Below, piece by piece: positions 1-64,000 of a DNA stretch of 64,000 nucleotides. Within the stretch, counting starts at the first letter, position 1, and each line of letters starts with the position of its first letter. This DNA is from Arctopsyche grandis. Its lineage: Eukaryota > Arthropoda > Insecta > Trichoptera > Hydropsychidae. The notes beneath the pieces are model-generated. The model was not told the origin of the DNA. It made no database searches and worked only from the letters and a program-made list of their open reading frames with translations. A program made the position numbers and the translations under genes. The DNA is taken from positions 21,727,001 through 21,791,000 of the forward strand of contig NC_135364.1 in assembly GCF_051622035.1 (NCBI RefSeq). The letters are read 5' to 3'.

Positions 1-347
1 CAACAGTACTTAACTATATCATCTTGGTCTCCGAATTGAATTTTTTCCTTGGATATTCAATAAACGTCCCAACCAAATTAACTGGCATTTTTCAATCTAC
101 AGAATCAAGAGCTCAACACTTCCTTCTATATGTATATATAATATATATGTCTCGGCGCTTTTCTCTTAAAATACCTTCTAGTACTCTGAAGACATCTCAT
201 TTCAGATATCTGTATTCTTGATCACAATCTCTTAGCCAATATTCATATGCTAGAGATCTGGCCAATATATAGCTTTGAAGACTTTATTTAGTTTAAGAAT
301 ATCAAATTAAAAATTTATATCGTTACTAATTTCATATGTGTTTTCAG
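1..347. other. Intron sequence upstream of the zinc-finger exon
   Basis: The stretch is AT-rich and has no convincing coding region. It ends in a pyrimidine-rich acceptor immediately before 348, so it is most simply intronic. Confidence 0.6.
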
Positions 348-1597
348 ATTTTATCAAATGCAATTCTCATCATAAGGATATCTCTCAAACTAGTGAACTT
401 CTTTCTATTATCGATGATGAAGACTTTTCTAGTGATAAAATCAATGATGAGCACTCTACAGATATTTATAACGAAAAATTTTGTCCACCATTCTATAACA
501 ATATACCAGAGACACAATTTAAACAAAAAAGTAACAGAGTGGGTCCGAATAGTAAAACTAAAAGAACCAAATCATGTAATAAAAATGATAACGAAAGGTC
601 TTCTAAGCGTATTAAGCTCGATTCAAATATCAAACAATCTAATGTTAGAAGTCACGGAAAAAAAGTTTTGCACAGTAATAGTAAAAAAGGTAAAGCACTT
701 AAGAATAAAGCTAATAAATCCAGCAGTAAAAAGAAAATAAATGATTGTACTGAAAATATATTAGAATTTTCACCGAAACATAACAGAATCATAGAAGAAA
801 TTGTGGAACATAACGACCACACCTATGCAATAACCAAATTTGATAAACCGTTTAAGTTAAATAAGAATGACGTCACGTGCAAAGTATGCAATGAGACATT
901 CCCATATCACATGGCACTCGTCCGTCACATGTCCATTCATTTCACTAAATACGTTTGTCACATTTGCGGGTTTCGTTGCGCGACTAGACACAGTGTCCGA
1001 TCTCACATTCTGCTACACGAGAACCAGAGTTTGCAAACATGCGAAATATGCAATAAAACCGTGAAGGGTAATATCAATCTGCGAAAACACGTCCAACGAC
1101 ACATATCGAAACTCGTCTTCAGCTGTCCACAGTGCTCGGAGAGGTTTACCAGCTACATCGCCCGGGTGAGACATTTGCACAAGGTTCACAATGTCGCACC
1201 GCGTATGCACAAGTGTACACTTTGTCCCAAAGAATTTTCGTCGTCGAGTCATCTGTCGGAGCATACGAAGAAATATCACTTACTAGAAAGAAATCATAAA
1301 TGTCAGGAGTGTCCCAGCTGCTTCTATTCCGCTTACGAATTGAAAGAACATATGACGATGCACACCGGTGTTAAGAATTTCCATTGCAGTGTATGCAGTA
1401 AAACTTTTGCAAGACGCAGAACTTTGCAAGTGCACATGAAAATTCACAACAATGTTAAAGATCATGTGTGTGCCGTTTGTAACAAGGCGTTTAGGCAAAA
1501 AGGCACACTGAACAGTCATATGAAGTTGCATGAAAAAGTTCAAATTGAAATTATTTCCAATGATGACATTTACATGATACCAGAATTGTCCATATAA
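348..1597 (+). CDS. C2H2 zinc-finger protein, 3' terminal exon (partial)
   Basis: This is the last coding exon of a gene whose 5' exons are outside the window. It starts after a TTTTCAG acceptor ending at 347; the upstream frame has no convincing start, so it is read as an internal splice junction. The first ~160 codons are Lys/Ser/Asn-rich and probably disordered, with basic stretches that could be nuclear localisation signals. Eight C2H2 fingers follow in series from about 870 to 1530 (for example CKVCNETFPYHMALVRH, then CAVCNKAFRQKGTLNSH near the end). Two lack canonical TGEKP linkers. Stop is TAA at 1595-1597. The family binds DNA, RNA or protein, and the target cannot be read from sequence. 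No orthologue was recognised. Confidence 0.88.
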
Positions 1598-1736
1598 AAT
1601 ATGCTTTTTAAAAAGTTTTGCTTTAAACGCATTTTTATATGAATTTTGTAACGTATAAAAATTAATACCTGTTCATTAAGTATTTAATAGTATATTTACG
1701 ACACACTTTATATGTTTCAATATTTATAGCTTTCTT

Positions 1737-1782
1737 AATAAAGATCTCAAAATAGAATCGCCCCAAATTGGGCGATAATAAA
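1737..1782 (+). terminator. Poly(A) signals of the zinc-finger gene
   Basis: Two AATAAA hexamers (1737-1742 and 1777-1782) lie 140-185 bases after the zinc-finger stop codon in AT-rich 3' flank. They are the likely cleavage and polyadenylation signals. Confidence 0.6.
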
Positions 1783-2144
1783 CTATATTTTTGCTTATTT
1801 CAATCGTCAAAAGAATAAAATTCAACATTACAAGTGATCACACCAGTTTGTTCATACACGAACTATAGTTTAAGTCCTAGCATTCAAAACCTATCTTCAA
1901 ATAGACGCATGTCGTCACACGAAACTTTAATGTGTCAAAACCTTTGAGATATCAAAACGCCAAGTACATGTCAGTTACTGAGAGTTGGCGCGTTCTCATA
2001 CTCGCACAAATGCTTGCGAAAGAGACAGCGTCTTTTTATTATTGAATGCAGTGTGACACCATGCTATACACCTATTCACAGACATTTGTTCAAGCGCATT
2101 TGTTCGCGTCAACTCTCGGTAACAGACCTACATATACAGATGAC

Positions 2145-2312
2145 CAGTGGCGGATCGTGAGAATTCATAGAGAGGGAGGGGGCTGCAGAGATAAATCGGG
2201 CTGTAGTAGCTCGTTGACTATACCAGTGATCAAATGCAGACAAAAATAGCATGCATTTGTACTATACTGGGAGGGCTGTAGCCCCACAGCCCATATAGAC
2301 GAGTCACCACTG
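2145..2312 (-). mobile_element. hAT-like MITE, copy 1
   Basis: A short non-coding element bounded by CAGTGGCGG at one end and its near reverse complement at the other. The flanking octamers CAGATGAC and CAGTTGCC match at 6 of 8 positions, as expected of a decayed hAT 8-bp target duplication. Reverse-complemented, it aligns well with the copy at 7501-7712: the shared core includes CTACAGCCC and GAATTCTCACGA, and both contain an inverted CTGCAG-rich region. Confidence 0.6.
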
Positions 2313-2961
2313 CAGTTGCCCCCCCGATAACACGGATTCTGACAACACGTGCGACTTCTCGCATACCCAACGAATCGAACATGTACGGTCTCAATATATT
2401 GAACATACACGGTCTGTAATTGTATTTAAAAGAGGAATCCCATGGAAACCGCATTACAACGTTGCTATAATTCCTGTGCGCTTGTTTTTGAAACACTGCA
2501 ACCCAGGGTAAGCATATGTATATATAATACATAGAGGATGGGCTCTACGATTAAGAATACTTAAACTTATGCCTAATAGTATGTGCATTAACCAACTAGT
2601 TTGTCAATTTGTTCTTTTCTGTACATTATAACTGGCCAGATTGGTTTGTGTATGAACAAAACTAGTGTGTTCACGAACAAACTAAATGTACACTTGGACT
2701 GTAAGATACACATATGCATGTATAATAATAATCTACCGTTCAGCTTGACAAAGTAATAGATGAGCATTTGGACCTGTTTGATTTTCATGTTGATGAACTG
2801 ATCAGTTTCATGAGATTCAACACGAGTCTATTTGAATGAGGTGAATGATTTCTAATTTGTTATTTTTCGTGTTTGCCTTTTGTGGGACTGGTGTGACGCA
2901 TTGGGGTAACCTATCAGGTCACATTGGTCATTAATTTGTTGTTATTATTATTTATTCATTT
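2313..2961. other. AT-rich spacer
   Basis: I see no gene. The stretch contains short self-similar AACAAACTAG-type words near 2640-2690 but nothing I can assign. Confidence 0.4.
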
Positions 2962-3115
2962 TTATGCATAGAATGGTCATTGTTAGCAAAAGTATCGTCT
3001 AAAAGTGAGCCATCGAAGAGAGACGAGAGAGAGAGAGAGTCGAAGTTTAGCAAAAATAAGCAAACAATGAACAAACTCTGCCGTGCAGTTTTTGTAGCAA
3101 CATTTTTGGAGGGTA
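2962..3115 (+). repeat. Dispersed repeat family A, copy 1
   Basis: About 150 bp that matches, in reverse complement, the sequence at about 49935-50110. Shared words include GCATAGAATGGTCATTG, AAAAGTATCGTCTAAAAG, GAGCCATCGAAGAGAGA and AACATTTTTGGAGG. A GAGA-rich tract lies inside. No coding potential; class unknown. Confidence 0.6.
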
Positions 3116-6100
3116 AGAATATAAGTAATCCTGTAATCTGTTAATGAATTTATCGAGTGTTATATAACATATTTCCATGAACATCGATATCGAATTTAAT
3201 ATAACATTGTATGAAATAGTTATTAAAAAAATATTCTTTTGTTTCTGCATCTATAAAATAAACAAATGATAATCTGTCAAAATGTATTTCTCTGGATGCA
3301 TAGAAATAAAACTCACAAATAAATACATATACATTTCGTTTATTCAAAATATTATTTCAGCAATGTTTACACATTAAGCGCTTCAAATAAAAATATTCAA
3401 TTTGCACACTTATTTAGCGCTTAACCATTATATCTCGTACGATTTATCGTTTCACACGATACATGTATGAATAATGTATATGAATTAACTTATAAAAAAA
3501 AAACATCAATTGAAACTTATACGATTAACAATGATTCGAGCAAAATAAATGCCACATTGTGCTGGACGTAATTGATGATAATATCGATGATGATTTCACA
3601 ATAATAACAAAATAAAAACATAAAAAAATTGCTTTAATGTGACCATTTTTTTTATGATTTTAAATGTTCCATTAAAATGCCTTCTTTAAGGCACTTTGTG
3701 CATTACAAATAAAAAATAATAAAATAGTGAGGATATATAATAGATACAATACAAAAGTAAAATCACGCATATCAAATATTTGCAAAAAAAATTCGTCAAA
3801 TACACTTCTTACATAAATAATGTATAAAATTCTACATTAATTTAAAAAAATAATACATAAATTAGTGAGAGTACTGAAACAACCTTTACATTTATGAATA
3901 AAGTAAAGAATTAAAAATAAGACACTTGTAGAACTAGCTTCATGATACGATAACTACATATAATACGATGTGTCCAAATATACAGATCCATGTGGTCTTT
4001 TATTTATGTATGTAATGTTATGAAGAAAATGGAACAATAGCTCTGCTACAATTTTTATTGTTGAATTTTTTTATAAAATACTATGTACGTACTTAGATTG
4101 AGTCACCGCCAATTTGACGATAATCATCAAATGTATACTTTATTGACTTGAAATACATATATTCAATAAATTCATTGTAGTATGCAAACGAGAAATTCTC
4201 CATTAAATATAATATTTATTTATATATTCAACACAATTAAAGGTAATGTCGTGATTTAAGTGTATAAGCTACTTCACAAAAATAGCATATGGTATGCAAA
4301 CTATTTTTTTTTTTTTTTAATATCGTATTCTTAAACTTTAAAATCCTTAAAAGTATTTATAAAATTTAGATTCGAAAATCAGATCTGCCAGAATAATTTT
4401 ATATAATTGATATTTTAAATATAGAGAGAGACCTCTTACCGAAACATTACAAGTAGAAAAATGAACACATAATGAGAGAATCTAGTAGTGATGGCAAATA
4501 ATTCTTATGGCAGTGTTAGTCACTTGGACCATCATTTTTTTTGGACCCAGTGAACAATATCAATTTTTCAGTTATACGACGCCATCTACAGGTAAAAATA
4601 GAAAAATCAAAGCCCTTAAATCTAACTTCATATATTCTAAATATATAAATAGCAATACAATCTGTACAATAACAAGAAAATATTTTAAATGCATATTTAA
4701 AATTTCTTTTAATCAAAAATTAATGACGCCAATTAAAAATTCACATAGAAAATCAGCAGTTCAGTAAAATTTAGAAAGATGTATTCTTGTATAAAAGCTA
4801 AAAAACACGATTCAAAAATAATATCAATATTAATTTAGAGTTATTGAAAAACTTAAGTTTCATTTAATAGCATATACTTCACTATAAATACAATTTCAAT
4901 TGTAAAACAAGCTGCCGGATAGTTAACGGCCACGCAGATCCTTTTTTTTCTCTTTCGTTAAGTAAAAATTTCCAAACGAAAAATGAGATTAAAATTTTTG
5001 TACATCCATCCATTGTTATATGTGATAGGAGTCTAACATGAACATGAGAACACTATTTAAACCATTAAAACCCTGTTAATGAAACAACAACTACCCTTTT
5101 CCTCGTGCAACAATAAAATGCGATTTCATAATTACCATAGCATAAAATTGATAAGAGAAAATAATAAATAACATATATTAAATATTGTGTCAAAGACAAA
5201 AATGGTCATATTAAAAATGTACATCAACGTGTACATTAACTACCATCATCTAAACATCTAAAAGCCTAACGTCTAACTGGTAAGATATAGTGATTAATAT
5301 TTGAATAAATGTCACAAAAAGTGCAGAGCGTACACTTATAAAGACAACACAAAAGCAATATTCAAAAAGATGATGAATACATAAGTCAAAATTTCTTATT
5401 AATAATTGACTATCTAATACAATGAATATTGCACACCAGCAATACCCTGAGATGTTGGAAATGAAATACATACAGTCAAAAAAGCATGATATAACCAATT
5501 ATATCCCTTAAGAGCACCAACAATGTTGCAAATATAGTCATCTATAGAATAAAAATATTTATATCTGCATTCCATCAATGATACACAGCAAATTTAGGCT
5601 TCAATTTCTTGATATTAAATTCCTATTCAAATCTCAAAAATACAATTGAAATCCTACCCTAGATGTCATGTCAAAAATAGTGATTTTTCTAACATTTTAT
5701 CTGCTCTACTTTTCGTATATGATATTATAATTATTTATCAGAACAACATTTAACAAACCAAATCAAACGTATAGCAACGGTTGATGTTTATACTGTTTTG
5801 TGCCGAGAACATTTTCAATTTCAAAGTGTGAAAAGTATGTATTTGAGCAATCGTCATTACCAGATTACGGTAGGATTGGATAATCTTATAGATGGATAAT
5901 TAATAACAAAGTCATTGATTGGTGACCTACAAAGTAAATAGTTGATAACTTTAGAGTAAAAAGTTGAAGTTTTAACAGACTTATATTAATTATAAGAGTT
6001 CACTTTCCTTACAAGCTCTCATTCGCACACACATGCACTCGCACAAACACCTACATACGGGTGAACGCACGTGCACACAAACGCCACCGTTCCCTAAATG

Positions 6101-6463
6101 GTGCATCGGACAACAGTTTTATTGCAGTTCCGTCAGTGAGTGTGCGCACGCGTATGATCGTGTTGTATGATTAAAAAGGAATGTCGATTGTACACATACG
6201 TAACGTAATATTAAATAATAAAATAATAAACATAAATTATACAATGTTGAACTATTAACAAACTTAAAAAAAATATAATTCAGCAAATATTAACGGTTTG
6301 TATGTATATTTTACTCGTCTACATAGAACAAAGTCCACGGCGAGTAAAAAAAAAAAAAAACTATAAAAAATAAACACAAATCTCAAACAAACAATCCCAA
6401 AAAATATAAGTGTTCCAATTAATTCAAAGGCGACACCGGTGAAGCAAGCTTTGATGAAAAAAA
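3116..6463. other. Long AT-rich stretch, probable neuroglian 3' flank or 3' UTR
   Basis: There are no credible coding regions in 3.3 kb. It lies directly downstream of the distal neuroglian stop codon on the minus strand and could be a long 3' UTR, which insect neuronal isoforms often have. No poly(A) site could be chosen from sequence alone because AATAAA is frequent here. A CA-rich patch lies near 6020-6090. Confidence 0.35.
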
Positions 6464-6627
6464 TTAAACATATGTCGGGCGTTGAGTGTTAGTGGGAGAA
6501 TGAACTGAAGTGTGTGAAGCGTTAGGTGATAACGGAGCACTGGACACAGGACCAAGACCTCCGGATAAAGGTTTCATGGCACCCGGAACATATTGACCGA
6601 TGAAAGATCCATCTTCAGTAAAACGAC
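6464..6627 (-). CDS. Nrg: Neuroglian distal alternative last exon
   Basis: The exon follows a TTTTTCAG acceptor and joins in phase to the exon ending at 8358. It encodes RFTEDGSFIGQYVPG, a Pro/Ser-rich tail and the C-terminus PTYV. The TYV ending resembles the long neuronal isoform of fly Neuroglian, so this is inferred to be the neuronal form. It carries its own copy of the ankyrin-binding motif. Confidence 0.9.
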
Positions 6628-9600
6628 CTGAAAAAATACAAATAGATTTTGAAAAGATCACAAAGCAGCGAACAAAAAACCAAAGCCAATACTCCAGCCT
6701 TTAATTACACATTGAATAATATAATAAAGTAAAGAAAAATTATTTTCATAAATTTCAACCGTTTTATAATATATAAAAATAAATAAATAAAAATATAATC
6801 AAATATCCAGCACGTAGCTTGGTAGTTGCGTTAATGCTAACAACCGAGAGGTTGCCGGGTTCTATCCCTTGGGTTGACCTCAATTGAAAAGAATTTATTC
6901 CGAGCATTTCTGCGGTGCTGCTGGTCAGACTTAGATATTTGTGACTCTTTTTTCTATCAGTTTGAAGATTTAGCTGAATTCATTGTTGAAACGGTTCCTA
7001 ATCAAATTGACAAAAACCATTCTACCCACTATTCGAATATGATTTAAATCATCATATATGTATATAATATCGCTATTCTGTCTGAGATAACGCTCGCTGT
7101 ACTATAATAGTCGTTTCGATTCGACATACATGTCACAGCTAAACCACTGCCAAAACGTACATATATACGAATACAATAAAAAACTTCTATATATACTATT
7201 TGCTACCGATATTTCCACTTGGCAGATAATTTTCCGCTATCTATTGAAAATTTATTTAATTAATTAATTAATTTTTCTATTGGCGTTTTATATTGTTTAC
7301 ATGTAGGTACATAGGTAGGTGGTTTTTACCATTTTTTTTTTCATATTAAACAATTAAATTAAATATATTTAAAAGGTATTTGAAAAAAATTCGACCGCGT
7401 GCATATCGAACCGACACATTTCTTTTAATTTTTTTAACACCCATGTAATGATATGTCATCGGGTACAACACTAGTTATATATATATATATATATATATAT
7501 CAGTGGCGGTTCGACCATATAGGCTGAGGAGCTGCAGCTCTCCCATTATAGCACATATGCATGCCATTTTTGCCGCTTATGTGGGCTGCGGGCTGCAGCC
7601 CTATCAGTATAGTACATATGCATACTATTATTGTTATCATTCCATCAACGAGCTACTACAGCCCAATTCATCTCTGCAGCCCCGCCACGGTGAATTCTCA
7701 CGAGTCGCCACTCGTGAGATATACATACATATATACAAATTTAATACAATACATAGATGTCACTCTGGGGCAACCCAAAAATGGCATCATGGGAAGATAT
7801 AAAATTGGGTCAACCGACTATGCTAACCTCCACCTTTCCCAAATATTATGAAAAAAATAAAAAATAAAAAAAATACCTTAAAATAATAATGAAAAAATAT
7901 TAAATTTTGGACGGTTTGAATGACTTCTAGACGAGTGTTGCGAAACCCTGAGAAGCTGAATCAGGTTGTCCGGTTCCGGGAGGTGCTTTTCTTTTCCTTC
8001 CATACTGTCCTATGAATGAACCATCTTCATTCATACCAGCTACATAAAGAAATTATCAACGAAAAATAAATAAACAAAAAAAACAAAATGAAAAACATAA
8101 AATAATGGATACAATAAAACATTTTTGAAGAAGAACAGTATGTATATATTATATATATACATATATAGTGTGTACATATCTATGTTGGTTCAAAGTATTT
8201 GGAGGTCATCCAATCGATATCTGGCACTCTTAGCAATGACCTCAAAAACATATGTACATACATCAACTAATCGCTCCTGATATCAGTTATAAAACCACCG
8301 TTGCCTAGTGACTACTCACAATAAGGCTTTCGCGTAGGAAATATAGAAATCATGTACCTGTTTCACCTTCCCCATACTCTGCCATCGAGTCTGTATCGCT
8401 CTCGTGTCCAGGTTTTAGTCCACTACTCATCGAATGTCTAGATTTATTGTCCAAACTAAAAAACAGAATAGCATCTATGATTCCGACGAATACATATAAA
8501 ATGTCATTATAAATACGATGACACTTACGGTTGAGAATATTCGTGGAAACCTCCCTCATCTGGATAGTCTCGTCGGCCATTAGCGAGCTCTCTATCGTGC
8601 ACATCATACTTTCCTCCACGATTACGCTTGATCACACACACCAAAATCAAAACGAGAAGTAAGAAAGCAATCGCGAGCATCATTCCAATAAACCAACCAG
8701 CCGTGGCAACGTTCTCTTGAGGCCGAATGATAGGTCCTTCTACAAAATAAATCAATCGTGAAAACACTTCAAAATATTAAACAATATGAGAATAATAATA
8801 AAAATGAACGAGACATTACCAACTCCAGACGTATCGATTTCTTGAACATCGCCTACTTTCTGATATTCGCCATCGACGGCGACAACGGCGATTTGGTAAA
8901 CTTTTCCGAGCTCTAATCCTCTAACGTTGATAAAATCATCGTTCAATTCCGGATCCGACGTCTTGTAATTCAGTTCGCCTTTGACTCTGTAATTCACGTA
9001 AAAGTGAGATCCAGATCGACCTTCCAATGATGGTATCCATGTAACACGAGCGCTAACCAATGACGGCTCGTTAGAAGGTACTATGGCAACTTTGAAATTT
9101 GGCTTTTCAGGTTCCAAGGCTGCTCCAGATCGCGTCCTCGCTTCGATGAAATAAGGCTCACCGTCTCCCGATTTCGTGGTAGCTTTAATCGTCAGCCTAT
9201 ACTTTGTATTCGGTTGCAGATTGGCAAGTTTAGCCCGTTGCTGTCTAGGATCATTTATCGGAGGAGTCCTCTCTATTTCCAGTCCAGCAGCTGTACCGGT
9301 AATATTCTGATAGAAAATTCTATACCCGTTCAGTATTCCGTTGGGCTGCTCGGGCTTCTTCCAAACGAGATACAGAGCTGATGTTCCCATTTGGTACGCT
9401 TCTAAAGATTGTACCGTACCTGGAGTGCCTTCTGGTGTTTCAAAGCTCAACGTATTGCTGAATGGGCCATTGAATCGTCCGTTGGCAACTAAGATTCGAG
9501 CATAATTTTTGCTAAAAGGCACCAAATTTGTTACGAGAGTTAGATTAGCATCAGGCATGACTTGAAGTTCCCTCAAGCTGCTCTCAGTGCCTTTATCGGT

Positions 9601-12600
9601 CCATGTTTGAATTTTATAACCTTTGAAATGTCCACGTACGGATTGCTCTGAAACGTGATTCCAACTCAGCAGAGCTGTAGTGCTTCCGGTTACTCGGACT
9701 AAAGTGAAATTTCCCGGTGCTTCCAATGGACTATCTTCGCCTGAATATCCAACAATTTCCACAGGCGTAACATTGGCCTCGCCCATTTCATTCATCGCTA
9801 CCACTTTAATTTTGTAGGGCTGGAAAGTGGGTTGATCGCGAATAAGCAGCTCCGACTGCTTCCAATCAAAAATGTCTTCAGAATTCCAATCTTCTCCGGG
9901 TATGTCACGCTTCCAACTAACGCGATATTGGAATCTCGGAGCATTGTGATCGATTTCAGGCATCGGCTAAAACAAGCAATAATTATTTATTAAGAAAACA
10001 CATACTTTCAGTTTAAAATTTTGCACGTTTGTAACACACACCGTCCATGAAATGACAAGATTGTTGGGTTCAGATCCTTTGCCTTCGACTCTGTCGGGAT
10101 TTTTATAAGGAACATCCGGTTGAGTCGAGCACACATCAGAGTGTTGCGATGGTGAAGACGGTCCTACTTTGTTTACGGCCACAACTCTGAACGTATAATT
10201 AGCCCAGGGATTTAGATAAACACTGTATGTGCTGTCCGTGGCAGGCACTTCATCATAAGCCACGACCCAACTATCAGGTGTGAAACTGGTATTGTATTGA
10301 ATAATATAACGCAAAATTGGCGCACGGTTATCACCAGTAGGATTCCATCTTATACTAGCATCGCGGCTATTACACTGAATAGACACAAGATCAGGAGCGT
10401 TTGGTTTATCTGAAAATATTAAAAGATTAAATATACGAACAGATTTCATCCAACATGTGTCCTTGATATGAGTGCATACCTTGTACGATCAATGTAGCTT
10501 GAGCAGTGTCTTGATCGAGTTCAGTCCTTGCACGACATGTGAAAATACCCGAATCCAGTTCGTTCGCTTTTGATATAGTCAGTGAATAATCATTCGTTTG
10601 AATAAATCGAGACTCGGTATCGAAATCGATTTGTTGATTTTTGTGCAGCCAGTCAATTACTAAGGTCAAACTTTCGTCTGTATCAGCGTTGCATCTGAAA
10701 GTGGCTTGAGCCCCTGCTACAACTTCGTAATCTTCAGGAAAGTCCATTATACGAGTACGTTCTGAAGACAAAAACGCAATATTACAATAGAGAAGCTTTA
10801 AATGATTTAAACAATTAATACTGATGTTAAGGTGAATATAAATACTTTTTACAGTGAGGGTTGCATTTGCACTTATAGCACCCAATTTGTTAGCAGCGTG
10901 ACACGTGTAAACGTCAGCATCAGCGTAAGCAACATTAGCAATGTGCAAATCGCCGGTAGTGTTGACCGTATAACGACCACCAGTTAATTCTTTTCCAGCA
11001 CGTAACCATTTCACCAAAGGTTTCGGAGCTCCAAATACATGACAAGTCATTACTACATTGCGATCATTCACTGTAACGACATCCTTTGGGGGTTCAGTAA
11101 TTTCAGGTGCAAGAGCTAGAATTATTTACACAGTATTGTAAAAATATGTATGAAAAATACAAAGTAAGTCAATTCTGACAAAATATAAATATACATACCC
11201 AAGACATTAACGAAGACATCTTTATAGACATATCCAAGAGAATTTGTTGCGTTACAACCGTAATTTGCAGTATCCTTTTTGTTAACGTTCTTGATAAGAA
11301 TGCTATTAGAGCTGACAATACGTCGGGAATTCGGAGGAGCTTCTGATATCGGTTTTCCATTGTATATCCATTTGATTTCAGGTGGCGGAACTCCTGAAGC
11401 CTCACACTTCAATTCAACGTCTTCCTCTTCGGCTGGATTTTGAATCTCGGGTTCAACAGTAAAATACGGAACAGCTAAAATTCAATGAAAAAAAAGCATT
11501 GTAGAACTTGTATGCTATATGCACAACATTTTGTGGGTTTACTTTTATGTTTGTTCCATTACGAAAAATTATGTTTATATACATAATTTTGAAAAAAAAT
11601 AATATAGAAATATTTACCAAGAATATCAAGATTAATGGAATAAGATTTTGCTGAACCAACACCGTTGCTGACATCGCATGTATAACTTCCTTTATCGTCA
11701 AAATTCAATCCCTTAATCTTAATACGCTTTCCATAATCCTCTTGAATGATTCTATCTGATGCTTTCAATGGAAGTCCACCTTTACTCCATATTACTTCAG
11801 GCAATGGGCTAAAAAATTAAATTAAAAATATTATTTAATATACAAAAAGAATTAATCGCAATTCATAATAAACTCAACAACTTACGTTCCTCCGAAGATA
11901 CAATAAAGATTTGCATCTCCTCCACGGTAAGCAACTTCATTTCTTCTACTGACATACTGTTGTGTGGGTTCTCGTTTGCTCTGAGATGAAGAGATTCCTG
12001 ATGATTTTACTTTAAGTACAATTTTATTACCGAGTTTATATTCGCTTCGAGCGATGGAAGTAGCGGCACAAGTGTACGTAAAGTCATCGCTGCCGTCACT
12101 GCGAGTAATGTTAGAAAACCACAGATTTCCTTCAGGATCCAGCGTGATTCGAGAGTTGTTGATCGCCTTTATGCTCAAACTTCCCGGTTGAACGAACCAA
12201 TACACGGATGGTTTCGGCCAACCGTCTGGTGGTTGACACGTCAATTTGAACGGATCACCTTCCTGAGCTTCGACGACCTTCTGCTCTTGGTTCTTGAAAG
12301 AGTTCAATTCAGCTTTGCGTACAAACACCGAATTCGAAGTGGCCGTGCCCCATTCGTTCTCGGCGAAGCATTGATACTGTCCAAGATCTTCATCCAGAGG
12401 CTTGGAAATGATCAAAGTCCCTCTACCTGGCTGTTGAGATATACGGTCATCGTACGCTTGCCAATCGTAGTTTTTACCATTTTTAATCCATCGATATCTA
12501 AAATACATTAAAGAAAAAATCATATTATATAAATAAATTTTATATTAACTCGTTAGCGACGGGGAACGCGGAATCCACGTCGTCGATACTGCGCACTTTG

Positions 12601-14172
12601 AGATGGGATCACACACTTATACGCGCTATAATATTTTGTTTTAAGACAAAATATGTCTCAATTGGGGTTTATATAATATTATTTCGAAAAAAAAATGATC
12701 ATATTTTTTAAATTTCACCGACATATCGAACAAAAAGAAAACGTTTAATTTTTTAAGAATTTGTGCTATAGATTTTGGTTTATTTTAAATTTTCACCGAT
12801 TTTTATTGATTTCAATTGATTCTTAGTAATTACATACATGATCTCAATTCTCATTGTATTTTTATTTAATTCAAATATCACCGCAGTCCGAGTATTGGTA
12901 TCGAGTATGTTTTGTGATAATTTTTATTACATACCTCCTTTATGTTTCACGTATGATTAGTCTAAAGCCCGGACCCTGAGGGGGCTGTATATTGTTCAAA
13001 TGTTGTAAATGCTTTGTTAAAGGTTTGCCGAACTTTTTTTACAAACGATTTACAACAATTGAACAATAAACGGCACGCTTCCGGTCCTACCTCTAATGAT
13101 TACAATTCAGGAAAAAGTTTGCCTCTTATCCGATCGTTTACATACTTTGCCATATTGGTCATCAATATAAGTAAATGGATCCTCTGCCAATATGATGGTG
13201 CAAAAATATCGTGTAAGACGCGTTTTAAATCTGCCCGGCGAGATAGTCCTTGACGTTTATCAACCGTTTGTTCATCAGTTTTAAACATAATGGCGGTAGT
13301 AAAATAATATAAAATTATTGATATTTTGATTCAAAATAATAATTTTATAAAGAAATTATAGATGTTTTAAAAAAACTTTTTTTTTTATATTTAGGTATTT
13401 TTTTAGTTATAGTAAAATATATCAATAATGATTATATAAAACACAACTATTATAGACAACAGTCGTAAAAACTTCATAAACTCGTTAACCCATTTTTTTT
13501 GTATTGACTAGATACTTGTCCAATCGGCACAGATGTTAAATTGTTCAAAATATATATATGCATATATTTAACACATAAAACCTTATAGGGTGCATTTATT
13601 TCAGAACCACCCCTTGAAGAGATAATATCTTTGTAAAATTAGACATTAATAATTTAGAAAATATCATATTCTCTAACTTCTCCAAGTTTCGCGTAGAAAT
13701 ATGCTCTAGTTAAAAAGTTATTCCATTTTTTGGATACAAAGTGTGTTTTGCGAAAGGTCGCAAATTCGCCCCGTTCTCAAAGTGTTAAAATTCAATCGTA
13801 GAAATGTAAATACTTGGGTAGTGGCTCTGCTTCGGCTTCGCATTCGATTATAAACGGAGTATTTTCTTCGCTGCCCTTTTCCGCTACACGGAAAAGCAAT
13901 TCGGATGTCGACGGTTGTTTAATCATTCGGGGCGGCGATTGATCTTTAAAAATTTAATAAAGGACGATTACTTCATAGCCTGATTATGTCATGGTTAATA
14001 TTTTAAGAATCGTGATAGCATTAAATAGAATTATATTTGTAATAGATATATGATTCAATGTGGTTAAGTGATGACACATTGACTTACACAGAGCATCAAT
14101 CGACGAAAGACAAATTGCCGCAAGAAGGCAAACGTGCAGTAACATTTTATATGACATGATGAGATTCGATAT
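6464..14172 (-). CDS. Nrg: Neuroglian, L1-family cell adhesion molecule
   Basis: Single-pass adhesion protein of axons and epithelial junctions. Exons on the minus strand: 14172-14088 (start ATG at 14157, signal peptide), 13943-13814, 12497-11886, 11808-11618, 11474-11199, 11115-10846, 10761-10480, 10409-10042, 9966-8820, 8739-8529, 8455-8358, then either 8039-7927 or 6627-6464. All junctions are GT-AG and phases close, giving 1255 or 1272 aa. Order: signal peptide MLLHVCLLAAICLSS, six Ig domains (YQCFAEN, YTCDVSN, YGCNATN, YTCHAANK and similar Cys signatures), five fibronectin III domains, a membrane helix (AGWFIGMMLAIAFLLLVLIL, near residue 1130) and a short cytoplasmic tail with the ankyrin-binding FIGQY motif. 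Insect family members have the same plan and length. A 5' UTR exon must lie upstream because 14172 is preceded by an acceptor. Confidence 0.97.
6809..7080 (+). mobile_element. tRNA-derived SINE, copy 1
   Basis: The head has a box A-like TAGCTTGGTAGTTGCG and a box B-like GGGTTCTATCCC; the body includes GCTGCTGGTCAGACTTAG and TTGTTGAAACGGTTCCT. The same head and body recur at 28334 and 47262. It lies between the two alternative neuroglian last exons. A further stretch of SINE tail appears at 7730-7800 after other insertions. Confidence 0.75.
7120..7400 (+). repeat. Dispersed repeat family B, copy 1
   Basis: Matches 43480-43765 in reverse complement across most of its length. Shared words include GTCACAGCTAAACCACTGCC, ATCTATTGAAAATTTATTTA, GTTTTATATTGTTTA and TTTTTACCATTTTTTTT. 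Non-coding and of unknown class. Here it interrupts SINE-derived sequence. Confidence 0.65.
7478..7500. repeat. (TA)n microsatellite
   Basis: About eleven TA units directly abutting the MITE that begins at 7501. Confidence 0.85.
7501..7712 (+). mobile_element. hAT-like MITE, copy 2
   Basis: Begins CAGTGGCGG and ends with the near reverse complement CGCCACT. It is the same family as 2145-2312 in the other orientation. Flanks do not form a clear target duplication because the left side is TA microsatellite. Confidence 0.6.
7846..7905 (-). promoter_or_regulatory. U-rich tract after the proximal neuroglian exon (possible ELAV-type site)
   Basis: In the transcript orientation the first ~80 bases after the proximal stop are runs of 6-8 U separated by A. 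In Drosophila the neuronal RNA-binding protein ELAV controls Neuroglian terminal-exon choice through U-rich sequence near this exon. The placement fits; binding itself is inferred. Confidence 0.4.
7927..8039 (-). CDS. Nrg: Neuroglian proximal alternative last exon
   Basis: The exon follows an acceptor ending at 8040 and joins in phase to the exon ending at 8358. It encodes AGMNEDGSFIGQYGRKRK, a short tail and the C-terminus ATLV, then TAG at 7927-7929. It duplicates the FIGQY motif of the distal exon, so the two are mutually exclusive terminal exons. By analogy with fly Neuroglian this is the shorter, non-neuronal form. Confidence 0.9.
12545..13788. mobile_element. Possible piggyBac-like non-autonomous element in a neuroglian intron
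   Basis: Both ends are TTAA followed by related inverted ends: TTAACTCGTTAGCGACGGGG on the left and, reverse-complemented, TTAACACTTTGAGAACGGGG on the right. TTAA targets and such ends are typical of piggyBac-type MITEs. No transposase was found inside; the interior includes a fragment (about 13072-13100) shared with the MITE at 37011-37160. The ends are diverged, so this is tentative. Confidence 0.35.
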
Positions 14173-14679
14173 CTGAAATGAAAAATAAAATATGATATAA
14201 TTTTTATTCATAAATATTATTCTTATTGGTTAGTTCCATTTATGTTATTATTTATTCTTGTCTAACTTATTATGTGTCAGCCAGAAAAGGAATCCTTAAA
14301 ATTTTATGTAACATTTCAAGGATTCGTCCAAACAAAGGAGGTCGAGCCATTGTCAGACAAAATGTAAAATCAATATATGTCCATACTTTAAAAACATTTT
14401 TTAAAAATACAAAATATACATTTGGAAGTATTTTTATTCAATAAGCCAGATTCGTGAGTAATGTGATAATTTCACAACTTTCTTAGAAAATTAAATTAGA
14501 AATGAAATTAAAAGAAAATTAGAAATTTGTAAACAATTTTTCATCATTACCAGACCCCTTATTAAAACCTTCTAAGAAGTATGCACATTAGGTATATACC
14601 CGCCCTTTCTCATGCAGCTTTATAAAGAGCAGTGGTTGTAAACTTTTCGAAAATATTCGAAAAAAAATTGTGTATAATA

Positions 14680-15293
14680 AAAAATGTTTGGTGCTAGTTT
14701 AGTATGCCTTAGCATGCGATCTACCTTTGAATCGCGTTCGTTTATTTTTTTTTATTTGTATCGTAGCAATAAAAACATATCTCAGCAGTCAACACCTATT
14801 TATTTAAGGGTCAGGATAGGTTAGGTTAAGTTAAGGTTGGCCCTATTCATTTAATATTTTAAAGAGATATGTACCGTCGTTAATGTACAAATAAAGTTAA
14901 ATTTGTAATCATCGTGTATTATTTTTCGCTATAAATGTAATTTTTGTTTTTTAAAGGGCCAACCTTAACTTAGTCTAACCTATCCTGACCCTTAAATAAA
15001 TAGGCGTTGGCTGCTAAGATATGTTTTTTTTTTTCATCAATATTTTCACAAAAAAAAAAAGCATATCTTAGCAGTCAACACCTATTTATTTAAGGGTCAG
15101 GCTAGGTTAGGGTTAAGGTTGGCCCTATTCATTTAAGATTGGGTTGTTAGGGTCGGTATTATTCAGTCTCAGTGTCACACGCGAGAACTGAGACAGTGAG
15201 ACTGCATATTAAAGTAAAAACGTGACGGTAGATCGCATACTAAAGTAGATATGTGCAGGTAGACCGCATACTTAACTAGCACCAAATGTTTTA
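14680..15293. mobile_element. Foldback (long inverted repeat) element
   Basis: The outer arms are reverse complements: ATGTTTGGTGCTAGTTTAG near 14684 against its counterpart near 15270-15292, each followed by GCGATCTACC-type words. Three inner blocks of ~80 bp (14776-14857 plus, 14954-15029 minus, 15059-15141 plus) share CAACACCTATTTATTTAAG and AAGGTTGGCCCTATT. No coding sequence. Class unknown, probably a non-autonomous DNA transposon. Confidence 0.6.
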
Positions 15294-15879
15294 TAAAATT
15301 TCTCAAAAAATGAGAACTATCAATTTGGCATTTTTTTCGAGAAATAATTTTCGAGAAGCAACACTTATCCACAAAATATATGCATGTGTATGTTTTTTGA
15401 ACAAAAGGTTAGCATGAAATGAAATAAAAAAAAAATGTTTCAATTTGTCGACACTCATTGGTTGTGCATGTACAAGAGATCATCCTCAAATACATCCATT
15501 TTTTTGGAAACATGATTTTCAAACAATTTTACTCACACATGCAGCAATCAATACCAAATTTTATACATATGTACTTGAAAAAAAAATGTAAAACACCTTT
15601 TAATATGAGCACAACAGAACTGAGTTGCAGTTTTATTAAATTTCATTCATCAAAAATCTTCAATATAAAATGTTTTAAATGTCAATACAAAGTCAAAACG
15701 AGAATCCACATTCATATTCCAATTAGAGCGTCACATTGTTCTAAATACCAATCAGAAAAATAAAGTAACGAATGAGATTCCAAAAGGATAACACATAGGC
15801 ATATATATATGTGTGAGTCATCGATTTGTATACAAGCATGCCGAAAAACAAGCAGTGGGTAGTCGGAAAGTGTGGAGGT

Positions 15880-16480
15880 GCGATCGAAGGGGAAACCTCT
15901 GAGAAACGCGCAACGATCCGAGGAACCGAACAAGAGATCAGAGTGACGATTGAAGAGCGAAGAGTGCATCAGCTTAAGTTGGTCGGTATTTATATCGGTG
16001 ACGGCGGGAGTGACATCATCGTTAGTTAAATTGGCGGACGCGTCTCGATGCGGTGATGCGGTGATGCGGTGAAGCAACACTGCACACTGAACTCTAACAC
16101 GGAGTAACACGGAGCCCAGAGCTACGGGTGAGATGAGATGAGGCCAAAGTAGGTGAGGGGACGGGGACGGGGTGAAAGAAGTGTCAAATGAGAGGCGATC
16201 GAAGGCGAAAACGACTTACAAGGGCGATCGAAAGCTCGGCTGCGGCGATAGAAGTCCGCCTCCGAGATGTCGACTGGGCGGCGGCTGCGCCCGCACTGTT
16301 TCACCGTCTACTTGCTTACAAGGTGGGGCCCCAATTGTACCAACCTCACACACACCACACCACTCACTGCACAATGCCTACGGTCGTTACTCGTTTGTCG
16401 CTTCGATTCGTTCTCTTCGATGTTTCATGCTAAAACCAGTGCTGGCGTCCAACCTTCTTGAGCTTTTCCGTAGCCTTCGG
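15880..16480 (-). promoter_or_regulatory. GC-rich, CpG-containing block, possible neuroglian promoter/first exon
   Basis: A locally GC-rich island in AT-rich DNA, 1.7 kb upstream of the neuroglian start-codon exon. On the minus strand there is a TATAAATA-like box at about 15988-15996. The start-codon exon needs an upstream non-coding exon, and this is the best candidate nearby. The block also has CGGTGATG direct repeats near 16050. No donor site could be fixed with confidence. Confidence 0.35.
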
Positions 16481-16710
16481 TGTTTAAGGAACATCGACAA
16501 TGAACTGAAAGCGCGCTAATGCTGACGTTTAAAATGCGTCGACAAAGTTTCAGCTTGTTTTTCGATCATTCCATATGTGGTTTTTTGAATGTTAAATTAT
16601 TCCATTTATACGATGAGGTGAATTGAAAAAAATAAAACACTGAAACTGAACTTAAATTTAAAAAAAATCCTTCGAAAATCGATAAAATTTACGATTTTTA
16701 CAAATGTTTA

Positions 16711-16946
16711 ATAATAATAATAATGGCTTTTATTCCAGACGATGAGGAGAATAGTGCAATTTCCAACGCCCATATAAATAATATATAGATAATAAAAAAA
16801 GTATTGAAAAATAGTAAACAAAAAATAAATACATAAGTAAATATATAAATATTACTGATAATAAATAATAATAATAATTATAATAATAAATAAATAATAA
16901 TACTAATAAGTCTAATAATAATAAATAATAGTAATAATAATAATTA
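16711..16946. repeat. (AAT)n-rich low-complexity tract
   Basis: Runs of AAT and AATA at 16711-16725 and 16857-16946, immediately upstream of the truncated retrotransposon. Confidence 0.8.
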
Positions 16947-16984
16947 TGGGCTGGTGAAAATATATTTTTTAGAATTTTTATTGA

Positions 16985-19508
16985 AGTCCCTGTTTTATTG
17001 TTCCTGAGGATAAGTTTCACCCTACGCTCAGTATTGATTTTGATGCTACATGTTCCCATTTAATGTTAAATGATTCTGGGCACAATAGTAATCGTAATTG
17101 TAATTCTGTTAATCATGATTTTTATGGTTGGAAATTTAATAATGTTGACTTTGCTGGCCTGAATTCTGTTTTGTTGGAATCGGAGTGGATTGATCTTTTC
17201 GAGTGCTTGGATGTGAATGCTGCTGTCGAGATATTTAATAGGATTGTGCATTCTTCTTTTAACAAATGCTTTAACAAAAAATTTCCTAAATCCAGAAGAA
17301 TTTTTCCTAGTTGGTTCTCAGCTGAATTAATCGTAGTCATCAGTCGTAAATGTTACTTGCACAAACGCTGGAAGTTCACTAAGGACTCACATGATTACGT
17401 TGAATTCTGTCAGTTGCGTTCTCATTCCAAAAAATTGATCTCAATTTGTCACGCTGACTTCATTAAGAAATGTGAAGATTCCATTTCCATAAACCCAAAA
17501 TTATTTTGGAACTTTATAAATTCTAAACATAATAACAATTCGAATTTGACAATGATGTTCAATGGTGATGAGTCGTTCTCAGGTTCGAAAGATATCGCTA
17601 AGGGTTTTGCTGAGCATTTTAAATCTGCATTTGTAGACTCATTCACTCAATCTTCAAATAATAAGTTTCAAATAAGTCATTCCTTCATTCTGTCAGTATT
17701 TGAATTTAATATCAGTGATATGGAGTATGGGTTCCAGAAGCTGAAACCTAATAGATCTTTTGGTCCTGACTTTATTCCCGATTTTGTTTTAAAGGGATGC
17801 AAGTCCAGTTTGTTATATCCCTTGCTTCATATCTATAATTTATCACTGAAATATTCTCTGTTCCCTGACTCTTGGAAATGCACCAAAGTCACTCCAATTC
17901 ACAAAAATGACGATAAATCTTTTATTAATAATTACAGACCAATAGCCATTGTTTCGGCTCCAGCCAAATTATTCGAAATAATTTTGCAGAGATTACTTTA
18001 TAACCATTGCAGTCGGTTTATCATAGACCAACAGCATGGTTTTCGTTCAGCACGCTCTACGACTACTAATCTTTTGTCTTTCACAAACTTCATTACTAAA
18101 TCGCTAGATGCAGGGCATCAAGTTGATGTGATCTATACCGATTTTGCTAAAGCTTTTGATAAGGTTGATCATTCAATACTTATTAAGAAATTGGCCAATT
18201 TTGGTCTATCGGATAATCTTACTGATTTTTTTACTTCTTATTTAAGTAATCGTCGTCAGTTTGTTTGTTTTGATGGCCATTTCTCTGATGTATACCTCAC
18301 ATCTTCTGGCGTGCCCCAAGGCTCTAATTTGGGACCTTTACTGTTTCTAATATATGTGAATGATATTGGCTCGGTACTTTCAGATTCAAATTTTTTACTA
18401 TATGCTGATGACCTCAAGTTATTCATGAAAATTGATAGTGTTTCTGACTGTGAGGTCCTTCAGAGTAATTTGAACTCTTTATGGTGCTGGGCGACTAATA
18501 ATCATTTACCTCTTAGCGTTAGTAAATGCAATATTATGTCTTTTTCTCGGTCTTCTAACCCCACCTTATATCAGTATAATCTTGGTGGAACTCCACTGTG
18601 TAGAACATTATCCAAAAAAGACCTTGGCGTTACGTTTGAGAGCAGATGGAAGTTTGGTATCCATATTTCCAATATGTGCAATAAAGCTTCAAAGATGCTG
18701 GGTTTCGTTTTACGTAATGCTCACAATTTCAATAATTTAAGAGTTTTGCGTCTTCTTTATAACGCATTGGTCCGAAGCATTTTGGAATCTGATGCCATTA
18801 TATGGAGTCCCAGTGAATTAACTCACTCTCTAAAAATTGAAAGAGTTCAAAGGAAGTTCCTCCGCTATCTATATATGAGGGAGTTTGGATACTACCCTCA
18901 ACTGTTTCCTAGTGCTTTTGTGCAAGGTTCTGTTGGCTATACTTCCCTATCTCATCGGCGGGATATGCATCTTGTGTGTCATTTCTTCAAATTATTAAGA
19001 GGTGATATTTACAACCCAACTATATTGGAAGAAATGAAATTTTGGGTTCCATCTCGCCTCATTGATTATCGATTGCGTCCATTGTTCCAAACTATTAAAG
19101 CAAGAACTAATGTTCTTGCTTTTTCACCAATCGCTCGAGTCTTACGCTGCTTGAATTTGGTCAGCAATCACATTGATATTTTCAATATTTCACCGGATAA
19201 TCTATCCGTATTTTTACTGTTTTTTACTTTTAATTCAATTTAAACTATTTATATGTGTTTTTTTTTTTTGTGTATTATTTTCATTTTTGATTTTTCAATT
19301 TATTAATTCTCAATTTTTCAATTTTTAATTTTTATGTACAATTTTTTAAATGTTTTATTTTATTTGTTTTTCTATTATTGTTGTTTTATTTTTTCTTATG
19401 TATTTGATCTTTTATGTATTGTCTGGCCACAGTGTCATATTGGGGTGACCTGTAAAGACTCTGTGGTATACTTGTATATTAAAATAAATAAATAAATAAA
19501 TAAATAAA
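16985..19508 (+). mobile_element. 5'-truncated non-LTR retrotransposon (jockey/CR1-like)
   Basis: The element has lost most of its endonuclease. An open frame runs from 16985 through the end of the endonuclease linker and a full reverse transcriptase to TAA at 19241-19243. A 3' UTR follows and the element ends in an (AAAT)n tail at about 19480-19508, typical of target-primed insertion. No 5' target duplication could be identified. Confidence 0.85.
17063..19243 (+). CDS. Reverse transcriptase ORF of the non-LTR retrotransposon (N-terminus missing)
   Basis: An intact 726-codon frame from an internal Met; the frame is open back to 16985. Reverse transcriptase motifs occur in order: YRPIAIVSAPAKLFE, QHGFRSARSTTTNLL, DFAKAFDKVDH (first catalytic Asp), SSGVPQGSNLGPLLFLIYVND and the YADD active site. 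A thumb-like and C-terminal region follows; no RNase H domain was seen. The reading frame has no stop, so the insertion may be young, but without the endonuclease it should be immobile. It is a jockey/CR1-type sequence; the exact clade needs a tree. Confidence 0.9.
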   Translation: MLNDSGHNSNRNCNSVNHDFYGWKFNNVDFAGLNSVLLESEWIDLFECLDVNAAVEIFNRIVHSSFNKCFNKKFPKSRRIFPSWFSAELIVVISRKCYLHKRWKFTKDSHDYVEFCQLRSHSKKLISICHADFIKKCEDSISINPKLFWNFINSKHNNNSNLTMMFNGDESFSGSKDIAKGFAEHFKSAFVDSFTQSSNNKFQISHSFILSVFEFNISDMEYGFQKLKPNRSFGPDFIPDFVLKGCKSSLLYPLLHIYNLSLKYSLFPDSWKCTKVTPIHKNDDKSFINNYRPIAIVSAPAKLFEIILQRLLYNHCSRFIIDQQHGFRSARSTTTNLLSFTNFITKSLDAGHQVDVIYTDFAKAFDKVDHSILIKKLANFGLSDNLTDFFTSYLSNRRQFVCFDGHFSDVYLTSSGVPQGSNLGPLLFLIYVNDIGSVLSDSNFLLYADDLKLFMKIDSVSDCEVLQSNLNSLWCWATNNHLPLSVSKCNIMSFSRSSNPTLYQYNLGGTPLCRTLSKKDLGVTFESRWKFGIHISNMCNKASKMLGFVLRNAHNFNNLRVLRLLYNALVRSILESDAIIWSPSELTHSLKIERVQRKFLRYLYMREFGYYPQLFPSAFVQGSVGYTSLSHRRDMHLVCHFFKLLRGDIYNPTILEEMKFWVPSRLIDYRLRPLFQTIKARTNVLAFSPIARVLRCLNLVSNHIDIFNISPDNLSVFLLFFTFNSI

Positions 19509-19616
19509 TATAATTTTTTACAGATTTCTCATGACACAGAACATCTTTTCCAACTAGAGATGTATGGGAACTAGTCTTATTGTGAAGGTCTTCTTCACCA
19601 CCAGTCCGCCATGTAT

Positions 19617-20401
19617 TGTAGACAGATTCGTCTGTGTTCGGTATTAATACAACTATATGTTGAATGTGGTATTTATTTGGTAGTAACACGTATACACAAG
19701 TATGGTTAATTGTTGGTAAAAGTATGTCGTTCAGAGGTCTCTGGATGTGGTAGAGTGTCGCTGGCTCGGCATTCGGCTATGTTCAGCAAGTCTCTGAATA
19801 CGGCAGTGTGTTGCTGGCTCGGTCGGCTGGTTGATCTTCCAAGTCCGTGTAGTGAAGTGGTGGCTGGTCAGGAGCTGGATGTCGACTGGTCTGCTGCTTT
19901 GTGTCGACGCTTGCTGCTGTGGGTCGACTGGCGTTGTTTGGGTTGTACCTCCTTTTATAGTGTTTTTTGAATCGCCTGATCGATGGTGGTGGTTTGTTGA
20001 TGCGTAAGAAAGGAATGCACTTTTGTCGAGGCGTAGAATTTTCTGGAACGCTTGATGGAAGTGGTTATTGATGCGTACGAGCATTTAGTTGTTGATGCGT
20101 ACGAGAGGAATGCTTTCGTCGAGGCGTAGTATTTTCTGGAATGCTTGATGGAAGTGGTCGTACGAGCATTTAGTTGTTGATGCGTACAAGAGGAATGCTT
20201 TCGTCGAGGCGTAGTATTTTCTGGAATGCTTGATGGAAGTGGTCGTACGAGCATTTAGTTGTTGATGCGTACAAGAGGAATTTGCTTTCGTCGAGGCGTA
20301 GTATTTTCTGGAATACTTGATGGTGTTCCGCTCGATGTATTTTGTTGTTGCGGAATATTCTCGAAGGTTTCGATGACGATGACGACGACGAGATTCCTAC
20401 A
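19617..20401 (-). mobile_element. Solo LTR of the TGTAGGAATC family (diverged)
   Basis: Read on the minus strand it begins TGTAGGAATCTCG at 20401 and shares the CAACAACAAA leader, the tandem U3 repeats (four ~80-bp units, 20010-20320), a TATAAAAGGAGG promoter core near 19950 and the GTCGAC-rich downstream part with the LTRs at 21368 and 23787. The 3' end is diverged; I place it at 19617, where the minus strand reads ...CTACA. The flanks (GTAT and GATG) do not match as a target duplication, so the left edge is uncertain. Confidence 0.65.
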
Positions 20402-21363
20402 GATGTTTCCAAATTCCAAAATTCACTATTTTCGATGTAACCAATTGTACAGTATTTTTCAATTTTTGAATGCGGTTTCTTGAATGTATACCTGCGCGTA
20501 CGTATGCTCATTTGTCCTAAACACGCTCAGTACCTGTAGTATGCTCAGTATATGTACGTATGAGCGTACGCTCAGTACTCACGCATACCACTACTAACAA
20601 ATCGCATTAAAGTTTGAATAAAAATACAACATATTTCCAAAAAATCTGATATTATTTTGTCGTCCCGTTCATATCTTCCGTTCAAGTCGATGCGATGATT
20701 ACATAGTCGTAAAATTTTACTTTATTACAATCCACAATTTCAATAAATTGTAGATTATAAGCTAATTTTTACAAAGTTTATCTCAGTTTAATATTTAACC
20801 CACGGTTCAAATGTAAGATTTTTGAGTTATATTATCTATTAAGTATGAAATATGATTAACATCTCAAATGTGCATACATTTGTACACAAAGATATTCGAA
20901 CAAAATTCCGTCTGAAACACATATTTTCTTCTGTTGTATAATTTTAATTGGATATAATATTGTTAAATAATTTAATTATGAATTTTTTTTCAACGAAATA
21001 TATCTGTTTCAACATTCTACACATATTAATGAGTAGTGAATATAAAAACTATAGAGAATACAAAAGGTAAGATACTAATGTCACTAGATTTATTTTTTCA
21101 ATTTAAAAACCATATGATCGAAAACTGTAAACTGAATAATAACTATAACTAAAAATTTCCCCCCATGTATAATATGTATTCCGTTATTTATTCTTTTAAT
21201 TTTGATGTACGTAACTTGAAGTATTCGAAGGTTGAATATTAAGAATTGTCTAACATATTATGTCAAGTTATGCAGTGTTATTCACTAGATCCGAGAAAAA
21301 ATATAATAACTTAAATGTGATTGGAGTGATTTATACACATAGTCGTAATATAAAATATTAATA
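20402..21363. other. AT-rich spacer
   Basis: I see no gene. Short CGCTCAGTA direct repeats lie at 20525-20580; the rest is simple AT-rich sequence. Confidence 0.4.
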
Positions 21364-21367
21364 CGGG

Positions 21368-22282
21368 TGTAGGAATCTCGTCGTCGTCATCGTCATCGAA
21401 ACCTTCGAGAATATTCCGCAACAACAAACTACATTCCCGAAACCCAGACGACATGCACCTGCAGTCATTATATTAAACTCAGGCGGAACGCCCCTACCAG
21501 TCGAGTGGAACCAAAACGGTCGAAACACGCCGCCACCATTAAAATACATCGAGCGGAAAGGCGCCAAGCATTCCAGAAAATTCGACGCCTCGACGAAAAC
21601 AAAATTCCTCTCGTACGCGTCAATAACCACTTCCATCAAGCATTCCAGAAAATTCGACGCCTCGACGAAAACAAAATTCCTTTCGTACGCGTCAATAACC
21701 ACTTCCACCAAGCATTCCAAAAACACTATAAAAGGAGGTACAACCCAAACAACGCCAGTCGACCCACAACAGCAAGCGTCGACACACAGCACCAGACCAG
21801 TCGACCCACAGCAGCAAGCGTCGACACACAGCAGCAGACCAGTCAACATACAGCTCCTGACCAGCCACCACTACACTACGCGGACTTGGAAGATCAACCA
21901 GCCGGACGAGCCAGCAACACACTGCCGTATCCAGAGACCTTCCGTACATAGCTGAATGCTGAGCCAGCGACACTCTACCATATCCAGAGACCGCTGAACG
22001 ACATACTTTTGCCCACAAATACCATACCTTTGTACAACCATAGGCAAACAATAAAACTTTATAAAACTAGCACAACAGTGTTTCGTTAGGCCGGGATACG
22101 GTCAACACACATGTAACCCGCCTACATTGGTACTAATCCGACGTGATCTACGCAACCTTCTGATCATCCAACAGCGCTGTCAACACATCGCTACCCCGCC
22201 TACATTGGTGACCCCATCTTTGAACCACACAACAGTGTTTCGTTAGGCCGGGATACGGTCAACACATCGTACCCCGCCTACA
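21368..22282 (+). repeat. 5' LTR of the non-coding LTR element
   Basis: The LTR has TG...CA ends, two ~75-bp tandem units in U3 (GCATTCCAGAAAATTCGACG repeats), a TATAAAAGG box at 21727-21735, ~36-bp GTCGAC-containing repeats after it, a poly(A) signal at 22050-22055, and a duplicated 3' end in which CCCGCCTACATTGG occurs at about 22122, 22196 and 22273. Confidence 0.9.
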
Positions 22283-22384
22283 TTGGTGACCCCATCTTTG
22301 AACTACGCAGCCTTCATAGCAGTCAACAGCGCAGTCAACACGGCAGCCCACAGTGCAGCCTCCACAACAACCAACAGCCGCCAC

Positions 22385-22560
22385 GACAGCAGTCAACAGC
22401 GCAGCCTACATAGCAGCCCACAGCGCAGCCTACATAGCAGCCTACATCGCAGCCTTCAAAGCAGCCTACATAGCAGCCCACATCGCAGCCTACATAGCAG
22501 CCCACATCGCAGCCTACATAGCAGCCCACAGCGCAGCCTACAAAGCAGCCAACAAACGCC
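22385..22560 (+). repeat. 12-bp tandem repeat in the element interior
   Basis: The unit is CAGCCTACATAG with variants such as CAGCCCACATCG, repeated about 14 times. It stays open in several frames purely because of its period, so the apparent Ala/Tyr/Ile or Ser/Leu-rich proteins are not taken as genes. Confidence 0.85.
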
Positions 22561-23224
22561 ACGACAAGGCAACAGCCAGAAGCCTTCACGCAACCGCAAG
22601 CTTCGAGCAACCACAAGCTTCACGCAACCGCAAGCTTCATGCAACCGCAGACTTCACGCAACCGCAGCCTTCAACGCAGTATACAACGCAGCCCTCAACG
22701 CAGACTTCAAACGCAGTCCGCTACATGTCCCCACAACTAGTGACCATGTCAAACAACTCCGCAGCTTTCGCCACAACAAGACGCAACCCGGAGACAACAA
22801 CCAAATGGATCCACTACTGTTGATCCGCCAGCACCGCTCATCACACCTTCGATGATTCATCACCTCGATGAGTCCACGCAGAACACAGCAGCCTGCACAA
22901 CAGCACCGTCCAGACCGTCACAAACCTTCACTACCATTGTAACGACCGCAACAGTAACATGGTGTGAAAGTACATATGGACCAGCTACCAACACAACCCG
23001 CTGTTGAGTCAACCCACTCCAGCACAACCGGCGAAACAAATCGCCACTGAGCCAACTAGCTCCAACACAACACAGCCGCTGTCGAGACAACTAACTCCAG
23101 CACAACCAGCAAAACGCCTGCACAACAACACCGTCCAGACCACCAACCTTGACTATCAACGTAGCCTAGACAGAATAAGCAACATGATAGAAAAGAACAA
23201 CTTGGACCAGCATGCAACACAACC

Positions 23225-23520
23225 CGCTGTTGAGACAACTAACTCCAGCACAACCAACGAAGACCAGCACTCAACGCACTTCGTCAACCAACGTTCTTCA
23301 CGCAAGTTCCGCTGTCGAGACAACTAACTCCAGCACAACCAACGAAGACCAGCACTCAACGCACTTCGTCAAACAACGTTCTTCACGCAAGACCCGCTGC
23401 CGAGACAACTAACTCCAGCACAACCAACGAAGACCAGCACTCAACGCACTTCGTCAACCAACGTTCTTCACGCAAGACCCGCTGCCGAGACAACTAACTC
23501 CAGCACAACCAGCAAAACAG
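23225..23520 (+). repeat. 85-bp tandem repeat in the element interior
   Basis: Units start at 23225, 23310, 23395 and 23480 (last one partial), each beginning CGCTG(T/C)(T/C)GAGACAAC. The unit head also occurs singly near 22998, 23067 and 23663, showing that the array grew from a dispersed motif. Confidence 0.85.
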
Positions 23521-23786
23521 TCACGCGAATGACTCCACGCAGAACACAGCAGCCTGCACAACAGCACCATCCAAGCCATCGCAAACCTTCACTACCAACG
23601 CAGCTCGCCCAAAATAAGCAACCTGGTAGAGAACAAGACTTGGACCGGCATGCAACACAAGACCCGCTGTCGAGACAACTTTCTCCAGCACAACCGGACA
23701 AACAACGACGCCATCGAGTCAATAGACTCCAACACATCAAGATTCCCACAAAATCACACACATCGTTAACACTCACCGGAGAGCCA

Positions 23787-24701
23787 TGTAGGAATCTCGT
23801 CGTCGTCATCGTCATCGAAACCTTCGAGAATATTCCGCAACAACAAACTACATTCCCGAAACCCAGACGACATGCACCTGCAGTCATTATATTAAACTCA
23901 GGCGGAACGCCCCTACCAGTCGAGTGGAACCAAAACGGTCGAAACACGCCGCCACCATTAAAATACATCGAGCGGAAAGGCGCCAAGCATTCCAGAAAAT
24001 TCGACGCCTCGACGAAAACAAAATTCCTCTCGTACGCGTCAATAACCACTTCCATCAAGCATTCCAGAAAATTCGACGCCTCGACGAAAACAAAATTCCT
24101 TTCGTACGCGTCAATAACCACTTCCACCAAGCATTCCAAAAACACTATAAAAGGAGGTACAACCCAAACAACGCCAGTCGACCCACAACAGCAAGCGTCG
24201 ACACACAGCACCAGACCAGTCGACCCACAGCAGCAAGCGTCGACACACAGCAGCAGACCAGTCAACATACAGCTCCTGACCAGCCACCACTACACTACGC
24301 GGACTTGGAAGATCAACCAGCCGGACGAGCCAGCAACACACTGCCGTATCCAGAGACCTTCCGTACATAGCTGAATGCTGAGCCAGCGACACTCTACCAT
24401 ATCCAGAGACCGCTGAACGACATACTTTTGCCCACAAATACCATACCTTTGTACAACCATAGGCAAACAATAAAACTTTATAAAACTAGCACAACAGTGT
24501 TTCGTTAGGCCGGGATACGGTCAACACACATGTAACCCGCCTACATTGGTACTAATCCGACGTGATCTACGCAACCTTCTGATCATCCAACAGCGCTGTC
24601 AACACATCGCTACCCCGCCTACATTGGTGACCCCATCTTTGAACCACACAACAGTGTTTCGTTAGGCCGGGATACGGTCAACACATCGTACCCCGCCTAC
24701 A
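23787..24701 (+). repeat. 3' LTR of the non-coding LTR element
   Basis: Same length and structure as the 5' LTR, with the TATA box at 24146-24154. It is followed at once by the CGGG target duplication. The sequence before it has no strong polypurine tract, only ACCGGAGAGCC. Confidence 0.9.
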
Positions 24702-24705
24702 CGGG

Positions 24706-25842
24706 GTATAGTTATTAGTCATATTCATGGGATTTACCATTTACTCACCGGTTTCCTACCAAAAATTAGATAGATACCTGCCTACCTGATTTGATCTGGG
24801 ACTTCCATGGTATGAGTCATTGGAATAAACATTAGATACACATCCCTAAAAAATAAATCAAAACTAAAAAAAGACGTCGAATTAAACCAATACTCATTCC
24901 AATTACATATAGGTATAATCCAACCGTATAATTTTTAAAATCAATGACGTTCAACTTGAGCAGGCCCGTCTCGAGGAGCCCGGCTGCCTGTGTCAAAAAT
25001 ATTTTTCAAATAAAACGTCATCCGAGTGGCATTCAAATTTTGTAAACTTCGAACTAATTCTAAGAATTGTACGTCGTAAACAAAATTTATTGCACCGAAC
25101 ACAGTCACTTTTCTTGTTCACGATCACACCCTTGTTATATTGGTTTGCATCCGAAAATCGTTTCTCAGTACAAAATACAAAACAATACAAAATGCGGCCG
25201 TGATAACATCCGGCAAAACATTTAGAAAAAAGTGTCAAGATTTTTGTTTCACATCTAGTAATAATGAATGGAGACCCGAGGATTTTTTTAGTTCGTGGAC
25301 GGCCGCCTCAAAAAATTCGGCTGCAGTGTGATTTGTACAATTCGCAATATGGACGGTGCGGCTCTGAGCTTGGGGATGCAGCGAACGCTAGGCATGAAAG
25401 TGGCCTCCGACAAATGAAGTTGAAATTAGTAAAAAATGGATGTTATTTACAAAATTGTTATGAAAACACAAACACTTTCATTATCGTCTCGGGTAAAAGA
25501 GATCTTAAGATGAAATCCACTCGCTGACTTATTTTTACTTAAAAATATTTTTATTTAATGGAGTTTCATAATAAAACATTGTATAAATTCTAACGGAGAA
25601 CGAGTCTCCTCGGATTTTGTTTTCATGTTATATTTATCAATTTGAAGGTCCCCATTTGAAAAAAGCCGACCCTAATTATTTTATAATTCTGGATACAGTC
25701 ACAATAAAATAACCGACTTAAAAACGTACAATTTATACATATAATATAATTTTTAGCGGTAAATCGAATAAGATCGAATCGAATAATCATTGAGATCAGT
25801 TGCTTACACAAACACTATGTAAATACTGGTAATTGGACTATT
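24706..25842. other. Spacer with possible decayed transposon sequence
   Basis: No convincing gene. A GC-rich patch at 24960-24995 (CAGGCCCGTCTCGAGGAGCC) looks like the end of an old element. Open frames near 25140-25530 match no family I know and have no splice or regulatory support. Confidence 0.35.
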
Positions 25843-26055
25843 CGTCACATTAGGGTGGTCACAAAGACAATTTTTGCCATGAAAATCGCGAATACACAAT
25901 ATTTGGCACCTAAGTTCTCGTTACTATGATAGTTATCGTTAGTATGATGGACTTTTCGGCTGCCAGATAGAGATTTTATAGAGATCCGTTATAGAGATTT
26001 TAGTGAATTTGTGACGAGTAATTTGTGACCAGTAATCACCGAACCGTAAATACTA
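25843..26055 (+). repeat. Dispersed repeat family C, copy 1
   Basis: Shares AGACAATTTTTGCCATGAAA, ATAGTTATCGTTAGTATGAT, GGACTTTTCGG and CAGTAATCACCGAACC-type words with 49450-49660, 35900-36300 and (reversed) 60548-60635. Non-coding. It sits 300 bp upstream of the DNAJB11-like start codon and could contribute to the promoter region. Confidence 0.65.
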
Positions 26056-26355
26056 ACGTTTATTGTAGTGTGTATAATTGAGAACTGATAACCAACCGGT
26101 TATAAAATGAATGGAACAAATTATCTACATTGTAAAGTGACATTTCTTACACGTTTCTATCAATGGGGCTTATCGAAAAATTGACGGTACAGAAGGTTGC
26201 GCAATGCGGAACGATCGTAAAATGCGGTGAAAGTGATTGGTAGCATTATTAGAGGGTTAAGTTGTCGGCAGTGGTCAACGTGTGCCGGCGAATGGTGATT
26301 GGTGATCGGAGATTGGCGAGCTGTCACTCGGAGTGTCAGTGTTGCGACGACGAGA

Positions 26356-27679
26356 ATGAGGGGGTATCGTCTGGCGGCAGCACTCTTCGCCACGTGTCTC
26401 GTTCTGGGATGGTGTGGGGGGGGCGCAGGAGCCGGTCGCGACTTCTACAACATCCTCGGAGTGTCGCGCTCTGCCAGCACCAACGAGATCAAGAAGGCGT
26501 ATCGACGCCAGGCCAAGGAGTTGCATCCTGACAAGAACAAAGACGACCCGGATGCGTCGCGCAAGTTCCAAGAGCTAGGAGCCGCTTACGAAGCTCTCTC
26601 GGAGCCTGACAAGCGTACTCTGTACGACCGATGCGGCGAAGAATGCCTCTCCAAGGAAGGTGGGATGAACTCCGCCGATCCCTTCGCCAGCTTCTTCGGG
26701 GACTTTGGTTTTCATTTCGGTGGTGAGAATAGCCGCGAGGCTGCGAGGGGGGCCGACGTCTCCATGACGTTGCCTGTTTCCCTCGAAGAACTATATACCG
26801 GAAACTTTGTAGAGGTCAGTTTCAAGGCTCAACCCATATATTAAATTCATTAACAATCTCGTGTTCGTATACTTACTTAATTTTCTTTCAGATTACTCGA
26901 AATAAACCTGTGATAAAACCAACATCGGGAACGAGAAAATGTAATTGCAGACAGGAAATGGTGACTCGAAATCTTGGTCCCGGCCGTTTCCAAATGATGC
27001 AACAGACTATATGTGACGAGTGTCCCAATGTGAAAATGGTGAATGAGGAAAAAGTGCTAGAGATTGAAATTGAAACAGGAGCGCCAGATGGACAAACTAT
27101 TCCTGTGAGAGGAGAGGGAGAACCCCATGTCGACGGTGAGCCTGGGGATTTAATAATAAAACTGCTTACTGCTCCTCACCCGATTTTCACAAGAAGAGGT
27201 GACGATCTTTATACAAACGTAACAATAAGCCTTCAGGTAATACAACTTTTAATATCAGTGTAAATTACGTGTAGATATATGTCACTTTGTGTAATGAAAT
27301 TTTGTTTAATATTTATTTTCAGGATGCACTAACAGGTTTTGAAATGGAAATACCTCATTTAGATTCACATAAAGTTACGATAACGAGGGATAAAGTAACA
27401 TGGCCTGGGGCACGTATTAGGAAGAAAGGCGAAGGCATGCCAAATTTCGAAAATAATAATCTTCATGGAATTCTTCATATAACATTTGATGTTGAATTTC
27501 CCAAACAAGACTTTTCTAAAGATGATAAAGAGGGTGAGTCTTTTTGTATACAAGGTGATAAGTTAAATTCTACATATATAAAATTTATGGACATACTAAC
27601 TTTTCGTTTTTTTATTTTAGCTATCAAAAAAATTCTTAAACAAGCATCAAACAACAAAGTCTACAATGGGCTATCATAA
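26356..27679 (+). CDS. shv: ER-resident DnaJ co-chaperone, DNAJB11 type
   Basis: Hsp40 partner of the ER Hsp70 BiP; in Drosophila the orthologue is shriveled. Four exons: 26356-26814, 26892-27236, 27323-27533 and 27621-27679, summing to 1074 bp and 357 aa, against 358 in human. The start gives a signal peptide ([14 protein letters not shown]), a J domain from [13 protein letters not shown] with the HPD catalytic triad, a GFG-containing Gly/Phe stretch, and the DNAJB11 C-terminal substrate domain with its cysteine-rich insert (CNCRQ...CDEC). It ends KVYNGLS, close to the family's KVYNGLQGY, so an ER KDEL is not used. An earlier in-frame ATG at 26299 would hide the signal peptide. Confidence in the family is very high; the fly symbol is by orthology. 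Confidence 0.95.
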
Positions 27680-27758
27680 TTTATGTATAATTATTAGGCA
27701 TAAATGAATTGTGGAGTGTGTGTTTATATTTATTTGAACAGCTACCGAGGATAACTTA

Positions 27759-27764
27759 AATAAA
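27759..27764 (+). terminator. Poly(A) signal of the DNAJB11-like gene
   Basis: AATAAA 80 bases after the stop codon, followed by a T-run. Confidence 0.65.
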
Positions 27765-28333
27765 TTTGTTTTTTTTTTTTTAAATATATTTCGTTTGATT
27801 TTAATGACATATTGCTTAATTTCCTATATATGAAATACACATTTCCATAAGATTACCAAATAAAATCAATCCTTTTATTTCTTCTTTTTTCAATATATGT
27901 ATATATGTACTTACTCCTTGCCTGCAGTACTTCAAGATTAGCTGAACTAATTCTAATGTGGCTTTTTCCATTATATTAAGGAATTTTCATTGAAAGTTTT
28001 TGGATACATATATGTACATATGTATGTGTTTAGATCATACTATATAGAGTAGGGCTTCAGGAGAATGAACAATAAAAATGCGCTTGATTGTATGGTAGGT
28101 ATACGTATGTGAGAAAGATGTATTTTCAATACACAAGAGTTAATATACACGAAATATATGTATAGCCTCAATTTGCTTAATATTTAAATAAATAAAAAGG
28201 CTTATTACAGCATTATATGTATTTGTGCGATATATGTACATATATATATTTATATTTTGCAACGATTCTCATCCATTCCAAAATCGCAAAAGCTGGGTAT
28301 CAAACTTAAGCTCTGTATTTTTCACTTTGAAGC

Positions 28334-28660
28334 ATGCAGGTATAGTTTGGTGGTTGTATTAATGCTAACCACCGAGAGGTTCCTGAGTTAACCTCAATTG
28401 AAAAGAATTTCTGCAATACTGCTGGTCAGACATAGATATTTGTGACTCCCAAGTCGATCGTTTTCTGTCAGAGTTTGCCAATTTATATGATTTATTGTTG
28501 AAACGGTTCCTCATCAAAATTGGCAAAACCATCTACCTACTATTTGAATATATAATTTGTATGTAGTTTCAAATTTATACCAATGTATGTGTATGTACAA
28601 TTTAAATACCAAAGATGTCGCTCATGGAGCAACCCGTAATAGCATCATGGAAAATATATA
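28334..28660 (+). mobile_element. tRNA-derived SINE, copy 2
   Basis: Same family as 6809 and 47262. The box B part is deleted (GAGAGGTTCCTGAGTTAACC). The body (CTGCTGGTCAGACATAG, TTGTTGAAACGGTTCCT) and tail (AAGATGTCGCTCATGGAGC, TAGCATCATGG) are well preserved. Confidence 0.75.
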
Positions 28661-31163
28661 CTGTACATATATTAAATTAATTAAAAGAAAAGGTAGAGTA
28701 AATTACCAATTCATAATATCGATTTTTAAATGGGTGTGTAAATAAAATATTTAAAGAAGTTAAAACCTGCAATCTTCAAGATAAGTGAACTGTAAGATAC
28801 AAACATAATTTAAAAAAATTATCATCGCAATCAATTCATGCCTGTAATTTTTTTTAATGAATATTTTACACAATCTATATTTTTTTGCCCTGTGAAATTT
28901 GTGAGCTTTGATCTCAAGATATTTACTATGAAAGAAAAAAAAATCAACATAACGATAAGCATTTCATTCACCAATATTAAATTTAATTGCGATAGGATTG
29001 TGTGTTGGAATAATCTCCAAAATATATACACACGCCTAATTTTTTAAATAATATAAACCTTGTAAAAACCATGAAATCCAGATTGACGACTGATTATGAT
29101 TATACTAAACACTAGAATTCAAATGTCTCACTATTACAATACTTCATCCATTGATACTTCGTTTATAGATAAAGCAAAAACATAAATAACAAGCGATTAC
29201 ATTGAAAGATTCACGAAAGCGGCATTTTAAACAGAAAATGACACACAAGGTACGATTTTTTTCAACGAATACTGTTCGTAATAAGACGAGCTTTCAATGT
29301 AGGTTATCTACAAAAGTGTGTAGTTTTATTTTATTTCATTCCACAAACACTAAAACATATATGAATGTATATATGTATGTATGTATGTAGACAGTACAAA
29401 AACGATAACAACTTATCCCGACATAGCAATTCCGAACAAATTATGCTTTAAAACGATGACAAATGTACCAAAACTATAAATGGAACACGATTATGTAATG
29501 AAACTGTCGGTTTTTTAAAATATACATATATAAAGTGCGATAATGTTGGAGTACATCGTACATATTTGCAGTATACATATAGTCATATGTGCAGAAGGTT
29601 CGTAGTATCGTAATGTGTGAAAAGAGAACGCATGCGCCAACATATCGAGTCCTGGAGTGCGCAGACTCGCCTCCAGCCTCCCTCGTCCATGGTTACAGCA
29701 TCCTGGAGCATTCGTCTCGTCTGCTTTGCTCCCTCAGACACAACAAAGGTGGGCTAAATTTCAAATAACTGACAGTCGCTATATCAGCACTACACTACAG
29801 TTAGGGAACATCTACTTAAATTATTAGATAGTTTTCAAAATTTAAAATCCATATACTTATTTTTTGGTGTATTCATAAAATTCCACGATTTTACTACGAA
29901 CGGGTTATTTGCGTTCAAATGAAATACAACTATATCAATTGATATTTCGTATTCATAAATACATAAATCTAATGGGAATTTTTGTATTCACGTCTTTTAG
30001 AAGTCGTTTTCAAATCATTCATTGTTGTTTTATAATTTTTTTTTTCGGAATCTTGCAGTTCTGCCGCAATATTAAAAATGAAAAATCAGAAAATATTTTA
30101 TTAATTGTCAATATGAGTCTTTAATAGTCAGTATGAGTCTTTGGTACTTTAAGTGTATACGAATTAGAGTAGTTTGAAGTCGATTATAATATTTTACAAT
30201 TTTCCAATTAATATTTACAAAGCAAAAAAATACAATTACATCAATATTTTACGCTTAAATAACCTCGATAACATCAATTTATCGATGAACCAAAAAAAAT
30301 TGTTTTTCTGCCTGTGGTTTGAAATGAACTAAATATGAAAACCTCATAAAGTACCTTTAATATTTCATACAATAGGAATCTAGTTTGAATCAGACTAGAT
30401 TATATTAGAATATTTTATTTTTATTTGTAAAAAACTTAAATACATACAAACAAAGTCTCTTTCGAAATTATATATTTGACTAGTGGTTTTACCCGGCTTC
30501 GCTTGGTATTTGTAATAAAAACCTCTTAAACTTGGCTAATCTAATAGTAAACATTTTATTAAATTTATTTGAATAGTTTTATTTTATTAAAATTTAATTG
30601 AATATTCGTTTGTTTTTTTTTTATTAAATTTAACGTCATGGATTCTACGAACCAAAACTAACATACATTCAAAGTCTCTTTCAAAATTATATATTAGATT
30701 TTGACTGTATTTATGCGTAAACCAATTATCAAAAGTCAAAATATTGTGATTTCTTTATTTACTCTTGATCTCATCCGTGTGATACATCTTTGGTTTTATA
30801 TATGGATTAGACTATTTTGATATTTTTGACACAAGATTTATTATAACAAAACTGCGTATAAAATTGAATAGGTTCGGTGTGATACAAGGCAGTGGGCGTA
30901 TGTACATATGTGATAATATTATTAGTGATTGTGAATGCTTCCGTCGGGATAATGCAGTAATAAAATCTTTTCAGTTAAATTTTTATTTTATAAATATAAA
31001 AAAAAACTAACAGATATATCATGCATAGACCAAGTACATAATAATCAACAATCAGTTTTAAAATCTATTCGTTTTACTATATTTAAATGAACAAACATAA
31101 TTTCAATGTTTTATTGTATACATTTGATATTTGTCTTTAACAAAGCAAAAATTTCTATTTCAG
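28661..31163. other. Intergenic or 5' intron sequence before the first DUF229 gene
   Basis: AT-rich with no coding gene. A GC-richer patch at about 29630-29748 ends in ACAAAG followed by GTGGGC, a possible donor, and might be a 5' UTR exon of the DUF229 gene, whose start codon lies just after an acceptor. Two direct copies of AAAGTCTCTTTC(G/A)AAATTATATAT (30454 and 30670), next to a TTTTACCCGGCTTCGCTTGG word at 30488, mark an old dispersed element. Confidence 0.35.
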
Positions 31164-31164
31164 G

Positions 31165-33183
31165 ATGAATGAAACTTACATCTCTTTGTTGAAAGAAAGG
31201 AAAGCAATATGTCATCTATTGCGATATAAATACTATTTGCTTGCTTTGCCAATAGTAATAGCCACAATATTTTTGTTGCTCATAAATATCGGAGTGGAGA
31301 TAACTTTTCAATCACACGAAATACGATTCTCCTGGACCCGACTAGACAACTACAAATACGTCGATCTGAGTGAAGAAAACTACTTCATCAAAACCGAAGG
31401 ATGCACGATACCGGCATTCGATCCTTTCGACATATCCGTGGTGAACTTTTTTCATATGGTGAAACCCATAAGCTGCCACAACAGCACGAGTCCTCCATTG
31501 GTCGAATCGAATCAGACGAGTCTGTGGATAGAAGAAAAGTATTATTCAAATTATGGCATAAGCGAAGAACAGCATCTGCTATGTTGCTATAGACCTTTCT
31601 TTCGTCAAGATTCCAACATCAGTACATCAGACGACCGGTACGAATACGAAAAAGACTGCACGGTCTTTTCAAAGTCGACGAACGTATTCGACGAGTTCGT
31701 CAGAGTCGAGTGCACTTATAAAGGTAGTGATATATATAAGGATTTCCACTCCTTTGTGATAATAAAAAACAATGCGGAAAAGGTCAGCGCTACCAAAAGA
31801 AACGAATACAAGTATAATGTTCTCGTTTTGGGTATAGATGCTGTGTCTCGTCTGAATTTCCACCGGACGATGCCTCAAACGCTGAATCTTCTTAAGGACA
31901 TGGGGGCAATTGAATTCCGCGGCTACAACAAAGTGGGTGATAACACGTTTCCAAACTTAGTTCCGATCTTATCTGGATTGAGTGAAACCGAATTACATGA
32001 TCTGTGCCTTCCAAGAAAGAATTCAACTTTTGACGATTGTCCGTTCATATGGAAAAAATACAAAGAGTCGGGTTACATGACTGCTTTTGCCGAAGATGCT
32101 TCTCAAATAGCATTGTTCAATTATTTGAAAAAAGGATTCATCGAAGCACCCACGGATTACTATTGGAGAACTTTTAACCATGTGGCAGAAGCCGAAATAG
32201 GCCACGAAAAACACCTGAACGCAAAACTTTGCATGGGATCCAGAATAACTGTAGACGTATTGTTGGATTACATTTACAAATTCCTCACTGTGCTATCTAA
32301 TAATTTATACTTCGGTTTTTTTTGGGAAACGAGCCTCACACACGACTTTTTAAACTATCCTCTATTGGGAGATGAAAAGTATTCGTCGCTCATTTCTAAA
32401 CTTAAAGAAGAAGGACTGCTCAATAAGACAATCGTAGTAGTCTTGAGCGACCACGGAATGAGATGGGGACAGATTCGCACAACGCACCAAGGAAGAATGG
32501 AGGAGCGCTTACCGTTTTTATTTATAGTCTTGCCTGAAATCTTCAAGGATAAATTTCCCCTCGCTTCTTCTAATCTGAAACGAAACACTAAAAGACTGAC
32601 CACACCTTACGATCTGCACGAAACGCTTTTAGATTTATTGGATCCGAGTCAGATAGTAAACGAAGAAATCGAACAGAAGATTAGCAATAAGACTTACGAA
32701 AACAACAGGGGTATAAGTCTCTTTTTGCCGATAAACCAAAGTCGCACGTGTCAATCCGCAGCTATAGATCCACACTGGTGCACGTGTCACCAAACCCGAA
32801 CCCTGGCCGTGGACGATGAAGATGTCGTATTCGTAGCGAACTTTGTGGTGAATTATATGAATGTTCTATTGAATGATTATATACAGTGTGCCAAATTAAA
32901 CCTAAGTAGAATATTGGAGGCCAGAATTGGCGAGCCATCGAAGTCATTAGAAATGGGAGGGGTAGTCAACGTAGTGCAAGATTACACAGTAGTAATAAAT
33001 ACAGAACCAGGTCATGGGCTGTTCGAAGCCACCGTGAGGCACACTTTAATTGGCTGGAACGTTACTGGTACAATAAGTAGAATTAATCTATATGGGAAGC
33101 AAAGTCACTGCGTTGACAACTTTCATTTAAAACTGTATTGTTTCTGTGATAGTCCGATTTCAAAATTGAACATATTTAGATAA
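31165..33183 (+). CDS. DUF229 family protein, copy 1 (alkaline-phosphatase/sulfatase fold)
   Basis: A 672-aa protein in one exon. The ATG lies one base after a TTTCAG acceptor, so a non-coding 5' exon exists upstream. A short basic N-terminus is followed by one hydrophobic helix (LLALPIVIATIFLLLINI, about residues 26-43), giving a type II membrane or Golgi-lumen topology. The DUF229 domain follows, with VLVLGIDAVSRLNF (metal-binding Asp and candidate nucleophile, near residue 220), FAEDAS and VVLSDHGMRWG (metal-binding Asp-His, near 428). Multiple N-glycosylation sequons and conserved cysteines are present. The substrate of the family is unknown. It pairs with the paralogue at 39152. Confidence 0.92.
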   Translation: MNETYISLLKERKAICHLLRYKYYLLALPIVIATIFLLLINIGVEITFQSHEIRFSWTRLDNYKYVDLSEENYFIKTEGCTIPAFDPFDISVVNFFHMVKPISCHNSTSPPLVESNQTSLWIEEKYYSNYGISEEQHLLCCYRPFFRQDSNISTSDDRYEYEKDCTVFSKSTNVFDEFVRVECTYKGSDIYKDFHSFVIIKNNAEKVSATKRNEYKYNVLVLGIDAVSRLNFHRTMPQTLNLLKDMGAIEFRGYNKVGDNTFPNLVPILSGLSETELHDLCLPRKNSTFDDCPFIWKKYKESGYMTAFAEDASQIALFNYLKKGFIEAPTDYYWRTFNHVAEAEIGHEKHLNAKLCMGSRITVDVLLDYIYKFLTVLSNNLYFGFFWETSLTHDFLNYPLLGDEKYSSLISKLKEEGLLNKTIVVVLSDHGMRWGQIRTTHQGRMEERLPFLFIVLPEIFKDKFPLASSNLKRNTKRLTTPYDLHETLLDLLDPSQIVNEEIEQKISNKTYENNRGISLFLPINQSRTCQSAAIDPHWCTCHQTRTLAVDDEDVVFVANFVVNYMNVLLNDYIQCAKLNLSRILEARIGEPSKSLEMGGVVNVVQDYTVVINTEPGHGLFEATVRHTLIGWNVTGTISRINLYGKQSHCVDNFHLKLYCFCDSPISKLNIFR

Positions 33184-33510
33184 TAGATGGCATCTAAATG
33201 TACGATGTATAGATCTGAAAATATAATTTATATTTAAATTTTAAATTGTATAAAACACATTCATTTAGATTTACTGAATATGTACCTATTCCAGTTGAGT
33301 ATCCTTATCCCACATCCAATCAAAGAAACCTTAGTATAATTGGATCGTCTACATCAGTGGTTCTCAAGTGCGGCCACGGTGGCCTCATGCGGCCACTAGA
33401 GGATTTTACTGCGACCACCAGCGACTTAATAGTAAATAATACTAATACTTAAAAAAAAATTAAATATTGTTGAATACATCTGACTTGTATTCAACAAAAA
33501 ACAAACACCT

Positions 33511-34537
33511 TGTAGGCGGGGTAGGTAGTGTTGACCGTATTCCAGCCTAACGAAACACTGTTGTGCTTGTTTTAAGTTGTTTTATTGTTTGCCTAAATAT
33601 TGTACAAGTGTATTAGAATATTTGTGGAAGTTTTCTCGAAGCGGCTATTGGCTGTTGACTTGATGTCGTGATGGCCGCTGGATCTGCAATGTGTCGTTGC
33701 TCTGGATCCGGCTATGTTCAGATGTCTGGATATGGCAGTGTGTTGCTGGCTCGGCATTCGGCTATGTTCAGATGTCTCTGGATAAGGCAGTGTGTTGCTG
33801 GCTCGGCATTCGGCTGAGTTGCAAGCGTTCTTCCATTGTAGGGTAGTGTAGTGGTAGCTGTTCAGATGCTGGATGTCGACTGGTCCGCTGCTGTGTGTCG
33901 ACTCTTGTTGCTGTGGGTCGACTGGTCTGCTGCTGTGTGTCGACTCTTTTTGCTGTGGGTCGACTGAAGTTGTTTGGGGTGGACCTCCTTTTATATTGTT
34001 TTTGGGGATCCACGTGACCTGTGTTTGGCGATTGATTCCGAGAAGTGCACGTGGTATTTACGTGTGCAAGTTATGCGAGGAATGTGGTTTGTTGTTTAGG
34101 GTGGACGTTTCTCGAATGTTTGGCGTCGTTCCACTCGATTTAGTTTAATGGATGCAGGTGTTCTTCGTGTCGTTCTGCTTGGTTTGTTGGGGTGGAATAT
34201 GCTCGAATGTTTGGCGTCGTTCCACTCGATTTAGTTTAATGGATGCAGGTGTTCTTCGACTTGGTGTCGTTCTGCTTGGTTTGTTGGGATGTAATATGCT
34301 CGAATGGTTGGCGTCGTTCCACTCGATTTAGTTTAATGGATGCAGGTGTTCTTCGACTTGGTGTCGTTCTGATTGGTTTGTTGGGGTGGAATATGCTCGA
34401 ATGTTTGGCGTCGTTCCACTCGATTTAGTTTAATGGATGCAGGTGTTCTTCGACTTGAGATGACATCAATGGTTGAGCGTGAGAAATGTATTCTCCGTCG
34501 CACTAGATGTTTCGATGGCGATGACGAGATTCCTACA
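33511..34537 (-). mobile_element. Solo LTR of the TGTAGGAATC family nested in the hAT element
   Basis: 1027 bp with TG...CA ends on the minus strand and a perfect ACCT target duplication (33507-33510 and 34538-34541). It shares termini, the ACAACAGTGTTTCGTTAGG word and the TATA-GGAGG core with the LTRs at 21368 and 23787. U3 contains about four ~108-bp tandem units (34100-34450). Unlike those LTRs it has one copy of the LTR end, not three. Confidence 0.9.
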
Positions 34538-34639
34538 ACCTCAAAATTCTTTCCACGCGAAAATGATCCGTAGTGTATTCTCAATAGTATGCAGAACAAT
34601 AAGAAATTGACTTGCACACATGGGAGTGAGTTCATTCGA

Positions 34640-35718
34640 GTCACAATAGGGTTGTATTAAATTTATTTAACGAAGACTGTGAAAACGAAATATTTCGTAT
34701 GCATTGCATTGTGCATCAAGAAGTGCTAGTTAGTAAATGCATGGAAGATGTGGAGTTAACTGTGAGAAAAGTATTAAATGCAATTAATACCAGTATTAAA
34801 TTGTCGAACATGTTTAGTTCTATATGAGAAATCAATGGTGAAAAACACAATATATTGCTCAATTACAATCATATTAGATGGCTAAGTTTTGATAACAGTG
34901 TTCAACGTCTTTGTGAATTAAATGATTATGTTATATCTGCTTTGGCCGTAAATCATAAAGATTTAAGTGAAAAGCTTCAAAGTAATTATATAAAAGGGTC
35001 AATTTTATTCCTAAAGGATTTTTTGATGCACATTATTTCGATTAATAAACAACTACAAAAAAGTAACTTAACAATAATAGAAACCATGCTCATCATTGAG
35101 AAACTAAAAAATATAGCGAAAAGCCTTGTGACAGAAGTTGAAAATGACAATTTTTCAATTTTATCTTCTGCTAGTGATTTCATAGATAAGATGACAGAAA
35201 CAACTTCAAAATTAAAATTAAAACTTAAAATAATAGTATCTTAAATCTCTGAATCTGGAACTTGATATAAGGTTCGAAGGATTGAATTTTTTTAAAACTG
35301 TTTCTTTTGTATCTTCGCCTTTTATTATGATGAAAAATGAAAATTTCCTAGTACTACAAAATAGATTAAAATCATTTTCAGTATTGAGATTAATTAACTG
35401 GGCTAACGTAAAATATGCATTATTAGAAATTAGTCACGATCAAGTACTTAATAACCATTTTAGTAATATTTTGGTTCAAAAATTTTGGTCGGAAATATAC
35501 GTTGACAATGAAACCGATATAAAGATTTGGCAACAATTGTTTTATTAATATTGTCTATTTTTATTCCCACTACCGTATATTGCGAAAGATCATTCAGTGT
35601 AATGCACTTTATTAAAAACAAATTTAGAAACCAGCTGACAGACGCAAACTTAGAAGCAGCAATGCGGCTTGCACTGGAAGAAAGGAGTATTGAGCAATTT
35701 CCATTGCATTATTATTAA
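34640..35718 (+). pseudogene. Degenerate hAT transposase (ZBED5/FAM200-like group)
   Basis: Three open stretches (34855-35244, 35282-35548 and 35527-35718) in shifted frames, with an upstream piece around 34690. Motifs seen: HCIVHQEVLVSK, NHIRWLSFDNSVQRLCELND, and the C-terminal dimerisation part CERSFSVMHFIKNKFRNQL. At least one stop (about 34826) and two frame changes interrupt it. The N-terminal zinc finger is missing, probably lost with the internal deletion. Confidence 0.85.
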
Positions 35719-35899
35719 ATAAATAGATACCAAAATTCTATGAATAAATTGATCCATTTTTTTTTTGTAACTTTAATTTATTTGATTAAATTTGGTGCGG
35801 CCACCAGACATTTCCATGGGACTACTATTATCACCTGTGCGGCCACGGTAAAATTTCGACTGAGAACCACTGGTCTACATTCAAACTTACATATGTATG

Positions 35900-36300
35900 T
35901 CCCTATTGGTAAACGGACTATTTCACACATTGGGATCGCGCACACGACAATCTTGCCACGAAAATCGCGAATACAGATTATCTGCCATTCGAGTTCTAGT
36001 TAGTAAAGCGGTTTCCAAACTGGGAGGCGCGGACTATTGTCAGGGGAGGCTGTCTATTGATTATTCTGTCTATTGTAGTGTTCAGTATTTTTTTTTAAAT
36101 AAAGGTTTATTATTTAAAACGTGTCTATATTATTATATCTATTAAAAAATAAAAGGTAGGGAGGCGCGGAAAAAAAATTTTTTTTAGGGAGGCGTAGAAG
36201 CATTAAGTTGGAAACCGCTGCGTTAGTATGATAGTTCGCGTGGTCAGCTCTCGATGGATGGAATTTTAGGGTGTCAGATGTTCCGCAATTGAGATCGCTT
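35900..36300 (+). repeat. Dispersed repeat family C, copy 2, split by a MITE
   Basis: The two halves (35900-36005 and 36221-36300) match the family at 25843 and 49450. The break falls at the GTTAGTA word that is present intact in the other copies. Confidence 0.6.
36006..36220 (+). mobile_element. hAT-like MITE inside repeat family C
   Basis: Ends AGCGGTTTCCAACT and its reverse complement, flanked by AGTTAGTA and CGTTAGTA (7 of 8 identical). 215 bp, containing two GGGAGGCG(C/T) words and AATAAA but no coding sequence. Confidence 0.8.
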
Positions 36301-36622
36301 TGACCCTTGCAATGGCCCTTTAATTTCATAGAGTGGGAAACAGAAGGAAACAAACATCTTTGCTCTCTCAAATTCATATTCCATAGATTATTTCAAAAAT
36401 AATCACACTTAAAAAGAAGGTCTTATGACGATGCTTTATGAATACTTATTTGGACCATAAATTTTATTTAAAGAATTTACTTCTACTATCTAGATAAGAG
36501 CTCCAATGTAATCTTTTATTTGTAAAAACAAATGATTAAAATTTTGATTAGCCGTTGATTTTCGTATCTGATTAATTATCACGAAGACATACTTAAACAT
36601 ATTTTATTATATCAATACTTAA

Positions 36623-36765
36623 TTGAACTATCCTCTAAATTCTCGCGTCTTAATCAACATTGCAATACTGCTTTTACCCGTAATTGCAGTGGCGGAAGAT
36701 TTTCTACCAGAAGATTCCTCCAGAATCTCAATCAATCGAATGTATTCCTTTGATCGAAAAGTAAG
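36623..36765 (+). other. Possible orphan exon encoding a signal-peptide-like segment
   Basis: A frame reading VLINIAILLLPVIAVAEDFL, then a polar stretch, ends exactly at a consensus donor (AAAA followed by GTAAGTAAGG at 36766). There is no in-frame ATG, a stop lies just upstream at 36620, and no acceptor is visible, so it may be a gene relic or chance. Joined to the DUF229 exon at 39151 it would be out of frame. Confidence 0.25.
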
Positions 36766-36786
36766 TAAGGAGCACTATTTATATAC

Positions 36787-36886
<100 letters not shown>

Positions 36887-37010
36887 CATCTTCAGCTAAA
36901 AACTTGATTAAAATCGTAATTGTATAATTTTTAATCGGGACCCGGATGCCATTCTGTAATTGTTCTTATTTATTTAGACATTGACTCATGGACTCGTCAG
37001 TGAGTCATCA

Positions 37011-37166
37011 CTAGATGTAGGACCGTAAACGTGCCGTTCAATGTTGATTTTTCGTCGTGCTTTGTTCATTTTTATTATGAATCTTTTTTTTTGCACTCTG
37101 GCTTTGTAAATATACCCAAAACGCCCTGGTTCCTGGAAAAAGCACGCTTCCGGTCCTACCTCTAGT
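37011..37166. mobile_element. Short TA-flanked MITE
   Basis: Inverted ends GATGTAGGACCGTAAACGTG and the reverse of GCACGCTTCCGGTCCTACCTC, each next to a TA dinucleotide, which fits Tc1/mariner-type insertion. The right end is shared with 13072-13100 in a neuroglian intron. Confidence 0.55.
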
Positions 37167-37599
37167 CATCACCAACGACCAATGGGATTGGCCTTTGAGC
37201 ATATCACTTTGAGCATATATGATTCTCCTTCATAAATAACGCATATTTCGATATGTATATGCTAAATGTAAACACTGTAGAAAACATATTACGTATATGT
37301 ACCATAGTGGTCAATGAAATGTTTTCAGCTTGATCAATATCAATATTTCCTTGTTTTAAGATGTTATATGTATATGTATATTTTTTTTGTTTATTAAAAT
37401 CAAGTTTATAATGTTTGACATTATATCAAGTATCAATACAATGAAATTATCATGTAACTCAAATTATTAGGAATCAATAACATATGGGAAGATTTGGTAG
37501 TGTAAAGAAAAAAATTTTTTTCGTGAAACTAACTTATTAATTAAAAAACTGAAAATCGCATTTTATTAATTTTAATAGTTAAATAAAAAATATTTTAAT

Positions 37600-38560
37600 T
37601 ATTGGTTGACCCCCCCCTTATTTTTTAATACTGACTCAACCGTTCGAGGCATCGATTGTATTAATTTCAATTATTATTTAGTAGAAGATTTTTTATTTTT
37701 TATTTTATAATCCATTATAGCCCACAGGTTCTCAATTGGGTTCAAATTAGAGCTATTACCCGGCCATTCCAAGGGCGAAATGCCACTTTTCGCGATAAAA
37801 TTCTTCACCTACAATTTAAAAAAAAAATAATCACATATTTTTAATTTAATTTTAATTTTTAATTTTTTAATTTTATTTATAGATTAGGATATTTGGCAAT
37901 AGAAAAAAATATTAGTTACAGTTTTAGCACAGTGACACGGCGCAGAATCGTCTTGGAAAATGCATTCGAATTCCCATGCGTAGTGCATTATTGCTGGAAA
38001 CAAGTGTTCTAAAATATTTTTTTAAATTTCTGCATTCAGTGGTCCATCAATTTACCAACCAACCTCATGGAAAGAAATACATCTCCAGACCATCTGGCCT
38101 GGGAGATGTTTGACCACCAACCCAATTAATAAATTTTCTGGCCCAATTTAATCGTTGCAGATGCGCTTTTTTCGTCAATAACGGTTTTTTCGCTGGTATC
38201 CTCGCGACTAAACTGAATTCTCGAAGCCAATGACGTACATTTTCAATACTGATCTTTTCCAGTGGCTTCAATGAACTCCGATCTAATAGTCACAGCACTT
38301 TTAAATCGGTCTTGTAGACGGAGTCGTTTCAAAAGTCGATCCTCAGAGGAGTCGGTCTGTCTGAGCTTTCCTGATCATTGTTTCCAGGGACACGGAACTT
38401 CAAAATGTCTTGATAAATTTGAGTACACAGGTATGACGATATGATGAGAACTAAACTATTCTGCTGCCATAGTCAAAATTAGAGATTTATTAGTTTTCAA
38501 CAATTGTTTCGCGCTCGGCATGTTATTTGCGAAATTACTTCAAACGATGCTAAAGATTCA
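37600..38560 (-). pseudogene. Decayed Tc1-like transposase
   Basis: On the minus strand, 38065-38271 reads HWLREFSLVARIPAKKPLLT followed by a KKAHLQRLNWARKFINW word typical of the Tc1 helix-turn-helix/DDE boundary. Near 37700-37810 the frame gives LEWPGNSSNLNPIENLWAIM, the third catalytic block. Several frame changes and stops lie between. This is a relic, not a gene. Confidence 0.8.
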
Positions 38561-38779
38561 AAAATCAACGGTGAACTGAGATAAAAATGAAAGAAAGGGA
38601 TCCTATTTCATCGTTAAAGTTTATTTGCCAAGTGTCCGATACGCAAAAAAAAGTGATACCTGTTTTTGTTCCTTTTCGGTGGCTGGAAAAAAAAGAATGT
38701 TTTCTAATTAAGGGAATATTAGCATAAGGATTTATAGGGTGTTTTTCTCGGAATTTATTAATCTCGCGACATAAAATTA

Positions 38780-39117
38780 CACTGAGCAACAAAAAAATTA
38801 CGTTTTTTTCTTACCGGAGCGGAGACTAATTAATCTATAGTAAGTTTGACCCAATAAATTCTTTTTCTCTTAAAGCTTTAAGAAATATAAGATTTTTGGC
38901 TTTTAAAGTCTTTAACTGAAAATCTAGTATTGCTTTGCCAAAAGTGAGTATTAGAATCAATAGTCGGACGTATTTTTTTAAACGCTTATATGTACATATC
39001 TTATATCATTGTCATATTACGCTTATATAATTTTCATATTCGAATTTAGTGGCTCATAGTAAGTATTGATTGATTAGTTTCTGCTCCGGTAATTTTTTTT
39101 TTTTGTTATATAACACT
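38780..39117. mobile_element. MITE immediately upstream of the second DUF229 exon
   Basis: Ends carry the inverted words TTACCGGAGCGGAGACTAAT (38811) and, reversed, TTACCGGAGCAGAAACTAAT (39073-39092), each next to a poly-A or poly-T run. No coding sequence. It ends about 35 bases before the acceptor at 39150. Confidence 0.55.
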
Positions 39118-39151
39118 AATGGGCTAATATAATTAAAATTTGTATTCCAGA

Positions 39152-41173
39152 ATGAATTTAAACTACACCTCTTTGCTGAAAGAAAGAATAGGAATACGAC
39201 AAGTATATCGATATAGATATTATATATTTGCTTTACCATTAGCAATAGCCACAATACTTTTGTTGCTCATAAATATTGGAGTGGAGGTAAGTTTTAAATC
39301 GAATGAAATACGAATTTCCTGGCCTCAATTGGTCAAAAATACATCGGTCATCGGCCAGAGTGAAGACAAGTATTTCATCAAAACTGAGGGATGTACGATA
39401 CCGGCTTTCCATCCTTTCGATAGAGGCGTGGTGAAATACTTTCAGATGGAAAGCCCCATAAGCTGCCACAACAGCTCGAGTCCTCCATTGGTCGAATCGA
39501 ATCTGACGAGTCTGTGGATAGAAGAAAAGTATTTTTCAAATTATGACATAACCGAAGAACAGCATCTGCTCTGTTGCTATAGACCTTTCTTTCGTCAAGA
39601 TTCTAATATCAGTACATCAGACGATCGATACGAATACGAAAAAGACTGCACGGTCTTTTCAAAGTCGACGAACGTATTCGACGAGTTCGTTAGAGTCGAG
39701 TGCACTTATAAAGGTAGTGATATTTATAAGGATTTCCACTCCTTTGTGATGATCAAAAACATTGCGGAAGATGTCAGCGCTACCAAAAGAAACGAATACA
39801 GCTATAATGTTCTCGTTTTGGGTATAGATGCTGTGTCTCGTCTGAATTTCCATAGGACGATGCCTAAAACGCTGAAAATTCTAAAGAGCATGGGAGCAAT
39901 TGAATTCCGCGGCTACAACAAAGTGGGTGATAATACGTACCCAAACTTGGTTCCAGTCTTGTCTGGATTGAGTGAAAGTGAATTGCAAGATCATTGTCTT
40001 CCCAGAAATGATTCAACGTATGACGATTGTCCGTTCATATGGAAAAAGTATAAAGAATCTGGTTACATGACTGCTTTTGCCGAAGACGCTTCTGGAATAG
40101 GGGTGTTTAATTATATGAAGAAGGGATTCATCAATGCACCTACTGATTACTACTGGAGAACTTTCAACCAAGCCGCAGAATTGGAAATAGGTCACGAAAT
40201 ACACTCAAACACAAACCTTTGCATAGGGCCCAGAATAATTGTAGATGTTTTATTGGATTACATTTACAAATTCCTCACTGTGCTATCTAACAATTTATAT
40301 TTTGGTTTTTTTTGGGAGACAAGCCTTACCCATGACTTTTTAAACTATCCTCTGCTGGGAGACAATAAATATTCGTCGCTCATGTATAAACTTAAAGAAG
40401 AAGGACTGTTTAGTAACACAATCGTAGTAGTCATGAGCGATCACGGAATAAGATGGGGAGAAATCCTCTCAACGCCTCAGGGAAGAATGGAAGAGCGTTT
40501 GCCATTCTTATTTATAACTCTGCCTGAAATCTTTAAAGAGAGATTTCCCCTCGCTTCTTCTAATCTGAAACGAAACACTAAAAGATTGACCACACCTTAC
40601 GATCTGCATGAAACCTTTTCAGACTTATTGAATGTGAGTCAAATAGAAAATGAAGTGATCGAACAAGCGATTCATAATAAGACTTATGAAAACAACAGGG
40701 GTATAAGTCTCTTTCTGCCAATACATGAAAATCGCACGTGTCAATCTGCAGGTATAGATCCACATTGGTGCACGTGTCACGAATCCCGAAAGCTGAACGT
40801 TGATGATAAAGTGGTAGTAATCGTAGCAAATGTTGTAATAAATTATATGAATGGTCTATTGGCTAATTATACACAGTGCGCGAAATTAAATCTTAGTGGG
40901 ATTTTGGAGGCCGGAAGAAATGTGCCATCGAAATCGTTAGAAATGTGGAAAGTACTCAGTAAAGTGCAAGATTACACAGTAATAATAAATACAGAGCCAG
41001 GTGACGGTCTGTTCGAAGCTACTGTTAGACATAGTTTGAGAGGCTGGAACGTTACTGGTACAATAAGTAGACACAATTTATATGGAAAGCAAAGTTACTG
41101 CATTGATGACGTTCATTTAAAACTGTATTGTTTCTGTAATAGTCCAATTTCAAAAATGAATTTATTTGGATAA
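39152..41173 (+). CDS. DUF229 family protein, copy 2
   Basis: 673 aa; the ATG is one base after the TATTCCAG acceptor, as in copy 1. Same layout: N-terminal membrane helix (FALPLAIATILLLLINI), VLVLGIDAVSRLNF, FAEDASG and VVMSDHGIRWG, with Asp and Asp-His metal ligands kept. Clearly a duplicate of 31165-33183. Identity is patchy: residues around FRQDSNISTSDDRYEYEKDC and on through YKGSDIYKDFHSFV are the same in both, while the N-terminal 60 residues and the C-terminal third differ more. Both copies are open, so both are probably functional. Confidence 0.92.
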   Translation: MNLNYTSLLKERIGIRQVYRYRYYIFALPLAIATILLLLINIGVEVSFKSNEIRISWPQLVKNTSVIGQSEDKYFIKTEGCTIPAFHPFDRGVVKYFQMESPISCHNSSSPPLVESNLTSLWIEEKYFSNYDITEEQHLLCCYRPFFRQDSNISTSDDRYEYEKDCTVFSKSTNVFDEFVRVECTYKGSDIYKDFHSFVMIKNIAEDVSATKRNEYSYNVLVLGIDAVSRLNFHRTMPKTLKILKSMGAIEFRGYNKVGDNTYPNLVPVLSGLSESELQDHCLPRNDSTYDDCPFIWKKYKESGYMTAFAEDASGIGVFNYMKKGFINAPTDYYWRTFNQAAELEIGHEIHSNTNLCIGPRIIVDVLLDYIYKFLTVLSNNLYFGFFWETSLTHDFLNYPLLGDNKYSSLMYKLKEEGLFSNTIVVVMSDHGIRWGEILSTPQGRMEERLPFLFITLPEIFKERFPLASSNLKRNTKRLTTPYDLHETFSDLLNVSQIENEVIEQAIHNKTYENNRGISLFLPIHENRTCQSAGIDPHWCTCHESRKLNVDDKVVVIVANVVINYMNGLLANYTQCAKLNLSGILEAGRNVPSKSLEMWKVLSKVQDYTVIINTEPGDGLFEATVRHSLRGWNVTGTISRHNLYGKQSYCIDDVHLKLYCFCNSPISKMNLFG

Positions 41174-41542
41174 TAAGCAAATGGGATGATATTTTAAGTG
41201 GTGTCACCCTAATGATTTCCATTGGTTTCCGGAATCCTTTTGTTAAAAATCAAAAGTTTCCGGAAACCCGTTATTTAATCTAAAAATGTATATAATTTTT
41301 TTCCAAAATTATACAAATCTTGAAAATTTAATGAATTTTCATGTAATATTTTCATGTATTGCCTTGGACGAACAAAAAAATGTATATATGTTTGTATACA
41401 TATGGGTCTACGTGACGAGCCGGAATGTGAAATTACCGAAAACGCAAATATTGGAAAGCAAAGATCGAAAATCGAAAGATGTTAAGTCCAAAGATAAAAA
41501 AAGGGTATATGGTAAACAGTACTATGTATATATAATATATAT

Positions 41543-41700
41543 GAGTGGCATGCGGTGAAATTATCTCTCTTTTTGTTTAATGTGCGCGCGCAGGATACGG
41601 GAGGAAAAGCCTGTTCCTCTTGTTCCTGTTGTATCCTGCTCGCGCAAATTAAGTCAGGATGTACGACGGGGGGGAGAGAGACTTTTACCGCACGCCACTG
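41543..41700. mobile_element. MITE with internal hairpin
   Basis: Ends AGTGGCATGCGGTGAAA and the reverse of TTTTACCGCACGCCACTG. The centre has its own GC-rich inverted repeat, GCGCGCAGGATAC (near 41586) against GTATCCTGCTCGCGC (41631-41645), with a ~32-base loop containing two TTGTTCCT words. Non-coding. The CACTG end suggests hAT type. Confidence 0.6.
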
Positions 41701-42041
41701 ATTTACATATTAACCGTTTTTCATATGTATGCATGGTAAACGAACATTTTCGACTTTTTAATATTCGGTGCGCTGACGGTCACCCCATACGCACATATGC
41801 ATAGTGATAAAAATAAAACATGTCATATTTTTCATCATTAATATATATATATATGAATATTGGCAATTGTTTCTTATTATAAAACAAAACAAAAAACGTT
41901 TTTCACAAAAAAAGGAAAACAAACAGTGCTTAAAAATGAATAAAAAAAATACATACATACATACAATTAAAATGAATCACAAAATAAATCTTTTCTATAC
42001 ACATAACACAAACATAACAATAAAATTTTTAGTTTTTAAAA

Positions 42042-45000
42042 TCATGATATTAAACAATTTTCTTGATGATTATTTGACACATATGTAGACAAAGTAGTGG
42101 CTCCTCCTTGTAAAACCGTATTTACTACCGCACGGGCTAAATATCCTGCCGTACACGAAAATGGTGCAGCAAATATACTCTGGTGGATGCTGGGAGCAGG
42201 TTTTCCAGAATTTACATCCTTAAAATGTAACGAATTAAAATAATTTAAATAAAAAACAACTACGATAAATCAAATATGTACATAATATGTAATATTATAT
42301 CACATTGCAAGCATACCTTATTATACATCTGTACAGCGTCAGTCAAAAGTTGATCCAAATCTAACTTATTTTGGAACATCAATTCTGGATTTCGTCGCAA
42401 AATAGTTGCTATTATACACACAAGTTCAACAGTAAGTTGCCTATACGCTGGTTCTTGGATGCTGTTTAACATCTCTTCTACAACAAGGGCAAAACTTAAC
42501 TCCGATCTGCTCATATTGGAAAGGGTCGGCTGTGCCGGTAAACAATGACCCTGTAACGAATTAAAAAAAACTGCTGTATACAAATGAAGAAAACATGAGA
42601 ATTGAATTTAAATTACATGTGTAGACTAACATGTACTGTTATTCCTTGGGGAGTACAGAGTAAAACATCCCATACTTGAGCATAAAAGTGTTTCGGTACT
42701 CTACACAAACAACCATCTAATTGCCTTCTCTGAAGTGTGTTTAAACTGAAACATCATCTCACATTAATATTATATTGAAAATCTATAAAGTTTGACTAAT
42801 ATTAAATATATATTATATATATGTACTCTTTATCCTGTGCCCAATCTGACACTGTGAGCACTTGCTGAAGCAGTTGTCTCAATTCGTATGGAGAATAGCT
42901 TTCTATCGGAGATGTGGACAAATCACGTTTTGTCGACGGGAACATCTGAACATACAATTTGATCGCTTCAAGTACCCAGCCGACTCTGATTTTTAAAATT
43001 CCTCTAAACATGTCTGGATATGTTGCAATGAGTCGACCACAATACAGTACTATTTCCTGAAAACAAAGGTAATGTATCACTTTCTAGTTGCAACTATCAT
43101 CTTTTTAGCAAGTTCTTCTCGAACTGTTTGGTTGCAAATCCCTAAGTAATTAAAAATAATAAAACATCCTCAATTTAGAGATCTCATTGAAGAAAATTTC
43201 CTTGAACTAGCTAACTTCATCTGTTCCTTTAATTTCAAGAAGAGATGAAAATTGAATGGCCCCAGATTTGGACCAAAATATTTGAAAATTTTCTACCGTT
43301 TTTTGAGCAAATAATCAATTGGTGAAATTGATAATCGACATGATAAATGAAATACTACTGATAAATAGCACTCAATAACTTGAAGCTAAATAAGTGTCAT
43401 AAACAAGTTGAGACACTTTCCCAACCAGATTGAATTCCAAAGCATCAACTTGTAGCTGATGAAATATCATAAGGTTTTTTCAAATACCCTTTAAATATAT
43501 TTAATTGTTTAATATGAAAAAAAATGGTAAAAACTACCTACCTACCAATATATACATAAACAATATAAAACACCAATTGAAAAATTAATTAATTAAATAA
43601 ATTTTCAATAGATGGTGGTAAACACTCTTATTTGCCTAGAGGAAAAATTGGTAGCAAACAGTATATAAAGAAGTTTTTTTTTGTTTGTTATTATATTCGT
43701 ATATATATATACATATAAGATAAGTTTTGTTGGCAGTGGTTTAGCTGTGACGTACATATGTATGTCGAATAATTTAATTTCCAAAAATAATTATTATCGA
43801 ATAATTTCATTGAGTTAATAATTCCAAAAATGCTGAATCAAAAAGATTAAATTTTTTTGGTTCTGTAAAAACTCTCATATGCTAAAAAATGATTAAGGCT
43901 TTTCACATACGAGAGTTTTTACAGATATATAAATGCATAAAAAATCATTGATAAAAATAGATATTTAGAAGTATACAGATGGTTGAAAAATTTACCTGCT
44001 GAAGAACAGCATGAATTACATCATAAGGTTGAACTGTTTGATACATAACAGAATGAATTTCACTTGGAGTCATAGGTTTATCGAACACCGTCTCCTTTTG
44101 TCCGATAATTCCGACTGTAATCTACATATAAATAACATTACAAAAAATTAAAACTAATTTTAATACGCATAAATGTATTTTAAGTATTGTACATACATAT
44201 AATATGTACCCACTGACCTGTTTTCCATTCACCAAAACAGTTGTTATAAATGGACTGATCGAATCGACTGTATGATGAAGTAGACTAGAACAATATCTCA
44301 CAGCGAGCCAGTAACGTAACACACCCGCTTTGTGATACAAACCGTGCAGTGCAGAATCTACAGTTGTACCGTTAACCTAAAATAATATATAATTAATATA
44401 CAATTATATACTAAGCCATTATACCGTATCATCACTCGTAAACTCACTTCATAGTTCGGACCTTCACGTTTCAATAAAACACCCCATAACTGACATAGCG
44501 TGTACATATTTGACGTGGACCTCAAAATTTCCAATATTTCCCATATAGGCTTTTCGTTCAAGTTGACGAGATCAGTGGTAGTTTCGTTGAACTTCAAACT
44601 CTTGGGGACGTCAGTTAAACTTTGATAACCAATATACTCATGCTCTAGCTGTTTGAATGTTTGGAAAACTCCATCGGGCAATTCATTCTGATGCATAAAA
44701 TCAAGATGCTCTGAAATTGATAATACATGTATATTATTTAAAATGTTTGAAAACAATTAAATTAAATATATAACAAAAAAAACATACCGACACAAGAACT
44801 TGAAAGCAAATTTTGCAAGCGTCCCAATCGTACTTTTACCGTATCACAATAGCCTTTTTTTAGCATAGCAAACAGATCTAACATTTCCTTGAACTGTGGA
44901 TCTCGCATATGTTCTTCTCGAATCAAAAGACACACTGTAGGTCTACCAGACAGCCTCCAATAACGTCCGACAAACTGCAACTCCGTCTTGATATCGTCGA

Positions 45001-48000
45001 TGAGCAAAGACATGTCACGGTACAAGTAAAATTCGGACACTTCGAATATGAGCGGATAGCACAGAACACTCATCCCACAAATTCTATACACCTTTAAAAT
45101 AAGACAAAAATTATTCAGTGCAATATTTTATAACTATAAGATTACTTTAATACAAATATTGAACTATTGACCTACCTTACTTGTGCCGAGTGAACCGACA
45201 GGTCTCACCGGACGTCCTGTCAGGCCGAGTTTCGAACATACGCCGAGTTGTTGATACACATTTACCAATTGAGCTGAACTGCACACTTGAACCGGTTCCA
45301 CCTCGTGAGGTGTTTGCGTTTGAATGCCGTAAGTACCCATCATCGCTTGCAATCGCATAGACTCGGCAATCAAAACCACTTGCACAACCAGATCTGTGGC
45401 AGTTCCCTGTATAGTAAATTGAAATTAGTTCAATTAAACCTACTTAATTTTACCTGATGAAACTAACATAACCATAGCTACGGTTACCATATCTCAGTGA
45501 TTAAAAAAAGAGTTTAAATTCAAATTAAAAAATAGATCACCTGAAATGCAGAGTAGCGTCCAGCTTTACGAGGTCTGTTGTAAGATGGAAGATATCTTCT
45601 GATTGGGTCCAATTCGTTTACGTGTATTAAACCGCCAGTTAGTAGTTGGGCGATTATAAACATTGCTTGACCCCATAGAAATATTCCTCCACTTTCTGAC
45701 ACCAAAAAAAATCATATTTAATAGTCAAATTAAAATCAACTTTTATTTAGGGTGGTTTTAAATATGAAAAACAAATAAATTGAATTATTACATATTTAAA
45801 TTAAGAGCTAACTACTTTCTATCTATGTGCAAGGATGCTGAATAAATATTGCATAAGTACAAGGGATAACATATGGATGGGTGTCTCTCATTTTTAAAAC
45901 AAAGCAAAACATTTTCCAAAAACAAAAATTGAGCATCAGACAAGCTAACCGTCTATTTTTAAATGGTATCATAACTAACTCAATATACCAATAACAAAAT
46001 TGGACAGGAACATAATATAATGCAGCACACTTTATAAAAATGGTTGACGTACTGAAGGTTAACGAATAAGAGGCTATATTGATGTGTAATAAAAAAAAAG
46101 TCAAAAAAGCTGACGGTGAAAGATATAATAAGTACCATCCAATTACCATCAGGTACTCTTCTTGTGGAATTCGGATGAGAACGCTCCATCGCAACACATT
46201 CTTTTGGCACATAGCAATACCAAGGTATAACAGGATCTAAAAATAGAAAATTTTAAATAAAAGAACAGTCCATGATGTGTAGAATAAAATATATGTAATA
46301 TTACTCACCCCCAAATTCGTCAGTTTGTATTCTAGCTTTAAGAAGTTTCTGATATTCTTCTACTTGATCAGGCAAAGTTCTGAACACACCGTCAATTATT
46401 AAAAATGTATAGAATAACGGCCATTCACATTCAATTCCTTCGAATTCTTTCAATTCTCCTTCACTGTAGAATCTAAAATAAACAAAGAACACGTTGTAAT
46501 TTTGAACTATTCACCTAATAAGTTTTCATTTTTTTTACATATGTAAATATGTACATATATACCAAAAAGTCTAATAGGTAAACATAATGCGCTTTCCCTG
46601 GTCAATTACATACGTCGATAAACAATTATATATATACAGTATCACAGAGACATCCAGTAGCGTTGTGTAGTGTCCAGTAGGTCCAGTAGGTTCGTTATAT
46701 GGCGGTCCTCGACCTACACACCTCATTGCAATTTATGTATATATACAGCTTTCTATATTTATACAGCTACCGCGAAATCTGTCTGATTCAACAATGTATA
46801 GCATCAAATGTGAGCCATAATTGCCTTTTGTTCGAATTCCTGATAAATCAGTGTATGTACCTAAAGGTAAGAAGGTTAACTGATTCAGTGAGATGGAGAC
46901 GCAATATAGAAAGTATGTGAACTTAGATTCTCTTTGGGCGCTTCTCTTTCGTAAATCGTAACAATTAACAAATATTAATAATTAATAAAAAAAAAAAATT
47001 AATATATAGTATCGTTACTTTTCTCTACACATCTATGGACAAATTCGATAGTACTAATACTTCGAGGAAACATATTTATGTATCAGCAAATTCCAGATGC
47101 TTATAAGCTCGAATTTGCGAGAGATGGGATAGGTTTCCAATTTTGGTGGAACTGTTTCAACAATGAAATCAGATAAATTGGCAAACTCTGATAGAAAACG
47201 ATCGAAATGGTGTCACATATAGCCAAGGTCTGACCAACAACACCACCATCATACACCGGCAGCATGGCTCGGTGGTTGGGCTTTTGCCTATAACTGAGAG
47301 GCACCAGGTTCGATCCCGTGAGTTGATCTCAATTGACGAGAATTTATTCTGAGTATGTCTGTAATACTGCTGGTCAGACTTGGATATTTGTGGCTCCAGA
47401 TCGATCGTTTCCTATCAGGGTTTGCCAATTTTTCTGATTTCATTGTTGAAACGGTTCCTCGATTAAAAACCAGTTTATAACTGGCTAAAAACCTTCCTAC
47501 CTACTATGTCATCACTATTTTACAATAAAATTTATATACAAGTTAAAATTCATAGATGTCTCGTTAATTTCGAAGTGCCTCATAATTCAACGACTTATGT
47601 AATAAAAATGCTGCATTGTTTGTAATTGGCCAAGAAGGCGCATTGGGGTTTGCCTGTTGGGCCTTCCTGGTATATATGTATATAATAAAAATAAAACACC
47701 CAACCAGAGACTGAGCCCATGCCCCCTCAGTTGAAAGCATTACACGCTAGTCACTGATTTATGAATATATTATGTACCTTTGATCTGGATCTTCCAGAGC
47801 ACACTTATATCCATCTCGGTTGAAACGTTTCATTCCATATTTACCACTAAGTTTTTTGATAACATTGTTTTTAGTTTGATTAACCAAATGTTCTTCGTGA
47901 GATGCGAAAGCAGGAAATGATAGCGTCGGAATCAATGAAGCATCTTCACCCTAAAATAATTACCTACATTGTATTTACAAACACATAACAGAAGCAAATG

Positions 48001-49139
48001 GAAAATATTTAGAAATACACACTTTGGAACTTGATTCTTTTGGAAGTAATGTTTCAAAAATACTTCGATTTCTATTGTGTGCGTCAATATCAACATATAT
48101 AACACTCCAAGATGCACCTTTATCACCAAATAAATTGCATCCATTTATGGCTTCCAGTGCAGATTTCGCCATTCCTATATATAATGAATATTTACTTATT
48201 AGAAATACATATACTTATAGATGTGTTAACATTTTTAAAGATTAAACAATACCAATCGAAGACGCATGTATTTCAGGTGTTCCGTCATTATATTTTGAAC
48301 CGCGTTCCCACATACCAAAATCTGGAGTACGGTACGCTCTTTCAACATAGTAAACCAAATTTTGAACGAAAGCGACCTCATCCTGATGTAAAAAAAAAAA
48401 ACAAAATCATTGCCATACAATACAATTTTAAATTAAATTATCAATTTATTCAATCAAATTACCTGAGTATAAATTATTTGCAGGCCAGAAGTAATCATTT
48501 GAACGAGAAATATTAAATATATAGAAACAACGTCAATCTGCAAATGATTATATTCGTCATCCTTATAGACAACTTCACCTGTAGTCAAATTAAATTTACA
48601 ATGCAATGCGTATGCGCTACATTGTTGTCTTTTAAACTTTTCAACACGTGGAGCTTGTTTGATCCAACATTCTAATATGCCTCGCATACATTTGACTGCA
48701 CTTTGCCCTAGTTCATATGATTTACCTCTATCGTCATCGATACGTCTGAAAAGAATCATACTCATTTACTATACGATACGTACATACGTACAAATTAATA
48801 TCACACGTTTTAATTTCGTTTACCTATATGCTTGGTATAAACTCCATACAGCAGCAGCACAATAAATACTCTCTCGAACGCTCCCAACTTGAGTATCACA
48901 AGATAAAACGGGGAATAAACCCGATACTGGGCTTTGGTATCGAAGTAGTTGTCGTTTTACTGTATCAAAAAATTTCAATTTTATTAAAATTTAATGTCAC
49001 TATAAATGTATACGGACATATAATATTTCAATTACCGATGCCGTAATAAATATCCAATTGTCGAACAGTATCTTCATAATTCGACATTTTTAAAAATTGA
49101 CCTATATTAGATTCGTCGATACTCCCTCGTCTCATCAGT
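42042..49139 (-). CDS. Phosphorylase b kinase regulatory subunit beta
   Basis: Regulatory subunit of the (alpha-beta-gamma-delta)4 kinase that activates glycogen phosphorylase. Eighteen exons, minus strand: 49139-49036, 48959-48824, 48745-48463, 48382-48253, 48174-48023, 47950-47778, 46472-46309, 46236-46147, 45695-45541, 45406-45176, 45091-44788, 44710-44448, 44376-44218, 44121-43996, 43056-42827, 42745-42631, 42550-42317, 42218-42042. All use GT-AG; total about 1074 aa (human beta 1093). Hallmarks: [56 protein letters not shown] and a C-terminal CLIS prenylation box, which mark beta rather than alpha. An N-terminal exon with the true start is probably missing upstream of 49139. Confidence 0.95.
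43480..43765 (-). repeat. Dispersed repeat family B, copy 2
   Basis: Reverse complement of 7120-7400, lying in the 0.9-kb phosphorylase kinase intron between 43056 and 43996. Confidence 0.65.
47105..47250 (-). mobile_element. Partial SINE in inverted orientation
   Basis: Reverse-complement match to the SINE body (GTTTCAACAATGAAATCAGA, AATTGGCAAACTCTGATAG, AAGGTCTGACCA). It is followed within 15 bases by a plus-orientation copy. Confidence 0.65.
47262..47640 (+). mobile_element. tRNA-derived SINE, copy 3 (best preserved head)
   Basis: The head keeps box A-like TGGCTCGGTGGTTGGGC and box B GGTTCGATCCC, so a tRNA-derived pol III promoter is likely. The body contains CTGCTGGTCAGACTTGG and TTGTTGAAACGGTTCCT. 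Inserted in a phosphorylase kinase beta intron. Confidence 0.8.
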
Positions 49140-49449
49140 CTGAAAAAAATTCCAATTTAACTTTTGTATTCATAGTAAGTACTACATGGATCATAAACAT
49201 CATAAATTTTATGTTTGAAGACTTAATATACTATAATAAAAACAGTGATTAGCAATTATTCACTGTCGAAAAGTCAAAACTGATAAGTAAACATTATTTA
49301 TATCTTATTGGGTTGAGTTAAGATAACAAAACACCTTATTAATCTAACCTTCTCTTCAGCTGTCAGCGCAAGGGCAAATGTGTCAGTGGAGAAAATAACA
49401 TTTAAAAACACGACCAGTGCAATAATGATTTTTACTCGATAGGGAAAAC

Positions 49450-49660
49450 CATAATTGGATTATTATGCACATTGCGATTGCCCAAAAGACAATTTTTGCC
49501 ATGAAAATCGTGAATACGGAATATTTGGCACTCGAGTTCTGTTATTATGATAGTTATCGTTAGTATGATGGACTTTTCGGTTGCCAGATGTTCCGTTATA
49601 GAGATTTCAGTGACTTTTGGGCGAGTGCTTTGTGAGCAATAATCACTGAACCGACGCTCC
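49450..49660 (+). repeat. Dispersed repeat family C, copy 3
   Basis: The intact copy, with GTTATCGTTAGTATGATGG continuous, used to recognise the target site of the MITE at 36006. It lies between the phosphorylase kinase beta and thioesterase genes. Confidence 0.65.
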
Positions 49661-49934
49661 ACCCCCCCTCCCTTCCTCGCTACCCCGCTTCCCCGCGTCT
49701 CCTCGACAAGATCGGTTATCACGCTACATCCCTATGCATACCGTATACTCCTGGTATTCTAAAATTTGTTTTTTTGAAATCTCCATACTTTTCCACGCAT
49801 CCGCCACATATATCGCGTCCGTTATTCTATATATTATTATATTTTATAGTTTTTTATCCAATTTGATGCCTTCGTATATATAGAATTAATAATATAGAAT
49901 AACTACCATAGAAGTAGAATGCATAGAATCGCTC

Positions 49935-50110
49935 TCAGCCTCCAAAAATGTTGATAACAAAAACTCTGCGCGGCAGAGTTTGTCAGCTGTTTGCTCAGTT
50001 GTTTCTCTCTTCCCATCTCTCTCAGTTATTTCGCCGTTTCTCTCTTCGATGGCTCGCTTTTAGACGATACTTTTGTTAGCAATGACCATTCTATGCATTC
50101 TACTTCTATG
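49935..50110 (-). repeat. Dispersed repeat family A, copy 2
   Basis: Reverse complement of 2962-3115. It ends 150 bases before the thioesterase start codon and so lies in its 5' flank or 5' UTR. Confidence 0.6.
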
Positions 50111-50260
50111 ATAACTACAAAACGTTTTGGAAGACATTTTTTAGAAAAACGTCACGGAAATTGGATGACACCGTTGAGTATAGTCGCATACTCGCATGTC
50201 AATGTCAATTTGGTATAACATAACCAAGATAAACATTTGAATATGTGACGTGGAGTCAAC

Positions 50261-51158
50261 ATGTCTCGCCTATCAGCTCTGGTTAATGGACCTACAGTAC
50301 TTCGAAAACATACCGGAACGGTGCTCTTTTTTCACGGCTCTGGTATTCATACACATATTACTACTCTACTTAGTGATACGAAAACCTACAAGCTGTACCT
50401 ACTCTGGTGTTTACAGGTTCCACAGCTGAAGATATAAAAGAAGGATCTGCCTTTCTTATGAGGAAAAATTTTTCATTTCCCCACCTAAAAGTCGTGTTTC
50501 CAAATGCTCCGCTACAACCATACACTCCACTAGATGGAGAATTGAGCACAGTTTGGTTCGACCGTATAGCGATCGAATCATCCGTACCTGAGAAATTAGA
50601 ATCTATAAATAAGATCGGCGAAGAAGTATTAAAGTTGATCAAGGATGAAAACGATCAAGGAATCCCGGACAATAGAATCATCGTTGGTATGGATTTTGAT
50701 ACATATTGACATGTATTCTCAAATTTATGTCCTGAAATTTGATTGTAATTTTAGGTGGGCTATCTATGGGTGGTGCTTTGGCATTGCACGCCGGTTTGAG
50801 ACTGAAGACCTCATTAGCTGGAATTTTTGCCATTTCGTCATTCTTAAATGATGGTTCTGCTGTATATTCGCATTTGAAAGATCTGAATCAACCCGGTAAT
50901 TTATAAAATGGGAATATCGTGATTTTATCTTAATACAGGTTATTTTCAATGAGTTGTTCAGTTCCAGAATTGATGCAGTTACACGGTGCTCAAGACGATT
51001 TGGTGCCCGTAGAGTCGGCAAAGAGCACGTTCGATAAATTGACCACATTAGGAGTCACTGGAAAGTTTTTCATAGATGAATACGCTGAGCATATGCCCAA
51101 TGGAGACCAGTTGTTGGCAGCGCACAATTGGATTCAAGAAAAGTTACCAAACCGCTAA
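50261..51158 (+). CDS. LYPLAL1-like acyl-protein thioesterase / serine esterase
   Basis: Cytosolic alpha/beta hydrolase of the acyl-protein thioesterase family, nearest by pattern to human LYPLAL1. Exons 50261-50342, 50417-50686, 50755-50895 and 50962-51158 sum to 690 bp, 229 aa (human LYPLAL1 237). Features: oxyanion-loop LFFHGSG, YTPLDGELSTVWFDR, nucleophile elbow GLSMGG, catalytic Asp in GAQDDLVPV and catalytic His in YAEHMPNG. All triad residues are present. It is divergently arranged with the phosphorylase kinase gene and ends about 310 bases from the 3' end of the convergent TPR gene. Confidence 0.92.
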
Positions 51159-51465
51159 CATCGGATTAATTCTGTACATTAATATTAAGAAATTGAACTC
51201 TTATTTTTATTTTATTTTTTTATCATGAAGTCTTGTTTATGAGAAAATCCAACCAAAAGTTTTGACTGTGAAACTGATCACATTTTAATGGTTTCTAGCT
51301 TTATATTGGAGAGGCGCTAGTTTTAATTTAATAAAATTAATATGGATTTTGGAAATATTGAAAAATGATTGATTTTTATAGGCTTTTTATTAGCTTTATT
51401 GTTTACATTTAATGGATCACAAAATTATATATGTATACCTTATTTAAAAATACAACAATAAATTT

Positions 51466-54400
51466 TTAATGATTTTCAAGTTGCATGTTTAATATGTTAG
51501 TTAACCATGCTGCTAACTGTTGATCTACTTTAAAATTTTCCAGAACATATTTGAGTAAGCTTTTCAAACTGTCCTCGTTAAAGGGAGCTTCACTTGATTC
51601 GGATGTATTCGGCAATGATGATGCTAAAAGTAAAGCCCAATTGTCGGCATTATCAGGTCTCGATCGAATTGCTTTCTGAGCGTAAATTTTGCTCTTTTTA
51701 TAATTGCCAGTGGATAATTCCGTAAGACATGCCAGCTTGAGATACTCCATGTTTTCTACGACATTGTTGAAACTCAAACACTTCCTAACACACATTTTGG
51801 ACGTCAACACGTCTTTGGTTATACTATTCGCCGCAGTCTTCCACAAATTCTCTGCATTCGGATGGGTATGGATGTATTTGCATATAGATCGAACTGCAGC
51901 GAGGGGACCTTCACGTAACAATACACAATATGATTTCAAAGTGATAAAGTAGGGAAGTCGTTGTGACACAGCACTCTCGTCCAATTTCATCACTTCGCGC
52001 AGGGCAACTTCTGCAGAATCCACATCAGAGCGCAGTAAATAGAAAGCACAAAGTGCTATAACGCCATCGAGATATAATTTGCCTTCTTCGAGAAAAATGC
52101 ATTGCGATAATAATGTTTCAGCAGTTTCCATATCGTCGACTTTGAAAGCAATGTTCGCCATAGCAATCAAAATATCGCATTTCTCATGCTCATTATCAGT
52201 CAACTCCAGCATTTTATTGTAAGTTGAATAAGAGTTCTCATATTCTCCACATTCGGAGAAATAAAACGCCAATGGATATACGAACATGCTTTTGATATCC
52301 TCAGTCGATATGATAACATCAATCGCATTACGGTATTCTTTCAGATTAGCATAACCTCTCGCAAGGTTTAAAATGACAGTGTCTTTATTATCATTTTCTA
52401 CATAATCTAGTGCATTTCTAAAAGCTTCAACCGAGTTGCGGAAGCATCCCATCTTTTCAAGCAGCAAACCATATATGTTCCAACTGCAAGGATTCTTCGT
52501 CTCGAACTGGTTATACCAAGCCATCAAATCACAAGCGGCCGGCAGAGCATGCATATTTTCAATCGAATATGTTAGACTCGATGAACTTTCATTTCTCAAC
52601 TCAATCATACTGTTGGCTACCCAGCATGCATACCCCAGGCTGCTTTCTTTGTGAAAACCTAATTGAGAGGCGTGTCTGAATAGGTCCATGGCTTCGTGAT
52701 GACCCACCGATTCGGCAATCAGAGCTTGTCCGATCCAACTTTGGATAAAGGTGGGATTAGCTTCTTGTGCTTTCATGAATACTTGATTTCCCAGCACATT
52801 GTTGCCGACTACAGTATAGAACACGCCCAAATTACTCCACAGCATAGCATTTATCGGATCCAATTCTAAAGCTTTAATGAAAGCGTGTTGCGCCAAACTG
52901 CGTTTGTTGACAGCTTTTGAGATGCATATTATTCCTAGGAGGTTCCAGTGCTGCCATCTTTCTTTTTGTGTTTCGAGGCATTGTATAATAGCCAAATAGG
53001 ATTTTTTGGCATATTGAAATTCGTCAGTATGTTCATACAATGCTAAATAAATAGCAGCCAATTCGTGATATAAGTGAGCATTTGAACCAGCTATAAGATT
53101 TATCGTTTTTGAAACGCACAAAATAGCCAAATTCAAAATTTCTTTGCCTTCGTACCTAGACAATCCACTATCATTATTGAATAAGTAGTCACCCTCGAAG
53201 CAAAGCCAATTGTATTTGGGTGGTAATTTTGATATGATCATTATACTATCGGTTAATATTTTCCAGAGGCAACTCAACTTGTGTTGGGTTAAAACCGATG
53301 GCGAAATTAGATTGATAGCTTCCTGCGCTTGATCTCTGCACAGACCGTATAAATTTTGAGACAACAATTCATTCGCAATGCAGACTTTGACTTCGGCCAG
53401 ACCTTTCACAGCAGGCAAGAAAGAATCATCGGTAATGGTTGCGTAAGTACTCAGAGCATCGCGGAAAAATCCCAAAAGACACTGAATGGTTCCAATTTGC
53501 ACAATGCAATACTTCTTTTGTGGATCAATTTCTATGGCCTTCTTGTAGCACTTCATGGCAGAAGTGTACGAGCCGCGGTGATAATATGCATCTGCTAAAG
53601 TCTCCCATGCATCGACGTCAGACGAATTCAATCGTATATAAGTACGTAAATGAACAATGGCGGTGTCCCATTGCTCCAAGGCAATGTAATGTAGTCCGAG
53701 ATGCAACCAAGGCCAATTCGATTGATTTTCACTGACTTGGATGACTGAATTTGTTAATGATAGCAAAAACGTAGCATTGGCATTCCATTCTTTCAGTTCT
53801 AGGTAAGTATTGCTTAAATTTTTACCAGCTTTGTAACACTCCGGATTCAATTCGAACGCTTTCAGATAGCATCTCTTTGCTTTTTCATGACTTTTCCCCG
53901 ACAGAGTGTAGTAGTCGCCGAGATATAAGAAAATTTCGAAATTAAAAGGATAGTTTTTTGCCGATTCCAATAGATGCATAAAAGCACTTTTATATTCTTT
54001 GGTTTCCAAACAATACATTCCGAGCTGTGTTTTACAAAGAAGATTTCCTATATTTGTCGTTAAAACCTCAATAGCTTCATCAGTTTTACCAGTCTTTTTG
54101 AGTAATTTGGCATAATACACTGGCGAATCTGTCAAATTCTTGAGACAACTTTCAGCTTTTTCAAACAATTCCAACTGGATATACGCATTGAAAAGTCCGA
54201 CCCGTTCCATTTCTTCCATATAAATTGGGTTTAAATTTTCGGCAATTTTAATTCCTTCTAGACACTTTTCAGATGCCTTTTGAGATGATTTTGCAATTAG
54301 TAAAATTCTTTTAGACCGAATAGCTACATCGTTATCAGCGTCTTCAGCCAATGCTCCAGCAATACTTTCAGCTTCAATATATCTACTTAAGTCAATACAA

Positions 54401-55293
54401 CAAATTGCCTGCAGTATACAAACAAGCTTATTCTTGCAATTTGTTTTTAGAATGTCACATACATCGATATAAGCATTGAATTTATCATTATTTATCAACT
54501 TCAGTACGGTTGCAGCAATCTTTCCATATTCAGAATTTGGCATCTCTTTAATTACACCGGAAACCAAAGATTTAGTTTTGTTATAATCAAAATCAACATA
54601 CAATTTTAGCACAAACGCTCTCGCGAAAATTTCACAAATCCATTCCCTTAATATCAAAATCTCCCATGGAACTTCCCAAAATTTTTGAAACATAAAATTA
54701 TAACCCTCGACCTCAAGAAGACATTTAAAATACTTCAAAAAGAACACATCATCAAGTTTTTCATCAGATAAATTTAAAACCTTTTGGTACAATGATAATG
54801 TATCCTTATCCATCGTACCATTGGTATAAGTCAGGATTTTACTGAGCAAAATTATCAACTGATTCTGCCTCTCGCCATCGGACTCTTTAGATAGAAAATC
54901 GTTTATTATATTTCCGCATTCATTGTAATCATCAATCCTCAAAGCAACATTATTTATACTTTCGTAAATTTCCACTTCCTTTACACCGGAAAGTGTGATC
55001 ATACGGTAATAGAGTTTTATCAGTGATTTTAAATACTCTTTGGTGCCTTTGTTGTCATAAAATTTAGCTAAGCCTTGATATGCTAATACGTTATTATCAT
55101 TTAAGGCGATAGCCTTTTTGAAGGCGTCTTCGGCTTTTTCATCATCACGGAGAGCAACTCCAAGAAAAATTAATGCCATATAATTTTTTCCATCTGTTTT
55201 CAATACTGCTTTACATTTTTCAACAGCCGTTTCAAATTCGCCAGAATCGATAGCTTTCCTAGCTTCCTTCAAAAGAATCTTCGGTTCACCCAT
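51466..55293 (-). CDS. TTC37/SKI3-like tetratricopeptide repeat protein
   Basis: A 1275-aa single-exon protein made almost entirely of TPR units. The start MGEPKILLKEARKAIDSGEF and the early KTDGKNYMALIFLGVAL repeat are typical of TTC37, the Ski3 scaffold of the cytoplasmic SKI complex that feeds mRNA to the exosome. Regular TPR helices are visible throughout, such as AWETLADAYYHRGSYTSAMK. It is shorter than human TTC37 (about 1560 aa). Orthology is inferred from N-terminal similarity, length and repeat order. Confidence 0.88.
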   Translation of the reverse strand: MGEPKILLKEARKAIDSGEFETAVEKCKAVLKTDGKNYMALIFLGVALRDDEKAEDAFKKAIALNDNNVLAYQGLAKFYDNKGTKEYLKSLIKLYYRMITLSGVKEVEIYESINNVALRIDDYNECGNIINDFLSKESDGERQNQLIILLSKILTYTNGTMDKDTLSLYQKVLNLSDEKLDDVFFLKYFKCLLEVEGYNFMFQKFWEVPWEILILREWICEIFARAFVLKLYVDFDYNKTKSLVSGVIKEMPNSEYGKIAATVLKLINNDKFNAYIDVCDILKTNCKNKLVCILQAICCIDLSRYIEAESIAGALAEDADNDVAIRSKRILLIAKSSQKASEKCLEGIKIAENLNPIYMEEMERVGLFNAYIQLELFEKAESCLKNLTDSPVYYAKLLKKTGKTDEAIEVLTTNIGNLLCKTQLGMYCLETKEYKSAFMHLLESAKNYPFNFEIFLYLGDYYTLSGKSHEKAKRCYLKAFELNPECYKAGKNLSNTYLELKEWNANATFLLSLTNSVIQVSENQSNWPWLHLGLHYIALEQWDTAIVHLRTYIRLNSSDVDAWETLADAYYHRGSYTSAMKCYKKAIEIDPQKKYCIVQIGTIQCLLGFFRDALSTYATITDDSFLPAVKGLAEVKVCIANELLSQNLYGLCRDQAQEAINLISPSVLTQHKLSCLWKILTDSIMIISKLPPKYNWLCFEGDYLFNNDSGLSRYEGKEILNLAILCVSKTINLIAGSNAHLYHELAAIYLALYEHTDEFQYAKKSYLAIIQCLETQKERWQHWNLLGIICISKAVNKRSLAQHAFIKALELDPINAMLWSNLGVFYTVVGNNVLGNQVFMKAQEANPTFIQSWIGQALIAESVGHHEAMDLFRHASQLGFHKESSLGYACWVANSMIELRNESSSSLTYSIENMHALPAACDLMAWYNQFETKNPCSWNIYGLLLEKMGCFRNSVEAFRNALDYVENDNKDTVILNLARGYANLKEYRNAIDVIISTEDIKSMFVYPLAFYFSECGEYENSYSTYNKMLELTDNEHEKCDILIAMANIAFKVDDMETAETLLSQCIFLEEGKLYLDGVIALCAFYLLRSDVDSAEVALREVMKLDESAVSQRLPYFITLKSYCVLLREGPLAAVRSICKYIHTHPNAENLWKTAANSITKDVLTSKMCVRKCLSFNNVVENMEYLKLACLTELSTGNYKKSKIYAQKAIRSRPDNADNWALLLASSLPNTSESSEAPFNEDSLKSLLKYVLENFKVDQQLAAWLTNILNMQLENH

Positions 55294-56173
55294 TTCCAGT
55301 CTAAAACAACACGTTTGAGAATAATTATAAGTATAAAATTAAAGTTACATCTTATGTTTGGGCGTATGTGTCAAATTACACATAACCTGGAAACCGCTTT
55401 ATTATTTAAAGCTCATAATTCAAATAATAAAAAAATTAGATTAAAAGATAAATACCATGAATATAATGTAAGCCGCTGGTATAAAATTGAATAAATTGAA
55501 GATATTGAAAAATTTGTGCAAAAACACAAGAAGCAAAAGTCAAACCAACTCGGAATCAGACTTGTTATCGCCCGACTGGCAGGTTCTAAATCGATGAATA
55601 TCCACCATAGCCATTCATAAAAATATTTGATTGCGCAAATACATTTGTGCAATCAAATATTTTAATTCGAGTTTCTGTAACAATTAAATTGATTACAGAA
55701 TCCAGTGATTAAAAGCTGAATTGAATGAATTGGTGATCAAATGTTGCTAATTAAATTACAATTTTTCTAATGATTTTCAACTGACTGGGATCAGAAACCT
55801 GAAAAAAAAGGAAGAGGCGGATTTTCGATGTTTAAATTCATCAGATCCAAATCCAGAAATTCATTTTAAATATAGTATGGGGGATGGACGAATGAGACGA
55901 CTGGCATGTTGAATGCACGTGTTTTATTTATACACGATAATTTATAAACATTTAAGGGTTTTGATTCGAAATCATTGAAGATCCTTGTAAAAGTAATCTA
56001 TGTAAAACTAACTGTAATAAAAATATTTCATTTTTAAATGCTGTATTTTATTATAACATTTAAAAACTAATATTCAAAAATTACTTATGTATTATGAATT
56101 TGAATATTAAATTGTATTATTTGAATATTAAATTGTATAGAGAACTGGCCAAATTTTGTTCAAAGCTGCCCAA
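55294..56173. other. 5' flank of the TPR gene and spacer
   Basis: AT-rich with no gene. At 55877-55925 it contains a short TGGGGGATGGACGAATGAG word shared with the LTR-like sequence at 62895, a fragment of an LTR end. Confidence 0.4.
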
Positions 56174-57262
56174 ATCTCTGTACAGACTCCAGGGATGTTC
56201 AACTCGAGAGCACCCCCGAAGTCGGTTTTCTGAGATAGCTAGTGGTAAGCGTGGGCGGGGCTGGTTTCCTCAAGGTGCCTTCCTTCGTCGTCGGTGGTCT
56301 GGTCTCTGCTGATGTCGGCTGCTCTGCTATGTCCCTTTCTCCTTCGTAATGTGCGTGGGATGCGTGATGTGGAAAAAGGGAGGAAATTGTATAATAATAA
56401 AAACAGGTTGTAATTCTGTTTGTATGGTGACTGTATTTTATATATGTATAAATACAGAGAATAAGCAGGGGGGGGGGGAGTCCGTCGTGAAATTAGCGCG
56501 CACGTGTTCGAGAGGTTATGATAACCTCACTCCTCACGTGACTACGTGATCTGACTTCGACGAAGAAAGACCAGGATTTCCTCACTTCTCACCGGACGTA
56601 TACTGAAGCTGTACTTCCAGTATCGTCTGCCGATCCAGGCTGAGCTGATCGGGACTCGGTGGTGGGAACAAACTCGGTAGCGAACAGAGATGTTCACTCG
56701 ACCGAAGCGGAAAACGAATAGGAGGCGGGGACGCGCGCTCGGCGCCGATCTCCCTCCAAAAAGGCTCCTTTGGTCGTAACGCCACGAAAGCTGACCATGA
56801 AGACTTGGTCGGAACATACTCCCCCCGTTGGAAGTCAGAGGATCGAATTCCAAAACAAACAAGAATTAATGGTGCACAAGCGACTAATGAAATACACAAA
56901 AACCAAGCAAATAAGCAAAAAAATAACAACAAAATAAAAAACAACACAACAAAATAACCCAGTCAGCAAACAAAATAACATTAGTCCACCGTCAGTTTCC
57001 CATCCTAACATAAGCAGCTGACTAAGCCGGCAAGAAACAAACAAAAAATAGACAAACAAACAACCAAAACACCAACAAATAACCAACACCAATGCTAGGT
57101 AACAATATTGTTCAACCGTTATATGTCCCAATCTATCCTGATAGCTCCATTACAAAGCACCAATCAAACCAACAAGAGAAGCATAAAAGAAAAGCAACTC
57201 AAAAACTTAAGTTAAAACACATAAACTGAATCCACAACACAGATACAAACAACGCGCCAACT

Positions 57263-59563
57263 TTAATGTGGGACGTTATGAACGTTCGCCACACCGTTGC
57301 ACAAATTCACTGAGTGCTGCTCGACTGGCAGTCGAGCTACTCGCCGGACTGCTCGCTTGGTGTTGCTGATGGAGGAGTAGTAGGACCTACTCCTGTGCCC
57401 CTGTCTGCCAGGGGCCGCTGCTGCATGTGCTGGTGTGGTAGCACCCTCGCTCCGGGTTGATCGACCAGATCCTCCTGCTGTTGCGCAACTAGTGGTGCGC
57501 CAACTAGGAACTGGCCAGGAGTTATGGGAGCTGGGTTGGGAAGGTCGAAAGATGTGAGGGTTAAAGGGCGCGGGTACATTGCGCTTCGGCAAGCGGAATC
57601 TTCGTTCCGCGTAAATACGCGATTCGTCCAGGGGACGCGTAACTGTCTTGACTGGACGTCTCGCGCCAAAACAAGATAACGGATCACGACCCGTTGTGTG
57701 ATGGCAATTCCGAGAATCGCTTGAAACTGTGGGCGCTTCTAGAGAGCCGCCCAATATCCAGCCGAAAGCTGTATTCATCATCGCGATGCGTCCTCCTCTG
57801 TCACCGCGTGACTTGGAGGGAACTAAAATGGTACGTTTGCCATTGCGTAACATCGCATGATAGGCGTCGCTGCCTATCACCATATCCACTGTACCGGGAA
57901 TATCGAATGACGGATCGGCAAGGGGGAGATGAAGCGGCAAATGGCTCCGAATCTCGGACACGTTGCGCGATGGAAGTTGATTCGCGATCTCGGGCATGAT
58001 TGCGCAATCGAGATCAACACTGGAGCCCTGATTGGGGATGCGCGGTAGAATTCGAATTACCGCGCCACTAGTAATGGACGTCCTATTTGAACCTATTCCT
58101 ACCAGGTTGACGTCCATCCTTTTCGACTTTAAGGCGAGTCGCCTTCTTAAGTCTTCAGAGATGAGGTTGAGTTCGGAGCCGTTATCTAACAATGCTCGAA
58201 CCTTGTGCGAACGCCCATCTCCGCCGCGAACTTGTACTTCCACGGTGGATAACAGGACAGTTCGGGCGTGAGAAGGCGATACGCGTCTCACCGAGTGTAA
58301 AACCAACGATGATTTTACGGGTTTGGCGTTCTCTGATTTCTTGGGGCTCCGATAATGTTTGGCCTTATTTGAAGGCGAAGTTTGGTATGGAGTTGAGTCA
58401 TGTAACATGGTGTGATGGGCATGACCGCATTTGAAGCATCTCTGCTTTGTTTGGCACGCGTGAACTATGTGCCCTGGCCTCAAGCAGTTGAGACATAGTC
58501 GACGTTTTATGGCGTTCGACCTACGCTCATCACCGCTCATTTGGCGGAATGATGGACACGCTAGCAGAGAATGACTTCCGCTGCAACTGATGCAGGAGGG
58601 GCGTTCCCTCCTCACATGCAGAACTGCTGCCTTCGGATTCGTAATGGTTCTTGGTCGAGGATTCGACTCGCCTTTTAAGACGAAGTCGGCATTTGCCATC
58701 GATTGGCACTGGCACGTTAGAAAATGCATTATTTTGCTAAACGTGCAGTCTTCATACTTGGGAGTCTGAAGCTCCCATTGCAGAAGTGTACTCCGGTCGA
58801 GTTTTCTGGTGATAAACATCACCAGAATCTCGTTCCAGGTCTCGACCCGGACGCCCAAGTTAACGAGCGCACGTACATGCATGTTGGCATCATCTATGAG
58901 ACGACGCAGACTGACGTGATTGTTGCTCACGACTGGCTCGGCTTCAAGCAATGCCTGAAGGTGATACTGAACAACAATTTTTTTGTTGTTATAGCGTTGA
59001 TCCAAAATGGACCACGCGCTCGTAAATGAATCTGAAGCTAATTCCAAGCCGTCAACTAAACGTTGGGGCTCTCCTTTTAGGCTTCCTAGTAAGTATTGGA
59101 ACCGGGCGATTTGCGAACTCTCGCCGGCCATAGCGGCCAAGAAGCGTTGTGAAAAAAGCGGCCAATTTTGGACGTTGCCTTCGAAGGTGGGCAACTCCAA
59201 ACGGGGCAATTTTATTGCCGAATTTGATTGCGGTACAGGTGACATTGTGAGGTTAGCGCCATCTAACGGTGAAGCGCTCAATTGCGGCTCACGCAAATTG
59301 ATTGCTTCGGTGCATCGCACGAAGGCGGCCATATGCTCCCTATCAAATAGGTCCACGACGGATTCGGAGGCCTGCGCCTCTTCTTGGTCCAGCTCGTTTA
59401 TCTGAGCTTGGATCGCTTCGAATTCAGACAGTAATGGTCTGATTGTTTCGAGCCTGATTCTGAGCTCGAAGATGCTCAGATCGTCCCCCAATTGATTCGC
59501 GTTTCTCGTTAACCGAGCGCGAATTCTTTTCCGCGTATTTTTAAGCGTACTCAAAGACGCCAT
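57263..59563 (-). CDS. BEL/Pao gag-protease polyprotein, fused to a deleted pol
   Basis: 766 aa. The N-terminus is a helical capsid region (DUF1759-like; ELPTFEGNVQNWPLF, the typical BEL/Pao gag signature), followed by zinc knuckles (CISCSGSHSLLAC, CLNCLRPGHIVHAC, CFKCGHAHHTMLH), then an aspartic protease of DUF1758 type with LLDNGSELNLI in place of the more usual DTGS, ending near TAFGWILGG. Reverse transcriptase, RNase H and the integrase core are absent. The remaining ~130 codons come from a junction where the frame leaves pol and later re-enters its C-terminus. It may still make gag particles but cannot reverse-transcribe by itself. Confidence 0.9.
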   Translation of the reverse strand: MASLSTLKNTRKRIRARLTRNANQLGDDLSIFELRIRLETIRPLLSEFEAIQAQINELDQEEAQASESVVDLFDREHMAAFVRCTEAINLREPQLSASPLDGANLTMSPVPQSNSAIKLPRLELPTFEGNVQNWPLFSQRFLAAMAGESSQIARFQYLLGSLKGEPQRLVDGLELASDSFTSAWSILDQRYNNKKIVVQYHLQALLEAEPVVSNNHVSLRRLIDDANMHVRALVNLGVRVETWNEILVMFITRKLDRSTLLQWELQTPKYEDCTFSKIMHFLTCQCQSMANADFVLKGESNPRPRTITNPKAAVLHVRRERPSCISCSGSHSLLACPSFRQMSGDERRSNAIKRRLCLNCLRPGHIVHACQTKQRCFKCGHAHHTMLHDSTPYQTSPSNKAKHYRSPKKSENAKPVKSSLVLHSVRRVSPSHARTVLLSTVEVQVRGGDGRSHKVRALLDNGSELNLISEDLRRRLALKSKRMDVNLVGIGSNRTSITSGAVIRILPRIPNQGSSVDLDCAIMPEIANQLPSRNVSEIRSHLPLHLPLADPSFDIPGTVDMVIGSDAYHAMLRNGKRTILVPSKSRGDRGGRIAMMNTAFGWILGGSLEAPTVSSDSRNCHHTTGRDPLSCFGARRPVKTVTRPLDESRIYAERRFRLPKRNVPAPFNPHIFRPSQPSSHNSWPVPSWRTTSCATAGGSGRSTRSEGATTPAHAAAAPGRQGHRSRSYYSSISNTKRAVRRVARLPVEQHSVNLCNGVANVHNVPH
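57337..57687 (-). pseudogene. Integrase C-terminal remnant in the alternate frame
   Basis: Overlaps the gag-protease frame. Encodes NPAPITPGQFLVGAPLVA and QEDLVDQP, the conserved post-core part of BEL/Pao integrase. This shows that pol was deleted between the protease and this point and that the deletion changed the frame. Confidence 0.75.
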
Positions 59564-60547
59564 TATTGAAATGCGACGAAATCAAACAAAGGAAAAAATG
59601 GACGCGGGAAAAAACAAAATGGACGTTGACGACCAAAAAAAATAGCAACAACAACAGAAAAATGCTAATTACGACCAACCTGGATTCGACGACGTTGGAA
59701 GACCAGCTCTGAAGACATCCGGCTCGAAGGACCAAATGTACAGACTCCAGGGATGTTCAACTCGAGAGCACCCCCGAAGTCGGTTTTCTGAGATAGCTAG
59801 TGGTAAGCGTGGGCGGGGCTGGTTTCCTCAAGGTGCCTTCCTTCGTCGTCGGTGGTCTGGTCTCTGCTGATGTCGGCTGCTCTGCTATGTCCCTTTCTCC
59901 TTCGTAATGTGCGTGGGATGCGTGATGTGGAAAAAGGGAGGAAATTGTATAATAATAAAAACAGGTTGTAATTCTGTTTGTATGGTGACTGTATTTTATA
60001 TATGTATAAATACAGAGAATAAGCAGGGGGGGGGGGGAGTCCGTCGTGAAATTAGCGCGCACGTGTTCGAGAGGTTATGATAACCTCACTCCTCACGTGA
60101 CTACGTGATCTGACTTCGACGAAGAAAGACCAGGATTTCCTCACTTCTCACCGGACGTATACTGAAGCTGTACTTCCAGTATCGTCTGCCGATCCAGGCT
60201 GAGCTGATCGGGACTCGGTGGTGGGAACAAACTCGGTAGCGAACAGAGATGTTCACTCGACCGAAGCGGAAAACGAATAGGAGGCGGGGACGCGCGCTCG
60301 GCGCCGATCTCCCTCCAAAAAGGCTCCTTTGGTCGTAACGCCACGAAAGCTGACCATGAAGACTTGGTCGGAACAATCTCATTTAAAAAAGCATTTGTTG
60401 AGCAATATTTAGGCATTTTTCTGTATAGCAATTTTCCCACGACAGGAGATCCATGCGAGCGATTTTCGTAGCGGCGGTTATCCTGGTAGCGATTCACATT
60501 TGGGATGTAACCCGTTTATTGACAAAAATAGACTAAAAAAAAAACCT

Positions 60548-60640
60548 TGGTTCGGTGATTATTCCGTAAAAAGTGATCTCGCGCACGTCACTTAAATTTC
60601 GATCACGGAACATCTGGCACCCAAAAACTCCATCAGTCAC
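60548..60640 (-). repeat. Dispersed repeat family C, diverged copy 4
   Basis: On the minus strand it matches TTCCGTTATAGAGATTTCAG and CAATAATCACTGAACC-type words of 49450-49660, with extra changes. Confidence 0.5.
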
Positions 60641-61250
60641 GCTAAAACCGTGCGTTTTAACGTAGCTATGGAGACGTACCGCGTAATATTGAAACAATTT
60701 ATTTATTCGTAAAGGCGCTTCTATTATTATAACATTTCTCTGGCTATGACAGGTTGTATATGTATCTACGGTCATTAATTAGAGCATTATAGTTTAATCG
60801 ATATAGGACAAGTTTCTTTTTTCTTTAGTGTAATTAATTTTCTTTAGTGTAATAGTGAACATTCAAAAGCCAGCGCCTTGTCCATACAAACGTATTACAC
60901 TTCTCCCTTCCTCAATTATGGTACTAGAGAAATTATTTTTTAATATTCTATAGATATCTACCATTGGCATGTTATTTTTATAGGACCTAGGAGCCGCCAA
61001 ACATCTATAAAATCGTATCTTTTTTACACCCACGAAAAGAGTCCAGCGTGCTAATTTAACTTTTGATTTTTAAAAACTACGACCACAAAAACATAGAAAA
61101 TATCTTTCTCATACCGATGATGAAATTTTTTTTAAAATTGGTCCAGTTTCGGAGGAGAAAACTGGAGAATACGAAACCTCGATTTTGTCGATTTAAAATA
61201 GGTATTATCTTTTCGAGGCGCAACTGTCGCATTCACTCAATATATATCAT
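60641..61250. other. Spacer without recognised features
   Basis: AT-rich. A direct repeat of TTTCTTTAGTGTAAT occurs at about 60819 and 60840. No gene seen. Confidence 0.4.
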
Positions 61251-61795
61251 CATCATCATTTACAGCCATTCGCCATCCACTGCTGGATGAAGGCCTCTCC
61301 AACACGCTTCCACTCGTCTCTTTTTTGCGCAACACTCATCCATCTCATTCCACACATTTTCCTAATTTCGTTCACCCATCTTCCTTGCGGTCTTCCTTTT
61401 ACTCTTTTGCCTTCTCTCGGGTACCATTCAAGCACTTCTTTTGTCCACCTTTCGTCCATCCTCCTAGCTACGTGACCCGCCCATTGCCATTTTAATCTCT
61501 TCACTCTATCCACTATGTCCACTACCCTTGTCATACTTCTCACCCACGTGTTACGCTTTCTGTCTTTCCTCGTTATGCCAAGCATACAGCGTTCCATACT
61601 TCTTTGAGTGCATTGGATTTTATTTAGCATCTTGGCTTTCAGTGTCCAAGTTTCACATCCATACGTCATCACTGGCAAAACGCATTGATCAAAGATCTTT
61701 TTCTTCAGGCAGAGTGGCATTTTTGCATAAATATTCTGAATATTCTGCATTCGCAATTTTTTGGCAACGATTGTCGTGCGCACGATGGCAATTTG
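61245..61795 (-). mobile_element. 5'-truncated RTE-type non-LTR retrotransposon (3' end)
   Basis: The minus strand holds 175 codons (61783-61256) of the C-terminal part of an RTE-like endonuclease/reverse transcriptase: KKKIFDQCVLPVMTYGCETW, QRSMERCMLGITRKDR, LKWQWAGHVARRMDERW. It stops at TGA and is followed at once by a short (ATG)n tail, as expected for RTE. The rest of the element is missing upstream. Confidence 0.88.
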
Positions 61796-61799
61796 CGGA

Positions 61800-62244
61800 A
61801 TAATCTATAGGGCGGTTTAAAGGTTTGGACCGTTTCCCGGCCTATGGAAATTCAGTTGTATTTTGAAGAGGATCTTTATTACTCGATTAATACAGGTGTA
61901 TTTATATGTACAGCCAAGTAGGTAGGGGATTCGCTGGAACTAGCCAGGTCGAGTTCCTGAAGCTCACTGGCATCTGGGGACGATGCGCTGGTTTATAAAG
62001 GTGTTGCTTGAGCAATGTGTAGCTGGGCTGGTGAGATAACGTTCTGGAAGATTCCAATGGGGTCGAGGTTTTCTTTGTGTTCTATGTTTGATGCGTAGTT
62101 ACGTAGCTACTTGGGATTTCTCGTGTACTCATGATTGCGTATCTATAGCGAGTCGAATCGCCTTTATGGGTAAGCTGGACGAAGTATTTCGGCCACGGCT
62201 GACTTTAGTGTACGAGAACAGGACGCGATGATGTCATTTGTACA
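61800..62244 (-). mobile_element. Probable solo LTR, left edge uncertain
   Basis: On the minus strand it begins TGTACAAATGAC, has a TTTATAAACC box (about 61993), an AATAAAG poly(A) signal (about 61880-61890) and a C-rich end with GGCCGGGAAACGG. This order is LTR-like. No partner LTR or clear target duplication was found. Confidence 0.45.
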
Positions 62245-62668
62245 TATTGGCTACGTCCACACTACCGATATCTGCACCCGATATTTGTGAACCTATAAAC
62301 AGTAAATATAATTATCACCGAGGGCACAAATGACACTAAGTTATTTTCAAGGTTCTAACAATTTATGCGCTTAAAATTTTTATTATTAATAATTTGAGAT
62401 AAAGATAGAGCTACCAGGTGTTCTGGTATCCGGGTTTGTCCCGGTTTCAAGCCTCTCGACCCGACGTCCCGAAGGGAACTTTCAGGACAGCCAAATGTCT
62501 CAGTTTTCGATAGCTGCTTATTGGTTACGTCCACACTACCGACATTTACGAATTTTTCCATAACCAGTTCCTAAATAGCAACCACAGTTTGCAATATGGG
62601 AACTGGATATGGAAAATTCGAGAATATCGGGGGTAGATATCGAGAATAGTGTGGACGTAGCCATTAAG
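62245..62668. mobile_element. MITE cluster with GGCTACGTCCACACTA ends
   Basis: A 148-bp element at about 62521-62668 has inverted ends TTGG(T)TACGTCCACACTA and TAGTGTGGACGTAGCCA, with inner words GAACTGG and TGGAAAATTCG also paired. A second left end, TTGGCTACGTCCACACTA, occurs at 62248. Between them, 62410-62515 is a GC-richer patch (CAGGTGTTCTGGTATCC) that looks like another MITE. Confidence 0.6.
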
Positions 62669-62894
62669 TTCGATGAGGGAAATAGGTGATATCATCGACC
62701 TAGTTTCGTATGGTACAAGTCGTGCTATATCCCTACAAATCCGTTTATCAAAACACTTCCAGTAAAATACAAGCCTGTAACGAACGGTTTTACGCGCGTT
62801 ATCTGATCTCGCGGTGGGAGATGCAGAGGGCGGATACGTCGTTCTTCTTCCTAGGGTCGGGTTATAGGGAAACGTGAACTAACCTTGGGATTAT

Positions 62895-63421
62895 GGGGGA
62901 TGAACGAATGAGACGACTGGCATGTTAATGCACGTGTTTATTATATGACAGCTGAAGACAGAGTGAGTAGTGGCTCTCCGAACCCAGCCGGGTTGGTCCC
63001 CACTCGCAGGAAGGCAACCAAACTCGACCATGTCGTATAAGCGAGCCGCCACAGGATACAGTTTATATATAGTCGGGGAGGTTCCTGACTGCAAATCGTC
63101 TCGTTGATAACAGCTTCTTTGTGGTCGGGAGCTGGCTCTGCGCTTCGAACCGGTCCACTCGCATCTTACGTTGGCTGGAACTCTTGGGAGGGAGTGATGC
63201 TGCACTCGACCTCACAGCGGTTCTTCAGCAAGATGGCGGATCTCTGAGCCCCGTCTCCCCGTGGAGACGTGCACAGGAGAGGTCCTTCTTCGGCGGGGGA
63301 TGGCGGTAGAGAGATTCGCTCTCGATGCGCGCGCGCCTAGATCGCGCGGTTTTCTGTGTGGCCACTCGAAATAAAGGGCGAGTGCTGCCCTATGGGACGA
63401 TGGGGAGAACGTCGCGTTACA
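62895..63421 (-). mobile_element. LTR-like remnant
   Basis: On the minus strand: start TGTAACGCGACG (63421), a TATATATAAACTG box (about 63070), an AATAAA signal (about 62940) and end CATCCCCCA. The final ~55 bp recur at 55877. No partner LTR, no coding sequence. Confidence 0.45.
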
Positions 63422-64000
63422 AGCCGAAATAAATTGACAGTCGTGGAGCAAAGTGTCATCGCATTTGCGCAATACATAGTTATGGTCGTGGCGACGATTG
63501 GTAGCAGTGTCGTACGTAGTCAGTCTCAATGTCGCCATAAGTGTGTGGGAGCTTGCGTGTGTGTGCGTATGTGTATATGTGTTTTACATAAAACAAAGCG
63601 ATCTTGTGTGTTGACATTTAACGCGGCCATCGTTCTGGCGTTCGATCGGGAAGCGCCCTGGAGCTGACCAGCTCTTCCCAGCCGCGTCTGTCGGCCGCCT
63701 TCCCTCGCCCGGAGGATCGAAAGTCAGCCGCCAGCCGAGTCCCGAGTGACAGTTGCTAGGAGTTGTGTCGGAGTTCGGTGTGTCGAGTGTCGAGTGTCGA
63801 GTGTCGAGTGTCGAGTTTCGAGTGTCAGGTGTCGAAGGGTTCAGGTGAAGGGTGATGCGGCGCGCGTGTGGAGCGGTGCTACTGCACCGGTGCGCCGTCT
63901 TCAGGAACTGTCTGCCTCCGAGGCAACCCCCGAGATTCCCGCACCCCTACCAGAGACTAGTGATAGTTAGCAGTAATAGTGACAGTGAAGAAGGGCGGCT
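63422..64000 (+). promoter_or_regulatory. GC-rich region, possible 5' end of a gene beyond the window
   Basis: CpG-rich DNA that contrasts with the surroundings, with no credible start codon or protein family. It holds a heptamer array GTGTCGA (about six units, 63778-63832). It could be a promoter and 5' UTR exon of a plus-strand gene to the right. Open frames here are low-complexity by-products of the repeat. Confidence 0.35.
63778..63832 (+). repeat. Heptamer tandem repeat (GTGTCGA)n
   Basis: About six near-perfect units, one with a T for G change, followed by a degenerate copy. Confidence 0.85.

Follow-up and report, generated by a model that had tools for sequence, protein, structure and literature searches.

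The window analysed here, a stretch of 64,000 nucleotides from the caddisfly Arctopsyche grandis (C10:21727001-21791000; genome of 475.67 Mb in 189 contigs), carries a complete LTR retrotransposon on its forward strand. Its 5' LTR (21368-22282) and 3' LTR (23787-24701) are 915 bp long, begin with TGTAGG, end with CCTACA and are identical at 915 of 915 positions in an exact alignment with an offset of exactly 2419 bp, and the element proper of 3334 bp is enclosed by the target site duplication CGGG (21364-21367 and 24702-24705). A preliminary description of the locus had claimed a complete, young element with this LTR pair and this duplication, and all of these structures were recovered to the base, the absence of differences between the LTRs bearing out the young insertion. 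A chance origin of the LTR pair can be ruled out because pairs with 4-bp duplications of their own recur at other loci. Within the 5' LTR, a 72-bp tandem repeat in U3 (21564-21723; TRF), a region whose repeat structure varies between copies, is followed by a TATA-box-like TATAAAAGG (21727-21735), likely a Pol II promoter, and by an AATAAA (22050-22055) that is likely the polyadenylation signal. The first U5 segment (22078-22126) ends with CCTACA at what we call boundary 1, and the last 156 bp of the LTR consist of two 78-bp units, A (22127-22204) and B (22205-22282), which are repeated in the 3' LTR.

The interior of 1504 bp is dominated by C (36%) and A (34%). It opens at the LTR edge with a putative primer binding site and leader start (22283-22315), continues through a 12/24/36-bp tandem array of the GCAGCCTACATA type (22306-22554), 17-bp and 12-bp arrays (22584-22716) and an 85-bp array (23222-23511), the core of which is present in 1 to 12 copies per interior across 15 interiors of the family, and closes with CCGGAGAGCCA (23776-23786) in the place of a polypurine tract. 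The last sequence was found in 13 of 14 elements, the remaining one having a single change (GGAAAG), and its longest purine run comprises only six bases. The earlier statement that the interior is made only of tandem repeats was too strong, since TRF arrays cover about 672 of 1504 bp (ca. 45%) and the remainder is C/A-rich with diverged dispersed repeats. Elsewhere in the window we found two DUF229 genes about 8 kb apart (31141-33183 and 39137-41173; 85% identical DNA, Pfam match for the first gene), an ORF of 752 aa (16985-19243) encoding a reverse transcriptase domain (PF00078) that is of non-LTR type by eye, and a second young LTR element (56179-60375) with repeats of about 639 bp that are 99.8% alike and a duplication ATCTC. 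The latter contains a single ORF (772 aa), whose DUF1759 domain is also found in BEL/Pao gag, and has not enough space left for pol; a second ORF of that length with an almost identical start was seen at another locus (L017:637-2952).

The claim that the element has no coding capacity was upheld for the copies read. None of its seven ORFs on both strands matched a Pfam family at the curated cut-off, and across 15 interiors the longest ORF starting with methionine spanned 86-161 aa in varying frame. The cores of the 85-bp unit always lie 85 bp apart, a unit length that is not a multiple of three, and the low number of stops on the C/A-rich strand accounts for the length of the open frames. A coding interior was thus rejected for these copies, as Pfam matches stayed below the cut-off and frames were not kept between copies. 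All 14 LTR pairs enclose the same kind of C/A-rich repeat interior, and no coding interior was present in 30 overlapping stretches of 3 kb retrieved with the junction motif described below, which represent about 15 places on C1 and hence a small part of its 383 matches; all 30 contain family sequence, one of them (L032) just a fragment. In the flanks of the loci retrieved, outside the family, there are ORFs of at least 180 aa, some of which resemble non-LTR reverse transcriptases by eye. Other functional content was also sought. No ribozyme or tRNA gene family of Rfam matched the element at E up to 1, the sole Rfam match being a weak snoRNA far below its cut-off, and ARAGORN predicted no tRNA in the window. 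Retrozymes are defined by a hammerhead ribozyme in the LTR, and this class was rejected given that no Rfam ribozyme family was found at the same threshold. A special RNA fold was likewise rejected for the first 600 nt of the interior, which fold no better than shuffled sequences (z +1.26).

Genome searches with the LTR and with the interior revealed a large family. The LTR gave at least 87 matches, from the 40 candidates scored out of 1365, and the interior at least 125, from 40 scored out of 202; the 17-base junction of LTR and primer site (CCTACATTGGTGACCCC) has 383 exact matches in the genome versus none for the reversed control. We read 20 further loci, picked by LTR rather than by interior, and together with the window element an exact 4-bp duplication was present at 20 of 21. 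It was seen in 13 plain LTR pairs, at the outer ends of L013, in five solo LTRs (L009, L012, L021, L025 and L026) and in L023 (AACA). The sole locus lacking it is L017, where the LTR is truncated, and no common motif among the duplicated targets was apparent by eye. L013 itself has three LTR starts with a single CGAC duplication around the whole element. LTRs of the family range from 758 to 1065 bp and interiors from 1.14 to 2.31 kb. Nine of 14 LTR pairs are free of substitutions and the other five have 1, 1, 1, 1 and 2, which amounts to six in 12,824 aligned positions, with pairs selected by similarity to the window LTR and therefore biased towards young copies. One of these differences, in 758 positions, belongs to the L015 pair, with one LTR ended at boundary 1. 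Length differences within pairs were 1 bp in L020, 42 bp in L022, 72 bp in L013 and about 156 bp in L015. Similarity of the LTRs might also be maintained by conversion between copies, because some LTRs (L018/L019 and L028/L026) match the LTR of a different element as closely as they match the other LTR of their own.

Older and related LTRs occur in the window as well. A solo LTR of the same lineage on the reverse strand (33511-34537, flanked by AGGT at 33507-33510 and 34538-34541) differs from the window LTR at 191 of 757 aligned positions, has a 97-bp array in U3 and possesses a single U5 boundary, ending at boundary 1. A sister LTR, also on the reverse strand (19600-20401; extent of the match only, 19693-20401), shares U3 and R with the family and has a different U5; the same type occurs at L046 and may lead to the donor. 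At L046 the sister-type U5 is followed by TGGTGACCCCCGACTAAGAGCC, and at L047 a TGGTGACCCCCGACTAAGAGCC leader stands behind the usual family LTR.

The sequence next to the 5' LTR resembles tRNA-Trp and is the candidate primer site. Its sequence is TTGGTGACCCCGACGTGAT and the leader starts with TTGGTGACCCCATCTTTGAACTACGCAGCCTTC. For comparison we used what we take to be the eukaryotic tRNA-Trp sequence. The region scored 46 against its reverse complement, compared with 33 for the best of 300 shuffles and 35 for the best unrelated 80-base tile of the window. The core TTGGTGACCCC corresponds to 10 nt of the tRNA 3' end, and the match runs past the usual 18 nt through TTTGAAC and an extension CGCAGCCTTC, which together align with the T-arm, variable region and anticodon stem of the tRNA. 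Unit A scored 49 against a shuffle maximum of 28, and unit B 31 against one of 30, the latter being by itself not significant. The likeness is clearest at the first boundary of L054, where a perfect match of 18 nt is followed, after a short gap, by 16 more perfect bases (ACGCAACCTTCTGATC) that stop beside the anticodon. In HIV-1, synthesis of plus-strand DNA usually terminates at m1A58 of the primer tRNA and yields minor products that end at positions 55, 54 and 37 (PMC13191261). It is thus conceivable that tRNA sequence is captured when synthesis continues to about position 37, and the extension in this family may have originated in this way.

Both the tRNA-Trp likeness beyond 18 nt and the primer-site units inside the LTR had escaped the preliminary description. 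Each 78-bp unit opens with TTGGT, closes with CCGCCTACA and consists of a primer site, leader and U5 end. Unit A has a mutated core (TTGGTACTAATCCGACGTGATC) with an intact tRNA-Trp-like extension (ACGCAACCTTCTGATC) followed by the U5 end, and unit B has an intact core (TTGGTGACCCC) that lacks the extension and is joined to a second U5 copy. A U5-end pattern located 169 boundaries in the window and 50 loci (L009-L058); it misses sites that are not preceded by a U5 end, such as the one at C1:12866092, and the counts are not independent events because copies share ancestry. At 51 boundaries the core is mutated and the extension present, all of them unit A except for one at the L015 junction, and at 52 the core is intact and the extension missing, as in unit B, with identity over 45 bases. 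Core and extension occur together at 30 boundaries, 25 of them of leader type and five being intact A sites (one in L054, three in L023 and one in L039-L042). There is one leader site with a core mismatch (L050), one inverted leader (L046), and 34 boundaries not followed by a primer-site start, mostly LTR ends with flanking DNA and in one case a unit B with a 1-bp deletion.

The number of boundaries before the interior is three at most loci, two in L052 and L057 and four in L027, which thus exceeds the window copy by one unit. The two LTRs of a pair have equal numbers of U5 units, with one exception among the 14 pairs. Apart from L015, which retains no complete site (core plus extension), each of the 14 pairs has just one, located at the junction of LTR and interior, and in L016 about 70 bp of flanking DNA lie between the LTR and the complete site. 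The second element of L021 (C6:20293242 to beyond 20296283) carries, in this order, unit A, unit B, a complete site, a 76-bp unit and another complete site. Of the two complete sites, the first marks the end of its 3' LTR and the spare one lies 76 bp further inside. Likewise, L050/L049 (TATA on both flanks) has a spare complete site about 176 bp inside, and the LTR edge lies at the first site, whose core has one mismatch. In L054 an intact A site precedes the leader site; no junction motif was found downstream among the matches listed, which fits an LTR end at boundary 1 or a mutated stretch.

Taken together, we consider it likely that the window element is a recent copy of a large, apparently wholly non-coding LTR family that probably depends on another element's proteins for its movement, has tRNA-Trp as its presumed primer at 22283, inserts with a 4-bp duplication and is equipped with captured primer-site units. 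Its RNA would start in the LTR at the TATA box and would be packaged and reverse-transcribed by foreign proteins, with tRNA-Trp as primer, and the donor's integrase would then insert the copy. The weak polypurine tract of six purines and the primer-site core of only 10 nt, with unrelated window tiles reaching 35, count against this reading. The conventional alternative, in line with the usual origin of defective LTR elements, would be internal deletion in an autonomous element that has the same LTRs and still exists, and the sister LTR at 19693-20401 and in L046, which shares U3 and R and differs in U5, could be taken in its favour. However, loci picked by their LTR yielded 14 pairs that all enclose the C/A-rich repeat interior, and the 30 stretches from about 15 places on C1, a small part of the 383 matches, held no coding interior either, so that we regard such an origin as improbable.

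Regarding the donor, two marks of the family, the tRNA-Trp primer site (18 perfect nt in L054) and the 4-bp duplication (20 of 21 loci), point to a CsRn1-type Gypsy element. CsRn1-type genes are recognizable by a CHCC motif in gag and a GPY motif in integrase. The same combination of a PBS complementary to tRNA-Trp and a typical 4-bp duplication is described for the CsRn1 lineage of Ty3/Gypsy, whose members encode gag-pol in contrast to the gene-less window element; CsRn1_Cv1 is 4294 bp long with LTRs of 179/180 bp and seemingly a 6-bp duplication (PMC3630058). A BEL/Pao element, for example the gag-bearing one at 56179-60375, could have acted as donor instead, given that it is young and resides in the same window, yet it made a 5-bp duplication (ATCTC) as opposed to the 4-bp duplications of the family and seems to retain only gag, which makes a BEL/Pao donor rather implausible.

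How the LTR came to contain primer-site units is a more tentative matter. In reverse transcription, the 3' end of an LTR is the base adjoining the primer site in use. We suggest that the LTR grew through the decay of upstream primer sites and a shift of priming to sites further downstream: template switching would create spare copies of primer site, leader and U5 end downstream of the site in use, tRNA-Trp would read a two-part site composed of the 10-nt core and an extension that resembles its T-arm-to-anticodon-stem region, and the first complete site would set the LTR edge until one of its parts is lost, whereupon the next complete site takes over and the old one is absorbed into the LTR. 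A need for both parts would account for unit B being skipped despite its intact core. Judging from the copies compared, all stages of such a ratchet seem to be present in the genome, with candidates being a spare site inside (second element of L021, L050 and L054), decayed units A and B (the usual state), an extra unit (L027) and an older LTR that has none. An earlier form of the model, in which the last complete site is used and several sites give rise to aberrant copies, was dropped since L021 and L050 use the first site and are not inverted.

We hold the ratchet to be possible rather than probable, and a simpler origin deserves consideration, namely ordinary tandem duplication of the 78-bp units at the DNA level by slippage or unequal exchange that spread to both LTRs, with the choice of primer site being irrelevant. 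Repeat number in U3 and the interior varies too and L015 has lost about two units in just one LTR, both of which would be in line with such a process. On the other hand, unit number in U5 is equal in both LTRs of 13 of 14 pairs, unit edges fall exactly at CCTACA/TTGGT, 13 of 14 pairs retain a single complete site that is located at the LTR edge, and in the two copies with a spare site the edge stays at the first. We judge DNA-level duplication to be somewhat unlikely. Searches of the open-access literature for duplicated, tandem, second or additional primer binding sites returned work on prime editing and endogenous retroviruses, and none was found on multiple sites in LTR retrotransposons, which is weak evidence of absence.

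A few aberrant copies were also observed. In L041 (C1:6983704-6984113), an inverted U5 of 209 bp (99% identical) takes the place of the 5' LTR; it turns near LTR position 708 and is followed by U5 units and then the interior, with AACA on both sides. The insertion at L023:2181-2690 opens with an inverted U5 end of about 40 bp and is also bordered by AACA. Both have more than one complete site, as do three copies that are not known to be inverted. Integrase seems to accept U5 ends at both sides, given that both ends of the L041 and L023 insertions are U5 ends.

Non-autonomous LTR families with tandem repeats are already known in Culex. The closest described kind that we found is the cqUNK group of Culex quinquefasciatus with 38 non-coding families of 1.6-14.6 kb that have no known master copy, near-identical LTRs, PBS and PPT, and tandem repeats between the LTRs (PMC3286476). 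It differs in that its table lists no tRNA-Trp primer site and mostly 5-bp duplications, and the section on the group describes no primer-site units inside the LTR. The same study reports tRNA sequence and a duplicated LTR stretch at the LTR/PBS boundary of cqgypsy_1, similar to what we see here, but in that case the element is a coding one of the Osvaldo type and the sequence comprises two entire tRNAs (149 bp), which are not described there as LTR repeat units (PMC3286476). Regarding classification, the preliminary description had called the element larger than TRIMs and LARD-like. The former holds, since 3334 bp with 915-bp LTRs exceeds the TRIM size (under about 1 kb, LTRs of about 100-350 bp), while the latter does not, as LARDs have LTRs of about 4.4 kb and interiors of 3.5 kb (PMC3532108), far from the 758-1065 bp and 1.14-2.31 kb of the family. 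PbTRIM from Pogonomyrmex barbatus is likewise non-coding and young, with 4-bp duplications, solo LTRs and no known master in that account, whereas its copies measure 480-781 bp with LTRs of 152-184 bp, a tRNA-Leu primer and TA-rich targets (PMC3532108), as opposed to about 3.3 kb here. Helenus comprises non-autonomous LTR elements of animals that make 4-bp duplications and contain tRNA-like sequence in the LTR, and some hymenopteran members use tRNA-Trp (PMC10886601). Its tRNA-like part is, however, a proposed Pol III promoter, in contrast to the antisense primer-site sequence in the U5 of the window element, and both Helenus and PbTRIM are much shorter. Ty1 has a PBS in two segments with a small loop between them and uses tRNAiMet (PMC5371799), a precedent for a bipartite site as it may exist here.

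Long LTR families that lack proteins and a known master are a small puzzle in insects. The family described here is young and abundant and offers two clues to its donor, the tRNA-Trp primer site and the 4-bp duplication. Moreover, since the primer site in use determines the boundary, its LTRs keep a readable record of boundary movement, and the choice of primer site as well as possible contacts beyond the 18-nt site may be tested from natural copies alone.
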